Source of the DNA: Veillonella sp. VA142
Lineage (GTDB): Bacteria; Bacillota; Negativicutes; Veillonellales; Veillonellaceae
NCBI RefSeq assembly: GCF_003992135.1
Contig: NZ_RQVN01000007.1
Location: forward strand, 1 to 64,000
DNA: 64,000 bases
Reading direction: 5' to 3'
Positions within the stretch are counted from its first letter, which is position 1. Each line of letters starts with the position of its first letter. The notes beneath the pieces are model-generated. The model saw nothing but the letters and a program-made list of their open reading frames with translations, did no database searches and was not told the DNA's origin. The position numbers were made by a program, and so were the translations under genes. This document shows positions 1 through 64,000 of this stretch, one piece after another.

Positions 1-1136
1 ATATTGGTATCATCTGGTGGGTATAAATTATGCTCTCGAATAAAATCATCTACAACATCTTTTTCATCTAATGTTATCGTATGCTCTGCTTGATATTGTT
101 GATATAACTCTTCTTTTAAATGCTTATCTAGCATATTTTCTTCGATGTATTGAACGGCTTTTTCTGCATCTCGGATGGCATAGACGAATGCATTCGGATC
201 ACTCAGTAGTTGTTGAGACCAACCTTTGATATAGGCTGCATTATTCTCTTGTTCAGCTCGTTCCAGGTTATAGGTTCCATGGAGTAATGCACTAGTAAAT
301 TCGGCCACCAATTCTTCACGAGCATAGGCTTCGCTACCTTTTCCACCTTTTAGATTTCGATGCAATCGGGAAGCGTGACCAGTGCTATGGCCAATCTCGT
401 GTAGGGCAGTGGAGTATAGGAGTTCTGGAGCCTTCCAATTCTCTCTAGCCACAAGATGAATTTCATCCTTGCTAGGGATGTAATAGTTTCTATCTACTTG
501 GTCAAAGTGAATAGGAGCTTCGGAGTTTTCCATGATGTTTTCAATAAACTTATTACGTTGCTCTACTCGAACAATATCTTCCATGTCTCGCTCTAGTGGT
601 GGAAACTTTTCAAATTGTTCTGCATTAAATACTTTATAGTATTGATGCACCCAAAATGTATTCCTGGATTCTTCTGAAAGTTCATTGGAATTAGTATTAT
701 CTGAAGAACGATTGGTAGGAATGGTTTTACCAGTTTCAGGGTCTTTATAACATTCCTCGTGGAACTCAATAAGAGAGCCTTTGGAACCTTTTTTTAACAC
801 GTAAATTGGATCTAATCCTGCATCAATATATTTTTGATTTTCTGCCTTCATTTGTGGGAATGTAACCCATCTTGGATCAGTCCAACCGTTTTCTAACGAT
901 GCTGCCATCAAATGGATCATATTGGCTTTTGAGTATCTCGTTTCAGAAATAGGGTTATATTGTTTGCGAAACACATATCCTCTTTGCCACTCTGGTAAAT
1001 TTGTATTTTGAATTGCATTGACAAGAATTTCAGCTGTTCGTTTACGTTGTTCCTGGATAATTTCTTCCGCGGTCTTTTTTTCAGCTGGAGCTTCTGAAGT
1101 TTGATTTGTCTTGCTATAGGTTCTAGTAATAGCCAT
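1..1136 (-). CDS. ardC: ArdC-family antirestriction protein, zincin metallopeptidase domain (3' end missing)
   Basis: The reading frame starts at 1136 behind a strong TTAGGAGG ribosome site and runs off the left edge after about 378 codons. The N-terminal part resembles the ArdC/DUF1738 single-stranded-DNA-binding domain (W-Q-R-G and a P-K-W-T-F-like strand). Further on, ALHEIGHSTGHASRLHR gives the HExxH zinc site of the zincin domain usual in ArdC proteins. Family members protect incoming conjugative DNA from host restriction enzymes and are common ICE and plasmid cargo. It is the most downstream gene seen in the leftward operon. The function is assigned by family; the C-terminus is outside the window. 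Confidence 0.85.
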   Translation of the reverse strand, partial: MAITRTYSKTNQTSEAPAEKKTAEEIIQEQRKRTAEILVNAIQNTNLPEWQRGYVFRKQYNPISETRYSKANMIHLMAASLENGWTDPRWVTFPQMKAENQKYIDAGLDPIYVLKKGSKGSLIEFHEECYKDPETGKTIPTNRSSDNTNSNELSEESRNTFWVHQYYKVFNAEQFEKFPPLERDMEDIVRVEQRNKFIENIMENSEAPIHFDQVDRNYYIPSKDEIHLVARENWKAPELLYSTALHEIGHSTGHASRLHRNLKGGKGSEAYAREELVAEFTSALLHGTYNLERAEQENNAAYIKGWSQQLLSDPNAFVYAIRDAEKAVQYIEENMLDKHLKEELYQQYQAEHTITLDEKDVVDDFIREHNLYPPDDTN

Positions 1137-1150
1137 GATAGACCTCCTAA

Positions 1151-1303
1151 TTATTCAGCATCAGGTTGGTAATCTTCATTTAATAATTTAGGCATGTAAT
1201 CTAAAATTGCATGGTCTGCGTCTTCAATTGTGAAAGGGAAATCCTGGTCATGTAGTAATTCGCTATCACTATAATTATTACTTACATCTTTTTTGTCTTT
1301 CAT
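1151..1303 (-). CDS. Small acidic hypothetical protein, 50 aa
   Basis: A 50-codon frame begins at ATG 1303, right after an AAGGAGGTTACT ribosome site, and ends TAA at 1151-1153, close to the start of the ardC-like gene. The product is acidic and polar (it begins MKDKKDVSNNYSDSELL and ends DYQPDAE) with no signal peptide or membrane segment. I do not recognise a family. The strong ribosome site and the tight spacing to both neighbours (15 bp on each side) support translation within the operon. Confidence 0.6.
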   Translation of the reverse strand: MKDKKDVSNNYSDSELLHDQDFPFTIEDADHAILDYMPKLLNEDYQPDAE

Positions 1304-1318
1304 AGTAACCTCCTTATA

Positions 1319-2629
1319 TTATTTGAAAATTAATTGGTTAGATTTACTTTTATCCTTATCCTCAGAAATGGATTTTTGGTCTTTCATTTCTTTTGGAGTG
1401 ATGGTTTTCTGATGACGGGATGCGACTATAGAACTAAAGACTTGTAATTCTTTTTCACTTAATAATTCTTTTGCAATTGAATTATCTTCAGTGTAATTAG
1501 AAAGATAATAAGGCTTTAGCTCTGTATAGGTATCTTGCGATGCAGGGTAATCTAAATCTTGGTAGTCATTACTAGTAGCTAACGGTACGCTGTCATTAAG
1601 TAGGTTGGTTTTTAGATTAATATAAATCTCTTCTTCACCATACTCCATATCTTTAAATATGGACTTGATTTGTTGATATCGTTCAGTTTGCTCTTCTTCA
1701 GGCACAGATAGTGAGAAGTTATAAGTATCTGCGATATCTTCAATATCTCCATACGTCATCACACCAATAGGTGCCTTTTCAGGATTAAAGTAAGTAGGTA
1801 GGTGAGACGTATTAAAATCTTCACCAAACTCTTGAAGATAATATTTTTGATACTGAATTAATGGCTCAATATCCATATTATTAGAAGCTGCTAACTCTTT
1901 TAGCTCATCATAATGATCCAGGTAATCATAGACACCTTGTTCTACGCTTGTATTGAATGGAAGATATATATCGGTTTCATCACTGACTAGTCTAAAATTA
2001 GAAATAGAAGGTTCAAATGACATCTTTTCATCTATATGATCTAGGGTGGCGGTCTCAATACTTTCTTGCGAAACACCCGTGTTTTGTAGTGTAGTAATTG
2101 CATTAATTAAGTCGTAGGTAAATGCTTGGTCCTCAATTGTAATCTGCTTTTTGTTTTCAATATTTTCAATAAAATATTCTGCCATACTATAAGTAGATTC
2201 ATGTTTGATACCATTACCATTGATTTCACCCCAAAACTCCTGGTCAATAGAGTGCGTTGTTTTAGTATTTACATCAAGTTCATTATCATAGGTGCCACTT
2301 GCCAGTTTTTGATTGGTAGTAATATACTTTCCATCATCGTCCTCAAAGGCCAATAGTTTAACGTCCTTTAGCGTCTTATCATTAGAAGCCTGTTCTATTG
2401 CGCCTTTAGTTGCTTCTACAACGGATGAAATATCATAATCATATTTATTAATTAGCTTATGTACATCTTCGTATAAATCCCTGGTTAATTCAGTATTGTT
2501 TCCAAGGCCAATCTGCTTCTTTTCTTCCAGGGCTGAAAGAATAGAGAGAGTAGCCTGGTAACTGGTTTCGTTATTAAAAGATTGGTTGTTTATCGTTCCA
2601 ATAAAGGATTGATGGATATTTTTTTCCAT
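1319..2629 (-). CDS. Hypothetical ICE protein with two copies of an unrecognised ~90-aa domain
   Basis: This is a 436-residue soluble acidic protein with no signal peptide or membrane helix. Two stretches look like copies of one domain. Residues about 9-95 run from FIGTINNQSF to LKDVKLLAFE, and residues about 128-220 run from FWGEINGNGI to NFRLVSDETD. Each has an F-x-G-x-I/V-N-G strand, a helix rich in L, E and K, then a second helix and a closing strand. The next gene upstream (2679-3122) carries a third copy. The C-terminal half is different and ends in a lysine/serine-rich tail. The function is unknown. Its place in the transfer operon suggests an accessory role. Confidence 0.65.
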   Translation of the reverse strand: MEKNIHQSFIGTINNQSFNNETSYQATLSILSALEEKKQIGLGNNTELTRDLYEDVHKLINKYDYDISSVVEATKGAIEQASNDKTLKDVKLLAFEDDDGKYITTNQKLASGTYDNELDVNTKTTHSIDQEFWGEINGNGIKHESTYSMAEYFIENIENKKQITIEDQAFTYDLINAITTLQNTGVSQESIETATLDHIDEKMSFEPSISNFRLVSDETDIYLPFNTSVEQGVYDYLDHYDELKELAASNNMDIEPLIQYQKYYLQEFGEDFNTSHLPTYFNPEKAPIGVMTYGDIEDIADTYNFSLSVPEEEQTERYQQIKSIFKDMEYGEEEIYINLKTNLLNDSVPLATSNDYQDLDYPASQDTYTELKPYYLSNYTEDNSIAKELLSEKELQVFSSIVASRHQKTITPKEMKDQKSISEDKDKSKSNQLIFK

Positions 2630-2678
2630 AAGTCAAACTCCAATACGAGAGTAGATATAAGAAAGTCTAGTAGATAAC

Positions 2679-3122
2679 TTAGACTTTGTCTGAAGTATTT
2701 ACTCTTATATCTGCTTTAGGTTTTAAATATTCAAAGTAACCATCTTTCATCATAAGATTTAAGAGATATGCGGGGCTATTTTCAGGGTTTTGCTCATAAC
2801 AATCAACGATCTTAAAATCTTTTAACGTAGGAGATGATGTTAAATTTGCATAAGTTGCTTCTAACATCTCAGAGTAATTAAAATGATCGTTTTTATCACT
2901 CATTTTTTGTATAATTTCTATAAGGTTATCTGTAAACTCTTCATCGTGCATTGGGATATTCTTAGTTTTTTCGATAGACTGCAAAATGTCTATTGTAGCA
3001 TAAAAAACTTCAGGATTTCCTACAAACACACCATTAACATTTCCTATAAAAGGTTGCTTAATTTCATATGAAAGACCTTGTTTTTCTCTATTTTCTTCAG
3101 TTTTTTGAGAATTTACTTCCAT
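2679..3122 (-). CDS. Hypothetical ICE protein, single copy of the repeated domain
   Basis: The preferred start is ATG 3122, which has GAAAGGAAAG just upstream. An ATG eleven codons earlier (3155) lacks a comparable site. The 147-residue product has the sequence PFIGNVNGVFVGNPE, then LQSIEKTKNIPMHDEEFTDNL and ends the core with SPTLKDFKIVD, matching both domain copies in the 436-residue neighbour in order and spacing. No known family was recognised. It sits between the adhesin gene and its larger paralogue, so the three may form one functional group. Confidence 0.65.
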   Translation of the reverse strand: MEVNSQKTEENREKQGLSYEIKQPFIGNVNGVFVGNPEVFYATIDILQSIEKTKNIPMHDEEFTDNLIEIIQKMSDKNDHFNYSEMLEATYANLTSSPTLKDFKIVDCYEQNPENSPAYLLNLMMKDGYFEYLKPKADIRVNTSDKV

Positions 3123-3182
3123 AGTAATCTTTCCTTTCTCGTTAGCATTATTCAAATAGAACTCTGTATTATATAAAAATGA

Positions 3183-6100
3183 CTATTTAAGGCCTTTATA
3201 TAGCATTTGTGCGTATTCATAACGGGTCATTTGTTTATCGCCTTTAAATTCGCCATCTGGGTATCCATCTAAGACATCATTGCCATGTAATGTTTCTACG
3301 GCTTCGCTAGCCCAATGATTTTTAGGCACGTCAGGGAAAGAAGCTCGTTTAGGTGAAAGTCTAGTAGATAATTTAGATAATTGCTCTTTCAATTGATTCA
3401 ATTGATTTTGTAAGTTGTCATTTTTCTTGCGAAGTTCATTGACTTCTCCTTTGGTAATTTTTTTATAATCAGAGCCAGAACCAATTTTAAAAGATAAGCC
3501 AGCGTTCCATGCCCGATCATTAGGACTAATAGTACTTGCTAAGGAAAGCATAATATTTTCATTTGGTCTTACAAATCCACCGAATGCGGTAGCTTTCGCA
3601 CCGTTATATTGGCCATGAGAAACAGCAAAAGATACTTTATTGGATTCATCAAAATCTAATGGATGTAACGCAGCTAATGCGGATGCCGTAGCAGTACCTA
3701 CATTAATATCTTTTGTTAGTTTTTGTTCCAATCCTTGGGATTGTGTTTGTAACGTATCCATATTCACAACAGAAGTAGGATCATTAGGGTTTGTTACAAC
3801 ACCAGTAATATCACGGAGAATACTGTTTCCATGTTCATCGGTACCACGGAAATCTACATGAGTTGCTGTACCAGCTCTATCAACAGTCACTGTTTTACCA
3901 TCTGTTTTAATAAGCCCTTTTGGTGAGTAATTTTGAATGGCTTCATATACGGATTTACCATTGACGAGACCATTAGAAGATTCACCTTGGCCAACAGTGC
4001 CAGTACCTAACTTAGCACTCCATTCTTTTACATTTTCGGCGGTTAAATTAGATGCATTAGTGTTAGCTTTAGAAGTGAGAGTAGATGGATCAATTTGAAC
4101 ATTAGCTAATGCAGTATGTAAGGTATCACCTGTAATTAATCCTTTATCTCCAGCTTTGGCAGTGCCAGTGCCTAATTTTTCGCTCCATTTTTTAGCATCC
4201 TCAGTAGAGATATTGGAAGCATCCTTATTGGCTTTAGTAGCTAACTTAGTATCTACAGCATTGGATAATTCAGTGATTTTAGGGGCAATAGCACCTGTGA
4301 TAGCATCGTTAGATACATTTACCTTATAGATAGTAGAATTACCGTCTGTACGGCTTTCTACGGAAGTATTAGTACCATTTTCTAATTTAACAGCCTCTTT
4401 GGATAAGTTACGGATTACTGTTTTACCGTCATCGGTAATATTATCTAGTGCAGTATTGGCTTTGGCATTGAATTTAGAATCTAATCCATTATTGATGTTA
4501 GAAGTAGCAGTGTTGACAGCGTTAGTAATGGCTGTATTAACAGTGCCACCAGTTACTAATCCAGTGTTACCATCGGTAACAGTACCAGTGCCCAATTTTT
4601 CGCTCCATTTGGAAGCGTCCTCAGTAGAGAGGTTGGAAGCATCCTTATTCGCTTTAGTAGCGAGTTTAGTATCTACAGCATTGGATAATTCACTGATTTT
4701 AGGGGCAATAGCACCTGTGATGGCATCATTGGATACATTTACCTTATAGATAGTAGAATTACCGTCTACACGGCTTTCTACGGAAGTATTTGTACCATTT
4801 TCTAATTTCACTGCCTCTTTAGATAAATTACGGATCACAGTTTTACCATCATCTGTAATATTATCTAGTGCAGTATTAGCTTTGGCATTGAATTTAGAGT
4901 CTAAGCCATTATTGATATTAGAAGTAGCAGTGTTGACTGCATTAGTAATAGCAGTATTAACAGTGCCACCAGTAACAAGACCAGTGTTGCCATCGGTAAC
5001 GGTACCAGTACCTAACGCAGTTTGCCAAGCAGTTTTATTAATAGCACCATCTTTTGCTTCAGCGACTTTCCACAACTGATTACCATTAATTGCTTCTTTA
5101 GAATTTTCAGCAATTGTACCATCTGTTACATTCACTAATTTTCTAGTAGAAGTAGCAGAGCCGATAGATACTACATTATCTTCTGTAGCTGTACTATCTT
5201 TACCAAGCACAACAGAGTTATTAGCTTTAGTAGTCACGTTTGAACCTAATACAAATGTATTTGTTCCTACTGTATGAGTAGTCGTAGCATCACCAATAGT
5301 ATTATTATTACCGAATGCGTAGGAGTTATCTCCATAAATCGTATTCGGATCACCAAACGTACCTGCATTGTTACCGATAACGATATGGCCAACACCAACA
5401 GCAATAGATTTAGTACCTGTTACGGCAGAACTTTTACCAATAGAAATAGAATTTTCACCAGTGACAATAGTACCAGTACCGATAGCAATGGAATTAGACC
5501 CTGTAGATAAAGAGTTTGTGCCAATGGCCATAGCATTTTCACCTACATTAGTTAAATCATGTAGTGTTAATGCATTTTTAAGAGCAGTTAATCGTTCTTG
5601 ATTTTGTTGCAATTCTTGAGATTTAGCCGTCAATTGTCGCATTAATGCTTCATATTGTTCCATATACAACAAATCGGAAGCACTAGGATTAATACTTTCC
5701 CAGTTTGTTTTAGCCTGATCCGCAGAGGCTTTTAATGCTGCAATTTGCTTTTCCTTTTCAGCTACTGCATTTTTATTGATTTGTAATGCAGTTTCAAGGT
5801 CTGATGTTAGTTTGTTTGTTGTGATTTTATTTTTTTCTACAATATCTGTAATATTTAATTTTTCCCAATTTTTATAGTTTTCTTTCAACCCTTCAAGAAT
5901 TGGAGACAGATTATATGAAGTACCTAAAGCATTATATTCTTTTATTGCTACATTTTTTTTATCTAGCCAACTAGTATTATGAGTGTCTTCATATTGCTTT
6001 TGATAATATGTTATTTCAATACTTTTAACAAAATAGTCTATTTTTTTATCCATCTCTAAATAGAGTTTTTCTTTAAGTTCTTGTGTAAATAAAGGATTAT

Positions 6101-7202
6101 TATTGTTATTAAAATATTCTCTTAGAGTTTTTTTGAATTTAGGAGCTTGTTCTTTAGAACTATCCCATTCTTCTTTTGTTGATAAATCTATGTTTATATT
6201 TTTTAAAGTAATGTCTTTCGTAGGCTTATCTTGTAACGTATTATCCAAATTGAATGCATCTTTAGATAAAGTTTTGTAGTTTCCGTAATTATTAAAGTCA
6301 AGGTGTCTGTTTCTAATTTCAATGCCTGTTATAATATTAAAAGCCATATTTATATTATATGGGCTTTTTATATTCATATTTCTTGAATAATCGTCACTAT
6401 CACTATACCTAAAGAAAGCAGCATACCATGATTTTGATAAAATTATTTGATTATTTCTCAAATCTCCCATTGCCTTATAATGAGCTTTAATGTACTCTTT
6501 ATAGAAGCTATCTAATGGTAAATTTAGAGTACTTCCTTCTTCGGTCATACGCTTCAGATTTGTAGCAGCAGCAGTTAATCCATCTTCAGAGTTAATATCT
6601 ACACCACCAAGACGATTGACAGCCCCAAGACGATTATTTAAATCATCTAGTTTAGCTTGAGCATTGCGAAGGAACTCAGCGGAGTTAGCTACTTCTGTAG
6701 ACCATGCATTTTGTTTGTTTAAATAGTCTTGATGTGCTTTTTCTTTAGCTAGGCGAACTTGCTTAACACGTTCACCAGCTTCAATTGTTTTGGCTTGTTC
6801 AGCACGGATTTTTTGGATTTCATTAGCTAAGTTAGTAACAGCATTTTGAGCAGTGGAGATTTCAGCTAATCTCTGTCTATTTTCGTTTAATTTACCAGTG
6901 ATGGTATCTTTTGTTTCATTCCCACCAGTGGCCACTGCATTATTACCTACAGCCAGTGATCCAGTACCAGTCGCAATAGAACCATTACCTCTAGCTCTTG
7001 CATTAGATCCTAACTCAAGACCAGAATCTTCTTTAATATTGTTGATAGTTATATCCCAATAGTTATTGGTTACACCATTCTCTGTAGTTGTGGTAGTAGG
7101 TGTAGTAGCAGTAGCAGAATCTGCTGCATAGCCAATATGACCCACACAGGCAAGTGCTACTAATGTGGATAATGCTAATTGTTTTTTCTTAAATTGTTTC
7201 AT
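3183..7202 (-). CDS. Trimeric autotransporter adhesin with YadA anchor and C-terminal SLH domain
   Basis: The 1339-residue protein has a signal peptide (residues 1-26, cut near GYA-AD). A short YadA-like head with S/N-x-A-x-G repeats follows at about 50-95, then a long alpha-helical and coiled-coil part (95-555), a second head (555-690) and a stalk with two near-identical 140-residue repeats. A YadA-type membrane anchor lies at about 1165-1246, a coiled coil at 1247-1288 and one SLH domain at 1289-1339 (FPDVPKNHWASEAV ... MTRYEYAQMLYKG). Family knowledge: the anchor trimerises into an outer-membrane barrel that exposes the heads. Inference: the SLH end faces the periplasm and grips peptidoglycan, as in SLH-bearing outer-membrane proteins of Negativicutes. 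Its place directly downstream of virB4 suggests it aids cell contact during transfer. The codons for residues about 220-470 are markedly more A+T-rich than the flanks, as if inserted. Confidence 0.9.
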   Translation of the reverse strand: MKQFKKKQLALSTLVALACVGHIGYAADSATATTPTTTTTENGVTNNYWDITINNIKEDSGLELGSNARARGNGSIATGTGSLAVGNNAVATGGNETKDTITGKLNENRQRLAEISTAQNAVTNLANEIQKIRAEQAKTIEAGERVKQVRLAKEKAHQDYLNKQNAWSTEVANSAEFLRNAQAKLDDLNNRLGAVNRLGGVDINSEDGLTAAATNLKRMTEEGSTLNLPLDSFYKEYIKAHYKAMGDLRNNQIILSKSWYAAFFRYSDSDDYSRNMNIKSPYNINMAFNIITGIEIRNRHLDFNNYGNYKTLSKDAFNLDNTLQDKPTKDITLKNINIDLSTKEEWDSSKEQAPKFKKTLREYFNNNNNPLFTQELKEKLYLEMDKKIDYFVKSIEITYYQKQYEDTHNTSWLDKKNVAIKEYNALGTSYNLSPILEGLKENYKNWEKLNITDIVEKNKITTNKLTSDLETALQINKNAVAEKEKQIAALKASADQAKTNWESINPSASDLLYMEQYEALMRQLTAKSQELQQNQERLTALKNALTLHDLTNVGENAMAIGTNSLSTGSNSIAIGTGTIVTGENSISIGKSSAVTGTKSIAVGVGHIVIGNNAGTFGDPNTIYGDNSYAFGNNNTIGDATTTHTVGTNTFVLGSNVTTKANNSVVLGKDSTATEDNVVSIGSATSTRKLVNVTDGTIAENSKEAINGNQLWKVAEAKDGAINKTAWQTALGTGTVTDGNTGLVTGGTVNTAITNAVNTATSNINNGLDSKFNAKANTALDNITDDGKTVIRNLSKEAVKLENGTNTSVESRVDGNSTIYKVNVSNDAITGAIAPKISELSNAVDTKLATKANKDASNLSTEDASKWSEKLGTGTVTDGNTGLVTGGTVNTAITNAVNTATSNINNGLDSKFNAKANTALDNITDDGKTVIRNLSKEAVKLENGTNTSVESRTDGNSTIYKVNVSNDAITGAIAPKITELSNAVDTKLATKANKDASNISTEDAKKWSEKLGTGTAKAGDKGLITGDTLHTALANVQIDPSTLTSKANTNASNLTAENVKEWSAKLGTGTVGQGESSNGLVNGKSVYEAIQNYSPKGLIKTDGKTVTVDRAGTATHVDFRGTDEHGNSILRDITGVVTNPNDPTSVVNMDTLQTQSQGLEQKLTKDINVGTATASALAALHPLDFDESNKVSFAVSHGQYNGAKATAFGGFVRPNENIMLSLASTISPNDRAWNAGLSFKIGSGSDYKKITKGEVNELRKKNDNLQNQLNQLKEQLSKLSTRLSPKRASFPDVPKNHWASEAVETLHGNDVLDGYPDGEFKGDKQMTRYEYAQMLYKGLK
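4171..5010 (-). repeat. Two tandem 420-bp repeats in the adhesin stalk
   Basis: Units 4171-4590 and 4591-5010 match almost base for base and keep an exact 420-bp (140-codon) period. Each encodes the KLGTGTVTDGNTGLVTGG ... KANKDASN module of the stalk. A diverged partial third unit lies on the other side (near 3990-4170). In-frame repeats of this kind can recombine and change stalk length. Confidence 0.85.
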
Positions 7203-7230
7203 TATAATCCTTTTTAAACCTTTTCAAAAT

Positions 7231-7506
7231 TTACCTTTTGGATTTACAAACTTCTGTAATATTTCCGTCCTCATCTGTTTTAAAACCAAAAACGCACTCT
7301 GTTCCCATAAGTTTATATGCCTGTTGTAAATACTCTTTAAACTTTTTTTCATCTCTATTCACATTAAGATGTTTGAAGTTTTCTAAAAAGGCTACCTCAT
7401 CTCCATTATCTTCATTATCTAATGTTATTTTAAAATTTTGGCTAACCGATTGATTTAAATCACCATTTGTTTTACATCCAAGCTCTTCTTTAATGGTTTT
7501 TGACAT
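7231..7506 (-). CDS. Small hypothetical protein, 91 aa
   Basis: A 91-residue acidic soluble protein begins MSKTIKEELGCKTNGDLNQ and ends GNITEVCKSKR. The upstream sequence has AAGAAAGGAAAAT, a reasonable ribosome site. It shows no membrane helix and no family I recognise. It lies 28 bp upstream of the adhesin gene and 35 bp downstream of an XRE regulator, so it is probably cotranscribed with both. Confidence 0.6.
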   Translation of the reverse strand: MSKTIKEELGCKTNGDLNQSVSQNFKITLDNEDNGDEVAFLENFKHLNVNRDEKKFKEYLQQAYKLMGTECVFGFKTDEDGNITEVCKSKR

Positions 7507-7541
7507 GCTATTTTCCTTTCTTTTTTAATTTTTCATTATAA

Positions 7542-7889
7542 TCATTTTTCAAATTTATTTAAAATATTAAAAATTTGTTTTAATTCATTTATTCCGAGTG
7601 TTCTTTTTATACATTTACATATTTCTAATGACAGTTCTCTTTCTAGTTTGACAGGTTTAGAGGGTGTATTTTTTGTATTACAAGTAAACTCGTTGCCTAA
7701 TAATTCATCAATACTGACGTTTAGCAAATATGAAATTTTACAGAGTACATCATATTTTGGTTCACGATTATTGCTTTCATAGCTAACATATGTAGGGTAT
7801 GGAATTTCCAGTACTCTCGCAAACTCTTTAGCAGTCATATAACCTGCTAATAATCTGTATTTTTTTAAATTACTACTAAAATGATTCAT
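7542..7889 (-). CDS. XRE-family helix-turn-helix regulator, 115 aa
   Basis: Residues about 5-65 form a Cro/CI-type helix-turn-helix: NLKKYRLLAGY, then AKEFARVLEIPYPTYVSYE as the recognition region and LLNVSIDELLG as the closing helix. The remaining ~45 residues are a basic helical tail. It follows virB4 by 10 bp, inside the operon and just ahead of the adhesin block. It may control adhesin or late operon expression, but no operator was identified. Confidence 0.8.
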   Translation of the reverse strand: MNHFSSNLKKYRLLAGYMTAKEFARVLEIPYPTYVSYESNNREPKYDVLCKISYLLNVSIDELLGNEFTCNTKNTPSKPVKLERELSLEICKCIKRTLGINELKQIFNILNKFEK

Positions 7890-7899
7890 GAATGTCTCG

Positions 7900-10413
7900 T
7901 TATAGATAGTGTTCCTTGATAAACTCGGCTTCTTTGTATAGCCCCTTATAAATCAACCATTCTAAGGTAAAGTTGTCCATTTTCTTTTCTTCAATTAGTT
8001 TATTGAGGTAAATTTGGTCACTTTTATCTGTAGATAAAACAAAGGCAGCTTCTACAGGCTGTAAGGCAAGATCGAATACACGATTTCCTTTTTCAAAAGA
8101 GCTATAGTAGTATTCATGGCGTTCCTGGTTATCTAGCTTGGAAATGATGTCAATTTGACGTTCATTACAACCGAATTGGTGGTAATAATTACGTATTTGT
8201 TCGTTGACTGCATTTTGGTTACGCAAATAAATTCTATTAGGGCAGTTTTCCAGGATAGTAGATAGTAGATCTGGCTTAGAAATAATATCTGCTAAGTTCT
8301 GAGTGGCCACGATAATTGATGCATTCTTTTTACGTAAGTCTTTGAAGTATTCTCGGATTTTATCTCTGAATACAGGGTTATCAAAGAATAGCCAACATTC
8401 ATCCAGGATAATCATAGTAGGAGAAGGACTATCTTCTTTTAAAGCGTTGTCAATCTGATGGAATAGATAGTCAATGGTAGAAGGAACAATCGCTGGAGTA
8501 CGCATTACTTCTTCCATTTCATAGACCTGCCAACGACCAGACCCTTTGATACTAGAGTGATTATCAAAGAGGGGTCCATAAGGGCCTTCCATGGTTAATG
8601 CACGAAGGCCAATACGAATATCGCTATCCTGCACCAAATCACAAAAGTTGGATATAGTACGCTTATCTTTTGGGAACTCTGCAAGAGATAATAAGGCTTT
8701 TTTGATAGTATCTTTGGTAGATTCAGTGACTTCAAATTTACCTCGATCTAAGAAACCTGCTAGCCAATCAATGGCCCATACACGTTCGGTAGGAACATCT
8801 ACATTCTCTAGTGGTTGGAACGATAAATCAGATTTGCCACTTGCTGATATATTGTAGAAGTTACCACCAGCTGCATAGGTCGTCACACGGCTTGATGCCG
8901 CCTTATCGAATACGAAAATACGGCTATTTGGATACTTCATAAAGTGAACTTCTAATGTATTCAATAGTACAGATTTACCAGAACCAGAAGGGCCACATAC
9001 AAGAGTATGAGCTAAGGCTCCGTTATGTAGTGAAAGTCTAAATTGACTGTTATAGGAATCGGTATATAAAAGAACGGGCCCCTTTAAATGGTCATTCCAT
9101 TTGTCACCTGACCACTGTGCTGTGGTCGGGGCTAAATGACAAAAATTTAGGGAACTAACCATATTTCTACGAATATTGCATCGTGGACATCCTGGTAGGG
9201 AGCCACGCCATGCTTCCATAGAGTTATCCGTTTCAATGTATCCAGTAAATTCTAATTGGTTAACGATAGATAAGACGTGGCTAGCTATTTTTTCTACGCT
9301 AGAAACATCGTTAGCGAATACACAAAGTGTCATCGTGTAGTAGCCTTGTGCAATCATACCTGTACCCAACTCTTCGATAGCAGCAGTCACATCATTGGCT
9401 TTAGAAAGCTCTGTATCGTCAATCTCTGCATCGTTGACTTGTCGTTTAGTAGCAATGGCCCCTAACCGTGAACCAACGCCAATAGCCTGGAATTTTAAGT
9501 CTTTTCTTCGTTGAATTAAAAACTTTTTGGCATCATCAGTACCAATACAATGCCAACGACTTGTCCAACGATATTGAATGTTTAAGGCGTTTAGGGTATC
9601 TAATAATCCAGGAATAGTACTAATAGGGAACCCTAATAATGTGATAACCCGCATAGGTTTAGTGCCTAATTGAGGTTTTAATCCCCCAGTAATAGAGGCA
9701 TCACTTAGGTATTCGTTTAGGTATTGCAATGGGTTATATTTGACCTTGTGCATCCGATCGGAGATTAAGCTATGTAGGAAAGTAGCAATTTCATCAGGGT
9801 CGAGCAAAGCAGAAAGCTCTTTGAATACACTTTTAAGCATTAATGCAAACTGATTGACCCTGTGGATAAATTCATCAGTTACTTCTTTGTAAATAGCTAA
9901 ATCATCTTCGATGGATTCACCTTTATTTTTACCGTTTGTAACAAAAGCAGAGGTTAATCTATGCTTTGTTTTACTTGGGGGTTCCATATAAATGGTGAAG
10001 TAGTAGTCACTTTCGTAGAAGTGACCACTTTCAAAGTATGTTGCTTTAGCATCTTCAATTGCTTGAAGTGTGGGGTTAGGCATAGTGGAGCGTTCATAAT
10101 TGTGGCTTGGATGTCGTTGAGCTTCGATATATAGAATATATCCAGATGGAAGTCTACGCATCGCATTGTTAATGGCTGCGTTATAGGCAATCAGTTCTTC
10201 TGGCGTGGCAGAAGCTGTATCTAAGCCACGAAATTTGAAGATGGCCATCATAGAATGGTCATGGTTATGTACGATACCATTTGTTTCATCGATGTAAGCC
10301 CAGGGAATCATATAAGAAAGACGAGGTTGTTCTTGCCAAATTCCATTTTTTTGAGAATAAATTCTTGGGTCCACCTCTTTTTTCTTTTGTTTAGAATTGA
10401 ATAAAGAGAACAA
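7900..10413 (-). CDS. virB4: VirB4/TrbE-type conjugation ATPase
   Basis: The start is chosen at TTG 10413 because AAAGGAGG lies six bases upstream. The ATG at 10455 would overlap virB3 and has no such site. The 837-residue product shows a VirB4/CagE N-terminal domain, Walker A GPSGSGKS near residue 475, Walker B MIILDECW near 675, and a later ATQNLADI motif, all in the family order. VirB4 is the main cytoplasmic motor for assembling the type IV secretion channel and pilus. The length is close to the family norm. It is preceded by virB11, virB2 and virB3 homologues, a trbB-C-D-E-like order. Confidence 0.93.
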   Translation of the reverse strand: MFSLFNSKQKKKEVDPRIYSQKNGIWQEQPRLSYMIPWAYIDETNGIVHNHDHSMMAIFKFRGLDTASATPEELIAYNAAINNAMRRLPSGYILYIEAQRHPSHNYERSTMPNPTLQAIEDAKATYFESGHFYESDYYFTIYMEPPSKTKHRLTSAFVTNGKNKGESIEDDLAIYKEVTDEFIHRVNQFALMLKSVFKELSALLDPDEIATFLHSLISDRMHKVKYNPLQYLNEYLSDASITGGLKPQLGTKPMRVITLLGFPISTIPGLLDTLNALNIQYRWTSRWHCIGTDDAKKFLIQRRKDLKFQAIGVGSRLGAIATKRQVNDAEIDDTELSKANDVTAAIEELGTGMIAQGYYTMTLCVFANDVSSVEKIASHVLSIVNQLEFTGYIETDNSMEAWRGSLPGCPRCNIRRNMVSSLNFCHLAPTTAQWSGDKWNDHLKGPVLLYTDSYNSQFRLSLHNGALAHTLVCGPSGSGKSVLLNTLEVHFMKYPNSRIFVFDKAASSRVTTYAAGGNFYNISASGKSDLSFQPLENVDVPTERVWAIDWLAGFLDRGKFEVTESTKDTIKKALLSLAEFPKDKRTISNFCDLVQDSDIRIGLRALTMEGPYGPLFDNHSSIKGSGRWQVYEMEEVMRTPAIVPSTIDYLFHQIDNALKEDSPSPTMIILDECWLFFDNPVFRDKIREYFKDLRKKNASIIVATQNLADIISKPDLLSTILENCPNRIYLRNQNAVNEQIRNYYHQFGCNERQIDIISKLDNQERHEYYYSSFEKGNRVFDLALQPVEAAFVLSTDKSDQIYLNKLIEEKKMDNFTLEWLIYKGLYKEAEFIKEHYL

Positions 10414-10429
10414 GGGAAACCTCCTTTGT

Positions 10430-10702
10430 TTAATAATAGTGTTTCTTGTAAACACTGTTTTTTAGAATGACTTTGTAAAATTCAGGATCCCGATTGGTAA
10501 GCTGTAAGCAGGCAATATAGGCACTAATGCCAAGGATGATTGCAATTAGTGACATATAGGAAATCTGAAAAATTACTACTAGCATAATAGTCGTTAAGCT
10601 AATAGAGAATAAGATTGGTCGAGGCAAGCCCATCCATAAGATAGGCTCGGCGACAGATTTATGAAGGGGAACTTCAAATCCTTCTGGAATCGTATCTTTC
10701 AT
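10430..10702 (-). CDS. virB3: VirB3/TrbD-like inner-membrane T4SS protein
   Basis: The 90-residue protein has two hydrophobic helices at about 31-50 and 51-67, after a short N-terminus containing PLHKSVAEPILWMGLPRP. This is the VirB3/TrbD form, which usually sits directly before VirB4, as here. VirB3 works with VirB4 and VirB6 at the inner membrane in channel assembly. It lies 9 bp downstream of the virB2-like gene. Short sequences of this family are poorly conserved, so the call rests on size, topology and gene order. Confidence 0.8.
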   Translation of the reverse strand: MKDTIPEGFEVPLHKSVAEPILWMGLPRPILFSISLTTIMLVVIFQISYMSLIAIILGISAYIACLQLTNRDPEFYKVILKNSVYKKHYY

Positions 10703-10711
10703 AGGGATTAC

Positions 10712-11128
10712 CTATAAACCAATCATCATGCCAGATCCTTGACCAGCAGTCCATAAATAGTTCAAAATTGGGCCTAAGAACATAATGATACCTACACCAA
10801 AGCAGGCATATAGGATTTTTTCTAACGATCCGCCAGCATTACCTTTCATCATAAGGAAAGCTGCTGCACCAATGAACAAACCACCTACTACCAGCGCAAA
10901 AGGACCAGTCATAAATTTAATGATACTTAGGAAAAAACCAATAATAGGAATATCAAAATTCACTCCAGCAGTATCTGTTTTACCTCCAGCTCTACCAATT
11001 ACTGTGGTAACATCATTAGCAAAAGAATGAAGGTAGGAATTAGTAATAAGAAAAGCTGTGAGTCCAGCTACTTTCACTAAATAGGCATTTTGAATTTTTT
11101 CTTTTACAAGTTTTAATTTATTCTTCAT
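10712..11128 (-). CDS. virB2: VirB2/TrbC-like pilin
   Basis: The start ATG 11128 follows AAAGGAATCTATTA. Longer in-frame extensions lie wholly inside virB11. The product begins with a basic N-terminus and a hydrophobic segment ending near HSFA-ND, consistent with signal cleavage. Two further membrane helices follow (FLSIIKFMTGPFALVVGGLF and ILYACFGVGIIMFLGP) separated by a short positively charged loop, the classic VirB2/TrbC pilin layout. Its 5' end overlaps the virB11 stop by 11 bp, suggesting coupled translation. The pilin would be the main subunit of the conjugative pilus. Confidence 0.82.
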   Translation of the reverse strand: MKNKLKLVKEKIQNAYLVKVAGLTAFLITNSYLHSFANDVTTVIGRAGGKTDTAGVNFDIPIIGFFLSIIKFMTGPFALVVGGLFIGAAAFLMMKGNAGGSLEKILYACFGVGIIMFLGPILNYLWTAGQGSGMMIGL

Positions 11129-12137
11129 TAATAGATTCCTTTCGTGGAATAACTTTTGTAATATACGTATTTTTTTCTTCAGAAAAAGATTCGACTTCAA
11201 TAATTTCATTAACGATACGACCACGTTTACCGTTACCTAAATCGGTATGTATGATGGAAATAATCACATCAATAGCATCACCAATTAGTTCTTTGATGTC
11301 ACCAGAGGATTCTGGATCTTCCTGGGCAAGGGATTTAATACGACTAAGACCACTCATGGCGCTATTTGCATGGACGGTACATGCACCGCCAGGATGACCT
11401 GTATTCCAGGCTTTAAGCATGGTATACGCACAGCCATCTCTAACCTCACCAATCACGATACGATCAGGAGAACGGCGCATGCAGTCACCCAATAAGCGTG
11501 TCATATTGTATTTAACAGATTTATCGGAGTTTGTTTCTTGCTTTGTGAACATAGGGGAGTAGTCACTAGCAGGGCATTGTAACTCTGGTAAATCTTCTAA
11601 CGATATGATTCTGTGGAATGGACTTAGTCTTGCCATAGCTTCTAAGATGGCATTTAAAAAGGTAGTTTTACCTGTAGCAGTACCACCAACAACTAAGATG
11701 TTTTTACGAAGGCTAACAGCATTTTCAATGTAATCTTTGTAATGCTTAGTGATTGTTCCATTGGCTACATAATCATCTAAGGTAAATACAATAGTGGCTC
11801 GTTTACGTATATTAAATTCAGGAGTTTTAACAATAGGTGGTAACTCGCCTTGGAAACGGTAGCCGTATCCTCGTATTTCAGTGGAGATAGAGGGAATATC
11901 TTCATTGACGATTTTATCGGCTTGTCCTGCGATTAATTCGATAATAGCAGCTCGTTGTTTATCCGTAAGATATATATCAGTAATAACTTTACCTTCAGTG
12001 CCAGATAAATATCGGATATACCCATCTGAATTGACATAAATCTCCGTGATGTCACAACGTTTAAATAAGTTAACGAGTTCAGTACCTAGAACAACATCTA
12101 AGACTTCATTCCTAGATGTTGCTTGGGTCGTCATCAT
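11118..12137 (-). CDS. virB11: VirB11/TrbB-type traffic ATPase
   Basis: The 339-residue protein carries Walker A GGTATGKTT (151-159), an Asp-box region (ISLEDLPELQ), Walker B RIVIGEVRDG and the His-box GHPGGACTVHANSA, in the order found in VirB11/TrbB hexameric ATPases. VirB11 works at the cytoplasmic base of the channel and switches it between pilus growth and DNA transfer. The N-terminal domain has the expected size. Its start overlaps the preceding gene by 26 bp. Confidence 0.94.
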   Translation of the reverse strand: MMTTQATSRNEVLDVVLGTELVNLFKRCDITEIYVNSDGYIRYLSGTEGKVITDIYLTDKQRAAIIELIAGQADKIVNEDIPSISTEIRGYGYRFQGELPPIVKTPEFNIRKRATIVFTLDDYVANGTITKHYKDYIENAVSLRKNILVVGGTATGKTTFLNAILEAMARLSPFHRIISLEDLPELQCPASDYSPMFTKQETNSDKSVKYNMTRLLGDCMRRSPDRIVIGEVRDGCAYTMLKAWNTGHPGGACTVHANSAMSGLSRIKSLAQEDPESSGDIKELIGDAIDVIISIIHTDLGNGKRGRIVNEIIEVESFSEEKNTYITKVIPRKESINEE

Positions 12138-12552
12138 CTACCTCCTCCTCATGGTCGTCTATATCTTCAACATCTGTATTTAATGCATACATGAAGTCTT
12201 CTCGGAGTGTTTCAGAGATTGTATTGTCTTCTAAAAAGGTTTGGTATCGTTGTAAATAATCATCAACCGTTTGAGATCTATTAGTTTCTAGTTGTTCTTT
12301 AGCGGATAGAATAGCACCCACTAAAATTGACAGGTTGTTAATAGGGAAACCTAGCTGTTGTATGATGTATCCAATGTGGCTTAACTCCTGGTTATGTTTT
12401 CGTTTAGATTCTTGTCGTTTTTCTTTTCGTAAGATTTCTAATTTTCTTAATAAAGCAGCCTCATCTTCCATTAACTTAGATAGTTTTTTAGAACTTTTTT
12501 GGATACTTTTCTGTGAACGTTGAATAGATTGCATCGGTAGGATAGTAATCAC
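12112..12552 (-). CDS. TraD-like small conjugation protein, coiled coil
   Basis: The frame opens at GTG 12552, one base past the virD4 stop. An ATG six codons in (12534) is the alternative. The 146-residue product starts with a long charged helix, then KRKHNQELSHIGYIIQQLG and LSILVGAILSAKEQLE. That pattern recalls the short TraD family of IncP- and Ti-type transfer regions (a basic L-I-x-L-G motif followed by LLGAL). The C-terminus is very acidic (EEEVDDDDPSN). Family members are accessory factors near the coupling protein. The match is by eye and moderate. Confidence 0.6.
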   Translation of the reverse strand: MITILPMQSIQRSQKSIQKSSKKLSKLMEDEAALLRKLEILRKEKRQESKRKHNQELSHIGYIIQQLGFPINNLSILVGAILSAKEQLETNRSQTVDDYLQRYQTFLEDNTISETLREDFMYALNTDVEDIDDHEEEVDDDDPSNI

Positions 12553-12553
12553 C

Positions 12554-14839
12554 TCACTTTTTTAAGTTCTTGTCATAAATAAAGGTAGTGGAAGAGGTTT
12601 GAGTGGTTTGTTTACTCAATAACTCCTCTCGTTTTGCATTTGCATTTCGTACAGGGTCTGTACGTATCACATCACTAACTATAGGGGCGTTGATGAGCTT
12701 TTCCAGGTAATAATTGTTTTCATAATATTTAATCTTATCTGTCAGAACTGGAGGAGAGCCAGAAGCAATAATTACTTCCTGGTCTTCCATTCGTTTTAAC
12801 TCATCACCAGTCATTAACGATCTAGCCATTTGACTGGTAGAAGCGCTAGTATAACCGATTAAGCGACCTGCATTCCTGGATTTTGATTTAGTTTCAATGG
12901 TTGTTTTACCTAGTTCTGTTTCAGCATATTGAGCTGTATCATTATCGTTGGGTGCGTAAAATATCTTTAAATGACAGTTCATTAGAATTTGGTTGTCTTT
13001 GCCGTAAATTCCATTAATTTGGGGTAAACCCTGGTTAATTAAAAATACTTTCATGCCATATCCTGCAATATAGGATAGTGTAGCCGCAAACGATTGTAGG
13101 TTACCTAGAGAAGAGAACTCGTCCATTAAAAATAAACATTTATGCTTATAATTGGATTTTGCTTGGCCATTTACGTAAGTACCAATAGATCTAGCGTGAT
13201 GGCGTACCATCATTTCAAAGAATAGCCTAAAAATAGGCGCTAACCGTAATAAGTCGGATGGCGGTGTTACTAGATAGAGTGATACAGGCTTTTTGTAATT
13301 CATCAAGTCATCAATACAAAAGTCAGACACTGATGTGTTGGAAGCAAGTAATGGATCTAAATATTCTTTCAAGGCAGTATTAGCTGTCGATACAATCGAC
13401 CCCAACTCATTATCTGGCTTAGATGTGATTTCAACGAAAGCCTGATAAATAATAGGATGTGTTCCTGGCATCGAGTTAAGAGATGTGGAATTAGGGTAGA
13501 TAGCTCTTAAATCCGCTTGTGTAAAATGCCTTGTTTCATAGCTACAAGTTTTTGTATTCCATTCCACAATATCAATACCTTCTGCAGGCACATGTTCATA
13601 CATGACTAAATTTTTAGCTGCTTCTACGAACCCTTTAGCGGATTGTCTATACACACCATCCTTATCTTGTTCTATGACAATACTAGATTTTAGAAAGGCT
13701 GCAACGCTGTATAAGGTAGGAGGAGTAGGGTAGTTCTCTGGATCAGTATAATGTGCGTATTTTAAATGCAATAAAACAGTCATAATGACGTTCGTTGCAT
13801 TTGCTGTCCAGTGGTCTGGTTTCCCTTTTCCTTCATAATCCGCAATGATAGAGGCTAAGTTTTGGGCCATTGAAACTTCCATTGGTGTACCAATAGGAAT
13901 TTCATCAAGCGGGTTCCATCGAGCCGATGAACCATCGTCACTAGTGGGTTCAAACTTAATGGCTACATGCCCCATTTTCTTACGATATCCAGCGGTTACA
14001 CCCCAGTTTTCTGACTTTATATCGTTGACGATAACGCTACTTTTCCAACTACCTAGTAGTGTTGGAATAATGAGGCCAACGCCTTTCCCAGAACGTGTAG
14101 GAGCCACAACAGCTAAGTGTTTGTTGGAGTTATCTCGTAAATAGAAATGAGGCAATTTTTTATAAAGTTTTACTGCCAATTTGTAGAAATAATCGTAGAA
14201 ATATGTTGGTGTCCAACGATATTTTTTGATATCAAACTTAGGAGGATTTTTTAGATAGGCCTGGGCTTGCTTGATTTTTATTTCTAACTCTTTTCTTCGT
14301 TTTGGATCAGTATTGGCATTATATTCTTCAAGCCATGCGGTGATTTTTTCAGGAATCCGATCTAATACTTTATCTTGTTTTTCGTCAAACTCCATTTCTG
14401 CATAGGCTACTTTTTCATTTTTCTTTAGCTCTAACCGTCTTAATTGTTTGGTTAAGCCTCTTTTAAAGGGAGAATCATATAATCCAATTGTCACGCCAGA
14501 GCTAGAAATAAGGTTCATCTTTAATAGATCCTTATAATCAGCCCAACGTGCTGAACCGTGTGAAGTTAGCAATGCTTTAGGTTTTAGTAGTAAAGCAATG
14601 ATAAAGATTAAAAATAGACCAAAGCCAATCCACATAATGGCGCTAGTAAATAAGTAATTAGCTTGATGATAATACATGAACCAGGTAATGATTTTGAATG
14701 GATGATACCATTGCATAGAATCAGTAGCGATAGTAGGAGTACCTAAATAATAAGGATCATTATTAAGCGCTTCTACTACGGAATTGGTTGCTTGTTGCAT
14801 AGCCCAAAGCATGATAGATGAATAGACTATGTACCGCAT
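12554..14839 (-). CDS. virD4: VirD4/TraG type IV coupling protein
   Basis: The 761-residue protein has an N-terminal membrane region (a strong helix at about 62-86) and an ATPase domain with Walker A APTRSGKG (246-253) and Walker B CLFLMDEFSSLG. It also has INQGLPQINGIYG and the GYTSAS region typical of TraG/VirD4. It links the relaxase-DNA complex to the secretion channel. Between the membrane part and the ATPase core there is a charged, lysine- and glutamate-rich insert (about 125-200) that may be a coiled coil. It follows virB10 by 2 bp. Confidence 0.94.
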   Translation of the reverse strand: MRYIVYSSIMLWAMQQATNSVVEALNNDPYYLGTPTIATDSMQWYHPFKIITWFMYYHQANYLFTSAIMWIGFGLFLIFIIALLLKPKALLTSHGSARWADYKDLLKMNLISSSGVTIGLYDSPFKRGLTKQLRRLELKKNEKVAYAEMEFDEKQDKVLDRIPEKITAWLEEYNANTDPKRRKELEIKIKQAQAYLKNPPKFDIKKYRWTPTYFYDYFYKLAVKLYKKLPHFYLRDNSNKHLAVVAPTRSGKGVGLIIPTLLGSWKSSVIVNDIKSENWGVTAGYRKKMGHVAIKFEPTSDDGSSARWNPLDEIPIGTPMEVSMAQNLASIIADYEGKGKPDHWTANATNVIMTVLLHLKYAHYTDPENYPTPPTLYSVAAFLKSSIVIEQDKDGVYRQSAKGFVEAAKNLVMYEHVPAEGIDIVEWNTKTCSYETRHFTQADLRAIYPNSTSLNSMPGTHPIIYQAFVEITSKPDNELGSIVSTANTALKEYLDPLLASNTSVSDFCIDDLMNYKKPVSLYLVTPPSDLLRLAPIFRLFFEMMVRHHARSIGTYVNGQAKSNYKHKCLFLMDEFSSLGNLQSFAATLSYIAGYGMKVFLINQGLPQINGIYGKDNQILMNCHLKIFYAPNDNDTAQYAETELGKTTIETKSKSRNAGRLIGYTSASTSQMARSLMTGDELKRMEDQEVIIASGSPPVLTDKIKYYENNYYLEKLINAPIVSDVIRTDPVRNANAKREELLSKQTTQTSSTTFIYDKNLKK

Positions 14840-14841
14840 GA

Positions 14842-16203
14842 TTATCTATACTCCGAGGTATATTCTGGAATTGAAATATCTTGAGTGACAAATAAGCTAA
14901 ATTCTTTACCAGGTCGAATTTCAATTGTAATCTGATTTTGAGCCGAACGTTTGACTAAATCAGAGATGACATCTTGAATTTCTTTCACCCCGCCTGAAAC
15001 AGCTTCTTGACCAGGGCTACGACTATCTGAACCACCTGTATTGCCTGTAGCAGATTGTGCAATAGCACTTACCATGGTTCCAAATACAGCGGTTCGTAAT
15101 AAGTTACCAGTATGAGAATCATAAATGTCTTTTAAACCAGGCATTCCTGTTCCATCAATAGCTGGTAGATTAGGTAATGTGATGCTATTTCCATTTGGTA
15201 AAATAATTCGATTGAAGGTAACACCGATTCGTTTAATTCCTTTACCACCAGCACCACCTGCTTGGCCAATAATTTTTGAACCTTGAGGTATTAATAAGTG
15301 GGTTCCAGTTAAACTATCATAGATGTCTTGACGAACCACAGCGACAATTTCATTGTTAGGAATATCTGTAGAAATTCCTGTTAATAATGTCGCTTGGATA
15401 ACACTTCCTGCATGTAACATATGAGATCCTAAAGTATCTGCTGTAGCATAGGATTCATTTGTGTAAATAGGGCTTGTGTTTTGTGTGTTAGTGTTGGATA
15501 TATTAGTTGATGTAGTAAGGTTTGGTATTGGTTGACCTTGTGCTACAGCAGATGCAATTTTAAAAGCAATAGGAGCCATATCGATGGCTTGCTTTTCCTT
15601 CTGAATTTTCTCCATATCTTCTTCGTGTTGAGAAGTAGAGCTGCTCATAGGCATAGGAGTATGTTCTACATCCCTTACAGTTGCAATAGGGGCATGTGTA
15701 TGACCATGTGTATCAGTATTAGATGGTTTATCCATATGAGTGGGCTCATCAGTATGATTATGGTTATTTTTTGCATTTTCTCCTACTTCACGGTAAGAAG
15801 AAGATAAATTAGCAGCAGGATTATTTGAAGAATTAGCGGTAGCAATAGGAGGATCTGGTGGTTTAGAATCTGGAGTTTGTGATAATTGTTTAAAACCAAA
15901 CACTCCGCCGCCAATAGCAAATATAAAAATAGCCGTAAATAGACCTATTTTTTTATAATTAAAATTAGTGCCTCTATCTCGATCTAATACTTCATCCTCA
16001 TCGAAATAAAAATCTTCTTCTGTATACACTTTGGCTTCATCTACAGAAGTATTCAATGCTTCTGTAGTAGTCTTAGAAGTAGTATCTGGATTAGGTAATG
16101 GTCCTTCAGAAACATTTACTGTAGAACTATTATCTGTCACAGTTGAATCGGTAGAGGGTTGAATAATCGTAGGAATAACCGTTGTTTTGTTATTATCGTC
16201 CAT
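14842..16203 (-). CDS. virB10: VirB10/TrbI-type T4SS protein with His-rich linker
   Basis: The 453-residue protein has a cytoplasmic acidic N-terminus, one membrane helix at about 86-103, a low-complexity periplasmic linker and a C-terminal VirB10/TrbI domain. That domain includes HMLHAGSVIQATLLTGI, LLIPQGSKIIGQ, RIGVTFNRIILPNG and PGKEFSLFVTQDI. VirB10 spans both membranes and senses ATP use by the motors. The linker (about 140-200) is unusually rich in histidine, with repeated HxH and HxxxH spacings, which could bind metal. It overlaps virB9 by 11 bp. Confidence 0.93.
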   Translation of the reverse strand: MDDNNKTTVIPTIIQPSTDSTVTDNSSTVNVSEGPLPNPDTTSKTTTEALNTSVDEAKVYTEEDFYFDEDEVLDRDRGTNFNYKKIGLFTAIFIFAIGGGVFGFKQLSQTPDSKPPDPPIATANSSNNPAANLSSSYREVGENAKNNHNHTDEPTHMDKPSNTDTHGHTHAPIATVRDVEHTPMPMSSSTSQHEEDMEKIQKEKQAIDMAPIAFKIASAVAQGQPIPNLTTSTNISNTNTQNTSPIYTNESYATADTLGSHMLHAGSVIQATLLTGISTDIPNNEIVAVVRQDIYDSLTGTHLLIPQGSKIIGQAGGAGGKGIKRIGVTFNRIILPNGNSITLPNLPAIDGTGMPGLKDIYDSHTGNLLRTAVFGTMVSAIAQSATGNTGGSDSRSPGQEAVSGGVKEIQDVISDLVKRSAQNQITIEIRPGKEFSLFVTQDISIPEYTSEYR

Positions 16204-17017
16204 TCATTACCTCCTTATTGGGTGTAATATCAATATATTTATTTTTCCCATAGACTAGGCGAGCTTTAGTAAATACTCTATCAGCCACTAAGTAGGAACC
16301 AATCACACGATAGTTAACGAGCGTTAGTGAGTTATCATCTTCTAAAATATACAAAGTTGGATAATTGTACTTAGTTTGAGATGAAACTTGGATATACGTT
16401 CTAACAGCATCATCATAAATCTCTGTAGGAATTAATTCTTTAGGAACATTATGATTTTTTAGTTGATACCGATAATTTAAATTCTTTAATTCGGTAGCTC
16501 CTGTGCTAGATGTTTTTGTATGGGTATCCAAAAACTCTTTTTCTTTTTTGTCTTTATAGACTGGTCTTAATAATTCAGATTGTCGTTGCTTTTCAATATC
16601 AGCTGGATATGTAAAAGAAACTAAACTATAGTGATCCGTACTTCGTAACGCTAAATGATAGGTATGATTGTTAGTGTTAACAATAATATTAGTGCGAATG
16701 CTATCTTTTAATGGTTTAATGTACAGATGTGGAGTACCAGATACTGTAGAGGTATCAATTAACCATTGGAGTGTATCACCACCTCCGATATACTGAATTG
16801 TTTCACCAGGATGTAGTGCTACATCTGCGATATAGTTCTTACTTGTATCAATGGTGTAGACACTTGTTGGATAATATTCATATATGGATGAGGCACCAAG
16901 TTCTTTAGAATCATGCATATGATACAGTGCTTTGGGTGCATCAGCAGCATGAGAAGTGAGACTAAATGAAGTAGAAAGTGCTACACAAAAGAGGGGAATA
17001 TATTTCTTCATATTCAT
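16193..17017 (-). CDS. virB9: VirB9/TrbG-type outer-membrane-complex protein
   Basis: The 274-residue protein has a signal peptide ending near TSHA-AD. It then has the VirB9/CagX pattern: DVALHPGETIQYIGGGDTLQ, HLYIKPLKDSIRTNIIVNTN, YHLALRS, a variable linker and a C-terminal beta domain with YPTLYILEDDNSLTLVNYRV. VirB9 forms the periplasmic/outer-membrane core together with VirB7 and VirB10. It overlaps the virB8 stop by one base and virB10 by 11 bp, so translation is probably coupled. Confidence 0.92.
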   Translation of the reverse strand: MNMKKYIPLFCVALSTSFSLTSHAADAPKALYHMHDSKELGASSIYEYYPTSVYTIDTSKNYIADVALHPGETIQYIGGGDTLQWLIDTSTVSGTPHLYIKPLKDSIRTNIIVNTNNHTYHLALRSTDHYSLVSFTYPADIEKQRQSELLRPVYKDKKEKEFLDTHTKTSSTGATELKNLNYRYQLKNHNVPKELIPTEIYDDAVRTYIQVSSQTKYNYPTLYILEDDNSLTLVNYRVIGSYLVADRVFTKARLVYGKNKYIDITPNKEVMNGR

Positions 17018-17721
17018 TATTTTTCTCCTCCAGATTCCTTAGTTACACCTAAGTCAATGATATAAATACCAAGTGGATTTACAAGAATTTGTTCCTCCTT
17101 AGTAGGTGGGACTACCTGAATCGAGAACAATCCTACATAGTTAGTTGGCTTCGGAGATTTTGTACCATTTAAGTTGTAGGTATCTTCGCTCCAACGAACT
17201 TGATATGTTGAGTTTGTACCAGGTTGTTTTTGAATGGAAGTAATGGTAGTTTGGACTGTCATTTTTCCAAGTTTGTTAGTTGGATTATCTTTGTTGATAA
17301 AATCGGCATACTTATTCATAGCCTCTGGAGTAATGAAGGCCTGAGCATCGTCCCAATTTTTCTTAAATTGAATAGGATCAAGTGGTACCGTTCTTGAATG
17401 TTCAATAAATTTAGATAATGCATACTTGATTTCTACCTCTTGTGGTGTGTAGTTTGTTACCTTGATTTCTCCGCTAGTATCAATAGCACCTGATGTCTGA
17501 TTAACACGGACTACATAGGTCTTTGATGTGTAGCTTGTAACAAATACTACGGTCGAAATAACACAAATGGCTACAAGTACTAAGTAGAGAATGTTCCTTT
17601 TATGGGCTATATCTTTTTGATATGCCAGGTTATATAAATCGGAACTAAACTTTGATCCACCGCCTTTTTCGATGGATTTTAGTGGATCCCCTTTGGGAAA
17701 GTTGCTGTGAACTGGATCCAT
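17017..17721 (-). CDS. virB8: VirB8/TrbF-type T4SS protein
   Basis: The 234-residue bitopic protein has a cytoplasmic tail, one membrane helix at about 42-65 and a VirB8/TrbF periplasmic domain. The domain contains YALSKFIEHSRTVPLDPIQF, TSIQKQPGTNSTYQVRWSED and NPLGIYIIDLGVTKE, the usual closing strand. VirB8 is a nucleation factor for the channel. A GCAAGGAGGTGATTAA ribosome site precedes the ATG. It is the first gene of the leftward transfer operon, whose promoter must lie in the 300-bp gap shared with the relaxase. Confidence 0.93.
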   Translation of the reverse strand: MDPVHSNFPKGDPLKSIEKGGGSKFSSDLYNLAYQKDIAHKRNILYLVLVAICVISTVVFVTSYTSKTYVVRVNQTSGAIDTSGEIKVTNYTPQEVEIKYALSKFIEHSRTVPLDPIQFKKNWDDAQAFITPEAMNKYADFINKDNPTNKLGKMTVQTTITSIQKQPGTNSTYQVRWSEDTYNLNGTKSPKPTNYVGLFSIQVVPPTKEEQILVNPLGIYIIDLGVTKESGGEK

Positions 17722-17878
17722 TTAATCACCTCCTTGCGTAGAGTATACCACGATTATATCTGATTTGTATATATAAATTTATATCGTAAATGATATTTAA
17801 AATATATTTTAGGTATATAAAAGTGCACCTTGAAGGGAGTTATATCTCTGTGATATGCTAGGGGTATAAAAAATAATC

Positions 17879-17945
17879 TGAGTGCGCAATTACACATTTC
17901 TCTCTTGACCAGGTCAAAACGAGAAATGATTGCGGTCTGCGACAC
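17879..17945. other. Candidate oriT (inverted repeat plus MobA-type nic-like sequence)
   Basis: CATTTCTC (17895-17902) and GAGAAATG (17921-17928) form an inverted repeat around an inner palindrome TTGACC-A-GGTCAA (17905-17917). The repeat extends outward with CGCAAT on the left and ATTGCG on the right, with a small bulge. Read on the minus strand, the repeat is followed by GTAATTGCGCACT (17893-17881). This resembles the inverted repeat plus GTAAGTGCGCCCT layout at the nick site of IncQ MobA plasmids. It lies directly upstream of the MobA/MobL relaxase. Nicking here is inferred. Confidence 0.6.
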
Positions 17946-18023
17946 GAAATAAGGGGTCACTTGCCAGTGACAAAGAAAATTTACATTCTGCAAATTCGAC
18001 AAGAAACGAAAGGAGGTGCGATA

Positions 18024-20207
18024 ATGAGTAGCTGCCATCTTGAAAATACACCACATGCAAAATCTCGTACTGGTGATAAAATCAATACTTTGACACATAT
18101 GGAATACATTACTCGTGAAGGCAAATATGCTACTATGTCGCACCGAGAAGAGGATCTTGTGTATATATCATCTGGTAATCTACCTAAATGGGCTGAATCT
18201 GCCCGTGAATTTTGGAATCAAGCTGAAATTCATCGTAGAAAAAATGGTAGAGCGTACAGAGAAATTCGTATTGGCTTACAAGAAGAATTATCCTTAGCTG
18301 AAAATATTGCTTGCATTGAAGAGTTTATGGATAAGATGGGAATCAAGGACCATCATGTATATACCTATGCAATCCACGATAAGACCGCTATGTTTGATGA
18401 AGAGCATAGAAATATTCATGTCCATCTTATGTTTAACGAGAAACAAGCTGATTATGCAATAACAGAGAGTCCTGAACAATTCTTTAAACGGTTTACTGTT
18501 AATGCTGATGGTCACAGTGTACAAGGACTACCTGTAGATAGGTATTGGAGTACAGAAGATTCTACTAGAGATATGCGTGCTACCTGGGAAGATATTGTGA
18601 ATCGTGCATTTGAACGAAATGGCTTAGAAGAACGCATTAGCATGAAGACCTTAAAAGCGCAAAGAGAAGCACTTTTAGAAGAGGGAAAGTATGAAGAAGC
18701 TGAATTATTAAACCGTACGCCAGCAGAGCACTTAGGCAATGCAGCAAAAAATCCTAAGACAAGAGCGCGCATCAGAGAAATGATGAATGAATTAGAGTAT
18801 GATCAGGAAGAAAATCCAGTAGATGTAGTAGGGGCTACTACTAATGGAGGCAATCCGTTCAATGAACATACAATTCATGATAATACTCAAAATATGGTAG
18901 AGAATGAATTTGAATTAAAACTACAAATTTTTGCGCATGATGCCGTAATCCGTAAGTTGGCCAAGGAAATCCAAAAAGAACGTAAAGCATTATTACAAGC
19001 GAAAGAAAATGTAGAAAAAGTTGAAGATAGAGCAGTGGATTCTTCTATAAAAGTAGAAGAAAAAACAGCTAATATTGTAACTGTAGATGATATACTAGTT
19101 GGCCTAGAAGAACGCATGATGAGTTCTTTGGAAAAACAATCTACGTTAGCTAAAGAATATGCTAGTGAAGAAGGAAAGTTATTATCTCCACGAGAAACAT
19201 ATATTGCTACGTATGATGCAGTAACAAATGGAGAATATACTAAACATAAGCAGGCTATGCATGATTCTAAAATGGTATTAAAAGCTGCTGAAAGGGATCT
19301 AAAATCAGGTTTAAAACGAGTATGCTCATACCAGGAATTTATGGCACTTACGGCTACAAAAGAAAAAGCACGGGAAGAACGATTACGTTCCGTCCGTGCT
19401 GCGTTAGCATGCCGTCATGAAATTAGAATGTCGAAGGAATTACCTAAACAAGCTGCGATTGTGTATGAAAACGAAAATGCAATACGAGATACAATGAAAG
19501 ATTTGCAAAAACAAATTGAAAAAGAAAATAGAACTTACATGCTGTATAGTAAAAAAGCAGATGAGCTTTTACCTATACCAGGTGATACTGTATTGTTTAC
19601 AGAAGCTATTCCTAGAGAAGTTAGGAAATTTGATAAACTATATGGTGTGATTCCGTTGAAAGATTTACCTTCCATATCTCAAAATCGAGAAACGGAGTAT
19701 GGAAAGTATAGGGATGAATATATTGTTATAGATGGTCAAATTCCTGATAGAAACAAACCAATACAAGTAGTACGTGCTATTAAAGTTCGTGATGCAGTAG
19801 TTGATGGAAAAGCTCCTGAATATGAACTTACGATTGCACCAGAAACTTCAAAAGAAGGGCGTGAATACTTTAAAATTACATCAGTCAAAGAAACGCATGC
19901 ACAAGTTGCCTTGCATCAGTATAGATCTTACAAGAAAAAAGATATTGGCGATGTTTTGCATAAACTAAAAAAACATACTCCTATGAAGGCATCTGATTTG
20001 CCTCAACCAAGTACTCGTAGAGGCTATAGAATACATGCTGTTAATAGTAACACTAAGGATTTTATTAGTAGAAGTGTCAACTCTATAGTTGCTGATGGTA
20101 CTGGTGGACAAAGACAAGGGTTGTGGCGTGAAGAAGAGGAATATAAAGGCCATGTATCTGAGATGCAGCAGGTAGAAGAAAAAATGAAACAAGGGTGGAG
20201 TTTGTGA
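18024..20207 (+). CDS. mobA: MobA/MobL-family relaxase
   Basis: The start ATG 18024 follows GAAAGGAGGTGCGATA. The 727-residue protein begins with a MobA/MobL domain. EEHRNIHVHLMFNEK gives the metal-binding triad His128, His132 and His134. A Tyr in the N-terminal segment (EYITREGKY) is a candidate nucleophile. The C-terminal two thirds are charged helices with heptad-like character (about 280-520) and a basic tail. It cuts one strand at oriT, stays bound to the 5' end and is passed through the VirD4 channel. It is divergent from the virB operon. Confidence 0.9.
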   Translation: MSSCHLENTPHAKSRTGDKINTLTHMEYITREGKYATMSHREEDLVYISSGNLPKWAESAREFWNQAEIHRRKNGRAYREIRIGLQEELSLAENIACIEEFMDKMGIKDHHVYTYAIHDKTAMFDEEHRNIHVHLMFNEKQADYAITESPEQFFKRFTVNADGHSVQGLPVDRYWSTEDSTRDMRATWEDIVNRAFERNGLEERISMKTLKAQREALLEEGKYEEAELLNRTPAEHLGNAAKNPKTRARIREMMNELEYDQEENPVDVVGATTNGGNPFNEHTIHDNTQNMVENEFELKLQIFAHDAVIRKLAKEIQKERKALLQAKENVEKVEDRAVDSSIKVEEKTANIVTVDDILVGLEERMMSSLEKQSTLAKEYASEEGKLLSPRETYIATYDAVTNGEYTKHKQAMHDSKMVLKAAERDLKSGLKRVCSYQEFMALTATKEKAREERLRSVRAALACRHEIRMSKELPKQAAIVYENENAIRDTMKDLQKQIEKENRTYMLYSKKADELLPIPGDTVLFTEAIPREVRKFDKLYGVIPLKDLPSISQNRETEYGKYRDEYIVIDGQIPDRNKPIQVVRAIKVRDAVVDGKAPEYELTIAPETSKEGREYFKITSVKETHAQVALHQYRSYKKKDIGDVLHKLKKHTPMKASDLPQPSTRRGYRIHAVNSNTKDFISRSVNSIVADGTGGQRQGLWREEEEYKGHVSEMQQVEEKMKQGWSL

Positions 20208-20218
20208 GGTAGTTGTGG

Positions 20219-20305
20219 TATAATAACGGTAGCTAAAACAACAAGGATTATCTAGCATTGGTAACACCTAGCAAAGCACAGGAAGGCGATTCTGTGCTTT
20301 GTTAA
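20219..20305 (+). ncRNA. Short RNA 1, antitoxin-like, ending in an intrinsic terminator
   Basis: An extended -10 TGGTATAAT (TATAAT 20219-20224) lies just past the relaxase stop. The predicted RNA begins near TAGCTAAAACAACAAGG and ends in the hairpin AAAGCACAG (20273-20281) / CTGTGCTTT (20292-20300). Its 5' part resembles the plus-strand sequence opposite the start of the small toxin gene at 20464-20562 (GTAACTATTAACAAGG and TTATCATTG). A related RNA lies at 37354-37430. I read it as a diverged second antitoxin RNA. This is inference from sequence. Confidence 0.5.
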
Positions 20306-20347
20306 TTTTCCCTATTTTTTTTGCTATAAGTATGCTATAATGTAATT

Positions 20348-20421
20348 AAGGTAAATTTAACAAGGTGACAATTTATCATGAATTGCACAAAAAAGCACAG
20401 GAAGGCGATCCTGTGCTTTTT
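20348..20421 (+). ncRNA. Short RNA 2, candidate type I antitoxin
   Basis: A TATAAT (20336-20341) precedes a short predicted RNA that ends in a bidirectional hairpin, AAAAAAGCACAGGA to CCTGTGCTTTTTC (20388-20421). The RNA carries TTAACAAGGT (20357-20366), TTATCAT (20373-20379) and TTGCAC (20383-20388). The same three words occur in the same order on the plus strand opposite the toxin start region (20538-20547, 20556-20562, 20567-20572). It could therefore pair with the toxin ribosome site and start codon. No convincing -35 was found. Confidence 0.55.
20388..20421. terminator. Bidirectional terminator shared by toxin mRNA and short RNA
   Basis: The stem AAAAGCACAGGA/TCCTGTGCTTTT has an A-run on one side and a T-run on the other, so it can end transcripts from both directions. 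It sits where the leftward toxin mRNA and the rightward short RNA meet, as in par/fst-type loci. Confidence 0.7.
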
Positions 20422-20463
20422 CTTTACCGTTCTGTAAGTAACGGCTTAGGATAGTCACTATTT

Positions 20464-20562
20464 TTAGTTACGGTCTATCCATTTGCAGATGTAGTGGCTG
20501 ATAACATTAGCCATAATATTTGCCATAACAGTAACTATTAACAAGGTAATACAAGTTATCAT
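20464..20562 (-). CDS. Small hydrophobic peptide, candidate type I toxin (32 aa)
   Basis: ATG 20562 follows GGAAAGGGGGTGCAAATCA, a very strong ribosome site. The 32-residue product starts MITCITLLIVTVMANIMANV and ends ISHYICKWIDRN. It has one membrane helix of about 20 residues and a short charged tail, the form of Fst-like and other small membrane-damaging toxins. A TATAAT -10 lies at 20611-20616, and the 5' leader can fold through GTCAC...GTGAC. Two short RNAs carrying near-copies of its antisense sequence converge on it. Toxicity is inferred from this arrangement. Confidence 0.6.
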   Translation of the reverse strand: MITCITLLIVTVMANIMANVISHYICKWIDRN

Positions 20563-20641
20563 TGATTTGCACCCCCTTTCCGTCACGGATTGGGCGATAG
20601 TGACATATTTATTATAGCAGATTTATTTTCATAAAATATAT

Positions 20642-20673
20642 AAAAAGCACAGAGGGCCAATTCTGTGCTTTTT
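20642..20673. terminator. Intrinsic terminator after the first ToxN-like gene
   Basis: The stem AAAAAGCACAGA (20642-20653) / TCTGTGCTTTTT (20662-20673) has a T-run in the leftward direction and would end the toxin transcript of the first type III system. It shares its stem sequence with the terminators at 20273, 20388 and 37396. Confidence 0.75.
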
Positions 20674-20721
20674 GTTATGTAATGATATTTTGTTGAAGTT
20701 AAATCGTTGTAGTAAGAGTTT

Positions 20722-21294
20722 TTATCTGCTGAAGTCTTTAGATTTATCTTTTTTGTTGTCCTGGGAATTGCCTTTTTTGTATATATTTTCTCGTTCTATC
20801 CAGCGATCGTGAATTTTGTTAGCTCTTGGAAAGTTGACACAGTTTTCTTTTATTTTTTTACTTATTTTATTTGAAAAGTAGTCCTCGTAAAACTTTTTGG
20901 CTTTTTTCCTAATAATTTCACGATCTTTATTTACTAACCTTAACTGATTTTGTAATAGGCTATAGTTATGAGGATGTGTTTTTTTTCTTTTGGAAAAGTC
21001 TATTTTCTCTAATTGTGAGTCTGGTACAGGAATCATTTTGCAAAAGTCTATAATTCCACGATGACCTTCATCTAATTTATATATACATTTGCTATTTTTC
21101 ATAGTAAGATGTTTAGGTTTTGGTGATGTCAAAGGCACAAAATAGTTCCTATTCTCAAATGTAAATAATATCCCAGCAAATGGGCGAGTTTTTTTATCAG
21201 CTGTTGATTGTCTAACTTGTGTATCACCTTTAGATAATAACTCATTATATTCTTCACATACTGTATAAACTATAAATCTTGGCTCTCGTTCCAT
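20722..21294 (-). CDS. ToxN/AbiQ-family type III toxin (endoribonuclease), copy 1
   Basis: The start ATG 21294 follows AGGAGAAACTTG. A longer frame would run back through the terminator and RNA repeats. The 190-residue protein has the ToxN/AbiQ pattern: FIVYTVCEEYNELLSKGD, RPFAGILFTFENRNYFVPLT followed by SPKPKH, and a GIIDFCKMIPVPDSQL segment. ToxN enzymes cut RNA and are held inactive by repeats of their own antitoxin RNA. Three such repeats with a promoter and a terminator lie directly upstream. The C-terminus (RWIERENIY ... KKDKSKDFSR) is nearly the same in copy 2. Both likely stabilise the ICE or block phages. Confidence 0.88.
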   Translation of the reverse strand: MEREPRFIVYTVCEEYNELLSKGDTQVRQSTADKKTRPFAGILFTFENRNYFVPLTSPKPKHLTMKNSKCIYKLDEGHRGIIDFCKMIPVPDSQLEKIDFSKRKKTHPHNYSLLQNQLRLVNKDREIIRKKAKKFYEDYFSNKISKKIKENCVNFPRANKIHDRWIERENIYKKGNSQDNKKDKSKDFSR

Positions 21295-21309
21295 CAAGTT
21301 TCTCCTATG

Positions 21310-21525
21310 AAAAAAGCCGAGACAAGGCTCGGCATTGTAGATATAAATAAGTATATCGCTGGTGGGAATCACCACACTCACAGGTTCTCGCTTTTCGATG
21401 TACTATATATACATCGCTGGTGGGAATCACCACACTCACAGGTTCTCGCTTTTCGATGTACCATACATACACCATCGGTGGGAATCACCGCTCTCACAGG
21501 CTCTCGCTTTTCGATATACTTTTAT
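21310..21525 (-). ncRNA. ToxI-like antitoxin RNA repeats of the first type III system
   Basis: Three tandem units start near 21355, 21413 and 21474. The first two are 58 bp apart and almost identical; the third is slightly diverged. Each contains TGGTGGGAATCACCA, which can form a 5-bp hairpin, and a CTCGCTTTTCGAT segment that could complete a pseudoknot. The RNA reads leftward from the promoter at 21532-21560 and ends at a GCCGAG/CTCGGC terminator (21310-21333) placed between the repeats and the toxin. In known systems leaky read-through at this site sets the antitoxin-to-toxin ratio. Confidence 0.85.
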
Positions 21526-21531
21526 ACTCAA

Positions 21532-21560
21532 ATACTAACATATTAAAAATAACATGTCAA
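21532..21560 (-). promoter_or_regulatory. Promoter of the first type III system
   Basis: On the minus strand TTGACA (21560-21555) is followed after exactly 17 bp by TAGTAT (21537-21532), a good sigma-70/A promoter. The same promoter with the same spacing precedes the second system, showing that the whole unit was duplicated. Confidence 0.8.
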
Positions 21561-21601
21561 ACATAGTTAAAATATCTTGTGTTTTTTAAATATCAGGTAA
21601 T

Positions 21602-22246
21602 TTATCTACTGAAGCTTTCAGACTTATCTTTTTTGTTGCCCTGGAGGTTTTCTTTTATATATATATTTTCTCGTTCTATCCAACGATCATGATATCTAAT
21701 TGCTTGCTGTAAATTAACACGATAAAAAATCTTTTTATTTTTGACAGGTTTATTAATAGATTCCTCATAAAAAGCTTGAGCAGTTTGTTCTATTTTATCT
21801 TCAATTTTATTAATGGCTAAGTATTCTTTATTTAAAAGTCTGCCATATTTAGACTCACTAGGATCAGATGAAGCTAAAAGCTCTTCGATTGATACTTTTT
21901 TAATTTGTGATTCAGGAACAGGGATCATTTTACCAACTATGACATTACATAAATGGCGATTATTTTCGGTTTCAGATAAAATTCTTACAGTTAAGCGGTT
22001 CTTTTCAACCCTTTTGGCTTCTTTTGTTTTTTTCTTTAAGAGTTCAGGCGGTAAATTAGTAGGTAATTTTTTTGGAGAAGATAAAGGTGCAAAAAACAAT
22101 CTATTTTCTACGTTTAATACAACTCCGAGAAATGGACGGTTATTTTTATCGCCAGTTGATGTACGAACTTCAGAATCCATCTTTTGAAGAGGTTTCATGT
22201 ACTCTTCGTTTACTGTAAAGAAGTTAAATTTAGGCTTTTTATCCAT
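21602..22246 (-). CDS. ToxN/AbiQ-family type III toxin (endoribonuclease), copy 2
   Basis: The start ATG 22246 follows GAGGAATGCTAT. The 214-residue protein shares with copy 1 the opening KPKFNFFTVNEEYMKPLQK, then RPFLGVVLNVENRLFFAPLS-SPKK, VGKMIPVPESQI and the ending RWIERENIYIKEN ... KSESFSR. It has about 25 extra residues in the middle (lysine-rich, LLKKKTKEAKRVEKNR). The gene, its repeats, terminator and promoter repeat the layout of copy 1, but the RNA repeats differ in sequence, so each toxin probably has its own cognate antitoxin. Confidence 0.87.
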   Translation of the reverse strand: MDKKPKFNFFTVNEEYMKPLQKMDSEVRTSTGDKNNRPFLGVVLNVENRLFFAPLSSPKKLPTNLPPELLKKKTKEAKRVEKNRLTVRILSETENNRHLCNVIVGKMIPVPESQIKKVSIEELLASSDPSESKYGRLLNKEYLAINKIEDKIEQTAQAFYEESINKPVKNKKIFYRVNLQQAIRYHDRWIERENIYIKENLQGNKKDKSESFSR

Positions 22247-22265
22247 ATAGCATTCCTCGTGATAA

Positions 22266-22477
22266 AAAGAAAAGCCGAGATAATTCTCGGCTAGGATAGT
22301 AAAAGTAAGTATATTCATGGTGGGGCGCACCATCCTTATAGGGCCTCTCTTTTAGATTGAAGAATCAATCCATGGTGGGGCGCACCATCCTTATGGGGCC
22401 TCTCTTTTAGACTGAAAAATCAGTCCATGGTGGGGCGCACCATCCTTATGGGGCCTCTCTTTTAAATATACTTCTAT
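22266..22477 (-). ncRNA. ToxI-like antitoxin RNA repeats of the second type III system
   Basis: Three tandem units begin at 22316, 22371 and 22426 with an exact 55-bp period. Each has TGGTGGGGCGCACCA, a 5-bp hairpin with the same stem as in system 1, then CTTATGGGGCCTCTCTTTTA (with a small change in unit 1). A terminator (AGCCGAGA/TCTCGGCT, 22273-22292 with a T-run to 22266) separates the repeats from the toxin. Confidence 0.85.
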
Positions 22478-22483
22478 ACTCAA

Positions 22484-22512
22484 ATACTAACATACAAAAA
22501 ATAACATGTCAA
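22484..22512 (-). promoter_or_regulatory. Promoter of the second type III system
   Basis: On the minus strand TTGACA (22512-22507) and TAGTAT (22489-22484) are separated by 17 bp, as in the first system. Confidence 0.8.
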
Positions 22513-22607
22513 ACATAATTTGCAATATTTTTTGTTTTTTAGATATTAGGTAATTTTTAATACTGTATCACTTGGATGAAAAAAATAAATGCCCTGGTAA
22601 GAGCAAT

Positions 22608-23201
22608 CTATTGGGAGTTACTTAACTTCTTGTTTTTTCGGATTAATACTCTCATTTCAGCAAGTACAATTGCTTGGGCTTCTGGATCTAATCGTTCAAA
22701 TAATTTTGTAGCATATACTTCATCTATTCGTCCTGCTTTTAATATTGCAGTTTGTAATATGGAATTAGAACCATTTATGAGTGATGTAGGTGTTGTATTT
22801 AGTATAGCAGCTATTTTATGTAATAACTCAGCTGTATCTTGATGGTGCAAGTAATTTTGTAGAGGTATATTTTTTCGGATAGATAACTGAGTTAGCTCTA
22901 TACAAAGGTTAGCGACTATATCTTGTTGCTTTGCCAGGGTAGATAGAATATGAGTTGTTAAGAGATCGGGGCTAATTTCTGAAGGAGCGCTAGTTACATC
23001 TGGTTCATCTCCAGTAATTAAGAATTGTACAGATACGCTTAAAAAGTTAGCAATTTCTGATAAGTATTTGGTAGGCGGATCCGTTTGGCGGGATTTCCAT
23101 GAAGATACCGTTCCTTGAGTGACATTCAGATGCGCTGCTAAATCAATGATTCTTAAATCTCGTTGATCTAGTAAATACTGAATGCGGTCAATGATAGTCA
23201 T
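22608..23201 (-). CDS. XRE-family repressor-like regulator, 197 aa
   Basis: The N-terminus has a Cro/CI-type helix-turn-helix (IDLAAHLNVTQGTVSSWKSR, then SEIANFLSVSVQFLITGD). The C-terminal 120 residues are helical with no peptidase signature, so it is not a LexA-like self-cleaving repressor. A CAAGGATAAATAT ribosome site precedes the ATG. It lies downstream of, and resembles, the shorter regulator at 23272-23574; both share the T/D-DPPTKYxSxIAxFL stretch. It probably helps hold the ICE in the integrated state. Confidence 0.82.
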   Translation of the reverse strand: MTIIDRIQYLLDQRDLRIIDLAAHLNVTQGTVSSWKSRQTDPPTKYLSEIANFLSVSVQFLITGDEPDVTSAPSEISPDLLTTHILSTLAKQQDIVANLCIELTQLSIRKNIPLQNYLHHQDTAELLHKIAAILNTTPTSLINGSNSILQTAILKAGRIDEVYATKLFERLDPEAQAIVLAEMRVLIRKNKKLSNSQ

Positions 23202-23271
23202 ATATTTATCCTTGTTTAAAACTCAAAATAATACAAATTGCAAATAAATAGAATTTAAATATTAAAAAATG

Positions 23272-23574
23272 TTATACGCTTGTTAAATCCTCCATAAGTG
23301 AAACTACATGATGTGTTTGTTCTGCATCCAATTTCTGATAGTATTCGTTAAATATATCGTTGTTAGGTTCCTCGTTTGAGGTATGAGCTAACAATTCTTC
23401 TATAGACATATCTAAAAATAAAGCAATTTGAGATATATACTTTGTTGGGGGATCGGTATCCCTTTGTTTCCAAGAAGATACACTACCATGTGGTAAATTT
23501 AGTAGCTTGGCTAGGTCAGCTATTTTTAAATTTTTGGAAGCCATTGTAGAAAAAATAAATGTAGATAAATTCAT
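23272..23574 (-). CDS. XRE-family repressor-like regulator, 100 aa
   Basis: The 100-residue protein is mostly a helix-turn-helix: LKIADLAKLLNLPHGSVSSW, then PPTKYISQIALFLDMSIEEL. It is transcribed leftward from the gap that also drives the Nlp-like gene at 23688. A perfect 11-bp inverted repeat in that gap overlaps the rightward promoter. This is the classic arrangement of a lysogeny-type switch. It is likely the repressor acting there, though either XRE protein could be. Confidence 0.8.
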   Translation of the reverse strand: MNLSTFIFSTMASKNLKIADLAKLLNLPHGSVSSWKQRDTDPPTKYISQIALFLDMSIEELLAHTSNEEPNNDIFNEYYQKLDAEQTHHVVSLMEDLTSV

Positions 23575-23595
23575 AATTAGGTCACCGATTAAAAC

Positions 23596-23640
23596 AAATT
23601 CTTTAAATTATTTGACAAATTAAAGAATTTGCTTTATATT
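23596..23640 (+). promoter_or_regulatory. Rightward promoter overlapped by a palindromic operator
   Basis: TTGACA (23612-23617) and TATATT (23635-23640) are 17 bp apart and face the Nlp-like gene. The perfect inverted repeat AAATTCTTTAA (23596-23606) / TTAAAGAATTT (23620-23630) spans the -35 and the spacer, so a bound repressor would block this promoter. Confidence 0.75.
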
Positions 23641-23687
23641 TTAAGTAAGAAATATAACAGTATTTAATTTTTTGAAGGAGATTATAT

Positions 23688-23894
23688 ATGCAAACTACAA
23701 TTCCTACAGCATTAACCATCAGAAAACTTCTAAGGTTAAAAGGGTATACCATTCGTAAACTAGCCATGGAATTAGAACGAAGTACAACAAGCGTTCATCG
23801 AGTTATTTATGGAGTATCTCGATCTCGCTATATTGAAGGCAGAATTTCTGAAATTCTTGAAACAACACCTAATTTATTATGGGGTTACAAATAG
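23688..23894 (+). CDS. Nlp/Ner-like small DNA-binding regulator
   Basis: The 68-residue protein is a single helix-turn-helix domain (IRKLLRLKGYTIRKLAMELE, then STTSVHRVIYG) ending in ILETTPNLLWGYK. This resembles the Nlp/Ner family of phage-type regulators. GAAGGAGATTATAT precedes the ATG. It is the first gene of the rightward replication and integration module and may act as a Cro-like or activating counterpart to the XRE repressors. Confidence 0.75.
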   Translation: MQTTIPTALTIRKLLRLKGYTIRKLAMELERSTTSVHRVIYGVSRSRYIEGRISEILETTPNLLWGYK

Positions 23895-23962
23895 CTTTAT
23901 AGCATGATTATAGCATAAAAAAGACAGTCAGAATAAACTTTAAAATGTGGAGAATATTGTGT

Positions 23963-24133
23963 ATGGACTCAATTAAAATAGATAATTCAAGTTGTATTTT
24001 TGTAAAGATTAGTATAACGGGTCTTACTAAAACAGAAGAAATCTGGGATGGCATAGGTCTTGTAATTGATGGGCGGCTAATTTGTGTTGCTGAAAGTCCA
24101 GATAAACAAATTACAATTCGTGTGGAATTATAG
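23963..24133 (+). CDS. Small hypothetical protein, 56 aa
   Basis: ATG 23963 is preferred because GGAG lies ten bases upstream; an ATG six codons earlier (23945) has no clear site. The product runs from MDSIKIDNSSCIFVKISIT to DKQITIRVEL and looks like a small beta-rich protein. It is 7 bp upstream of the replisome organizer. No family was recognised. Confidence 0.5.
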   Translation: MDSIKIDNSSCIFVKISITGLTKTEEIWDGIGLVIDGRLICVAESPDKQITIRVEL

Positions 24134-24140
24134 GTGAGAT

Positions 24141-25361
24141 ATGGCTAGATACTACTGGATTAAACTGAAAGACACATTCTTTCAAGATAAGCATATAAAA
24201 AAATTACGCAAACTACCTGGAGGGGCGGATTGCGTAATAGCATATATGAAAATGATGCTTGCCAGCACAAAAACAAACGGAATTATAACACTTGATGGCA
24301 TCGAGGAAACACCAGCTGAAGAAATAGCTTTGATGATTGATGAAACCAAAGAAGTATGTCAAATGACCATGGCATATGGGATAAAGGTTGGATTTATCCA
24401 ACAAATGGATGATCTGAGTGCCTGTAAACTTTTGCAAGTTGAACAGTTACTTGATTCAGAAACCGATGATGCAAATCGTAAAAGACTGCAGCGAAATGGA
24501 GAAAATATTTTATTGTTAGGTGCTGGACAAGCACAAGATAACACATTTAGACAAAGGAAGTTGAGAGCTAAGAGATGGTGTTTAAATCACTTAGCGAAAC
24601 GACTGGTAATTACAGACTTAGAAAATAATAAAGAATATGACGGGTGGTATTATATTGCTTTACGAAATTCAAAAGGTGTTTGTTGTTGCGGACTTCCAGT
24701 AGAACAAGTGCTATTAGTTAATGGTAGATATATAGCTTGTTGTAATAACTGTGATGTGAATAAGTTGTCAGAATATTATAACACTCAAAATGAATTTACG
24801 AGTGATATAGCGAGTAACGAATTTTGCGTTACTAGTAACAAAGATAACGTTACTAGTAACAAAAATAACGTTACTAGTAACGGAAAAAGCGTTACTAGTA
24901 ACGAAAAAAAGATAGAAATCATTGAAGGCAAAAATCAATTAATCCAATCAAATCAAGGATTTGTCGAACCCGTAACGAAATGGGACAATGTCCGGACAAA
25001 TTCCCTAGATATAGATATAGAAATAGATACTTATAATTCTAATTATAATTCTATTTCTACAGCACTTGAATATTACTCTTCTAAAATTGGGGTTCCTTCT
25101 TCTGAAACACGTAGCAAATTATATAACCTGGAACAACAATATTCTTTTGAAGAATTAAAAGTAGCGATTGATATTGCTTGGAAACAAAAAAAGGGGTCTA
25201 TTGGATATATCACAAAAGTATTGGAAAATGAACGAGCACGGCAGGAGGAAAAAGAATCTGATGGATACAGACAAACAAAGGCAGCACGAAAAACAACTGA
25301 TGCCACAAAGAAACTGCTTGATGGACCAGACTGGGAAAATATTAAGCCAGGAGAGCTATAA
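24141..25361 (+). CDS. Phage-type replisome organizer (replication initiator)
   Basis: The 406-residue protein opens with YYWIKLKDTFFQDKHIKKLR, then GGADCVIAYMKMMLAST and a winged-helix-like region, as in the N-terminal domain of phage replisome organizers. A cysteine cluster (GVCCCGLPVEQ, then YIACCNNCDVN) may bind zinc. After a low-complexity region, the C-terminus (YSFEELKVAIDIAWKQKKGS) resembles a DnaD-like helicase-loading segment. Four iterons lie inside the gene, as in lambda O, suggesting that the protein binds its own coding sequence as the origin. The DnaC-like gene follows. Confidence 0.8.
   Translation: MARYYWIKLKDTFFQDKHIKKLRKLPGGADCVIAYMKMMLASTKTNGIITLDGIEETPAEEIALMIDETKEVCQMTMAYGIKVGFIQQMDDLSACKLLQVEQLLDSETDDANRKRLQRNGENILLLGAGQAQDNTFRQRKLRAKRWCLNHLAKRLVITDLENNKEYDGWYYIALRNSKGVCCCGLPVEQVLLVNGRYIACCNNCDVNKLSEYYNTQNEFTSDIASNEFCVTSNKDNVTSNKNNVTSNGKSVTSNEKKIEIIEGKNQLIQSNQGFVEPVTKWDNVRTNSLDIDIEIDTYNSNYNSISTALEYYSSKIGVPSSETRSKLYNLEQQYSFEELKVAIDIAWKQKKGSIGYITKVLENERARQEEKESDGYRQTKAARKTTDATKKLLDGPDWENIKPGEL
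24828..24902 (+). repeat. Four 21-bp iterons with palindrome GTTACTAGTAAC (candidate replication origin)
   Basis: The 12-bp palindrome GTTACTAGTAAC occurs at 24828-24839, 24849-24860, 24870-24881 and 24891-24902 at an exact 21-bp spacing, two helical turns. The spacers are A-rich and an A+T-rich stretch follows. In protein the repeats read VTSN-K/G-x-N/S, a low-complexity linker, which suggests selection on the DNA rather than on the protein. Confidence 0.8.
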
Positions 25362-26064
25362 TACTGGATCAGTAGTATTGGAAGGCATAAAAGATAAATC
25401 ATTTAACTTTACCTTTCCAATATATGAAGAACCATATGTTGTTAGTAACGAGGTAAATGGAATTAATCTAAATCGTTCTAGCGAAAAAAAGAAGATTAAA
25501 ACAGGTATTCCTAAACGATACCAGGATATGACGTTACAAAATGTTGTAAAAAGAGGAATACCTGACCAGACTAAAAGTCCATTTTATGTTATTTCACAAT
25601 ACATAGACAATTTACCTAAGATGTTAAATTGTGGACAAGGCTTGCTACTACGAGGTGATGTTGGCACCATGAAAACAACATTGGCTGTAGCAATTATGTA
25701 TGAGGTTCTTGAGCTAGGTGGTACAGCGTACTTTATTTCTATGGCCAACTTGATGGATTCATTATATTCGGTTAGCCAGGAAGAGCGTCAAAGTTTAGAA
25801 AATAAACTCAAGAATGTTGATTTATTAGTACTCGATGATTTGGGTTTGGAATATGATAAAGGCTGGGTTTCAGTTAAAATACGAGCTTTAATTAATTATA
25901 GATTTGATAATCAAAAGTCTGTGATTATTACAACTAACTTGGGGTCAGATATTAAGAATTTATACTTGAAAGGAATGTTGGATCGCATCGAAGCAAGTTC
26001 TATGATTGTGGATTTTAGGGGTAATTCATTGCGTGAACGGTTCCGATCGTTTGATTCTGTGTGA
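25261..26064 (+). CDS. DnaC-like AAA+ helicase loader
   Basis: The start ATG 25261 is favoured by AGGAGG about 12 bases upstream; a later ATG (25321) is possible. The 5' end overlaps the replisome organizer by 101 bp. The 267-residue product has Walker A GDVGTMKTT (132-140), Walker B LLVLDDLG and the RFDNQKSVIITTNL sensor region of DnaC/IstB-type ATPases, followed by the arginine-containing LDRIEASSM and LRERFRS. It would load the host replicative helicase at the element's origin. Confidence 0.85.
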   Translation: MDTDKQRQHEKQLMPQRNCLMDQTGKILSQESYNTGSVVLEGIKDKSFNFTFPIYEEPYVVSNEVNGINLNRSSEKKKIKTGIPKRYQDMTLQNVVKRGIPDQTKSPFYVISQYIDNLPKMLNCGQGLLLRGDVGTMKTTLAVAIMYEVLELGGTAYFISMANLMDSLYSVSQEERQSLENKLKNVDLLVLDDLGLEYDKGWVSVKIRALINYRFDNQKSVIITTNLGSDIKNLYLKGMLDRIEASSMIVDFRGNSLRERFRSFDSV

Positions 26065-26077
26065 GAGGGGGATATGA

Positions 26078-26269
26078 ATGAATAAAAACTTGATACCATC
26101 ATATTTGGCGGCAGAAGACGTTATGGAACTTTTAGATATTAGAAGGTCTAAAGCCTATTCAATTATAAGAAAATTAAATGATGAGCTAGAAACAAAGGGG
26201 TTTATGACGATTCCAGGAAGAGTACCAAAGAAATACTTGTTAGAAAGATTTAAGTTGTTAGAATCGTAA
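26078..26269 (+). CDS. Excisionase-like helix-turn-helix protein, 63 aa
   Basis: The 63-residue protein has SYLAAEDVMELLDIRRSKAY followed by IIRKLNDELE and a wing-like GRVPKKYLLERF. This is the winged-helix pattern of small Xis and MerR-like DNA-binding proteins found near integrases. GAGAGGGGG lies upstream. It could be the excisionase or a transcription factor of the module; sequence alone does not decide. Confidence 0.65.
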   Translation: MNKNLIPSYLAAEDVMELLDIRRSKAYSIIRKLNDELETKGFMTIPGRVPKKYLLERFKLLES

Positions 26270-26393
26270 TTCAATTAAATGCCTTATAAGGTGTGCTTAA
26301 AAACAATTTAATGTAAATACTCATAAGAGCCCTCTAAGGGGTCTTATAGAGGGAATAAATAAGGTTAATTTAGATATTGTAGGAGTATAACGT

Positions 26394-26702
26394 ATGAAAA
26401 ATGAAAAAATTAAAAATGAAAAAAGAGAAATGCAGATGAGCATTAGAAATAATTTAGGCTATATTAGATCATCATTAGGATTTACGAAAACTCAATTTCG
26501 TGATGAGTTGGTAGAAAATTATTTTAATGTAGAATACTCAGGCGCATTTCCATCTATTCGCAGTCTTTGGAATTTAGCGGATTTACTAGATGTTAGTATT
26601 GATGAAATTATCGGTAGGGAAAAATTCACGCAAGTTTCTTTAGAGAAAATTAAAAAATTAGGCTTAAAACGCTGCTATGAGTATGAAGAGGAAGGAAGAT
26701 AA
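26394..26702 (+). CDS. XRE-like regulator, 102 aa
   Basis: The helix-turn-helix is diverged: NNLGYIRSSLGFTKTQFRDE, an aromatic insert (NYFNVEYSGAFPSI), then SLWNLADLLDVSIDEIIGRE, which is the closing part typical of XRE regulators. The stop overlaps the next gene's ATG (ATAATGG). An ATG at codon 13 is an alternative start. It probably regulates excision or the integrase. Confidence 0.65.
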   Translation: MKNEKIKNEKREMQMSIRNNLGYIRSSLGFTKTQFRDELVENYFNVEYSGAFPSIRSLWNLADLLDVSIDEIIGREKFTQVSLEKIKKLGLKRCYEYEEEGR

Positions 26703-27085
26703 TGGATAAGAGAGCAATAGAATTGATTCAAGAGAGTAATGACCGTAAATTAAAGTTTAAAGAAACGCTATACATAGTCAAACAACCAAGAGTAGTAGGT
26801 GTTGTAGTTGGGTTTATGATTACAATTATGGTATCATGGATGTATCTTGGATGGTTGAATATCGTCACAGCATGTATGATACTTGCAATGCCATTGATTT
26901 TGATTAGTATGCTTATGTATCGTGGTGTAATTAGTAAATCTGACGGATTTAAAAAGTTAGGAACTATTGCACAAGATATGGAGAAATATGGTCTTTTAAA
27001 ATTCCAATGGATTATGCTAAAAAGACTTGGTCAACAAATAAAAGAAGCAACTATTAAGTGGATTATGAAGTATTGGAGGAAGTAG
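26702..27085 (+). CDS. Small membrane protein, 127 aa
   Basis: Two membrane helices (about 31-50, VVGVVVGFMITIMVSWMYLG, and 54-73, VTACMILAMPLILISMLMYR) lie between a charged N-terminus and an amphipathic basic C-terminal helix ending KWIMKYWRK. It overlaps the upstream regulator by one base and ends 2 bp before the integrase start. No family was recognised. Confidence 0.6.
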   Translation: MDKRAIELIQESNDRKLKFKETLYIVKQPRVVGVVVGFMITIMVSWMYLGWLNIVTACMILAMPLILISMLMYRGVISKSDGFKKLGTIAQDMEKYGLLKFQWIMLKRLGQQIKEATIKWIMKYWRK

Positions 27086-27087
27086 TA

Positions 27088-28167
27088 ATGGCGGTATCCA
27101 AAGATAGTAAAACTGGTGTGTGGAGAGCCACTTTTTATTACACAGATTGGAGGGGAGAACGGGTACGTAAACGTAAAAGTGGTTTTAAAACGCAAAAAGA
27201 AGCAAAGGCTTGGGAACATCAACAGATTACAGTTATGGAGCATTCTTGTGAGGGTTTAATCAAAGATCTAGCTCCAGTATATTTAGAAGCAAAGCAAAAA
27301 TCGTTGAAACCATCTACATGTGTGGCTTATGCGTATACGTTTAATCGTTATATTATCCCTTATTTTGGCAATAAAAAAGCAAATGAGATTAAGCCAGTAG
27401 ATATTCATGAATGGCATCTCTATGAAACTAATAGAGGAGTAACCGCTAATAATTTAAGAGAGCGGCACGTGGTTTTGTCTAGTTTTCTGAATTACTTGGT
27501 TCGCTTCTATGGATTAAAATCAAACCCGTGTAATTTATGTGGACCACCACCAGCAAGTACAAAGCGGAAAAATAATTTTTGGACCTATGATCAATATATA
27601 AAAGCAATGGAATGGGCAATACCATATGTAAGTGAGGTGAAAAATAATAGGCTTACTAGGTCTTGCTTATTGGTTGTCAATATATTATATTGGACAGGCA
27701 TGCGAATTGGAGAGGTAATTGCGCTACGATCTAAGGATATAGATGGCAGTATAATTCATGTCACTAGAAATATGATGATGTTCAATAAAAAAATAACTAC
27801 ACCTAAAACTAAGAGTAGTATACGTGACATTTATATATCTCCGACTTTGGAAAGCGAGGTTAAAAAATTTATAGAACAAATCCCTTATCATGATGAAAAT
27901 GAATTGTTATTTGGTGTAAGCTGGAAAAGTGTATCAAACTTTCTATCAAAAATTTGTAAGAGTGCAGATGTACCAAAAATTCGTGTTCATGACCTAAGAC
28001 ATTCACATGCATCATTTTTGATTGAAAAGAATTATCCAATCATAGCAATTAAGGAGCGATTAGGACATAAAAATATACAAACAACACTAAATATATACGG
28101 ACATTTATATCCTAATAAAGATAAAGAAATTGCTGATGCACTAGATCAATACATAATAAAAAAATGA
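27088..28167 (+). CDS. int: Tyrosine recombinase, ICE integrase
   Basis: The start ATG 27088 follows TTGGAGGAAGTAGTA. The 359-residue protein has an N-terminal arm-type DNA-binding domain (WRATFYYTDWRGERVRKRKS), a SAM-like core-binding domain, then the catalytic set: Arg206 (GMRIGE), Lys240 (TTPKTKSS), His301-x-x-Arg304 (HDLRHSHAS), His327 (LGHKN) and Tyr337 (LNIYGHL). It would integrate and excise the element. It is the last gene before chromosomal sequence, as expected for an ICE end. Confidence 0.93.
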   Translation: MAVSKDSKTGVWRATFYYTDWRGERVRKRKSGFKTQKEAKAWEHQQITVMEHSCEGLIKDLAPVYLEAKQKSLKPSTCVAYAYTFNRYIIPYFGNKKANEIKPVDIHEWHLYETNRGVTANNLRERHVVLSSFLNYLVRFYGLKSNPCNLCGPPPASTKRKNNFWTYDQYIKAMEWAIPYVSEVKNNRLTRSCLLVVNILYWTGMRIGEVIALRSKDIDGSIIHVTRNMMMFNKKITTPKTKSSIRDIYISPTLESEVKKFIEQIPYHDENELLFGVSWKSVSNFLSKICKSADVPKIRVHDLRHSHASFLIEKNYPIIAIKERLGHKNIQTTLNIYGHLYPNKDKEIADALDQYIIKK

Positions 28168-28345
28168 CCATTTTTTGACCTAAATTTTTGGGTTAAATTT
28201 TTTTTAGCAAATAATGTGGATTATATGGATAAAATAACCTAATTTTAAATAACATAAGCCTATAAAAACTAGCTGATATATAAATAATAGTATGTTATAA
28301 TTTAAGTGTGTATATCGTATAACATACTGAAAGGTAGGTGGTATC
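28168..28345. other. Right end of the ICE and promoter of the next gene
   Basis: The 178-bp gap begins with a T-rich stretch after the integrase that could act as a weak terminator. TATAAT at 28296-28301 probably drives the DUF2953 gene. The attachment site should lie between 28168 and about 28290, but I could not find its partner repeat because the left end is not in the window. Confidence 0.5.
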
Positions 28346-29197
28346 GTGTCACTATGGATGATTCTATTGCTACTAGTAATAGCTTTCATCATAGCCATTC
28401 TATGTATTCCTATCACATATAGTCTGAAAGTAAGTTCGCGCAAGCCTTATGAATTTGACTTCCGTGTTGAGTGGATGTACCGAGTGTTGAAGGTGCATCT
28501 TGCGTATAAGCAAGGCCATTCTTTGTTCAAGGAGGTCTATGTATTAGGGTCTATGAAAGTTGGTTCTGCCCGCGATTACGAGGATTGGTTAAATCGTAGG
28601 GTGAAAGAAGAACTAGATCCGTTAGCGACAGACACAAAAGAAGATGTAGAGACAAAAGAAGCACCAGACGAATCAGAACCGTATCCGTTATCGGGATACT
28701 CTGGACCAGAGCCTGTGCAATCTGTACGATTTGATGCGAATGGACATGTACTGGAACCAGTAGAATCTACATCACCGCAAGAAGAGACAACAAAGAAAAA
28801 AGAAGATACAAAAGACTTACCAACCTATTGGTGGTGGAAACATGTATCAAACCCTAAACTCTATGAAGCATTGTTTAGCGTCAGTAAGCAATGTGCTAGC
28901 CATGCTAGTCCTAGAGTATTCCAATTAGAAGGTGATTTTGGAATTCCTAGGCCTTATGAAATGGGGCTTATTACGGCAACAGCCTATGCAGTATGTCCTA
29001 AACAAGTGGAACATGTTAATTTCTCCTATACAGAGTTTGCCTATACAGGCAGTTTAACAGTAAAAGGACATATGCAACTAGGTGTATTTGCCTTCTATGG
29101 AACTCTATTTATAGTAAAAAAAGCAGTCAGAGAGTGTCTGATGGATAGTGTAAAAGCATTTGTACAGTATCGTCGTCGTAAGCAAAGTGCAAAATAA
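28346..29197 (+). CDS. DUF2953-type membrane-associated protein
   Basis: The start is GTG 28346 after GAAAGGTAGGTGG. The 283-residue protein begins with a membrane helix (WMILLLLVIAFIIAILCIPI), then a beta-rich domain, a charged low-complexity middle (about 90-155), and a C-terminal part with GDFGIPRPYEMGLITATAYA and a second hydrophobic stretch. This arrangement fits DUF2953, which in spore-formers is encoded next to ytfJ, as here. Its role is unknown; in a non-sporulating relative it may be a retained envelope protein. Confidence 0.75.
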   Translation: MSLWMILLLLVIAFIIAILCIPITYSLKVSSRKPYEFDFRVEWMYRVLKVHLAYKQGHSLFKEVYVLGSMKVGSARDYEDWLNRRVKEELDPLATDTKEDVETKEAPDESEPYPLSGYSGPEPVQSVRFDANGHVLEPVESTSPQEETTKKKEDTKDLPTYWWWKHVSNPKLYEALFSVSKQCASHASPRVFQLEGDFGIPRPYEMGLITATAYAVCPKQVEHVNFSYTEFAYTGSLTVKGHMQLGVFAFYGTLFIVKKAVRECLMDSVKAFVQYRRRKQSAK

Positions 29198-29231
29198 AGA
29201 ACTTTCAGAAGTTGAAGAATCATAGGAGGTC

Positions 29232-29585
29232 ATGATGGATACTAAACTTACAAACTTAAAAGACAATTTAGAGCCTTTATTTGAACAATTTAAAGAAATG
29301 ATTCGTGTGGAGACCGTAGTGGGCGAAGCTGTACAATTAGGCGATACTACGATTGTACCATTCGTGGATGTATCCCTTGGTTTAGGGGGATGCCAAAAAG
29401 CTGGCGGTGGCGGAGCGAAAGTAGAGCCAACAGCTGTCCTTGTTATCAAAGGGGAACGCATTGAATTGTTCAATATCAAAGGTTCTGCTAAATATACTGG
29501 TTTCGATCGTTTAATCGGTATGGTGCCAGAAATTATCAGCAAATTGAAAAAAGATGAATATGTATATGTAAGTGAAGAACAATAA
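29232..29585 (+). CDS. ytfJ: GerW/YtfJ-family protein
   Basis: The 117-residue protein has the YtfJ/GerW signature: VVGEAVQLGDTTIVPFVDVS, then the glycine-rich GLGGCQKAGGGGAKVEPTAV and a C-terminal PEIISKLKK. GGAGGTC precedes tandem ATG codons at 29232 and 29235. In Bacillus GerW is a sporulation/germination protein. In this diderm, apparently non-spore-forming lineage it is a relic or has another function. It follows the DUF2953 gene, as in spore-formers. Confidence 0.88.
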   Translation: MMDTKLTNLKDNLEPLFEQFKEMIRVETVVGEAVQLGDTTIVPFVDVSLGLGGCQKAGGGGAKVEPTAVLVIKGERIELFNIKGSAKYTGFDRLIGMVPEIISKLKKDEYVYVSEEQ

Positions 29586-29636
29586 TCTTTCATGTAAATT
29601 TCATATACATAGAGTATAGTAAAGAAGTAGGGTCAT

Positions 29637-29665
29637 TTGCTAAATGCATATAACTTTGCTATACT
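29637..29665 (+). promoter_or_regulatory. Promoter of the OmpH-like gene
   Basis: TTGCTA (29637-29642) and TATACT (29660-29665) are 17 bp apart, about 40 bp upstream of the start codon. Confidence 0.65.
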
Positions 29666-29706
29666 AGATACATAAATGAAACTATTTCTCATAGGGAGGC
29701 TTATAC

Positions 29707-30162
29707 ATGAACTTAACTAAAAAAATTGCAACATTAGGCGCACTAGCTGTAGTTGGTGCTTTTACAGTATCTAACGCTGCTAATGTAGGCGTAATTAATG
29801 AAGAAGCGATTTACACTGGCTATAATGGCTTGGGAGCCATCCAAATGCAAATTGATAAATTGCGTGCAGAATATAGCCCTAAATTAGAAAGCGAATTCAA
29901 AAAGTTAAATAACTTCAAAACTGATGCAGAAAAACAAGCATACTTTGATAAAAATATTCGTGGTATTCAAGAAAAATACAATCAAGAAGAAGCGAATATA
30001 TTAGCTCCATTGGACAAAAAAATAGGTGAAGCAGTCCAAGCTATTATCAAAGAAAAAGATATTGATGTATTAGCTGTGAACCCATCTTCCGTTGGTGTAG
30101 TAAAAGATGGTAACCAAGTTATCAATTTAATACCAGATGTAGTTGCACGCATCAACAAATAA
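29707..30162 (+). CDS. OmpH/Skp-like periplasmic protein
   Basis: The 151-residue protein has a signal peptide ending near SNA-AN, a short VGVINEEAIY strand and a long charged helical hairpin (about 45-120). The end reads VLAVNPSSVGVVKDGNQVIN. This is the OmpH/Skp chaperone shape, as used by diderms to guide outer-membrane proteins. It has its own promoter and ends in a strong terminator, so it is probably monocistronic. Confidence 0.8.
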   Translation: MNLTKKIATLGALAVVGAFTVSNAANVGVINEEAIYTGYNGLGAIQMQIDKLRAEYSPKLESEFKKLNNFKTDAEKQAYFDKNIRGIQEKYNQEEANILAPLDKKIGEAVQAIIKEKDIDVLAVNPSSVGVVKDGNQVINLIPDVVARINK

Positions 30163-30172
30163 GATATAGAAA

Positions 30173-30206
30173 GCCCCTAGGTTATGTAACCTGGGGGTTA
30201 TTTTTT
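30173..30206 (+). terminator. Intrinsic terminator after the OmpH-like gene
   Basis: The stem CCCCTAGGTTA / TAACCTGGGGG with a tiny loop is followed by a long T-run. Confidence 0.85.
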
Positions 30207-30274
30207 TATACATAGTATGGTATTCTTATAGTATAGAATTAAGAGACTAGTGTAGTAGTAAGGGTGGAACGGAT

Positions 30275-30622
30275 ATGTTAAAAAGAGTGTTAGTATTGGT
30301 TGCGTTACTGATTTCATTAGGAAGTGCTACGTCTTTGGCAGCAAGTAACTTGTATTATATGGGAACTATAGGTGGGATATCATATTATATTGATAAAGAT
30401 ACAGTTCAGAAGTATGGTACGAATGCCTATGTATGGGTAAAGGTAGTTACTAACGAAGGTAGCGAAGTATGGGGGCATATTTTAGTTAGTCGCTATGCTA
30501 AGGCTTATACTATTACAGAGCTACGAGGAGATGGCGGAGAGCAAAAATTAGATCCACATGAAGAGTTTCGACCTATGTTACCTAATTCACCAATAGAAAA
30601 AATTGTTGATTTAATTTGGTAG
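30275..30622 (+). CDS. Small secreted protein, 115 aa
   Basis: A signal peptide (cut near SLA-AS) is followed by a mature part with SNLYYMGTIGGISYYIDKDT, VWVKVVTNEGSEVWGHI and YAKAYTITELRG. The pattern loosely recalls the surface-adhesin protein E family (a Y-x-D-x-D strand followed by VWVKV), but the match is weak. AGGGTGGAACGGAT lies upstream. It is probably a periplasmic or surface protein of unknown role. Confidence 0.6.
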   Translation: MLKRVLVLVALLISLGSATSLAASNLYYMGTIGGISYYIDKDTVQKYGTNAYVWVKVVTNEGSEVWGHILVSRYAKAYTITELRGDGGEQKLDPHEEFRPMLPNSPIEKIVDLIW

Positions 30623-30631
30623 GTAGACAAT

Positions 30632-30681
30632 AAAAAGGTGTGAACCCAATGCTAATGACTAGCATGGATTCACACCTTTTT
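30632..30681. terminator. Bidirectional terminator
   Basis: AAAAAGGTGTGAA (30632-30644) and TTCACACCTTTTT (30669-30681) pair perfectly between two converging genes; an inner ATGCTA/TAGCAT extends the stem. Confidence 0.85.
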
Positions 30682-30689
30682 GTATTGGC

Positions 30690-30971
30690 TTATTTATGAA
30701 TTAAGTTTACAATGAATTCGCTATCTTCTACGAGTGTAGCTTGGATGTAGTTGTTGCCATCGAAGTGTAGTACTTCGCCTGGTGTTAAGATGTGGGATTC
30801 GGTATCGTTAAGGAATACGTGCACTTTACCTTTGACTACAGTGAAAATCACGTTAGCTTCTGGGTGATTGTGTTTTTCCACTTTGTCACCAGCGACGCCG
30901 CCCTTTTTTACGATTTTGTAATTAGGACCATCAAAAATTAAACCTAGTTCTTGTTTTACAGTTCCTGCCAT
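30690..30971 (-). CDS. Single-domain cupin protein
   Basis: ATG 30971 follows ATAGGAGGTTCTACT. The 93-residue protein has the cupin motifs: motif 1 as KHNHPEANVIFTVVKGKVHV and motif 2 as LTPGEVLHFDGNNYIQATL. The pattern H-x-H-x(n)-E in motif 1 would bind a metal, although motif 2 lacks the usual His. Such small cupins bind metals or small ligands; the substrate is not predictable. It lies downstream of the reductase pair on the same strand. Confidence 0.8.
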   Translation of the reverse strand: MAGTVKQELGLIFDGPNYKIVKKGGVAGDKVEKHNHPEANVIFTVVKGKVHVFLNDTESHILTPGEVLHFDGNNYIQATLVEDSEFIVNLIHK

Positions 30972-31065
30972 AGTAGAACCTCCTATTCTGGGGACTTTCA
31001 CAGAAGTGAAAGTTAATTACTGCAGCGAATGTGCTGCCCTATATAATGTAAAAAGGGTAAGCTAC

Positions 31066-31719
31066 TTAGCTTTTAGCAATTGTATATACAGGAATATCAC
31101 CATCAAGATTTACATTAAATGCAAAGTCCGGTGCAACGTGACTTACGAAAGCACTGAACCATGCTTGGAAGGCAGCAGCCATGATGATTGGGTTCACGCC
31201 CGCTGTTTTCCAATAGGAAATTTGATTTTGGTGATTTCCGTACCAACTAAAGGTAGTATCAGTTTGCTCGATCACAGTATCGCTTGGGTCACAAGGCATA
31301 CCATTTACATAATAGTCTTGCATCACAGTGTAAATAGCAGGTGCTGTTTGAGCGCTGAGTTTTTCTTTTGCTTCAGTACCACACATAGCCCCTTGTTTGA
31401 TGAAAGCTTCTAATACTGCATCGATACCATCGTCGCCGCCACAATCAGTTAAATCTTTGATGAAAGTAGCTTCGCGAACGGAAGAGGTTTGTAATTGGTT
31501 GTGTAACCAACCGTGGATGTTGTTATGGTCGATGATGCGGTCCAACTGACGATCTGGAGGAATTGGTTTTCCATATAAATCGATAGCGGTTGCATATAAC
31601 TCATCAGCTAAATCGTCAAGGCGAGAATGTGCCTCTTTTTTAATCAATTGTTCACGTTCAGCGATAAGCTGAATTTTTTTGTATAACCAAAAATGAATGT
31701 GTCCCAGTACTGCTGACAT
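31066..31719 (-). CDS. Hypothetical protein partnered with the siroheme reductase, 217 aa
   Basis: ATG 31719 follows AAAAGGAGC; the ribosome site overlaps the stop of the upstream reductase gene, so translation is coupled. The protein is largely helical, with histidine-containing stretches (LGHIHFWLYKK and IIDHNNIHGWLHNQL) and a DLTDCGGDDGIDAVLEAF segment. No signal peptide is present. I do not recognise the family. The histidines and the redox neighbour make a metal- or heme-binding partner plausible, but that is inference. Confidence 0.6.
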   Translation of the reverse strand: MSAVLGHIHFWLYKKIQLIAEREQLIKKEAHSRLDDLADELYATAIDLYGKPIPPDRQLDRIIDHNNIHGWLHNQLQTSSVREATFIKDLTDCGGDDGIDAVLEAFIKQGAMCGTEAKEKLSAQTAPAIYTVMQDYYVNGMPCDPSDTVIEQTDTTFSWYGNHQNQISYWKTAGVNPIIMAAAFQAWFSAFVSHVAPDFAFNVNLDGDIPVYTIAKS

Positions 31720-31720
31720 G

Positions 31721-32908
31721 TTAAGCTCCTTTTCGTGCAACTTCTAATTTAGAAACAAGTTCGTCCACATCAATACCGTGAATTTGAGCGGCTTGCCATA
31801 ATGGTTCTCCTGTGGAGGAAGGGCAGCCTAGACAACCCATGCCAATGGATTGTAAAGTAGGAATTGTTTGTGGGTACATATCTATAATATCACGAATAAT
31901 GGAATCTTTTGTAATAGCAATTTCAGATACATTGCGACCTGCGTTTAGTTTTGCCACTAATGCATCGATATCCATGCCGTGAATATTAGCGGCTTGCCAT
32001 AGAGGTTCCCCTGTGGAAGAAGGACAGCCAAGGCATCCCATCCCCATGGACTGTAAAATTGGAATTAACTCTGGGTATACCTCGACGATATGACGAACGA
32101 TCGTATCTTTTGTAATCAGTTGACCTGGTGAAAGTGGGGTGGCCCCTTTGTCGTTAGCAGGTGCAGCAGCTTCTGCAAGACCTGCATTGCCTTGTCCTGG
32201 TAATTTAACTACTGGTTCTGCAGAGGCTTTCGGAGCGGTTTCTGCAGTATTCACTGTGTCTAATACAGCAGCTCGGAATGCATCGAGACCTATACGGTCA
32301 ATGAACTGGCCCATACGCTCAATTTGCGCATTTTCTTTGTAGTATGTAATCATACGATCGATAATTGTAAGTACTTCTTCTTCGGTAGCTACTTCTGTGA
32401 TTAAGTCACCTAACCGTGGATGAGCACCAGCGCTACCACCTGCATAGATTTGCCAACCTTGATCATTGCCGATAACGCCGATATCTTTTGTGATGGCTTC
32501 AGAGCAAGAGTTAGGACAACCAGACACACCAATTTTCATTTTAGATGGCATTTCTTTAGAGATGTATTTTCGCTCCAATTGCATGCCTAAGTGTACGCTG
32601 TCTTGTTTAGCTCGTTTACAGAATGTCGTGCCAGGGCAGACTTTCACAGAACGAACACGATTGGACACAGTGTGCGCTGGTTCCAGGCCGAGCATAGCCC
32701 ACGCTTTGTCCACATCTTCTGCGTTTAGGTTCGTAATCATGATGCGTTGAGCACCCGTAATTTTCAAAGTTGCGTGGAATGTGTTTGCCACGTCGATAAA
32801 TTTTTGTAACATTTGAGGTTGTACGAAACCACCAGGAATCCGAGGGGTAATCGCATAGGTACGTTTTCCGTTTCGGATACGTTGTAAATTGCCTGCCACT
32901 TGTGCCAT
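31721..32908 (-). CDS. Siroheme/4Fe-4S nitrite-sulfite reductase-type protein with two DUF1858 domains
   Basis: Residues about 10-75 match the nitrite/sulfite reductase ferredoxin-like half domain. Cys91 and Cys97 (CPGTTFC) with Cys131 and Cys135 (GCPNSCSE) form the [4Fe-4S]-siroheme binding set. After an alanine/proline linker, two DUF1858 domains (about 263-325 and 331-393) each contain GMGCLGCPSSTGEPLWQAA. Only one half-repeat of the classical reductase is present, as in short assimilatory- or anaerobic-type enzymes. Siroheme could come from the sirC and cobA-hemD genes in this window. The electron acceptor is uncertain. Confidence 0.82.
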   Translation of the reverse strand: MAQVAGNLQRIRNGKRTYAITPRIPGGFVQPQMLQKFIDVANTFHATLKITGAQRIMITNLNAEDVDKAWAMLGLEPAHTVSNRVRSVKVCPGTTFCKRAKQDSVHLGMQLERKYISKEMPSKMKIGVSGCPNSCSEAITKDIGVIGNDQGWQIYAGGSAGAHPRLGDLITEVATEEEVLTIIDRMITYYKENAQIERMGQFIDRIGLDAFRAAVLDTVNTAETAPKASAEPVVKLPGQGNAGLAEAAAPANDKGATPLSPGQLITKDTIVRHIVEVYPELIPILQSMGMGCLGCPSSTGEPLWQAANIHGMDIDALVAKLNAGRNVSEIAITKDSIIRDIIDMYPQTIPTLQSIGMGCLGCPSSTGEPLWQAAQIHGIDVDELVSKLEVARKGA

Positions 32909-33046
32909 GTGTATCTCCTTATCTTTGGGTGTTTGTTGTAAGTTTTATTATTATAACGTATTAATTACTATATATGACTAGGCGAAAGCCTATGTTATTA
33001 GTATACTATAAGAAGTGGTTTTTGTATGTAGCTGAAGCAACGAATT

Positions 33047-33330
33047 TTATTCACAAACTATACACGGCTTATACACGGAAAATTTTAAGTTACACACAGA
33101 ATTATCCACACGAAGTGATTAAGTTAAGACAAAAATAAAAGTATATTTAAGGTGTCCTTGGATTACACACAAAGTATACACAAGATAATCACATAGTTAT
33201 ACACATATTAAAGTTTGCTAGATAGATAGCTTAAAGGTTACACACAATATAGACACAAGATAGTCACATGGTTATCCACATAATAGTGTATATTTATCTT
33301 GATATATATTATATATTAATCTAGTTGTAA
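33047..33330 (+). other. DnaA-box cluster with adjoining A+T-rich stretch (oriC-like)
   Basis: The 434-bp gap between divergent genes holds many DnaA-box-like 9-mers in one orientation: TTATTCACA (33047), TTATACACG (33069), TTATCCACA (33102), GTATACACA (33174), TTATACACA (33197) and TTATCCACA (33272). Looser TTACACACA copies lie at 33090, 33163 and 33238. A strongly A+T-rich segment with TATATATTATATATT follows (33281-33330) and could unwind. This is the layout of a bacterial oriC, or of a DnaA-titrating or DnaA-regulated site. dnaA itself is not in the window. Confidence 0.65.
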
Positions 33331-33342
33331 ATAAGGGAATTT

Positions 33343-34500
33343 ATGAAAGTATTATATGAAAATGTACAGGTTGCTACCTTTGTAGAGCGGCCTAACCGAT
33401 TTGTGGTTCATGTGGAGTTACATGGGCAACTAGTAGCAGCCCACTTGCCAAATCCAGGTCGTATGTGGGAGCTCCTCTTTGTAGGGGTAAAGATGTATGT
33501 GGTGCATCATCCAAAAGAAGGTGCAAAAACGCAATATCGTGTGATCGGTATTGAACGTGATGGTGTGCCCATCATGTTAGATACTAATTATTGTAATGAC
33601 ATGGCGGAGTACATGATTGAGGAACAACTCATCCCAGGATGGGAAGAGTGGCGTGTGCTACGACGGGAGTATACAGTGGGGCATAGTAGATTTGATTTAC
33701 TCCTTACCAATGATAAGGAAGAACACTTTTTACTGGAAGTAAAATCCTGTACCTTATTTGGTGATCAAGGAGCGATGTTCCCTGATGCTGTGACAGAGCG
33801 TGGCAGAAAACATTTGCTACATTTGCAAGAATTGCAACAAGAGGGATATCGTACGGGGATTCTATTCTTGGTGCAGTGGGAACGAGCACTGTGGTTCTCC
33901 CCGGACTTTCACACGGATTTGGAATTTACCAAGACATTTATTGAGGTGGAGCCACAGTTAGACTGGAAGGCTATGGCGTTGCAGTGGACACCAGAGTTTA
34001 CTAAACCTACAGTAGTGCGTGAGTGCTTGTACAATGATACAGCGGTGCAACGAGAAGCGGAGGACCGAGGGGATTACCTCATGGTCTTACAAGTAGAAGA
34101 GCCAGTGACTGTAACCATCGGCAGTAAGGGGGATATGCACTTTGAAGCGGGGTATTATATCTATGTAGGGTCAGCGAAGGCGAATTTAAAAAAGCGTATT
34201 GAACGTCATAAACGGAAGCGGAAACAAAAACATTGGCATTTAGATTATTTACGTAGTGTTAGTACCGTTGTGGCAGCTGTACCGATTCGCAGCTCCAGCG
34301 ATTTAGAATGTGAATTGGCAAAGGCTATGAAGGCCATCAGTACAGATGAGGTAAAAGGATTTGGCTGTAGCGATTGTCATTGTGAGTCCCACCTATTCAA
34401 GATGGATGTGAATCCTATCCATGATGAACGCTTTATGATCGATGTGGTGGAACAGTTCCGTATGAATCGATTAAATGAGGCCATGCTAGCGGTGGAATGA
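33343..34500 (+). CDS. sfsA: SfsA nuclease-type protein fused to a DUF123 (GIY-YIG-like) domain
   Basis: The 385-residue protein is longer than ordinary SfsA (about 230-240). Residues 1-220 are SfsA: AHLPNPGRMWELL, SRFDLLLTN, EVKSCTLFG and FPDAVTERGRKHLLHLQEL, with the PD-(D/E)xK-like Asp and EVK residues. Residues about 240-365 match DUF123, with FEAGYYIYVGSAKANLKKRI and KHWHLDYLRS, a GIY-YIG-like fold. Both parts suggest nucleic-acid binding or cleavage. It follows the DnaA-box cluster and precedes gyrA. Confidence 0.88.
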   Translation: MKVLYENVQVATFVERPNRFVVHVELHGQLVAAHLPNPGRMWELLFVGVKMYVVHHPKEGAKTQYRVIGIERDGVPIMLDTNYCNDMAEYMIEEQLIPGWEEWRVLRREYTVGHSRFDLLLTNDKEEHFLLEVKSCTLFGDQGAMFPDAVTERGRKHLLHLQELQQEGYRTGILFLVQWERALWFSPDFHTDLEFTKTFIEVEPQLDWKAMALQWTPEFTKPTVVRECLYNDTAVQREAEDRGDYLMVLQVEEPVTVTIGSKGDMHFEAGYYIYVGSAKANLKKRIERHKRKRKQKHWHLDYLRSVSTVVAAVPIRSSSDLECELAKAMKAISTDEVKGFGCSDCHCESHLFKMDVNPIHDERFMIDVVEQFRMNRLNEAMLAVE

Positions 34501-34604
34501 TAAAATGGTATGAATATTTATGCGATATATACTTTTACAGACAATTAAATTTGGGTATATGGAAACTTTTATGTAAAAAGATAGAAAAAAAGTGCATAAA
34601 ATGG

Positions 34605-34610
34605 TATAAT
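34605..34610 (+). promoter_or_regulatory. Extended -10 of gyrA
   Basis: TGGTATAAT (TATAAT at 34605-34610) lies about 40 bp upstream of the gyrA start. No clear -35 is seen, which an extended -10 can tolerate. Confidence 0.55.
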
Positions 34611-34651
34611 AGGTTAGTTATATAATCAGTATTGTAAAATGAGGTGATACA

Positions 34652-37126
34652 ATGGAGGAAAAGGCTTGGAGCCATGGCAAAATTTTGCCGGTCCAAATCG
34701 ATAAAGAAATGCGCAGCTCTTACATCGATTACGCTATGAGCGTTATCGTTATGCGTGCCCTTCCAGATGTGCGTGATGGGTTGAAACCTGTACACCGTCG
34801 TATTCTATATGCGATGCATGAAACAGGCATGACACCGTCGAAACCGTACAAAAAATCGGCTCGTATCGTCGGTGACGTACTTGGTAAATACCATCCACAT
34901 GGTGATAGCTCTGTGTACGACGCAACGGTACGTTTAGCCCAAGATTTTAATACAAGATATCCGCTTGTGGATGGACATGGTAACTTTGGTTCCATTGACG
35001 GCGACTCAGCGGCGGCCATGCGGTATACAGAAGTTCGTATGTCTCGTATCGCTACAGAAATGCTAGCAGATATCGAGAAGAAAACAGTAGACTTTATGCC
35101 GAACTATGACGAATCTTTGGAAGAACCAACTGTACTTCCGGCAAAGATTCCGAACTTATTAATCAATGGTTCTGCCGGCATTGCCGTGGGGATGGCGACA
35201 AATATTCCGCCACATAACTTAGGAGAAGTGGTAGATGGTCTCGTAATGCTTATCGATGATCCAGAGGTGGATGTGAACCAATTGATGACGGCCATTAAAG
35301 GGCCAGACTTCCCGACAGGGGCGTCTATTCTTGGTCGTGAGGGCATAAAAAAAGCCTACGCCACAGGTCGTGGTAGTATTAAAATGCGTGCGAAAGCGCA
35401 TATTGAGGCTATGACGAAAGGCAAACATCGCATCGTGGTCACAGAAATTCCGTATCAAGTGAATAAAGCGCGCTTAATTGCAACCATTGCTGATTTAAGT
35501 CGTGATAAAGTGGTGGACGGCATTACAGCCCTTCGTGATGAAAGTGACCGTCGTGGTCTTCGTATCGTCATCGAATTGCGTGCGGACGTGCAACCAGATA
35601 TCGTGTTGAATAAACTATATAAACACACACAATTGCAAGATACATTTGGTGTGATTATGTTGGCGCTAGTAAAAGGACATCCAAAAGTATTGACTTTGAA
35701 AGAAGTACTAGGTCATTACTTAACGCACCGCCAAGAAGTCATCGTACGCCGTACAGAATTCGACTTGGCAAAAGCAGAAGCTCGTGCTCATGTATTGGAA
35801 GGCTTGTTGATTGCTTTAGATCACATTGATGAAGTCATCCACACCATCCGCAGCTCTCAAACCACAGATATTGCTCGCACAGCTTTGATTGAAAAGTTCA
35901 ACCTTACAGAAATTCAAGCAAATGCTATCTTAGATATGCGCTTAGCTCGTTTAACAGGTTTGGAACGTGAAAAAATCGAAGAAGAACATGCAGCATTATT
36001 AGTGTTGATTGCGGATTTGAAAGCAATCCTAGCATCTGATGAGCGTCAACGTGAGATCATCAAAGAAGAGTTAATCGCTATGAAAGAAAAATATGGTGAT
36101 AAACGTCGTAGTGAAATCACTATCGATACGTCTGACTTTGATGTAGAAGATTTAATTGCTGACGAAGAAATGGTCATCACTTTAACTCGTCAAGGTTATA
36201 TTAAACGCATGAATGCCAATGTATACCGTAATCAACATAAAGGTGGCGTAGGCGTTGTGGGTATGAAAACGAAAGAAGACGATTATGTGGCACAAATTAT
36301 GCATGTGCGCACGCATAATACACTATTATTCTTCACATCCACAGGTCGTGCATACCGCTTGAAAGCTTACGAAGTGCCAGAAGCATCTAGCCGTAACTCT
36401 CGTGGTACAGCCATCATCAACGTATTGCCTCTTAATGTAGGGGAAACAGTGACGAATATGATCGACTTAGAACGTATTTCTAGCGATGTAAACTTGTTCA
36501 TGGTTACCAAACAGGGCGTGGTGAAACGTACATCTATCGATGAGTACCGCAACATTCGCCGTGGTGGCTTGAATGCAGTGGCATTGGACGAAGGAGATCA
36601 ATTGATCTCTGTGGGCTTGACCTATGGCAACCAAGATGTATTGCTAGGTACGAAAAAAGGGATGGCTATTCGTTTCCATGAAGTAGATGTACGTTTAATG
36701 AAGCGTGCTGCTCGTGGCGTGAAAGGTATCAACCTAAACGCTGGCGATGAAGTCGTAGGTGCTAGCATCATTCATGGTACTGGCGAAGAATGCCAAGTCT
36801 TCACCATCAGTGAAGAAGGGTATGGCAAACGCAATGTAGAAAGCTCCTATACAGTGCAAAAACGTGGTGGTAAAGGAACGAAGAACTTTAAAATCACCGA
36901 TAAAACAGGTGAAGTAGTAGCCGTAGAAATCGTGAATGACAATGATGAAATGATGCTCATTTCTGAACAAGGTAAGATCATTCGCTTTGATGTGAATGAT
37001 ATTGCTGTGAAGAAAAGTAAAGCTATTTCTGGCGTGAAAACACAAAACTTAGACGAAGGAGATAAAATTGCCTCTGTGGCGGTAATCTCTGGGGAAGAGT
37101 TAAAAGAAGACGAAAGCTTATTTTAA
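34652..37126 (+). CDS. gyrA: DNA gyrase subunit A
   Basis: The 824-residue protein has the breakage-reunion domain with catalytic Tyr125 ([11 protein letters not shown]) and the [17 protein letters not shown] region typical of GyrA. The C-terminal beta-pinwheel carries a GyrA-box-like QKRGGKG, which favours GyrA over ParC. The quinolone-resistance region reads [10 protein letters not shown], with Ser86 and Asp90 at the positions of E. coli Ser83 and Asp87, so the common resistance substitutions are absent. gyrB is not adjacent. GAGGTGATACA precedes the ATG. Confidence 0.95.
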
Positions 37127-37162
37127 TATCGGCTTTCTTGCCATTCTTAATTGAGTGGAAGG

Positions 37163-37229
37163 GAAGAGCACGGTATACCCCTCACAAACGGTATTTCATA
37201 ATGTTTGTTCGGGGCACACCGTGCTCTTC
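37163..37229 (+). terminator. Long hairpin after gyrA
   Basis: GAAGAGCACGGT (37163-37174) pairs with ACCGTGCTCTTC (37218-37229), with further pairing of ACCCC and CACAAAC inside. It probably ends or stabilises the gyrA mRNA, although no strong T-run follows. Confidence 0.6.
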
Positions 37230-37353
37230 TTACGCTTGTGGAATTTTATCAAATAAGGGGCCAAGAAAGACCACTTCTACAATGGCGCTTTACCGAGGAG
37301 TGGAGATACTGAGGTATTCTATGTTTACCTTTACGATAAGTTATGATACAACA

Positions 37354-37430
37354 TGAGTAGCTAAAACAACAAGTAAGTCTAGCAAAGATTACACTAAAAA
37401 AGCACAGGGCGGCAACCCTGTGCTTTTTTT
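37354..37430 (+). ncRNA. Orphan relative of the ICE antitoxin RNAs
   Basis: TATGAT (37342-37347) could serve as -10. The predicted RNA contains TAGCTAAAACAACAAG (37358-37373) and TCTAGCAAAG, then ends in AAAAAGCACAGGG (37396-37408) / CCCTGTGCTTTTT (37416-37428) with a T-run. The first two elements and the terminator stem match short RNA 1 at 20219-20305. No hydrophobic peptide gene was found on either strand next to it. It may be an orphan antitoxin RNA or a remnant. The rest of the 37127-37546 gap holds only the gyrA hairpin. Confidence 0.5.
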
Positions 37431-37546
37431 GCAGATAAAAATCACAAAACGTAAATGAGGAAACTTTCCTGGATTGAATTTTATCGATGAATAGCATATA
37501 ATAGTAATGTTATATCATAAAATCAGAGTATTAGGAGGCGAGTCCT

Positions 37547-38464
37547 ATTTTAGACTTCAAGCGTTTTACCTTAGAAGATAAGCCCCGTATTGATGCGTAC
37601 TTCGGAGAGCATCATTATGAAGCGTCAGATAATAGTTTTACTACATTGTTTATGTGGCAAGATGCGTATGGCATTACTTGGGCAGAAGAAGAAGGCGTGT
37701 TATTTATTAAAGGTGGTGGAGTGACAGAATCTCCGTTTATGTTACCACCGTTTGCTGGAAAAGATGCGAAGTTTGTAGACGGACTAAACATGGCGAAAGC
37801 ATGGTTTAAAGAGAACCAAATTCCATTTTTACTAAAAGGTGTGAATCCGATCATGATGGAACGGATGCAAAAGTTATGTCCAAACTGTTATGAATTTACG
37901 CCAGACCGTGACAACTTTGAATATATTTATCGTACCGAAGATATGATTACCTTGGCCGGTAAAAAATTGCGTCAAAAGAAAAATCATTTAAATCAATTCC
38001 GCATGCAATATTCCAACTATGAGTATATGCCTATTGATGAACATACGATTCCACTTTGTCGTGAAGCGGCAGCACAATGGGTGGAAACACATCATGAGGA
38101 GGGCATTGAAGATGAGTTAGTTGCTATTAACTTGCTGTTCGATCATTGGGATGCATTAGGCCTTGTAGGTGGGTGTATTAAACTATTCGGACATGTAGAG
38201 GCTTTCACCATCGGGGAAATGTTGAATGAACATATGGCGCTTATTCATATTGAAAAAGCAAATCCAACGATCCGTGGCTTATATCAAGCTATCAATAATG
38301 AATTTATTCGTCACGAGTTTGCTGATACGAAGTTTATTAACCGTGAAGAGGACATGGGATTACCAGGTCTTCGCACGGCAAAAGAGTCCTATAATCCAGA
38401 CCATTTTTCTGAAAAATATGATGCTCGTTGCGCAGGTCATGTGAGTTGTGATGAACACAAATAA
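37547..38464 (+). CDS. DUF2156-family protein, apparent ATT start codon
   Basis: The frame is open from a TAG at 37532-37534 with no ATG, GTG or TTG before the TTG at 37646. The conserved DUF2156 N-terminus is encoded upstream of that TTG as LDFKRFTLEDKPRIDAYF ... ASDNSFTTLFMWQ. AGGAGG (37533-37538) lies eight bases before ATT at 37547, so I take ATT as the start, giving 305 residues. DUF2156 proteins have a GNAT-like fold related to the aminoacyl-lipid transferase MprF. The substrate is unknown here. Motifs include KKNHLNQFRMQY and INNEFIRHEFAD. Confidence 0.8.
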   Translation: MLDFKRFTLEDKPRIDAYFGEHHYEASDNSFTTLFMWQDAYGITWAEEEGVLFIKGGGVTESPFMLPPFAGKDAKFVDGLNMAKAWFKENQIPFLLKGVNPIMMERMQKLCPNCYEFTPDRDNFEYIYRTEDMITLAGKKLRQKKNHLNQFRMQYSNYEYMPIDEHTIPLCREAAAQWVETHHEEGIEDELVAINLLFDHWDALGLVGGCIKLFGHVEAFTIGEMLNEHMALIHIEKANPTIRGLYQAINNEFIRHEFADTKFINREEDMGLPGLRTAKESYNPDHFSEKYDARCAGHVSCDEHK

Positions 38465-38478
38465 ATGAGTATGTATAT

Positions 38479-38518
38479 ATTCCTAGAAATCATATACTAG
38501 ATTTCTAGGAATTTTTTT
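38479..38518 (+). terminator. Intrinsic terminator after the DUF2156 gene
   Basis: ATTCCTAGAAATC (38479-38491) pairs perfectly with GATTTCTAGGAAT (38500-38512), followed by a T-run. The remaining sequence to 38730 is very A+T-rich and contains the next gene's promoter. Confidence 0.85.
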
Positions 38519-38730
38519 GCATTACATGATGAAAAATATTTTAACAGTTAATCCTATTAATTATAATTAATAAAGACAATCAATTAAATACTTTTGTATT
38601 CTGTATTAAAGTATAATGTAGAAATCAATTTTATGCATATATTATGAGAAAAAGTCATATGCAAAAATTATTTTAATAGTGTATACTATAAATATATTAT
38701 TGATATATATTATTATATTGGAGGTTTGTT

Positions 38731-39456
38731 ATGAATAAGAAAGTGTTAGCTTCTTTATTTGCTGTGGGTATTGCAGCAACAGGTTTTGTGTATTCCTCTG
38801 TTGATGCGCACGGTGTGTTCTTTGCGAATCGTACTGATGACAAAGTGCTTGTTCTTGGCGAAGGTGCTACAGATAATGCCTATAAAGCAGAGATGGTGAA
38901 AGATATTACAGGATATACTGTAGATGGAAAACAAGTTCCTGTAGAAATTGTGAAACATGAAAAAAATATTTCTATCGTGCCACCAGCTAATTTAGGGGTT
39001 ACTGTGACTAATTTTGATTATGGGTATTGGACAAAAGATAAAGATGGTAAAACTGTTCACAAACCAATCACAGAAGTACCAGGTGCTATAAAAAGTACAC
39101 ATGCGATTAAATACGATGTACATTACTGGGATGCACAAGCAAAACCTTTCTATAATGACAAAGCATTTATTCAAATCGTACCTTCCGTTAACCCATTAAC
39201 ATTGCGTAAAGGCGATAAATATGATATCCAAGTTTACAAAGATGGGATGCCATATGCCAATGCACCATTACTTCGAGACTTAGTAAATGATCTGACTGCA
39301 GTCACTTCAGCTGATGCAAACGGTAAAGCTACCGTTGAGGTTACCGCAGATGGCCTTAACGTAGTAGGCGTAGAAGTAGCATTCCCAACACAAAATAAAG
39401 GGGAACAAAATAAATACTTCAGTGCATTATCTTTCTTAATCTCTCCTGAAGAATAA
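38731..39456 (+). CDS. DUF4198-type periplasmic protein, possible metal uptake
   Basis: The 241-residue protein has a signal peptide (MNKKVLASLFAVGIAATGFV, cut before HGVFF) and then a DUF4198-like chain. That chain has an N-terminal mature His (DAHGVFFANR), a central YDVHYWDAQAKPFYNDKAF and a closing Ig-like domain (LRKGDKYDIQVYKDGMPYAN ... GLNVVGVEVAF). Family members are linked to nickel/cobalt uptake in diderms. GGAGGTTTGTT precedes the ATG. The A+T-rich upstream region could hold a metal-regulator box, but none is clear. It ends in its own terminator. Confidence 0.75.
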   Translation: MNKKVLASLFAVGIAATGFVYSSVDAHGVFFANRTDDKVLVLGEGATDNAYKAEMVKDITGYTVDGKQVPVEIVKHEKNISIVPPANLGVTVTNFDYGYWTKDKDGKTVHKPITEVPGAIKSTHAIKYDVHYWDAQAKPFYNDKAFIQIVPSVNPLTLRKGDKYDIQVYKDGMPYANAPLLRDLVNDLTAVTSADANGKATVEVTADGLNVVGVEVAFPTQNKGEQNKYFSALSFLISPEE

Positions 39457-39492
39457 TAAAATCACGTTACGAATCGCATTCGTATAACTGAG

Positions 39493-39526
39493 AAAAGACC
39501 TTTTAGTATTACTAAGAGGTCTTTTT
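39493..39526 (+). terminator. Intrinsic terminator after the DUF4198 gene
   Basis: AAAAGACC..TTTAGT and ACTAA..GGTCTTTTT form a long stem with a 3-base loop and a T-run. Confidence 0.8.
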
Positions 39527-39615
39527 GCTGTGTGTTTTAGGTGCTAGTAGAGACATATCTTTTTTTATATAATATATATACCTGTTATATAAATAATATA
39601 TATAAAGGAGGATAT

Positions 39616-40224
39616 ATGACTTATTTTTGGGAAGGACTACTAATCGGTTTTGCTGTGTTGGCACCCATAGGCATGCAGAATCTATTTATCATTAATACAG
39701 CATTGGTACAAAAGATATCACGCATCATTACGACTATTCTAATCGTAGCATTTTTTGACCTTACTTTGAGTGTGACAGCCTTTTATGGCATTGGTGCCAT
39801 CTTTGATATATGGCCATTTTTGAAAGGAATTGTTTTATTGCTAGGTGGGGTGGTTATCTTTTACATGGGCTACACCGTCTTTAATTCGGAACCGAACGTA
39901 TCTCATGTGGATACGAATGTAACCATCTGGAGCATTGTGACCACTGCCTTTGCAGTAGCGTGGCTAAATCCACAGGCGCTCATCGATGTGACGATGATGT
40001 TTGGTGCTGTGAAAGCCAGCATTCCAGAAGAGTCATCCATCTACTTTTTGTTGGGATATATCGTATCTGCCTTTGTTTGGTTTGGATCCTTATCGATGAT
40101 GATCCATACATTAGCAAAACGCATTAAAATCTCGCAGCTTGTTTGGATTAATCGCATCTGTGGATTGATCCTATTTGGCTATGGCGCTAAACTATTTTTA
40201 GATGGTGCCTTATTGTATATATAA
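39616..40224 (+). CDS. LysE/ArgO-family amino-acid exporter
   Basis: ATG 39616 follows AAAGGAGGATAT. The 202-residue protein has six membrane helices and the LysE signature near the start: GFAVLAPIGMQNLFIINTAL. Further on are AVAWLNPQALIDV and the last helix ending GYGAKLFLDGALL. LysE/ArgO proteins export lysine or arginine; the substrate here cannot be fixed by sequence. It is a single-gene unit with a terminator-like hairpin downstream. Confidence 0.88.
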   Translation: MTYFWEGLLIGFAVLAPIGMQNLFIINTALVQKISRIITTILIVAFFDLTLSVTAFYGIGAIFDIWPFLKGIVLLLGGVVIFYMGYTVFNSEPNVSHVDTNVTIWSIVTTAFAVAWLNPQALIDVTMMFGAVKASIPEESSIYFLLGYIVSAFVWFGSLSMMIHTLAKRIKISQLVWINRICGLILFGYGAKLFLDGALLYI

Positions 40225-40306
40225 TTTATGAATTACCATTGCATCCTTTGATAAGGCATTGTAATATAATAACTAATTGGGGTATGCGTTTGCGGATGCA
40301 TACTTG

Positions 40307-40333
40307 AAAGAGCCGGCTACGCTAGCTCTTTTT
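40307..40333 (+). terminator. Intrinsic terminator after the LysE-family gene
   Basis: AAAGAGC and GCTCTTT pair around an 11-base loop, with a T-run after. A second weaker hairpin with a T-run (about 40358-40398) follows. Confidence 0.65.
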
Positions 40334-40462
40334 CTATGCCAGTAAACTTTCACAAAAGAAGTGTATAGAGGGTCTAGCAGTAGGCCCTTCTTTTTTATAT
40401 AATAATACCATAAAGTATTCGAACTATTTTCTATGTACCATAGCGATGGAAGAGGGATTATT

Positions 40463-41653
40463 TTGAAATTTAGAATTGCCAAAGAATCAGATACAAAAGA
40501 AGTAAAACGTTTGTGGGCCTATTGTTTTGAACCAGAGGATCATCCATTTTTTAAATATTATTTTGATACGGCCTATGAACCAGATAATACGATGGTGGGC
40601 ATTGATCGTAGTTATTTGGTGAGTACTGTTCATTTACGACAAAATACCATTCGTGTTCGCGGAGTGGACCTTCCTGTGTCTTATATGGTAGGGGTTGCCA
40701 CAGACCCGATTGTACGACGTAGCGGGGTCGGTAAAAAATTATTAAAAGCAGCCTTAGGGGAATTGAAAGAACGTGGACAAGGCTTAACGATTCTAATGCC
40801 ATCTTCTGCAGGGTTTTATCAAAACTATGGCTGGGATTTGTATGCCCATCAATGGGTACAAACCATGAAATTGGATAAGTTAGCGCCCTTATTAAAGAAA
40901 CTAGACAAAACCTTATCCTTTGGCATGTTGCGCTCCCCACGTGAATGGAAACGCTTAGCAGGAGTCTATGAAACGTATACAAAACCATTGTCCGGCTATG
41001 CGGTACGAAAAGAAAAAGAATGGGTTCGTCTGTTGGAATCTATTTTTGCAGAAGGCGTGCAAGTTGGATATGTGAGAAATGATTCTGGACAACTAGAAGG
41101 CTATTGTTTTTATCGCTTGGGAGAGCCTGAGATTGCGGTGAGCGAGTTTGTGTATACCACTCGCCGTGCCCAAAAAGCATTGCTAAACTTCTTGTACAAC
41201 CATCGTTCCCAAGGTGAAAGCGTACGTTGGAACGAAGGCATGATTGACCAAGGCTATATTTTTCACACAGATGGAAAAACGGGGCACAGCACGATGCCAT
41301 TTATGATGAGTCGCATTGTAGATGTGAAACTCGCTATGGAAAGCATTCCCGTACCCGTGGCATTAGAAGGAGCCATCCAATTTGGTGTGAAAGACCCATT
41401 ATGTGAGTGGAACCACGGCACCTATGTAGTGTCCTATAAAGAAGGTAAAGCCCAAGTAGTGAAACATAAAGAGTATGTAGATATCAATGCAAAATTGGTG
41501 TTCTCAGTAGGGGCCTTGAGCTTACTACTTATGGGTCGCATGAGCGCAACAGAACTCGCCTTTGAAGAAACACTAGAAGGACCCGATGATATATTAGAAG
41601 TGTTAAATCGGGCCTACCCAAGACAAAATACGTATATCAATGAATGGTGGTAA
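40463..41653 (+). CDS. Eis-like GNAT acetyltransferase
   Basis: TTG 40463 is preferred because GAGGG lies just upstream and the fold begins at KFRIAKESD; an ATG at 40433 would add ten residues. The 396-residue protein has an N-terminal GNAT domain (VATDPIVRRSGVGKKLLKAA is the acetyl-CoA loop), a second GNAT-like domain and a C-terminal SCP2-like domain (EYVDINAKLVFSVGALSLLL). This is the three-domain Eis form. Eis enzymes acetylate amines of aminoglycosides or other substrates. The physiological substrate is unknown. Confidence 0.85.
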   Translation: MKFRIAKESDTKEVKRLWAYCFEPEDHPFFKYYFDTAYEPDNTMVGIDRSYLVSTVHLRQNTIRVRGVDLPVSYMVGVATDPIVRRSGVGKKLLKAALGELKERGQGLTILMPSSAGFYQNYGWDLYAHQWVQTMKLDKLAPLLKKLDKTLSFGMLRSPREWKRLAGVYETYTKPLSGYAVRKEKEWVRLLESIFAEGVQVGYVRNDSGQLEGYCFYRLGEPEIAVSEFVYTTRRAQKALLNFLYNHRSQGESVRWNEGMIDQGYIFHTDGKTGHSTMPFMMSRIVDVKLAMESIPVPVALEGAIQFGVKDPLCEWNHGTYVVSYKEGKAQVVKHKEYVDINAKLVFSVGALSLLLMGRMSATELAFEETLEGPDDILEVLNRAYPRQNTYINEWW

Positions 41654-41834
41654 GATACTTTGTTACGTTGATACAATTACCATAAGATAAGAAAGAACGC
41701 TATGCATTTCTTGACAAACCATGAGAATACTCATGCTTGTTATAGGATGCGTAGAGTTCTTTTTATTTTTTCTATTGATCTTATGCATAAGAGCTGGTAG
41801 AGTGATCTTATATACATGTATATAGGAGATAGAG

Positions 41835-44741
41835 ATGAGTGCGATAAATTTTACTAAATCATTACAGCATAGTGGACCAGAGTTTGTATCGAATAATGCA
41901 GAAGAAGGTCGGAAGGTAATTTCCGCTATAGAGAGCGAGTTAAAACGATGTGAATCTTTTTTTATCAGTGTAGCCTTTATTACAGCAGGTGGATTAAGTC
42001 CATTATTAATGACGTTAAAAGAGTTGGAAGCAAAACATATTCCGGGTCGTATTTTGACAACAAATTTTTTGATGTTTAATGATCCTAAAATACTAGACAA
42101 GTTAAGTCAGTTTAGTAATATTGAGCTCCGCATATTTGATGCACAAGGGTCAGATATAGGCTTTCATACAAAAGGATATGGATTCCATTTGGAAGATGAG
42201 TTTACTATTATCATGGGCAGTTCTAATATGACACTCCATGCATTGACGAGAAATAAAGAGTGGAATGTGCATTATAGTTCTCATAAGCAAGGATCTTTTG
42301 TAACATCGGTCTTAGAAGAATTTGAGAGTTTGTGGGCAGCAGATGAGACAAAGACTTATGTAGAATATATTGATACGTATAGAATGTTATATAAACAGTG
42401 TAATGATTCTACTAAGAAACAATTACCAGCAGTGGCAGATGCTAGCGTAACTGAATATAATCAAGTCCCAAAAGTATTACAGCCGAATAGCATGCAGGCC
42501 TATGTGATTGAAAAGTTTACAGAGTTGTATCAATCAGGTGCTAATAAAGGGCTGTTGATTTCTGCTACAGGAACAGGTAAGACATATGCATCAGCCTTTG
42601 CTGTCAGTAGTGTAAAGCCAAAGCGAGTATTATTTTTAGTGCATCGTGAACAGGTGGCTCGACAAGCAATGGAATCGTATCAACGGGTGATTGGTGATGC
42701 CGTAACATATGGTGTGTTATCGGGTACAGCAAAAGGGTTTTCAGAAACCTATTTATTTGCGACTATGCAGATGATGTCGAAGCCAGAGTGTTATGAGCGA
42801 TTTTCTCCCACAGATTTTGACATCATCGTCATAGATGAGGCACATCGGGCGGGATCTGAAAGTTACCACCGAATTATGAAATACTTTACACCTAAATTTT
42901 GGTTTGCCATGACAGCTAGTCCAGAGCGTACCGATGATTTTGATATTTATAAATTATTTGATTACAATATTATTCATGAAATACGATTACAACATGCACT
43001 AGAATCAGATTTACTATGTCCATTCCACTATTTTGGTATTGGGCAATTGTCGGATGGAGTGGCTACCTATGAAGGAGATGATGCGCAGAGTATTTTTGCC
43101 AATGAATGGGATTACCAAACAAGAGCTAGAGTTATCCTAGAGCAATGTCATTATTATGGATATTCTGGAGAGCGAGTAAAAGGCTTAGTATTTTGTCATA
43201 ATATTGAAGAAGCACAAGAACTATCTATGGCTTTTAATCAACTAGGGATGCGTACTCTTAGTTTAAGTGGTGCAAACTCACAAGAAAGTCGTGAAGCGGC
43301 GATTCAAAGATTATCAGGACCGGACGCTAATGATGCATTAGACTATATTATGACCGTAGATATTTTTAACGAAGGTATCGATATTCCAGAAGTGAATCAA
43401 GTAGTTATGGTCCGTGGTACAGAGAGTCCTATCGTATTTGTACAACAATTAGGTCGGGGATTGCGACGTCACAATAGTAAGGACTATGTAGTTGTTCTTG
43501 ATTTTATTGGAAACTTTAATAATAACTTTATGATTCCTGTAGCTCTTTCTGGTGACGTAAGCCATAATAAAGATAGTTTACGCTATTATGTGCAAGAAGG
43601 AACACGGGTGATCCCAGGTGCATCTACCATCCATTTTGATGCGATTGCTCAAGAGCGTATTTTTAAATCTATCGACACAGCTAAGTTTACGCAGATTAAA
43701 CATATTCGACAAGCCTACAAAAATTTAAAATACAAATTAGGGCGCATACCCAAATTGATAGATTTTGAAAACTATGGAAGTATTGATATTTCTTTGATCT
43801 TTAGTAGTAATGCAAAAACATATTATAAGTTTTTGGTAGACTATGAAAAAGACTACACCCATAGACTTTCGGCAATAGAAGCTAAAATATTAGAGTATAT
43901 GGGGCAGTACATGGTACTTGGCAAACGGGTGCATGAACTCTATGTATTGGAAGGATTATTGAAGGGTGAAGCTAATCCATTAGCGTATATGAAACATCAG
44001 TTATTAAGATTAGGCATTCCTTGTACAATCCATACGGAAAAAAATATTATCAATTTATTTACAGGCCAGTTTAAAACAGGTTCCGCTAAAGCTAGCTTCA
44101 AGGATGCCGTGTTGTGTGATGAAGTACCAGGGGGATTACAAATATCAATAGTATTCCGTGAAGCTCTACAAAAAGAAGGGTTCCGTGATATGGTTGAAGA
44201 CTATGTGAAAGTAGGGTTTCAAAGAAATCAAAAATATTATAGTCAAAGATATGAGGAAGCTTCTTTTACACTGTATCAAAAATATACGTACGAAGATGTA
44301 TGTCAGTTAATGGAGTGGGAAACGAGTATAGTACCATTAAATATAGGTGGTTATAAATATGATGAGGCCACCAAAACATATCCGGTATTTATCAATTATG
44401 ATAAGGGCGAAGATATTGCAGATACTATTAGATATGAAGATAAATTATTATCTCCACAACAATTAATTGCTATTTCTAAAAGTGGTGTGGACCTTAGTAA
44501 TAATTTGGTACAAAAAGCCTTACATGCAAAAGAAGAAGGCATTACTATGCATTTATTTATTCGGAAAAATAAAAATGATGAAGATGGGGCAAAAGAGTTT
44601 TATTATTTAGGCCACATTCATGCAACGGGAGAAACAGAAGTGTTTACCATGCCGGGGACAACGAAAAAAGCTGTCCGTATTATGTATGATTTAGAAACTC
44701 CGATACGTGAAGATTTGTATGATTATTTTGTGAATCATTAA
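41835..44741 (+). CDS. PLD-nuclease/DEAH helicase/DUF3427 fusion protein
   Basis: The 968-residue protein begins with a phospholipase-D-like domain. It has one HxK (His111, Lys113; GFHTKGYGFH) and GSSN at 128-131. A superfamily-2 helicase follows, with ATGTGKT (244-250), DEAH (334-337), MTASPERTDDF and the arginine-finger motif QQLGRGLRRH. The last third matches DUF3427. Proteins of this build resemble type III restriction and defence helicases. A Nudix gene follows after 10 bp. AGGAGATAGAG precedes the ATG. The nucleic-acid substrate is unknown; a defence or repair role is inferred. Confidence 0.85.
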   Translation: MSAINFTKSLQHSGPEFVSNNAEEGRKVISAIESELKRCESFFISVAFITAGGLSPLLMTLKELEAKHIPGRILTTNFLMFNDPKILDKLSQFSNIELRIFDAQGSDIGFHTKGYGFHLEDEFTIIMGSSNMTLHALTRNKEWNVHYSSHKQGSFVTSVLEEFESLWAADETKTYVEYIDTYRMLYKQCNDSTKKQLPAVADASVTEYNQVPKVLQPNSMQAYVIEKFTELYQSGANKGLLISATGTGKTYASAFAVSSVKPKRVLFLVHREQVARQAMESYQRVIGDAVTYGVLSGTAKGFSETYLFATMQMMSKPECYERFSPTDFDIIVIDEAHRAGSESYHRIMKYFTPKFWFAMTASPERTDDFDIYKLFDYNIIHEIRLQHALESDLLCPFHYFGIGQLSDGVATYEGDDAQSIFANEWDYQTRARVILEQCHYYGYSGERVKGLVFCHNIEEAQELSMAFNQLGMRTLSLSGANSQESREAAIQRLSGPDANDALDYIMTVDIFNEGIDIPEVNQVVMVRGTESPIVFVQQLGRGLRRHNSKDYVVVLDFIGNFNNNFMIPVALSGDVSHNKDSLRYYVQEGTRVIPGASTIHFDAIAQERIFKSIDTAKFTQIKHIRQAYKNLKYKLGRIPKLIDFENYGSIDISLIFSSNAKTYYKFLVDYEKDYTHRLSAIEAKILEYMGQYMVLGKRVHELYVLEGLLKGEANPLAYMKHQLLRLGIPCTIHTEKNIINLFTGQFKTGSAKASFKDAVLCDEVPGGLQISIVFREALQKEGFRDMVEDYVKVGFQRNQKYYSQRYEEASFTLYQKYTYEDVCQLMEWETSIVPLNIGGYKYDEATKTYPVFINYDKGEDIADTIRYEDKLLSPQQLIAISKSGVDLSNNLVQKALHAKEEGITMHLFIRKNKNDEDGAKEFYYLGHIHATGETEVFTMPGTTKKAVRIMYDLETPIREDLYDYFVNH

Positions 44742-44751
44742 AGGAGAAAAG

Positions 44752-45138
44752 ATGAAAACGATAGAAGTAGTAGCAGCAGTTATTATGAGAGATAAACAAG
44801 TATTAGCTACACAAAGAGGTTATGGAGATTTGCAAGGACGTTGGGAATTTCCAGGAGGTAAAATTGAGTTTGGAGAAGATTATAAAGCAGCTTTATCTCG
44901 TGAAATACAAGAAGAATTAGATGTGCAGATTACAGTAGGAGATTTTTTAACAACGGTAGAGTATGACTATCCTAACTTCCATCTTATTATGCATGCCTAT
45001 CAATGTGAATTATTAGGAGGCTTTCATTTACAAGAACATAGTGCAGCTTGTTGGTTAAACTTAGAAACCTTGTATGATGTAGATTGGTTAGAAGCTGATT
45101 TGCCTATCGTGGAATGTGTGAAAAGTTTAATTGTTTAG
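44752..45138 (+). CDS. Nudix hydrolase (MutT-like)
   Basis: The 128-residue protein has a complete Nudix box from Gly36 to Val58 with the REIQEELDV core, preceded by GRWEFPGGK. MutT-like enzymes hydrolyse (deoxy)nucleoside triphosphates such as 8-oxo-dGTP. It starts 10 bp after the helicase and has AAAGGAGAAAAG upstream, so the two are one operon. Confidence 0.92.
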   Translation: MKTIEVVAAVIMRDKQVLATQRGYGDLQGRWEFPGGKIEFGEDYKAALSREIQEELDVQITVGDFLTTVEYDYPNFHLIMHAYQCELLGGFHLQEHSAACWLNLETLYDVDWLEADLPIVECVKSLIV

Positions 45139-45228
45139 GCAGGACGTATAGAGATACAAATGATATACTAGTAATTAAATATGACAAGATTAGAATAGTA
45201 TATGATTCACAATGAAAGAGGAGAGACC

Positions 45229-45873
45229 ATGAAAAAATTAACCACATCTATTTTACTAGCACTATTCAGTGCTACCATCTTCACGCCAACGCATGTAGAA
45301 GCCAGTTGGTTATCTAAGTCATGGAAAAAACTAGAAAAGGTTTGGAATGAAACTGCAGAACGAAATAAGGCGTCTAGGGAAGGCTCTACGGATACAAGTG
45401 GTACATCTTCCAGTACGATTCGTTTACCACAACGCTATGATTATCCAAGTAGTTATAGAGGTGGACAATTAATAGGGTACAATATGGATAGCATTGAATA
45501 TCAAGTGTTAGGGGTTCCTATGGGAGCTACTTTCAGACAAGTAAGAAATAGTCTTGGTGAACCTACTGAAATTAATCGTGGTATGAGATATGGCGGGGTA
45601 AGATTTTCTATGTCGTTTACAAAAGGCGACTACGATGATGATAATGTAGTAGATTATATTGAGATTACTAATAGGGATGCTACGACTCATCGTGGGATTA
45701 CAGTAGGTGACACGCTACAACAGGTGTACAATGCCTATGGTCGACCAACATATATTTTTGATAATAATGCATGGTTTTATGGTGCGTTCAAGTGGAACTC
45801 AGATTATATTTTCGGTATTTACTTTGACAATGATGGTGAAAGGGTAACAAAAATTCATCTGCATTCTCATTAA
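45229..45873 (+). CDS. Secreted protein with two BamE/SmpA-like repeats, copy 1
   Basis: ATG 45229 follows AGAGGAGAGACC. The 214-residue protein has a signal peptide cut near VEA-SW, a short helical and serine-rich linker, and two BamE-like motifs (VPMGATFRQVRNSLGEPTEI and VGDTLQQVYNAYGRPTYI). A C-terminal YFDNDGERVTKIHLH strand follows. BamE-like folds occur in envelope proteins. The next gene is a close duplicate. The exact role is unknown. Confidence 0.72.
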   Translation: MKKLTTSILLALFSATIFTPTHVEASWLSKSWKKLEKVWNETAERNKASREGSTDTSGTSSSTIRLPQRYDYPSSYRGGQLIGYNMDSIEYQVLGVPMGATFRQVRNSLGEPTEINRGMRYGGVRFSMSFTKGDYDDDNVVDYIEITNRDATTHRGITVGDTLQQVYNAYGRPTYIFDNNAWFYGAFKWNSDYIFGIYFDNDGERVTKIHLHSH

Positions 45874-45901
45874 TATATATTTCCAAGTGAGAGGTCTCTT
45901 T

Positions 45902-46531
45902 ATGAAAAAACTAACCACATCTATTTTATTAGCACTATTTAGTGCGACCCTCTTTACACCAACTCACGTAGAAGCTAGTTGGTTGTCTAACACGTGGAAA
46001 AAGATTGAAAAATCTTGGAATGAAGCGGGGAAACAAAGTAGTTCCACTGGAACGAGTGGAGCATCTACGAGTGCGATTCGATTACCACAACGATCGGAGT
46101 ATCCAAGTAACTTTGGACTTCATCAAGTTGTAGGTCATTCATTAGATTCGATTGAATATCAGGTGCTTGGAGTTCCTATGGGAGCTACCTTTGGACAAGT
46201 TAAAGCGAGCTTGGGGGAACCAACCTCTCCAGGACATGGATTAGTGTATGGAGGAGTAAGATTTACTCAGGCATTTACAAAGGGCGATAGTAAAGATTCA
46301 TATATTGTAGATTACATGGAAATTACTAATCGGGATGCTGTTACTCATAGAGGTATTGGTGTTGGTGATACGTTGGAAAAAGTATATGAGGTGTATGGAA
46401 GACCAACACATATTTTTACGACGAACACATGGTTCTATGGCGGATTTATGTGGAACTCAGATTTTATTACGGGAATCTCTTTTGAAAACGATGGAGAAAG
46501 AGTAACTAAGATAAAGATAGAGGCACATTAA
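45902..46531 (+). CDS. Secreted protein with two BamE/SmpA-like repeats, copy 2
   Basis: ATG 45902 follows GAGAGGTCTCTTT. The 209-residue protein is a tandem duplicate of the previous gene. The signal peptide is nearly identical (KKLTTSILLALFSAT), and VPMGATFGQVKASLGEPT, VGDTLEKVYEVYGRPTHI and FENDGERVTKIKIEAH match the same motifs. The linker and a short charged insert differ. Both copies are likely transcribed together and exported. Confidence 0.72.
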   Translation: MKKLTTSILLALFSATLFTPTHVEASWLSNTWKKIEKSWNEAGKQSSSTGTSGASTSAIRLPQRSEYPSNFGLHQVVGHSLDSIEYQVLGVPMGATFGQVKASLGEPTSPGHGLVYGGVRFTQAFTKGDSKDSYIVDYMEITNRDAVTHRGIGVGDTLEKVYEVYGRPTHIFTTNTWFYGGFMWNSDFITGISFENDGERVTKIKIEAH

Positions 46532-46574
46532 TTCTAGGCGCCAGAACTATTCCTAACTACAAAATAAAATGAAT

Positions 46575-46604
46575 TTGACAATTAAGCAAGATAAACTCTA
46601 TATT
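46575..46604 (+). promoter_or_regulatory. Promoter of pgeF
   Basis: TTGACA (46575-46580) and TATATT (46599-46604) are 18 bp apart, about 45 bp before the start codon. Confidence 0.65.
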
Positions 46605-46649
46605 TATTACATCATAAATTAGTCTAGTAATAACTTAGGAGCTTCCAAC

Positions 46650-47543
46650 ATGATCAAAACTCAAACATCCCTCTCATCCTCCTCTCTCCGCCGAGCTACC
46701 CTCGATGAAAACAACTCTACAACTATTACCTATGAATACTCTCCACTCCTAGAAGACTTCCCCCTCACTCACGGTGTCACCTACCGTTATGGTGGTGTCA
46801 GCGAAGGTAGCTTTGACAGTTTCAATATGGGGTTGCATGTTGGTGATACTCCAGAAGCGGTGGCGAAGAATCGTAAATGTTTAGCGCAGGTGCTAGGGGT
46901 GGATCCTAACCATTTGACTTGCGGAGAGCAAGTGCATGGTGTAGGTGTGACGAGAGTAACACAAGAGCTTGTTGGTCGAGGGGCTTTTAGTTGGGATGAT
47001 AGCATCCCGGACAGCGATGCGATTCATACGAATTTGGTGGAGGTTCCTCTTTTGTTGCTTGTGGCGGACTGTGTGCCTGTCCTTATCTATGATGCGGCGC
47101 ATCATGCAGTGGCGGTTGTCCATGCTGGTTGGCGTGGTGCTATTGCGCACATTGTGGAACGTACTATGGATAGCATGCACGAGGCATATGGAACGTTGCT
47201 AGAAGATTGCTACCTCTTCATCGGTCCTTCCATTGGGGCGGACTCCTTCGAGGTGAGTGAAGAAATTACAGAACAGTTCCGACAAGACATGCATGCCTTG
47301 GGACTTTCACAGGTGGATGAGGTAGTGCGTTATATCCAACGAGTGGGGCAGCCAACACCTACACCGCATGTAGATTTGAAAGGATACATTGCAGCCTGTG
47401 TGGTGCAGAAGGGTGTACCATTAAAGCAAGTGGCGGTATCATCAACGGACACGATGACCACGGATGGATGTTACTCGTACCGGCGAGATCAAGGACGGAC
47501 GGGTCGAATGGCTATGTTTGCTGTCCTACGAGAGCAAGTCTAG
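46650..47543 (+). CDS. pgeF: PgeF/YfiH-family peptidoglycan editing factor (laccase domain)
   Basis: The 297-residue protein has the YfiH motifs: MGLHVGDTPEAVAKNR, GEQVHG (active His), VADCVPVLIYD (active Cys), VHAGWRGAIAHIVE (second His) and SYRRDQGRTGRMA. Family members hydrolyse wrongly incorporated residues of muropeptide precursors. The first 50 codons are unusually C-rich compared with the rest. It heads the ylm division cluster (yggS, sepF, ylmH, divIVA follow). Confidence 0.9.
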   Translation: MIKTQTSLSSSSLRRATLDENNSTTITYEYSPLLEDFPLTHGVTYRYGGVSEGSFDSFNMGLHVGDTPEAVAKNRKCLAQVLGVDPNHLTCGEQVHGVGVTRVTQELVGRGAFSWDDSIPDSDAIHTNLVEVPLLLLVADCVPVLIYDAAHHAVAVVHAGWRGAIAHIVERTMDSMHEAYGTLLEDCYLFIGPSIGADSFEVSEEITEQFRQDMHALGLSQVDEVVRYIQRVGQPTPTPHVDLKGYIAACVVQKGVPLKQVAVSSTDTMTTDGCYSYRRDQGRTGRMAMFAVLREQV

Positions 47544-47841
47544 AACATAGATGTCTTAGACTTGTTTCTCTTAAGGGAGGGTGCTTCCACAGGACACCCG
47601 TAAACTCACATAGGATGACGGTACATAATAGGGGAGAATATCCTTTCATCCATGCGTGAAATACTTAACAAATATATAAATTAGATAACTAAGAATAAGA
47701 AAATACAGAGAACTAGGCTTGAAATAATGCTTTTTCTATGTACTTTTCTTATTCTTTCGTTTATAATAAGAAAGATAAAGTATTATTTTTTTATGAAGAC
47801 CTTTCAGAGTGGAATGTAACGACGAAAGAGGACTGACATAT
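47544..47841 (+). other. Gap between pgeF and yggS
   Basis: The gap holds a perfect 13-bp inverted repeat (AAGAATAAGAAAA at 47691-47703, TTTTCTTATTCTT at 47744-47756), then TATAAT near 47762. The inverted repeat could be an operator or a weak terminator. No gene is seen. Confidence 0.4.
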
Positions 47842-48531
47842 ATGATAGCAACAGCATTACATGAAGTGCAGGAACGCATCGAAGCGGCGAAAGCACGAGT
47901 GGGAAGAACGGATTCTGTTACGCTAGTAGCGGTGACAAAGAATCATCCTGTAGAGGCGGTGCAAGAGGTGGCTCACCTAGGGGTAAGAACCGTGGGCGAG
48001 AATCGTGTACAAGAAGCAAAAGAAAAAATGGAACTCTACCAGGGACCAGAGCTACAATGGCATTTGATTGGGCAATTGCAAAACAATAAAGTGCGCAATG
48101 CGGTGGGCAAGTTCGCGTTGATTCATTCGGTTCATAATGTTAAGTTGTTGGATGAAATTCAGCGCATTGCCGCTAGAGAAGGCTTGATACAAGAAGTATT
48201 ACTACAAGTTAATGTGGCACGAGAAGAGAGCAAGTCTGGTATGGATGTGGAAACATTTCCAACTATACGCGAATATGCCAAAACATTACCTAATGTACGG
48301 GTAAAAGGGCTTATGTGTATGGCACCATTTTTTGATGATCCAGAAGAGGCACGGCCTATCTTTAGAGTGGCACATGCTTTGTTTGAAGACATGAAACTTC
48401 ATTTTGATGAAGGGCAGATTGAATATATATCTATGGGGATGACCCATGATTTTGAAGTAGCAATTGAAGAGGGTGCAAATATTGTCCGTGTGGGAACCGC
48501 AATATTTGGAGAGCGCCACTATGATAAGTAA
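47842..48531 (+). CDS. yggS: YggS/PLPBP-family pyridoxal-phosphate homeostasis protein
   Basis: ATG 47842 follows AGAGGACTGACATAT. The 229-residue protein has Lys33 (LVAVTKNHPVEA) for pyridoxal-phosphate binding, then VGENRVQEAKEK, WHLIGQLQNNK, GLMCMAP and SMGMTHDFEVAIEEGANIVR. YggS controls the balance of B6 vitamers. In Firmicutes it is the second gene of the ylm cluster. Its stop overlaps the sepF ribosome site region. Confidence 0.93.
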   Translation: MIATALHEVQERIEAAKARVGRTDSVTLVAVTKNHPVEAVQEVAHLGVRTVGENRVQEAKEKMELYQGPELQWHLIGQLQNNKVRNAVGKFALIHSVHNVKLLDEIQRIAAREGLIQEVLLQVNVAREESKSGMDVETFPTIREYAKTLPNVRVKGLMCMAPFFDDPEEARPIFRVAHALFEDMKLHFDEGQIEYISMGMTHDFEVAIEEGANIVRVGTAIFGERHYDK

Positions 48532-48545
48532 TGGAGGAAATGACG

Positions 48546-49049
48546 ATGGCACTGAAAGACAGCTGGAATTCTGTAAAAAACTTTTTTGGCGGTAATCAAG
48601 ATGATGGGTACGAATATGAAGATTATCCAGAAGATGTATATGAAGAAGAATCTCAACAGCCAGTGGTAACAGCACCAGTGGCAGGTGGTAATGGACCTGT
48701 AGCATCAGCAGCACATCCAAAAACAGGAGGATATAACACAGTGGCACAACGTTCTAGTGGTATGAAAGTAGTCATCGTAGAGCCAAAAGCATTCGAAGAC
48801 TCTGAAAACATTGCAAATCAATTACGCGATATGCGTCCAGTAGTGATTAATTTTGAAAACACAGACCCTCATGAAGCTGCACGCATTGTAGACTTTGTTA
48901 GTGGCGCTACATTTGCTTTAGATGGAAAATTAGAAAAAATTGGTAAAGATATTTTTATCTGCGTACCAGTGAATGTAACAGTAGATTATACAGATAAAGA
49001 ATATACAGAAATATCTGATAAATTAGCTTGGAAAGAGCCACAAGCCTAA
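48546..49049 (+). CDS. sepF: Cell division protein SepF
   Basis: ATG 48546 (MALKDSWNSVKNFFGG) has GGAGG upstream; the overlapping ATG at 48531 reads through that site. The 167-residue protein begins with an amphipathic membrane-binding helix, has an acidic linker and then the SepF domain (VVIVEPKAFEDSENIANQL, RPVVINFENTDPHEAARIVD, FVSGATFALDGKLEKIG). SepF anchors FtsZ to the membrane in Firmicutes. Confidence 0.95.
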   Translation: MALKDSWNSVKNFFGGNQDDGYEYEDYPEDVYEEESQQPVVTAPVAGGNGPVASAAHPKTGGYNTVAQRSSGMKVVIVEPKAFEDSENIANQLRDMRPVVINFENTDPHEAARIVDFVSGATFALDGKLEKIGKDIFICVPVNVTVDYTDKEYTEISDKLAWKEPQA

Positions 49050-49065
49050 GTATTAGGAGATAGCC

Positions 49066-49884
49066 ATGCAAAAAATACTACTAATTGGTGTAGGATCGAT
49101 GGGTGGTGCAATTTTACAAGGGGCTTTGGAGCAAGGTGTTTGGGGACCTGAGGAAGTAGATGTATTGGTGCGTCGCAGTGAACAAGCAGCGGAGTTAGAA
49201 CGTACGCTCGGTGTGACCGCCTTTACAGATTGTGATGCCATACCTGCATTCGATGAGTATAGAATCATCGTATTTGGCGTGAAACCTCAAGTATTACCAT
49301 CTCTTATGCAAGAGGTAGGCCCACTGATTGAGCCGAGAACAATATGTATTTCCATTGCTGCAGGCATTACATTGGATACATTGCAGTCCTTTGCATCCCA
49401 TGGGCATTGGTTGCGTGCTATGCCGAATACACCAATCCTAGTGAAAGCTGGTTTTACAGCCATTGCAAGTAGTGAGGAGGTAACTCCAGGTGAACGAGAG
49501 CAAGCCTTGCGTATTTTTGAAGCATTAGGTGAAGCTGTCGTGTGTTCAGAAGCTGATTTGGACCGTATTGGTGCATTAGCAGGGGCGGGTCCAGGCTATA
49601 TGTATACGATTTTAGATGCTATGGCAAATGCAGGGGTTCGGATTGGACTTACTAGGCCGTTGGCGTTGCAAGCAGCGGTACAAACGATGTATGGATCAGG
49701 CTTAATTGCATTGGAAACAGGCTCTCATCCCAGTGTACTGCGAGATCAAGTGACCTCTCCAGGGGGGACTACTATAGCAGGTATTGCAGCCATGGAAAAA
49801 GAAGGATTACGGTCCTCTATTATGGAAGGTGTCCTCGCTTGTTATGAGCGATCAAATGAAATAGGAAAACAACGTGAAAGATAA
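49066..49884 (+). CDS. proC: Pyrroline-5-carboxylate reductase
   Basis: The 272-residue protein has an N-terminal Rossmann motif (LLIGVGSMGGAILQGA), a central IAAGITLDTLQ and RAMPNTPILVKAG, and the proC signature PGGTTIAGIAAMEKEGLRSS. It makes proline from pyrroline-5-carboxylate with NAD(P)H. It sits where ylmG is common in other Firmicute ylm clusters. It overlaps ylmH by 11 bp. Confidence 0.95.
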   Translation: MQKILLIGVGSMGGAILQGALEQGVWGPEEVDVLVRRSEQAAELERTLGVTAFTDCDAIPAFDEYRIIVFGVKPQVLPSLMQEVGPLIEPRTICISIAAGITLDTLQSFASHGHWLRAMPNTPILVKAGFTAIASSEEVTPGEREQALRIFEALGEAVVCSEADLDRIGALAGAGPGYMYTILDAMANAGVRIGLTRPLALQAAVQTMYGSGLIALETGSHPSVLRDQVTSPGGTTIAGIAAMEKEGLRSSIMEGVLACYERSNEIGKQRER

Positions 49885-50659
49885 AGAAAAGTTAATTCGA
49901 TATTTTGAGGCATCTGGTAATGGCGAAGAAGCTAGACGTATGATCGACTTAGCGGAGCAAGTACAAGCAGGCAGACCGTATCGTGTGACAGATTTTATGT
50001 CCCCTGCGGGCCTTGTCATTGCCGATGCAGTAAAAGCGAATTTCGGTGGTATTGACATCATTTCCAGTGGGGGCTATGAAGGGGCAGAGCGCCTTCGAGT
50101 GGCCTTTGTGGATCCTCACTTTCAAGGTACGGTAGATTTACAAATTGCGGTATTGAAAGTATCCTGGGATCCACGATTCCGACTGTTGACGCATCGTGAT
50201 GTGTTGGGCTCTTTAATGGGACTTGGTATTGATCGCACTCATTTTGGCGATATTATCGTCACTAGTGGTGGTGCTCAAGTGATTGTTGATGCAACGATAG
50301 CAGATTTTGTGATTCAAAATTTTACAAAAATTGCTATGGTTACGGTGACAGTATCACGGATGGAATTGAGTGAATTACAACCGAAAGAAGAAAAAATAAA
50401 AGAAGTACGAACTACTGTAGCTTCCATGCGCTTGGATTCCATCGCCTCTTCTGGTTTTAGTACATCTCGTACAAAAGTGGTGGAGGCCATCAAGGCAGGA
50501 TTAGTACAAGTGAATTGGCAGCCTGCGAAAGGACCAGCGCAAGAAGTGAAAGAAGGAGATGTTATCTCCCTTCGCGGGAGAGGTCGTATGCAAATAGAAA
50601 GTATTACGGGTACATCTAAAAAAGGACGTATTGGAGTACATCTAAAACGATTTATGTAA
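49874..50659 (+). CDS. ylmH: YlmH-type S4-domain RNA-binding protein
   Basis: The start is GTG 49874 (ACAACGTGAAAG). The 261-residue protein has an N-terminal YlmH part (YRVTDFMSPAGLVIADAV, LTHRDVLGSLMGLGIDRTHF) and a C-terminal S4 domain (MRLDSIASSGFSTSRTKVVE, then GDVISLRGRGRMQI). YlmH-type proteins bind RNA and are linked to the ribosome and cell division. It is coupled to proC by overlap and followed by divIVA. Confidence 0.93.
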   Translation: MKDKEKLIRYFEASGNGEEARRMIDLAEQVQAGRPYRVTDFMSPAGLVIADAVKANFGGIDIISSGGYEGAERLRVAFVDPHFQGTVDLQIAVLKVSWDPRFRLLTHRDVLGSLMGLGIDRTHFGDIIVTSGGAQVIVDATIADFVIQNFTKIAMVTVTVSRMELSELQPKEEKIKEVRTTVASMRLDSIASSGFSTSRTKVVEAIKAGLVQVNWQPAKGPAQEVKEGDVISLRGRGRMQIESITGTSKKGRIGVHLKRFM

Positions 50660-50672
50660 GGAGGCTGATCCT

Positions 50673-51152
50673 ATGTTAACACCAATGGATATTCATAATA
50701 AAGAGTTTGGAAAAAGTATTCGTGGTTTTGACTGCGATGAAGTAAACGAGTTCTTGAATGAAGTGGTACAAGCCTATGAAATCTTGTATCGCGAAAATCG
50801 CGAAATGACTGATAAAGTAGAGCAAATGGAAAAACGTTTGAATCAATACGAATCAACGGAAGAAACTATGCGCAATACATTGGTACTGGCTCAAGAAACT
50901 GGTGAAAACGTAAAAGAGGCAGCTCGTAAAGAAGCTGATTTAATTCTACAAAATGCGGAGCAACAACGTAAATTAATCTTAGAAGATGCCAATCGTGCGT
51001 TGCGAGAAGCAGAAGCTAAATATGCTACCATTGCGAATGAAATGGCCGTATTCCGTGCAAAAGTAGAATCAATTTTAACAGCGCAACTACAATTATTAGA
51101 TGGTATTGCTTTACAGGAAATTACACCTGTACAGACAGAAACAGAAGCATAA
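50673..51152 (+). CDS. divIVA: DivIVA-family cell-pole and division protein
   Basis: The 159-residue protein has the conserved N-terminal lipid-binding part (MLTPMDIHNKEFGKSIRGFD, CDEVNEFLNEV) and a long coiled coil to about residue 145. DivIVA marks negatively curved membranes at poles and septa. It ends the ylm cluster and is followed by an intrinsic terminator. AAGGAGGCTGATCCT precedes the ATG. Confidence 0.94.
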   Translation: MLTPMDIHNKEFGKSIRGFDCDEVNEFLNEVVQAYEILYRENREMTDKVEQMEKRLNQYESTEETMRNTLVLAQETGENVKEAARKEADLILQNAEQQRKLILEDANRALREAEAKYATIANEMAVFRAKVESILTAQLQLLDGIALQEITPVQTETEA

Positions 51153-51161
51153 GGTGAATTT

Positions 51162-51187
51162 CGGCTTGATTATTCAAGCCGTTTTTG
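51162..51187 (+). terminator. Intrinsic terminator after divIVA
   Basis: CGGCTTGA (51162-51169) pairs with TCAAGCCG (51174-51181), followed by TTTTT. It separates the division cluster from the tetrapyrrole operon. Confidence 0.85.
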
Positions 51188-51218
51188 CCATTGTTAAGAG
51201 ATATATAAAGGTAGTAGG

Positions 51219-51854
51219 ATGATTACTGTTGGACTTTCACTAAAACATAGACCCTGCCTCGTTGTAGGCGGTGGAGAGGTGGCCTTACGGCGTATTAAAA
51301 AATTAATAGATGAAGAGGCCCAGATTCTGGTGGTGAGTCCTGATGTATTGCCTGACATTGTAATATATCAGGAAGAGGGTAAGTTGCAGTGGGTAGCGAA
51401 GCCTTATCACTCAGAATATATGGTAGGTCAACAGTTTGTTATCATTGCTACAGATAATCCTGTTGTGAATGTGCAAGTCATGGAAGATGCACAAGGTGTA
51501 CAGGCATTCATTAATCGAGCCGATGTAAAGGACGATTCCAATTGGGTGTTCGGTAGTGCTACAGAGATTGGTGATTTAGAAATTTCCATATTTACTAATC
51601 AAGTGAGCCCTCGAGTGAGTCGTTTGCTCAGACAGGATATAGAAAAACGATATGGCATATTAGCCGATTGGTTACCTCAGATTCGTCTATGGAGAAAAGA
51701 ATTGCAACATAGATTAGGTACTCCCAAAGAACGAGAGGAGTTTTGGCGTACCTATTTAGGAGAATCAGAGTTTATACAGATATTAGAGGGTCAAGGAGAC
51801 TCAGTGAAGGAGAATATTGTACATGCAATTAATTGTATTAGGACTGAATCATAG
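51219..51854 (+). CDS. sirC: Precorrin-2 dehydrogenase/sirohydrochlorin ferrochelatase-type protein
   Basis: The 211-residue protein matches the N-terminal CysG/Met8 family: VVGGGEVALRRIKKLIDEEA, VIIATDNPVVNVQV, INRADVKDDSNWVFGSA, and LEISIFTNQVSPRVSRLLRQ. It oxidises precorrin-2 to sirohydrochlorin with NAD and may also insert iron. It heads the operon that makes uroporphyrinogen III and the methylated branch, supplying siroheme (needed by the reductase at 31721-32908) and probably cobalamin. It overlaps hemA by 32 bp. Confidence 0.88.
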   Translation: MITVGLSLKHRPCLVVGGGEVALRRIKKLIDEEAQILVVSPDVLPDIVIYQEEGKLQWVAKPYHSEYMVGQQFVIIATDNPVVNVQVMEDAQGVQAFINRADVKDDSNWVFGSATEIGDLEISIFTNQVSPRVSRLLRQDIEKRYGILADWLPQIRLWRKELQHRLGTPKEREEFWRTYLGESEFIQILEGQGDSVKENIVHAINCIRTES

Positions 51855-53109
51855 AAGTGCTCCTGTAGAAGTGCGCGAAAAGTTTTCTTTTTCTAAAGAA
51901 GATTTGGATTATGCTATGGATCATATCTATGCTCATGAAGAGGTCGAGGAATGCGTCCTCTTATCGACGTGCAATCGTACTGAACTCTATGTTGTCCTTG
52001 ATGATGTAGAGAATATAAAAGAATATATGATACGTTTACTACTACATTTAAAAGGTGAAACAAGTGTAAGCGTAAATGAGAAATGGTTCTTCCTTCATGA
52101 AGGAAAAGATTGTATTTCTCATTTATTTAGAGTGGCAGCTAGTTTAGATTCTCTTGTTTTGGGAGAAGGTCAAATTTTGAGTCAATTAAAGATGGCCTAT
52201 ATCTCTTCCTATAGTAAGGGGCTAACAGCATCAGTATTTAATATTATTTTCCAAAAAGCTATTGCTGTAGGCAAACGTGTACGGACCTTGACAGGCATTG
52301 CGAATACGCCGGTTTCTGTAAGTTATACAGCGGTGAACTTAGCAGAAGATAGCTTAGATATCCCTATCAATGAGGCGAAGGTTCTTATTTTAGGCGCTGG
52401 TCAAATGAGTGAATTGACAGCTCGTCATTTGCAAGCTAAAGGTGTAAAAAGTATGTTTGTGTCCAATCGGACGCTTAAAACAGCGGAAGAATTGGCTAAG
52501 CAATTTAATGGTAAAGCAGTAGCCTTTAGCCATTTTGTGGAAGAAGCAAAAACAGCAGATATTATTATTACTTCTACAGGGGCTCCTCATTACGTGATTG
52601 AACGGGAAGAGGCGGAAGAAATCATGGAAGATAGAGGTAATAAACCGATTGTCATGATTGATATTGCTGTGCCTCGTGATATCAATCCAGATGTAACAGA
52701 TATTCCAGGTGTGTATTTGTTTAACATTGATGCGTTGGAAAGTGTAGTGGAGGCGAATAAGCATCAACGAGAAGAGGAAGCTCGTAAGGCAGAGCCTATG
52801 TTAGAAGAAGCTTTACAAGAAATTGAAGAAAAATTACGATATTTATCAGTCCGTCCAATTATGGTTTTACTCAGTGAAAAAGCAGAAGCAATTCGTAAAC
52901 GCGAAGTGCATCGAGCGATGGCAAAATTACCAGATGCTACAGAGCGAGAACGAAAAATTATTAACAATATGTCACGGATGTTGGTGCGTAAATTATTGCG
53001 GGATCCAATGATTCATTTTGGTGAAGTAGCGGGTAAAGAAAAAGAACGGGATTATTGGAAATTATTCCAAGATATGTTTGCTCTAGAAGTGGAGGACGAT
53101 GCACTATGA
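51823..53109 (+). CDS. hemA: Glutamyl-tRNA reductase
   Basis: ATG 51823 follows AAGGAGAATATTGTAC. The 428-residue protein has Cys50 in LSTCNRTELYVV as active-site nucleophile, GEGQILSQLKMAY, KRVRTLTGIANTPVSVSYTA and the NADPH-binding LILGAGQMSELTARHL. It converts glutamyl-tRNA to glutamate-1-semialdehyde, the first step of C5-pathway tetrapyrrole synthesis. Its stop overlaps the hemC start (ATGA). Confidence 0.96.
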   Translation: MQLIVLGLNHRSAPVEVREKFSFSKEDLDYAMDHIYAHEEVEECVLLSTCNRTELYVVLDDVENIKEYMIRLLLHLKGETSVSVNEKWFFLHEGKDCISHLFRVAASLDSLVLGEGQILSQLKMAYISSYSKGLTASVFNIIFQKAIAVGKRVRTLTGIANTPVSVSYTAVNLAEDSLDIPINEAKVLILGAGQMSELTARHLQAKGVKSMFVSNRTLKTAEELAKQFNGKAVAFSHFVEEAKTADIIITSTGAPHYVIEREEAEEIMEDRGNKPIVMIDIAVPRDINPDVTDIPGVYLFNIDALESVVEANKHQREEEARKAEPMLEEALQEIEEKLRYLSVRPIMVLLSEKAEAIRKREVHRAMAKLPDATERERKIINNMSRMLVRKLLRDPMIHFGEVAGKEKERDYWKLFQDMFALEVEDDAL

Positions 53110-54044
53110 GAGACATTATTCGTATAGGCACGCGTAGCAGTGCTCTTGCTTTATGGCAAGCTAATTATGTAGCCGATATATTGCGCAAATATTACCCTTC
53201 ATGTAAGGTGGAATTAGTTCATCACAGCACAAAAGGTGATCGTATTTTAGAAAAACCATTGGCTGAAATTGGTGGAAAAGGTTTATTTACAGAAGAACTT
53301 GAAGCCTCTATGCGGGATGGTAGCATTGATTTAGCCGTACACAGTTTGAAAGATATGCCAACGGAATTGCCAGAGGATTTAGTACTAGGTGCTATCACAG
53401 AGCGTGAAACACCATGTGATGCGTTGGTATCTCCGAAGTATAAAACATTGGATCAGCTGCCACATGGTGCTAAGGTAGGGACAAGTAGTTTACGCCGTCA
53501 AGCACAATTATTGAATCAACGTCCTGATTTGCAGATTTCTGTACTTCGTGGAAATGTGCAAACGCGATTGAACAAATTAGAAACAGAAAACTTTGATGCT
53601 ATTGTATTAGCAGAAGCAGGTTTAAAACGGTTGGGCTTGGAGTCTGTTATTACGCAGACTTTCACCAGCGATGAAATGATTCCAGCTGTGGGTCAAGGGG
53701 CATTAGGTATTGAATGTCGTAAGAATGATACAGAAATGCTAGATATGTTGTCTGTATTACATGATGAAAATACCATGTGGGCCACTCGTGGAGAACGTAG
53801 TTTCCTTCGTCAACTTGAAGGTGGTTGCCAAGTACCGATGGGCGTACATGGGACGATTTATAAAGGACAATTGACGTTGAAAGCTATCATTGCTTCTTTA
53901 GATGGAAAAAATTGTTTTGAAGGTGAATTGTCAGGACCAAAAGAAAAAGCAGATATGTTAGGTCGTAATTTGGCGAAAGCTCTCTATGAAGAAGGGGGCA
54001 AAGCTATCATTGATGATTTGGTAGAAAGAGGAGTATTGAAATGA
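53106..54044 (+). CDS. hemC: Porphobilinogen deaminase (hydroxymethylbilane synthase)
   Basis: ATG 53106 follows GGAGGACGATGCACT and overlaps the hemA stop. The 312-residue protein has RIGTRSSALALWQANYV, DLAVHSLKDMPT, GTSSLRRQAQLL, LRGNVQTRL and the dipyrromethane-binding Cys241 in LEGGCQVPMG. It joins four porphobilinogen units. The overlap with the next gene (ATGA at 54041) indicates coupled translation. Confidence 0.97.
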   Translation: MRDIIRIGTRSSALALWQANYVADILRKYYPSCKVELVHHSTKGDRILEKPLAEIGGKGLFTEELEASMRDGSIDLAVHSLKDMPTELPEDLVLGAITERETPCDALVSPKYKTLDQLPHGAKVGTSSLRRQAQLLNQRPDLQISVLRGNVQTRLNKLETENFDAIVLAEAGLKRLGLESVITQTFTSDEMIPAVGQGALGIECRKNDTEMLDMLSVLHDENTMWATRGERSFLRQLEGGCQVPMGVHGTIYKGQLTLKAIIASLDGKNCFEGELSGPKEKADMLGRNLAKALYEEGGKAIIDDLVERGVLK

Positions 54045-55576
54045 CAGGCATTGTATATTTAATTGGTGCCGGACCGGGCGATCATAAGTTAATCACTCTG
54101 AAAGGTAAGGAATGTATTGAAAAAGCAGATGTTATCGTCTATGATTACTTAGCGGATGCTCATTTCTTGTCCTATGCGAAAGAAGGAGCAGAGATTATTT
54201 ATGCTGGCAAAAAAAGCAACAATCATACGATGCACCAATGGGAAATCAACGATCTTCTCGTAAAATACGGGTTAGAGGGAAAAGTAGTAGCTCGTTTAAA
54301 AGGGGGAGACCCTCTAGTATTTGGCCGTGGTGGTGAAGAAGCGTTAGCTTTGGTAGAGGCAGGAGTGCCATTTGAATTTGTACCAGGTATTACATCAGGT
54401 ATTTCGGCGCCAGCCTATGCAGGAATTCCTGTGACACAACGGGCTATGGCTACGTCCTTTGCTATCGTCACAGGTCATGAAGATCCAACAAAACCAGAAT
54501 CTGGTATGAACTGGGAAGGCTTAGCAAAATCTGTGGATACTATTTCCTTTGTGATGGGTATCTCTAATCTGCCGAATATTGCGAATAATTTAATTAAATA
54601 CGGTCGCCCTAAGGAAACTCCAGTGGCAGTTATCCGTTGGGGGACGAAACCAATTCAAGAAACAGTGGTATCTACGTTGGAACATGTAGTAGAAGATGTA
54701 GAAAAAGCACAGTTGAAAGCACCAGCCATCGTCATCGTTGGGGAAGTAGTATCTTTGCGGGAGCAATTACGTTGGTTTGATAATAAACCGTTATTTGGTA
54801 AAACAATCGTTGTCACACGAGCTCGTAGTAAAGCTAGTGCCTTATCAGAACGCTTGCTAGAGTTAGGAGCTAATGTCATTGAGGCATCTGCCATCAAAAC
54901 ACAAGCCTTGCTTCGTACAGAGGAGATGGATGTGACATACGATAGCCTATCTTCCTACGATGGATTAATTTTCACTTCTGCTGAAGGAGTACGATTCTTC
55001 TTTGACGGTTTATTAGACCGTGATTTAGATAGTCGTGCTTTAGGTTCTATGAAAGTATGTGCTATCGGCAGTGCTACTGCGAAGTCCTTATTAGACCGTG
55101 GGATTCGTGCTGATATTGTGCCACCAAATTACCAAGCGGAATCAGTGGTAGAAACGATTACTGCTGAACAAGGTCGTGTGTGGCCAAATCGTGAGTTACG
55201 TAACTTACGTTTCGTGTTAGTACAACCAAAAGTAGCGCGCGATGTAATTTATAAGGGACTTTCACAGGCAGGATGCGATGTGACAGTGTTGCGTTTGTAT
55301 GAAACAGTACAAGATACGTCCCATAAAGAATATTTAGAAGAAGCACTACGTGCAGGAGAGGTGGACTATATTACGTTCACAAGTTCTTCTACGGTAACCA
55401 ATACAAAAGATATGCTCGGCCCTGATGCGGTGAGCTTGTTAGGGAATACAAAAGTTGTCTGCATTGGACCGATTACAGGGGCTACTTGCGTAGAAGAAGG
55501 GATTCAACCAACTTTAATTGGGGAAACGTTCACAATCCCTGCGATGGTGGACTTAATCTTGAATGATTGCAAATAG
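54041..55576 (+). CDS. cobA-hemD: Fused uroporphyrinogen-III C-methyltransferase and uroporphyrinogen-III synthase
   Basis: Residues 1 to about 250 are SUMT/CobA: YLIGAGPGDHKLITLKG, VARLKGGDPLVFGRGGEEAL and PVTQRAMATSFAIVTGHE. Residues about 255-511 are HemD: FGKTIVVTRARSKASALSER, DGLIFTSAEGVRFFFDGL and YITFTSSSTVTNT. The fusion makes uroporphyrinogen III and sends part of it to precorrin-2. Such CobA-HemD fusions are common in anaerobic Firmicutes. Confidence 0.95.
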   Translation: MTGIVYLIGAGPGDHKLITLKGKECIEKADVIVYDYLADAHFLSYAKEGAEIIYAGKKSNNHTMHQWEINDLLVKYGLEGKVVARLKGGDPLVFGRGGEEALALVEAGVPFEFVPGITSGISAPAYAGIPVTQRAMATSFAIVTGHEDPTKPESGMNWEGLAKSVDTISFVMGISNLPNIANNLIKYGRPKETPVAVIRWGTKPIQETVVSTLEHVVEDVEKAQLKAPAIVIVGEVVSLREQLRWFDNKPLFGKTIVVTRARSKASALSERLLELGANVIEASAIKTQALLRTEEMDVTYDSLSSYDGLIFTSAEGVRFFFDGLLDRDLDSRALGSMKVCAIGSATAKSLLDRGIRADIVPPNYQAESVVETITAEQGRVWPNRELRNLRFVLVQPKVARDVIYKGLSQAGCDVTVLRLYETVQDTSHKEYLEEALRAGEVDYITFTSSSTVTNTKDMLGPDAVSLLGNTKVVCIGPITGATCVEEGIQPTLIGETFTIPAMVDLILNDCK

Positions 55577-55589
55577 AAAGAGGCACAAT

Positions 55590-56564
55590 ATGGAATTACG
55601 AAATCGACCAAGACGATTGCGCATCAACCCAGCCATGCGTGCGTTGGTTCGTGAAACAACATTACAAGTAGATGATTTAATTTATCCTATATTTATTGTT
55701 CCAGGAACAGCGGTTAAAGAAGAAATTTCTTCCTTACCAGGACAATATCATGTGTCCGTGGACGAAGCTGTGAAATTGGCAAAAGAAGCCTATGACCTAG
55801 GTATCAAGGGTGTCGAAATTTTCGGTATACCTACCTACAAAGATGAAGATGGTTCTTCTGCGTGGGATATGGAACAACCGGTACAACAAGCGATTATGGC
55901 GATCCGTAAGGAAGTGCCAGACTTGATTGTGATTTCCGATGTATGCTTATGCCAATACACATCCACAGGCCATTGCGGTCATGTGGAACATCATGAAGTT
56001 ATTAACGATGCTACCTTACCATTGTTGTGCAATGTGGCGGTGAGCCATGCAAAAGCGGGTGCTCATATGGTGGCGCCATCGGACATGATGGACGGACGTA
56101 TCGCTGCGATCCGTGAAGCTTTAGATGCAGAGGGATTTAGCCATGTATCGATTATGAGTTATGCGGCAAAATATGCGTCCGCTTATTATGGACCATTCCG
56201 TGATGCGGTCCATTCTGCACCGGGATTTGGGGACCGTAAAGGATACCAAATGGATGAAGCGAACCGCTTAGAAGCTTTGCGTGAAGTGGAACAAGACATC
56301 ATCGAAGGGGCTGACATCATTATGATTAAGCCGGCTCTATCCTATTTGGATATCGTTCGTGAAGTGCGAGACAATTTTGATTGTCCATTAGCTGCGTACA
56401 ATGTTAGCGGTGAGTATGCCATGATTAAAACCGCAGCGGCAGCAGGTTTGGTAGATGAAAAACGCATTACCTTAGAAACATTGCTATCCATGAAACGAGC
56501 AGGGGCAAAGATGATCATTACCTACCATGCCCTGGATGTGGCACGTTGGCTACAAGAAAAATGA
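55590..56564 (+). CDS. hemB: Delta-aminolevulinic acid dehydratase (porphobilinogen synthase)
   Basis: ATG 55590 follows GAAAGAGGCACAAT. The 324-residue protein has MRALVRETTLQVDDLIYPIF, the cysteine metal site in DVCLCQYTSTGHCGH (a zinc-type site), the substrate lysines in IMSYAAKYASAYYGPFRDA and MIKPALSYLDIVR, and the closing AGAKMIITYHALDVARWL. It condenses two aminolevulinate molecules. Confidence 0.96.
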   Translation: MELRNRPRRLRINPAMRALVRETTLQVDDLIYPIFIVPGTAVKEEISSLPGQYHVSVDEAVKLAKEAYDLGIKGVEIFGIPTYKDEDGSSAWDMEQPVQQAIMAIRKEVPDLIVISDVCLCQYTSTGHCGHVEHHEVINDATLPLLCNVAVSHAKAGAHMVAPSDMMDGRIAAIREALDAEGFSHVSIMSYAAKYASAYYGPFRDAVHSAPGFGDRKGYQMDEANRLEALREVEQDIIEGADIIMIKPALSYLDIVREVRDNFDCPLAAYNVSGEYAMIKTAAAAGLVDEKRITLETLLSMKRAGAKMIITYHALDVARWLQEK

Positions 56565-56585
56565 TGTGGGAGTATAGGAGCCATT

Positions 56586-57881
56586 ATGTTTAGTTTAGAA
56601 AAATCAAAACAAGCCTTTGCTGAGGCTCGTACATATATGCCGGGTGGCGTGAACAGTCCTGTTCGCTCCTACCGCAGTGTGGGGGGCAATCCCCCTTTCA
56701 TTAGTTCTGCCAGCGGATCTCGCATTTACGATATTGATGGCAATGAGTACATTGATTACGTATTGTCTTGGGGCCCTATGATTTTAGGTCATGCGAATCC
56801 TGAAATTGTGGCATCCATTTTGGAGGCTATCCCTCGTGGCACTAGCTATGGAGCGCCAACACTGCTAGAAACAGAAGTAGCGAAGAAAATTCAAGCTTTC
56901 TATCCGTCGATGGAAATGGTGCGCATGGTAAATTCCGGTACGGAATCTACCATGAGTGCATTGCGTTTGGCTCGTGGCTATACAGGTCGTGATAAAATTG
57001 TAAAATTCATCGGCTGTTACCATGGTCATAGCGATAGCTTGTTGGTGAAAGCTGGATCTGGATTAGCTACCTTTGGTGTGCCTGACAGCCCAGGTGTGCC
57101 AACTGGTGTGGCAGGAGATACGATTACATTGCCATACAATGATCCTGATGCAGTTCGTCAATTGTTTGCTACTCATGGTAAAAGTATTGCTGCTATCATC
57201 GTAGAACCAGTGGCAGGTAATATGGGCTGTGTACCTCCTGTGGAAGGATTCTTGGAAACCTTGCGTGAAGTAACGACAGAGCACGGTGCAGTTCTTATCT
57301 TTGATGAAGTGATGTGCGGATTCCGTTCCAGTTCTGGAGGGGCTCAAAAATATTACAATGTCATCCCAGATTTAACATGCTTAGGTAAAATTGTAGGTGG
57401 TGGTTTGCCGATGGCTGTGTTCGGTGGGAAGAAAGAGATTATGTCTGCCGTTGCTCCATCTGGCCCTGTATACCAAGCAGGCACCTTAAGTGGCAATCCG
57501 GTAGCCATGGCGGCAGGTCTTGCCACATTGATGATGTTGCAAAAAAATCCAACTGCCTTTCGTCAAGTCGAGGAATCTACAGAACTGCTTTGCCAAGGCT
57601 TAGAAGTGGCGGCAAAAGAAGTAGGCGTACCTGTGGTGGTGCAACGTGTGGGCTCCATGTTTACCCTGTTTTTCACAGACAAAGCGGTGCATAACTTTGA
57701 TGATGCTAGCGCTTGCGATATGGAAGCATTCAAAACGTTCTTCCACTACAACTTGGAACACGGTATCTATTACGCAGCCAGCCAATATGAAAGTAACTTC
57801 TTGTCCACACGCCACAGCGAGCAAGACTTGGCATACACATTGCAAATTGCAAAAGAAGCGTTTCAGGCAATTAAAGGATAA
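56586..57881 (+). CDS. hemL: Glutamate-1-semialdehyde 2,1-aminomutase
   Basis: The 431-residue class III aminotransferase has MPGGVNSPVRSYRSVGG, MVNSGTESTMSALRLARGYT, KFIGCYHGHSDSLLVKAGSG, FDEVMCGFRSSSGGAQ and the pyridoxal-phosphate lysine in CLGKIVGGGLPMAVFGG. It makes 5-aminolevulinate from the hemA product. It is the last gene of the operon sirC-hemA-hemC-cobA/hemD-hemB-hemL. Confidence 0.97.
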   Translation: MFSLEKSKQAFAEARTYMPGGVNSPVRSYRSVGGNPPFISSASGSRIYDIDGNEYIDYVLSWGPMILGHANPEIVASILEAIPRGTSYGAPTLLETEVAKKIQAFYPSMEMVRMVNSGTESTMSALRLARGYTGRDKIVKFIGCYHGHSDSLLVKAGSGLATFGVPDSPGVPTGVAGDTITLPYNDPDAVRQLFATHGKSIAAIIVEPVAGNMGCVPPVEGFLETLREVTTEHGAVLIFDEVMCGFRSSSGGAQKYYNVIPDLTCLGKIVGGGLPMAVFGGKKEIMSAVAPSGPVYQAGTLSGNPVAMAAGLATLMMLQKNPTAFRQVEESTELLCQGLEVAAKEVGVPVVVQRVGSMFTLFFTDKAVHNFDDASACDMEAFKTFFHYNLEHGIYYAASQYESNFLSTRHSEQDLAYTLQIAKEAFQAIKG

Positions 57882-57940
57882 TACGAGTATTAACCTTTCT
57901 TATGGTGCGTCAATTATTTAACAGAATACATGTATGAATA

Positions 57941-58003
57941 GAAATGCCATACACATCGAAACTAATCTATGTTAAACTAGATGGTAGAGAGTGTATGGCA
58001 TTC
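57941..58003 (+). terminator. Large hairpin after the tetrapyrrole operon
   Basis: GAAATGCCATACAC (57941-57954) pairs with GTGTATGGCATTC (57991-58003), followed by TTTATT. The long central loop makes it a weak terminator or an mRNA 3' end. Confidence 0.5.
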
Positions 58004-58119
58004 TTTATTGTGTATATGCCATATGTACGTAGGTCTTATACTGGCCCTATGAGATATGTATGTACTAAATAAGATTGCCTGAAATATATATGTAATAGTT
58101 TATACTTGGAGGTGTAACA

Positions 58120-58935
58120 ATGAGCGTGTTACTTTCACCTAAAGAATTACAAGAGCAATTAGATACAGTTGTTGTGTTAGATGCACGTGGCTTTGATGCC
58201 TATGCAGCGGCCCACATTCCGGACGCCTTTGCCATCGATATGGACGCACACATGAGTGGTCCTTTAGGGACACACGGTGGTCGTCATCCCTTACCAGATA
58301 TGTCCGTATTAGCAAAACGATTGAGTGAATGCGGTGTGACCATGGATTCACACATTGTGGTGTACGATGCGTGGATTTCCTTTGCAGGTCGGTTGCGATT
58401 CTTGCTACTATACATGGGTTTTACCAAAGTGAAAGTCTTAGCTGGTGGCATTGAGCGTTGGCACCGTGAAGGATATCCATTGACCCAAGAGGAGACCCCA
58501 ACTGTAGCAGCTCCAAAACCGTTGGAGTATACTTTGCAAGACCGTTTACTCATGCATCGTGATGAAGTTTTACAAGCTAGTGAATCTGGTAGTCATGTCA
58601 TCATCGACGCACGGGCCCCACAACGGTATGATGGCTCTGTAGTGGATACCATGGATGGCATGACAGGTCATATCCCAGGGGCGATTAATCATTTCTACGA
58701 ATGGGGATTTACCGCTGATGGTCTACGTCCAGTTTCAGAATTAAAACAAGCCTATGGTGATTTAGCCAAGGTGGAGAAACCTATCGTCACCTATTGTGGA
58801 TCTGGAGTGACCGCGGCGAACTTGATGATTGCCTTTGCTGAAATCGGTGTAGAACCATCCATGTACCTAGGCAGCTCTAGTGATTGGGTGACTTATGAAG
58901 GATTCCCGCTAGAGACGGGTGTGAATACATTGTAA
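58120..58935 (+). CDS. Two-domain rhodanese-type sulfurtransferase
   Basis: The 271-residue protein has two rhodanese domains. The N-terminal one lacks the active Cys (YDAWISFAGRL). The C-terminal one has Cys226 in YCGSGVTAAN, the loop form typical of 3-mercaptopyruvate sulfurtransferases, and HIPGAINHFYEWGFT before it. It transfers sulfur from thiosulfate or mercaptopyruvate to acceptors such as cyanide or thiols. TTGGAGGTGTAACA precedes the ATG. Confidence 0.9.
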   Translation: MSVLLSPKELQEQLDTVVVLDARGFDAYAAAHIPDAFAIDMDAHMSGPLGTHGGRHPLPDMSVLAKRLSECGVTMDSHIVVYDAWISFAGRLRFLLLYMGFTKVKVLAGGIERWHREGYPLTQEETPTVAAPKPLEYTLQDRLLMHRDEVLQASESGSHVIIDARAPQRYDGSVVDTMDGMTGHIPGAINHFYEWGFTADGLRPVSELKQAYGDLAKVEKPIVTYCGSGVTAANLMIAFAEIGVEPSMYLGSSSDWVTYEGFPLETGVNTL

Positions 58936-58939
58936 ATAT

Positions 58940-58973
58940 AAAACAGAGGCCTTTGGAATAAGACCTCTGTTTT
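58940..58973 (+). terminator. Intrinsic terminator after the sulfurtransferase gene
   Basis: AAAACAGAGG and CCTCTGTTTT pair around a short loop, followed by a few Ts. Confidence 0.75.
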
Positions 58974-59117
58974 GTTATATTGCATTTATTTTTTAATAGT
59001 TTCTTGCAGGTGCGCCCTTATGAGTATATATTGTATGGCAGATACTAAGTAGTAAAGAGCTCATATAATGCGGAGTATATAGTGTTTCAAAATATACAGT
59101 ATTTTACAGGAATGTAA

Positions 59118-60317
59118 TTAATGATTAGCTGTTCGAGTACGCCCTAATGTAACTTTTAAAAATACACCTGTGAGCGCAATGATCGCTCCTGTGGTGATAA
59201 ACATAGTACCGAAGCCCCATTGAGATGCAATGAAGGAGCCACCTAGGGATCCAATGAAGTAACCCATGAATAAGGTAGATTGATTATAGGCGAAGACTTG
59301 GCCTGCGAATGCTTTAGGTGTAATGCTAGATAGGTAGGTATTAATACCTGGTAATAATCCGCCTAAGCCGATACCGAGTAGGAACCGTAAGATGCACAAG
59401 GTGTATATATCGGTCACAAAGGCTTGTGGTATGGTCACAAGACCAACGTAGATAAAGCTAGTCCACAGGATGAACCGTGGTCCTAATTTATCAATGTATT
59501 TACCGAGGACAGAGCTAGCCACCATTTGGGCAAGTCCTGTGACGGTGAATGCTAAACCTGCTAAGAGGGCAATGTGCTCTGCGCCCTGTCCTACGATTTG
59601 TTGTACGAATACAGATAGGATAGGAGCTGTTGCCATGGTAGTGAAAGCGAAGATAAAAGAGCCTACAGAGATGTAGATGAGTCCTTTCCAGTCGGGAATA
59701 GATGCTTTCAACGTGGATAAGGATTGAGAGGCCCCTTTTGGTTGCGGTGTAAATTCTTCTTTTACAAAGAATAAGGTAGATAAGAAGGCTGTCCCTAGTA
59801 AGGCAGACACGATGAAGAAGGCGTAGCGGATGCCAAAAAGACCACCGATGTAACCACCGATCATGGGACCCAGGAGAGAGCCACCGAGGTTGGCAGCCGA
59901 CAAGAGTCCTAGGGCCCAGCCCGTTTGGGCTTGTGGTGTTTGTGTAGCTACGAGTGTAATAGAACCAGAGAAAAATCCGGAGATCATTCCATTTAGGATC
60001 CGTATGATAACGATGTGTTCTGGAGCTTGGGCAAAGCCGAGAAGTGCATTGGTAATAGTCATACCAAGACTAGCGCGCAACAAAATGAGCTTGCGACCTT
60101 TGCGGTCCGCGAGTTTTCCCCAAAAGGGGGCGAAGAGGGCTACCATGAGGTAGGTCATCCCCATGGCGAGGCCAGACCAATTGGCAAGGTCCGCCTGATC
60201 GAGGACCCCTAGGTCTTGTAAATATAGCGGAATGAGAGGGGCTGCTTGACTAAGCCCCACTGATGCCATGAAGGCACCAAATAAACAAACATATAATGTG
60301 CGTTTCCAAAGTTCCAT
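59118..60317 (-). CDS. MFS drug-efflux-type transporter
   Basis: ATG 60317 follows TAGGAGTCAGT; an ATG 14 codons upstream lacks a good site. The 399-residue protein has twelve predicted membrane helices and the MFS loop motif GKLADRKGRKLILLRA between helices 2 and 3, plus GALGLLSAANLGG-like and GPMIGGYIGGLFG (motif C-like) segments. The family match is to multidrug-efflux MFS proteins. The substrate is not known. It is the only leftward gene between 33 kb and the window end. Confidence 0.85.
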   Translation of the reverse strand: MELWKRTLYVCLFGAFMASVGLSQAAPLIPLYLQDLGVLDQADLANWSGLAMGMTYLMVALFAPFWGKLADRKGRKLILLRASLGMTITNALLGFAQAPEHIVIIRILNGMISGFFSGSITLVATQTPQAQTGWALGLLSAANLGGSLLGPMIGGYIGGLFGIRYAFFIVSALLGTAFLSTLFFVKEEFTPQPKGASQSLSTLKASIPDWKGLIYISVGSFIFAFTTMATAPILSVFVQQIVGQGAEHIALLAGLAFTVTGLAQMVASSVLGKYIDKLGPRFILWTSFIYVGLVTIPQAFVTDIYTLCILRFLLGIGLGGLLPGINTYLSSITPKAFAGQVFAYNQSTLFMGYFIGSLGGSFIASQWGFGTMFITTGAIIALTGVFLKVTLGRTRTANH

Positions 60318-60416
60318 ACTGACTCCTATGTAGCGTGGTGTAAAACTGTAATCATCCATGTACCTATGGTAGCATATAAGTGCAATTTATTACACCCCTA
60401 ATCTAGATTCCTCCTA

Positions 60417-60445
60417 TTGCAACTGCCCTACAGATAGTATATAAT
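60417..60445 (+). promoter_or_regulatory. Promoter of the ileS leader
   Basis: TTGCAA (60417-60422) and TATAAT (60440-60445) are exactly 17 bp apart. Transcription would start near 60452, at the beginning of the T-box leader. Confidence 0.7.
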
Positions 60446-60451
60446 TGTACC

Positions 60452-60725
60452 TGTAATTGACAACGATATATGTTAATACGTTGATAAAGACGGTCATGCA
60501 AGGTAGCTCCGAGCGAGTGGGGGATGGTGAAAGCCTCATGGGTGAATGCATGGCGGATCACTTTTGAGTATATGTTGGGGAGCCCGTACTGGGGGTACTC
60601 ACATCGGTGGACACCGTTATATGTTTGAGCGATGATTCGTTGGGGGTAACTTTCACAAGAATCATCAGTAGGGTGGTACCACGGATTTGCATTCGTCCCT
60701 TCGGGGAGCGGGTGCTTTTTTTATT
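60452..60725 (+). promoter_or_regulatory. Isoleucine T-box riboswitch in front of ileS
   Basis: The leader has the T-box sequence AGGGTGGTACCACGG (60670-60684) with UGGU, which suits a tRNA discriminator A. A terminator follows, GCATTCGTCCC ... GGGAGCGGGTGC plus a T-run (60689-60722). A stem-I region carries an ATC triplet in GCGGATCACTTTTG (60557-60559) as the likely isoleucine specifier. Uncharged tRNA-Ile would stabilise the antiterminator and turn on ileS. Confidence 0.9.
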
Positions 60726-60740
60726 GAGAGGAGAAATACA

Positions 60741-63587
60741 ATGTCTAATGAAGTGGATTATGGTAAGACGTTGCACTTGCCTGAAACAGAATTTCCTATG
60801 CGCGGTAATTTGCCAAAGCGCGAACCAGAATTTATCAAGTTTTGGGAAGATAATAAAATTTATGAAAAACGCCTAGCTAAAAATAAAGGTAAAAAATCTT
60901 TTATCTTACACGATGGCCCTCCGTACGCGAATGGTAAATTACACATCGGTCATGCCTTGAACAAAACATTAAAAGACATTGTGATGAAATATAAAACAAT
61001 GCAAGGCCATTACACACCATATATTCCTGGTTGGGATACACATGGTCTTCCTATCGAGCATGCGGTTATTAAAAATACTGGCTTGAATCGCCATGAAATG
61101 AGTCCATTGGATCTTCGTAACAAATGTCGTAAATATGCCTTGAACTGTGTAGAAGAACAAAAGAAAGATTTCATCCGTTTCGGAGTGCTTGGTGAATGGG
61201 ACCGCCCCTATTTAACATTGCGCCCTGAGTTCGAAGTGAAACAAATCGGCGTGTTCGGTGAAATGGCAAAACGTGGCTACATCTACAAAGGTTTGAAAAC
61301 TGTATACTGGTGTACCCATTGTGAAACGGCCTTGGCAGAAGCGGAAATTGAATATGCTGAGAAAAAATCTTTCTCCATCTATGTTAAATTTGCTTATGTA
61401 AACGGTGCTGAAAGTACATTGCCAGCAGGTTTTGATACAAGCAAATTGTTCTCCGTTATTTGGACAACAACGCCTTGGACAATGCCTGCCAACCAAGCAA
61501 TCTCTGTGAATCCAGAATTAGAGTATTCTTGGGTGAAAATCGGTGATGAAGCATGGTTATTAGCAAACGGCTTAATCGAAACAGCTACCAAAGAAATGGG
61601 TGTAGAATCCTATGAGGTATTGAACACATTCAAAGGTAGTGAATTAGAGTTAGCAAACTTTAAACATCCATTTGCCGATCGTAACGCTCCTATCTTGTTA
61701 GGTTCTCATGTTACATTAGACGCTGGTACAGGTTGTGTACATACAGCACCTGCTCATGGTGAAGATGACTTTAACGTGGTAAAAGCATACAAAGATGCAG
61801 GTAAAATCGATTTTGATATTTTATCCTTAGTCGATGCTACGGGTCGTTATATTGCCAAAGTAGATGAACCTCGCTATGGGGATACAGAACAACCACTAGC
61901 AGGTGTTGAAATCCATGATGCAGAAGTGCCCGTGATCAAAATCTTGGCTCATAACGGTGCGTTGGTACAAAAAGGCAATATCCGTCACCAATATGCTCAT
62001 TGCTGGCGTTGTAAAAATCCTGTTATCTATCGTGCTACAGAACAATGGTTTTCTTCCGTGGATGGATACCGTCAAGAAGCATTGAAAGCCATCGACGAGC
62101 AAGTACAATGGATTCCTAAATGGGGTCATGACCGTATTTACAACATGATTGCAGACCGTGGAGACTGGGTTATCTCTCGTCAACGTGCATGGGGTGTGCC
62201 AATTCCTATCTACTATTGCGACCATTGCGGAGAGCATATCATCAATGATGATACCATCGCTTCCTTACAAGAATGGTTTGCCAAAGAAGGCTCCAATGCT
62301 TGGTGGGCTCATGAAGCAAAAGAATTATTGCCAGCAGGATTCACATGTCCATCTTGTGGACATGATTCTTTCCATAAAGAAACAGATATTATGGACGTAT
62401 GGTTCGACAGCGGTAGCTCTTGGTCTGGTGTATTAGAACAAAATGAACTTGACGTACCTTGTGCTATGTACTTAGAAGGTTCTGACCAACATCGTGGTTG
62501 GTTCAACTCCTCCTTGTTAACAGGTATCGCTACACGTGGTCATGCACCATACAATGCCGTATTGACTCACGGTTTCGTAGTGGACGGGGAAGGTCGTAAA
62601 ATGTCTAAATCTGTAGGCAATACAGTGGCTCCTTCCGATATCATCGATGTACACGGTGCTGACGTAATGCGTTTATGGGTATCCTCTGCAGATTACCAAG
62701 CAGACGTGCGTTTGTCCAAAGACATCGTAAAACAATTAGCGGAAGTATATCGTAAAATCCGTAACACATTCCGTTTCTTGTTGGGTAACTTAGATAACTT
62801 TAATCCGAACAAAGATAAAGTAGCTTACAAAGATTTGACTGAGTTGGATCGTTGGGCCTTACATCGCTTAGAAGAAGTTCGTCAAAAGGTAACGAATGCT
62901 TACGAAAACTACGAATTCCACATTTTATATCATACAATCCATAACTTCTGTACTGTCGATTTATCTTCCTTCTACTTAGACGTGTTGAAAGATACTATGT
63001 ACGCAGAGAAAGAAAACAATGTAGCTCGTCGTAGTGCGCAAACTGCTATTTATGAAATCTTGACAACATTGGTTAAAATGGTATCCCCAGTTCTTTCTTT
63101 CACCGCCGAAGAAGTATGGCAATACATGCCAAAAGAAGAGGGCATGGAAGAAAGCGTTATGTTAGCAGATTGGCCACAAGGTTATGCAGACCATGTGGAT
63201 GAGGAATTGTCTGCACGTTGGGCAACGATGCTAGACCTTCGTAGCGAAATGACAAAAGCCTTAGAAGGGGCTCGCCGTGATAAAGCGATCGGTCACTCTT
63301 TGGATGCATCTATCACTGTGTATGCAGATGGCGATGCGTACCAAGCATTGACTGGATTCGGCAGTTCCCTAGCTAGCTTGTTGATCGTGTCTGAAGCGCA
63401 TGTAGTGGAAGGTCGTGACAATGCACCAGCCAACGCAGTGACAGTAGAAGACGGAGTATTATCCATCGTGGTAACTCCATCTGAGTTAGAAAAATGCGAA
63501 CGTTGTTGGATTCACCGCGACACAGTTGGTCAAGATGGGGATCATCCAACATTATGTGCTCGTTGCGCTGACGTGGTCAAAGGATAA
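60741..63587 (+). CDS. ileS: Isoleucyl-tRNA synthetase
   Basis: ATG 60741 follows GAGAGGAGAAATACA, directly after the T-box terminator. The 948-residue class I enzyme has the HIGH motif at 68-71 (GKLHIGHALN), an editing domain with the WTTTPWTMPANQAI segment and the DWVISRQRAWGVPIPIYY region. It also has the KMSKS motif (GRKMSKSVGN) and a C-terminal zinc finger (CERCWIHRDTVG ... LCARC). Length and domain order are normal for the bacterial form. The regulation is by the upstream leader. Confidence 0.97.
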   Translation: MSNEVDYGKTLHLPETEFPMRGNLPKREPEFIKFWEDNKIYEKRLAKNKGKKSFILHDGPPYANGKLHIGHALNKTLKDIVMKYKTMQGHYTPYIPGWDTHGLPIEHAVIKNTGLNRHEMSPLDLRNKCRKYALNCVEEQKKDFIRFGVLGEWDRPYLTLRPEFEVKQIGVFGEMAKRGYIYKGLKTVYWCTHCETALAEAEIEYAEKKSFSIYVKFAYVNGAESTLPAGFDTSKLFSVIWTTTPWTMPANQAISVNPELEYSWVKIGDEAWLLANGLIETATKEMGVESYEVLNTFKGSELELANFKHPFADRNAPILLGSHVTLDAGTGCVHTAPAHGEDDFNVVKAYKDAGKIDFDILSLVDATGRYIAKVDEPRYGDTEQPLAGVEIHDAEVPVIKILAHNGALVQKGNIRHQYAHCWRCKNPVIYRATEQWFSSVDGYRQEALKAIDEQVQWIPKWGHDRIYNMIADRGDWVISRQRAWGVPIPIYYCDHCGEHIINDDTIASLQEWFAKEGSNAWWAHEAKELLPAGFTCPSCGHDSFHKETDIMDVWFDSGSSWSGVLEQNELDVPCAMYLEGSDQHRGWFNSSLLTGIATRGHAPYNAVLTHGFVVDGEGRKMSKSVGNTVAPSDIIDVHGADVMRLWVSSADYQADVRLSKDIVKQLAEVYRKIRNTFRFLLGNLDNFNPNKDKVAYKDLTELDRWALHRLEEVRQKVTNAYENYEFHILYHTIHNFCTVDLSSFYLDVLKDTMYAEKENNVARRSAQTAIYEILTTLVKMVSPVLSFTAEEVWQYMPKEEGMEESVMLADWPQGYADHVDEELSARWATMLDLRSEMTKALEGARRDKAIGHSLDASITVYADGDAYQALTGFGSSLASLLIVSEAHVVEGRDNAPANAVTVEDGVLSIVVTPSELEKCERCWIHRDTVGQDGDHPTLCARCADVVKG

Positions 63588-63630
63588 TGACAATCGCATA
63601 AGTAGTCAAAGGTTCAAGTACTATCAATTT

Positions 63631-63659
63631 AGGCAAGGGAATGTATCATTTCCTTGCCT
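63631..63659 (+). terminator. Intrinsic terminator after ileS
   Basis: AGGCAAGGGAATG and CATTTCCTTGCCT pair almost perfectly around TAT. The following bases are pyrimidine-rich. Confidence 0.7.
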
Positions 63660-63683
63660 ACTTTCTAACGAAGGAGATGCCCT

Positions 63684-64000
63684 ATGAACGTATTGATTGT
63701 GATAGACATGCAACATGATTTTATTGATGGAACATTAGGTTCACCGCAGGCGCAGGCCATTGTACCAGCGGTGCGTGAAACAATTCGTAACTTTGATGGC
63801 CCCATAGTGTTTACTCGTGATACACATGATGATGGGTATCTTGAAAGCCAAGAGGGCAAACATTTGCCAGTTGAACATTGTGCCCGTGGCACTAAAGGTT
63901 GGGAGATTGCCGATGATCTGTTGGGAGTGGCTCATGAACGAGGCCAACGGGTGGATATTTTAGATAAACCTAACTTTGGGTCCTTGGATTTGCTGGCTCA
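63684..64000 (+). CDS. Isochorismatase-family cysteine hydrolase (3' end missing)
   Basis: ATG 63684 follows CGAAGGAGATGCCCT. The visible 105 residues begin MNVLIVIDMQHDFIDGTLG (the catalytic Asp lies in VIDMQ) and continue with PIVFTRDTHDDGYLESQEGK, HCARGTKGWEI and KPNFGSLD. This is the nicotinamidase/isochorismatase fold with the metal-site DxH pattern (DTHDD), closer to nicotinamidase-like enzymes. The active Cys lies beyond the window end, so the substrate is not decided. Confidence 0.85.
   Translation, partial: MNVLIVIDMQHDFIDGTLGSPQAQAIVPAVRETIRNFDGPIVFTRDTHDDGYLESQEGKHLPVEHCARGTKGWEIADDLLGVAHERGQRVDILDKPNFGSLDLLA

Follow-up and report, generated by a model that had tools for sequence, protein, structure and literature searches.

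A DnaA-box cluster upstream of sfsA in Veillonella, an off-origin site and putative DnaA sink

The gap upstream of sfsA

The window, that is the whole stretch of 64,000 nucleotides that was analysed, is contig C7 of the 65-contig, 1.97-Mb genome of Veillonella sp. VA142. The cluster studied here sits between a divergent reductase-like gene and the sfsA-gyrA pair, and nearly all long open reading frames to its right point rightward, as the sequence-only reading had noted. The features of this region are as follows:

31721-32908, minus strand: nitrite/sulphite-reductase-like gene with two DUF1858 stretches, divergent from the cluster
32974-33046, plus strand: near-invariant block left of the cluster, about 75 bp, in 6 genomes
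33047-33110, plus strand: box group 1, boxes at 33047, 33058, 33069, 33090 and 33102 (steps 11, 11, 21, 12)
33163-33205, plus strand: four-box module 2, boxes at 33163, 33174, 33185 and 33197 (steps 11, 11, 12)
33238-33280, plus strand: four-box module 3, boxes at 33238, 33249, 33260 and 33272 (steps 11, 11, 12)
33298-33324, no strand: A+T-rich imperfect inverted repeat between cluster and sfsA, read by eye
33343-34500, plus strand: sfsA, with a fused C-terminal DUF123 domain and a weak GIY-YIG match below cut-off
34652-37126, plus strand: gyrA

Further to the left, genes for a TrbE/VirB4-like ATPase, a MobA/MobL relaxase, a phage replisome organiser, a DnaC-like loader and a tyrosine recombinase occupy about 7.9-28.2 kb, a region that likely represents one or more integrated mobile elements. 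A large YadA/SLH adhesin gene lies at 3183-7202, and no tRNA genes were found in the window.

A mismatch scan detected 13 predicted DnaA boxes on the plus strand, all in one orientation, within the 234 bp at 33047-33280. Four match TTATNCACA exactly (TTATCCACA at 33102 and 33272, TTATACACA at 33197 and TTATTCACA at 33047), five carry one mismatch and four, at the 11-bp phase, carry two, which brings the total to 13. The one-orientation cluster within about 235 bp described by the sequence-only reading is borne out by the exact and one-mismatch boxes. Box starts are mostly 11 or 12 bp apart, with gaps of 2-3 bp between boxes, and at 10.5 bp per turn the 13 starts together span no more than 0.43 of a helical turn.

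The densest 240 bp of one strand in the window holds 9 boxes at up to one mismatch, as compared with maxima of 2-5 in 40 dinucleotide shuffles of the window, 0-5 in 2000 shuffles of the 434-bp gap, and at most 3 per 240 bp elsewhere in the window. Over its whole length the window carries 100 such boxes, against a mean of 101.3 expected by chance; since the overall frequency is not enriched, it is the clustering, and not the number of boxes, that is unusual. Genome-wide, exact TTATNCACA matches number 129 (78 for the reversed pattern), 4 of them in the cluster. Six of the seven close box pairs in this genome fall in the sfsA cluster, in oriC or in a further cluster beside a tRNA-Arg gene (reversed control, 1). 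The cluster is thus a dense group of predicted boxes outside oriC, beyond chance.

For comparison we used six same-genus genomes: this one and five Veillonella sp. strains (G001-G005, each counted once), its nearest relatives by SfsA (92-96% identity). In this genome, where a TATATATTATATATT stretch occupies 33303-33317, A+T makes up 83% of the 60 bp that follow the last box, as against 60-67% in four of the relatives and 75% in the fifth. The A+T-rich flank to which the sequence-only reading drew attention is therefore present here, but is largely a feature of this one genome. The inverted repeat at 33298-33324 is possibly a promoter or operator; a similar A+T-rich palindrome was seen by eye in most relatives, away from the cluster and nearer to sfsA.

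On the left, the near-invariant block contains a TAGGC-GAAA-GCCTA hairpin, and may be either a small ORF entering the first boxes or an RNA or DNA element. The ORF starting at ATG 32974 has its first 28 residues identical in 6/6 genomes, with three differing codons, all synonymous changes, and its lengths across the six are 54, 37, 28, 37, 50 and 37 aa. It has no Pfam match and, outside the genus, weak matches at best (best E 0.02). Comparison of the gap with known RNA families gave three matches, all far below the gathering score.

The chromosomal origin and its four-box module

The sequence-only reading had remarked that dnaA and dnaN are not nearby in the window, which is correct: dnaA lies on contig C23, followed by genes that we take, by eye from their translations, to be dnaN, recF and gyrB. 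The dnaA-dnaN gap on C23 carries boxes, then CTACTACTACGGCTACTACTT, then an A+T-rich stretch, with clear DnaA-trios at C23:13747. Such a layout of boxes, DnaA-trios and unwinding region is described, in the parts available, for C. difficile and B. subtilis (PMC7561715, PMC6669920).

GC skew, which the sequence-only reading had proposed as a check on its suggestion of a chromosomal origin at the cluster, was followed in G005 and G004, the same-genus genomes with dnaA and sfsA on one contig (V. parvula was used for skew analysis in PMC4070872, as seen in an excerpt). Binned at 2 kb, cumulative skew has its minimum at 58 kb in G005, where the trios are at 58.8 kb and the cluster at 91.4-91.7 kb, and in the 80-82 kb bin in G004, where the trios are at 81.4 kb and the cluster at 47.6-47.9 kb. 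The minimum thus lies at dnaA-dnaN, within 2 kb of the trios in both genomes, and no skew switch occurs at the cluster in either, the sign there being unchanged. In the complete genome of a sister genus (G008, genus g4), skew is positive in 10/10 samples from 0.1-1.0 Mb and negative in 10/10 samples from 1.1-2.0 Mb; close to the origin its sign changes at dnaA-dnaN, following some 15 kb of values near zero. The distance from trios to cluster is 32.6 kb in G005, 33.5 kb in G004 and 76 kb in G001, which places the cluster close to oriC; in the genome studied here the two loci are on separate contigs.

An ad hoc score for DnaA-trio runs reached 16.3 at oriC, and detected no run at the cluster (10.8 on the plus and 11.8 on the minus strand, against a shuffle mean of 11.89 and maximum of 15.5); the corresponding gaps of the relatives score 10.7-14.1. 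The cluster lies away from the rpmH-dnaA-dnaN location of the bipartite Firmicutes oriC, has no trios adjoining boxes and an A+T-rich element, and shows no skew switch, which in G005, G004 and G008 is at dnaA. Because the skew switch and the trios are at dnaA-dnaN, 32.6 and 33.5 kb away, and no trio run is found at the cluster, we reject the cluster as the chromosomal origin.

The cluster nevertheless resembles the dnaA-dnaN part of bipartite Firmicutes origins (incC of B. subtilis, oriC2 of C. difficile) in its close-set box arrays, and this genome's own dnaA-dnaN gap carries the 11/11/12 module of the cluster; unlike incC and oriC2, the cluster has no DnaA-trios, is away from dnaA and lacks a skew switch. 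We searched 60 genomes for four boxes spaced at 11, 11 and 12 bp, allowing up to 2 mismatches, and found 30 matches in 16 genomes (reversed control, 1). The pattern occurs with 0 mismatches at 33168-33205 in module 2 and at 33243-33280 in module 3. Eighteen of the 30 matches come from the 6 same-genus genomes, each of which has the module twice in its sfsA cluster and once between dnaA and dnaN. Another seven occur one per genome in 7 genomes of genus g2; among the four in which the location was assessed, the module is beside dnaA in three (G006, G011, G017) and 150 bp from trios in G013, the other three genomes being G009, G015 and G019. The remaining 5 are other two-mismatch matches. The oriC of genus g4 has no four-box module within 2 mismatches, which shows that the module is not shared by the whole family. 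Judged from sequence, the layout matched to oriC is the cluster's most distinctive trait.

Conservation and companion clusters

The cluster is found upstream of sfsA in 6/6 same-genus genomes. Among 45 other genomes with an sfsA match we examined 24 sfsA loci, and the cluster was present in 0/24, these loci carrying no more than 4 scattered one-mismatch boxes per 1000 bp (550 bp for one locus). A search of the 60 genomes with the cluster DNA gave strong matches, among the matches listed, in the six same-genus genomes only (E <=3e-63), the next match listed being the oriC array of G006 (E 2e-4).

In a six-way alignment, boxes are 93.7% identical, their CAC core 98.3% and the spacers 72.4%, and the difference between boxes and spacers (0.213) exceeds that for all 233 circular shifts of the box mask, narrowly (best shift 0.207). 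The boxes at 33047, 33090, 33102 and 33272 are identical in 6/6 genomes, and the cluster has a sole indel, of 11 bp and confined to G004, which falls within a spacer. The left flank (32909-33046) is 82.7% identical and the right flank 51.8%; since the left flank is better conserved than the spacers, selection is not on the boxes alone. We conclude that the array upstream of sfsA is a real, selected, off-origin cluster of predicted DnaA boxes.

A second cluster, with boxes in both orientations, occurs in this genome at C23:24318-24447 (L041:10318-10447), 10.6 kb from the trios, where it adjoins tRNA-Arg(CCT). All 5 of the other same-genus genomes share its boxes, and the tRNA gene was found beside it in 4/4 same-genus loci scanned (this genome, G001, G003 and G004). 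In genus g2, a box cluster lies beside tRNA-Arg(CCT) in 5/5 loci fetched (L221-L225), of 7 genomes, at 16.6-17.5 kb from the oriC-type four-box module; three of these loci had been chosen because the box-pair pattern matched there, and those of G017 and G011 were 20-kb stretches taken at the expected distance.

Genus g4 carries 6-8 same-strand boxes within 200 bp in 11/11 loci fetched (L141-L151), of 14 genomes, chosen because the box-pair pattern had matched there. These boxes, mostly 12 or 21 bp apart, are embedded within an open frame; for example, the G008 array (L141:853-988, about 1862.65-1862.79 kb on G008:C1) is in a gene for a pseudouridine synthase (PF00849). The boxes lie in frame, and their translation gives VD repeats located in a variable loop of the protein; in each of the six same-genus genomes the best homologue has a short loop there. 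The repeats are present in G027 and absent from G026. Across 7 close genomes the boxes of this array are 97.8% identical and the spacers 73.2%, with one of 135 circular shifts tying with the true mask. In the eight g4 genomes with dnaA and the array on one contig, the two are about 209-327 kb apart. The sister genera therefore have their off-origin clusters elsewhere, beside tRNA-Arg(CCT) or in frame in a pseudouridine-synthase gene, and not upstream of sfsA.

A putative DnaA sink and its alternatives

We read 33047-33280 as an off-origin, oriC-proximal DnaA-box cluster of the B. subtilis kind and a putative DnaA sink, with a probability of about 0.55. From the layout and position of the cluster we infer DnaA binding, cooperativity, titration and an effect on initiation timing, in the following way. 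DnaA would bind the strong TTATNCACA boxes first and then cooperatively fill their weaker neighbours, which lie at a spacing of 2-3 bp and face the same side of the helix, as at oriC. As there are no DnaA-trios to load onto, the oligomer could not open the DNA, which would stay closed, so that the cluster would tie up DnaA. Because it lies about 33 kb from oriC (in two relatives), the cluster would be copied shortly after every initiation; the sink would then double and free DnaA would fall at the time when re-initiation must be prevented. The absence of oriC's opening signals makes a sink likelier than a second origin. The layout also fits cooperative binding, since in vivo E. coli DnaA favours paired boxes with 2 or 3 bp between them, and adding a base pair strongly weakened its binding at the single site where this was tried (PMC11317965, in the part available).

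Off-origin DnaA-box clusters are already known from E. coli and B. subtilis. Those of B. subtilis (Okumura et al. 2012) are known to us through excerpts of two reviews (PMC5295017, PMC13220808), according to which deletion of six off-origin clusters leads to early initiation, and one cluster put back partly restores initiation timing (PMC5295017). Going by the same excerpts, the cluster studied here is like those of B. subtilis in having several boxes outside oriC in an oriC-proximal position, on a chromosome where dnaA is flanked by boxes on either side. Such clusters number six in B. subtilis; the Veillonella cluster has a single orientation throughout and repeats the oriC four-box module.

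Several observations count against a sink. Three are made by analogy, from the excerpts of PMC5295017 and PMC13220808: in B. subtilis the effect is strong only with all six clusters removed, clusters with significant roles are stated not to have been identified, and a tenfold increase in DnaA gives no over-initiation. The others are the restriction of the cluster to one genus, the lack of the four-box module at the oriC of genus g4, a left flank better conserved than the spacers, the 76 kb between cluster and oriC in G001, and the placement between divergent genes, for which regulation would be an equally natural role.

The strongest competing reading, although we consider it unlikely, is regulation of the neighbouring genes: DnaA bound here would repress or activate sfsA (with it perhaps gyrA), the divergent reductase gene or both, and so couple them to the replication cycle. 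In addition to the position between two divergent genes, a promoter-like match at 33162-33189 (9/12) overlaps module 2, and E. coli DnaA is a transcription regulator that binds closely spaced box pairs, as reported in the available part of PMC11317965. However, sfsA begins 62 bp after the last box here but 202, 206, 296, 296 and 345 bp after it in the five other genomes, and a separate promoter-like site for gyrA is present at 34582-34610 (10/12 with TG, a consensus match alone), 1.3 kb downstream of the cluster. Promoter-like matches are fewer than in shuffles (3 observed, mean 7.0), so neither of the two is strong evidence. From general knowledge, thirteen boxes seem more than regulation needs. 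The sequence-only reading had offered a DnaA-titration site controlling gyrA timing; titration is probably the best account of the cluster, and the gyrA part has no support of its own.

A site akin to datA or DARS, in which a DnaA complex would alter the nucleotide state of DnaA rather than titrate it only, is improbable. The cluster is like E. coli datA in being an off-origin group of dense boxes, near oriC, that could lower active DnaA, and the companion cluster adjoining a tRNA gene recalls datA, which lies downstream of glyV-X-Y (PMC10950094, in excerpt). On the other hand, datA acts via DnaA-ATP hydrolysis that requires IHF, according to the part of PMC5295017 available, unlike what is proposed for the cluster, whose boxes are in one orientation and in oriC-like modules.

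We disfavour still more strongly the view that DnaA fires the cluster as a second origin, be it cryptic or conditional; a second origin-like element was also raised by the sequence-only reading. The cluster has the module layout of oriC and, in this genome, an adjoining A+T-rich stretch, but neither a trio run by the ad hoc score nor, in G005 and G004, a skew switch, and four of the five relatives largely lack an A+T-rich flank beside the cluster. A remnant of a plasmid or phage origin, suggested by the conjugative or phage-like element left of the cluster, is rejected as equally far-fetched, with no plasmid or phage record matching the cluster at E 0.01 and the same place occupied in 6/6 genomes.

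Returning to the DnaA sink, we tentatively suggest, as a doubtful extension, that the cluster acts as a decoy origin, in which extra copies of oriC's four-box oligomerisation module sequester DnaA in oriC's own cooperative state and at its own threshold. With state and threshold in common, the cluster would compete with oriC as an equal and not as a sum of single boxes. Sinks would be rebuilt at different places across Veillonellaceae (the sfsA gap, tRNA-Arg, the pseudouridine-synthase gene), such that the function would persist while the locus turns over.

We found no published description of the cluster in titles and the beginnings of abstracts on DnaA boxes and origins in Veillonella or Negativicutes, a sample that leaves subscription papers mostly outside and is weak evidence of absence. 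The locus corrects an easy misreading, in that box density beside A+T-rich DNA is insufficient to call an origin. More broadly, a diderm Firmicutes lineage carries several off-origin clusters of predicted DnaA boxes, with boxes better conserved than spacers; one of these clusters shares its module with oriC, and the sister genera have different sites. These clusters would therefore offer a natural comparison for what makes a DnaA sink work, be it box number, phasing or distance from oriC.
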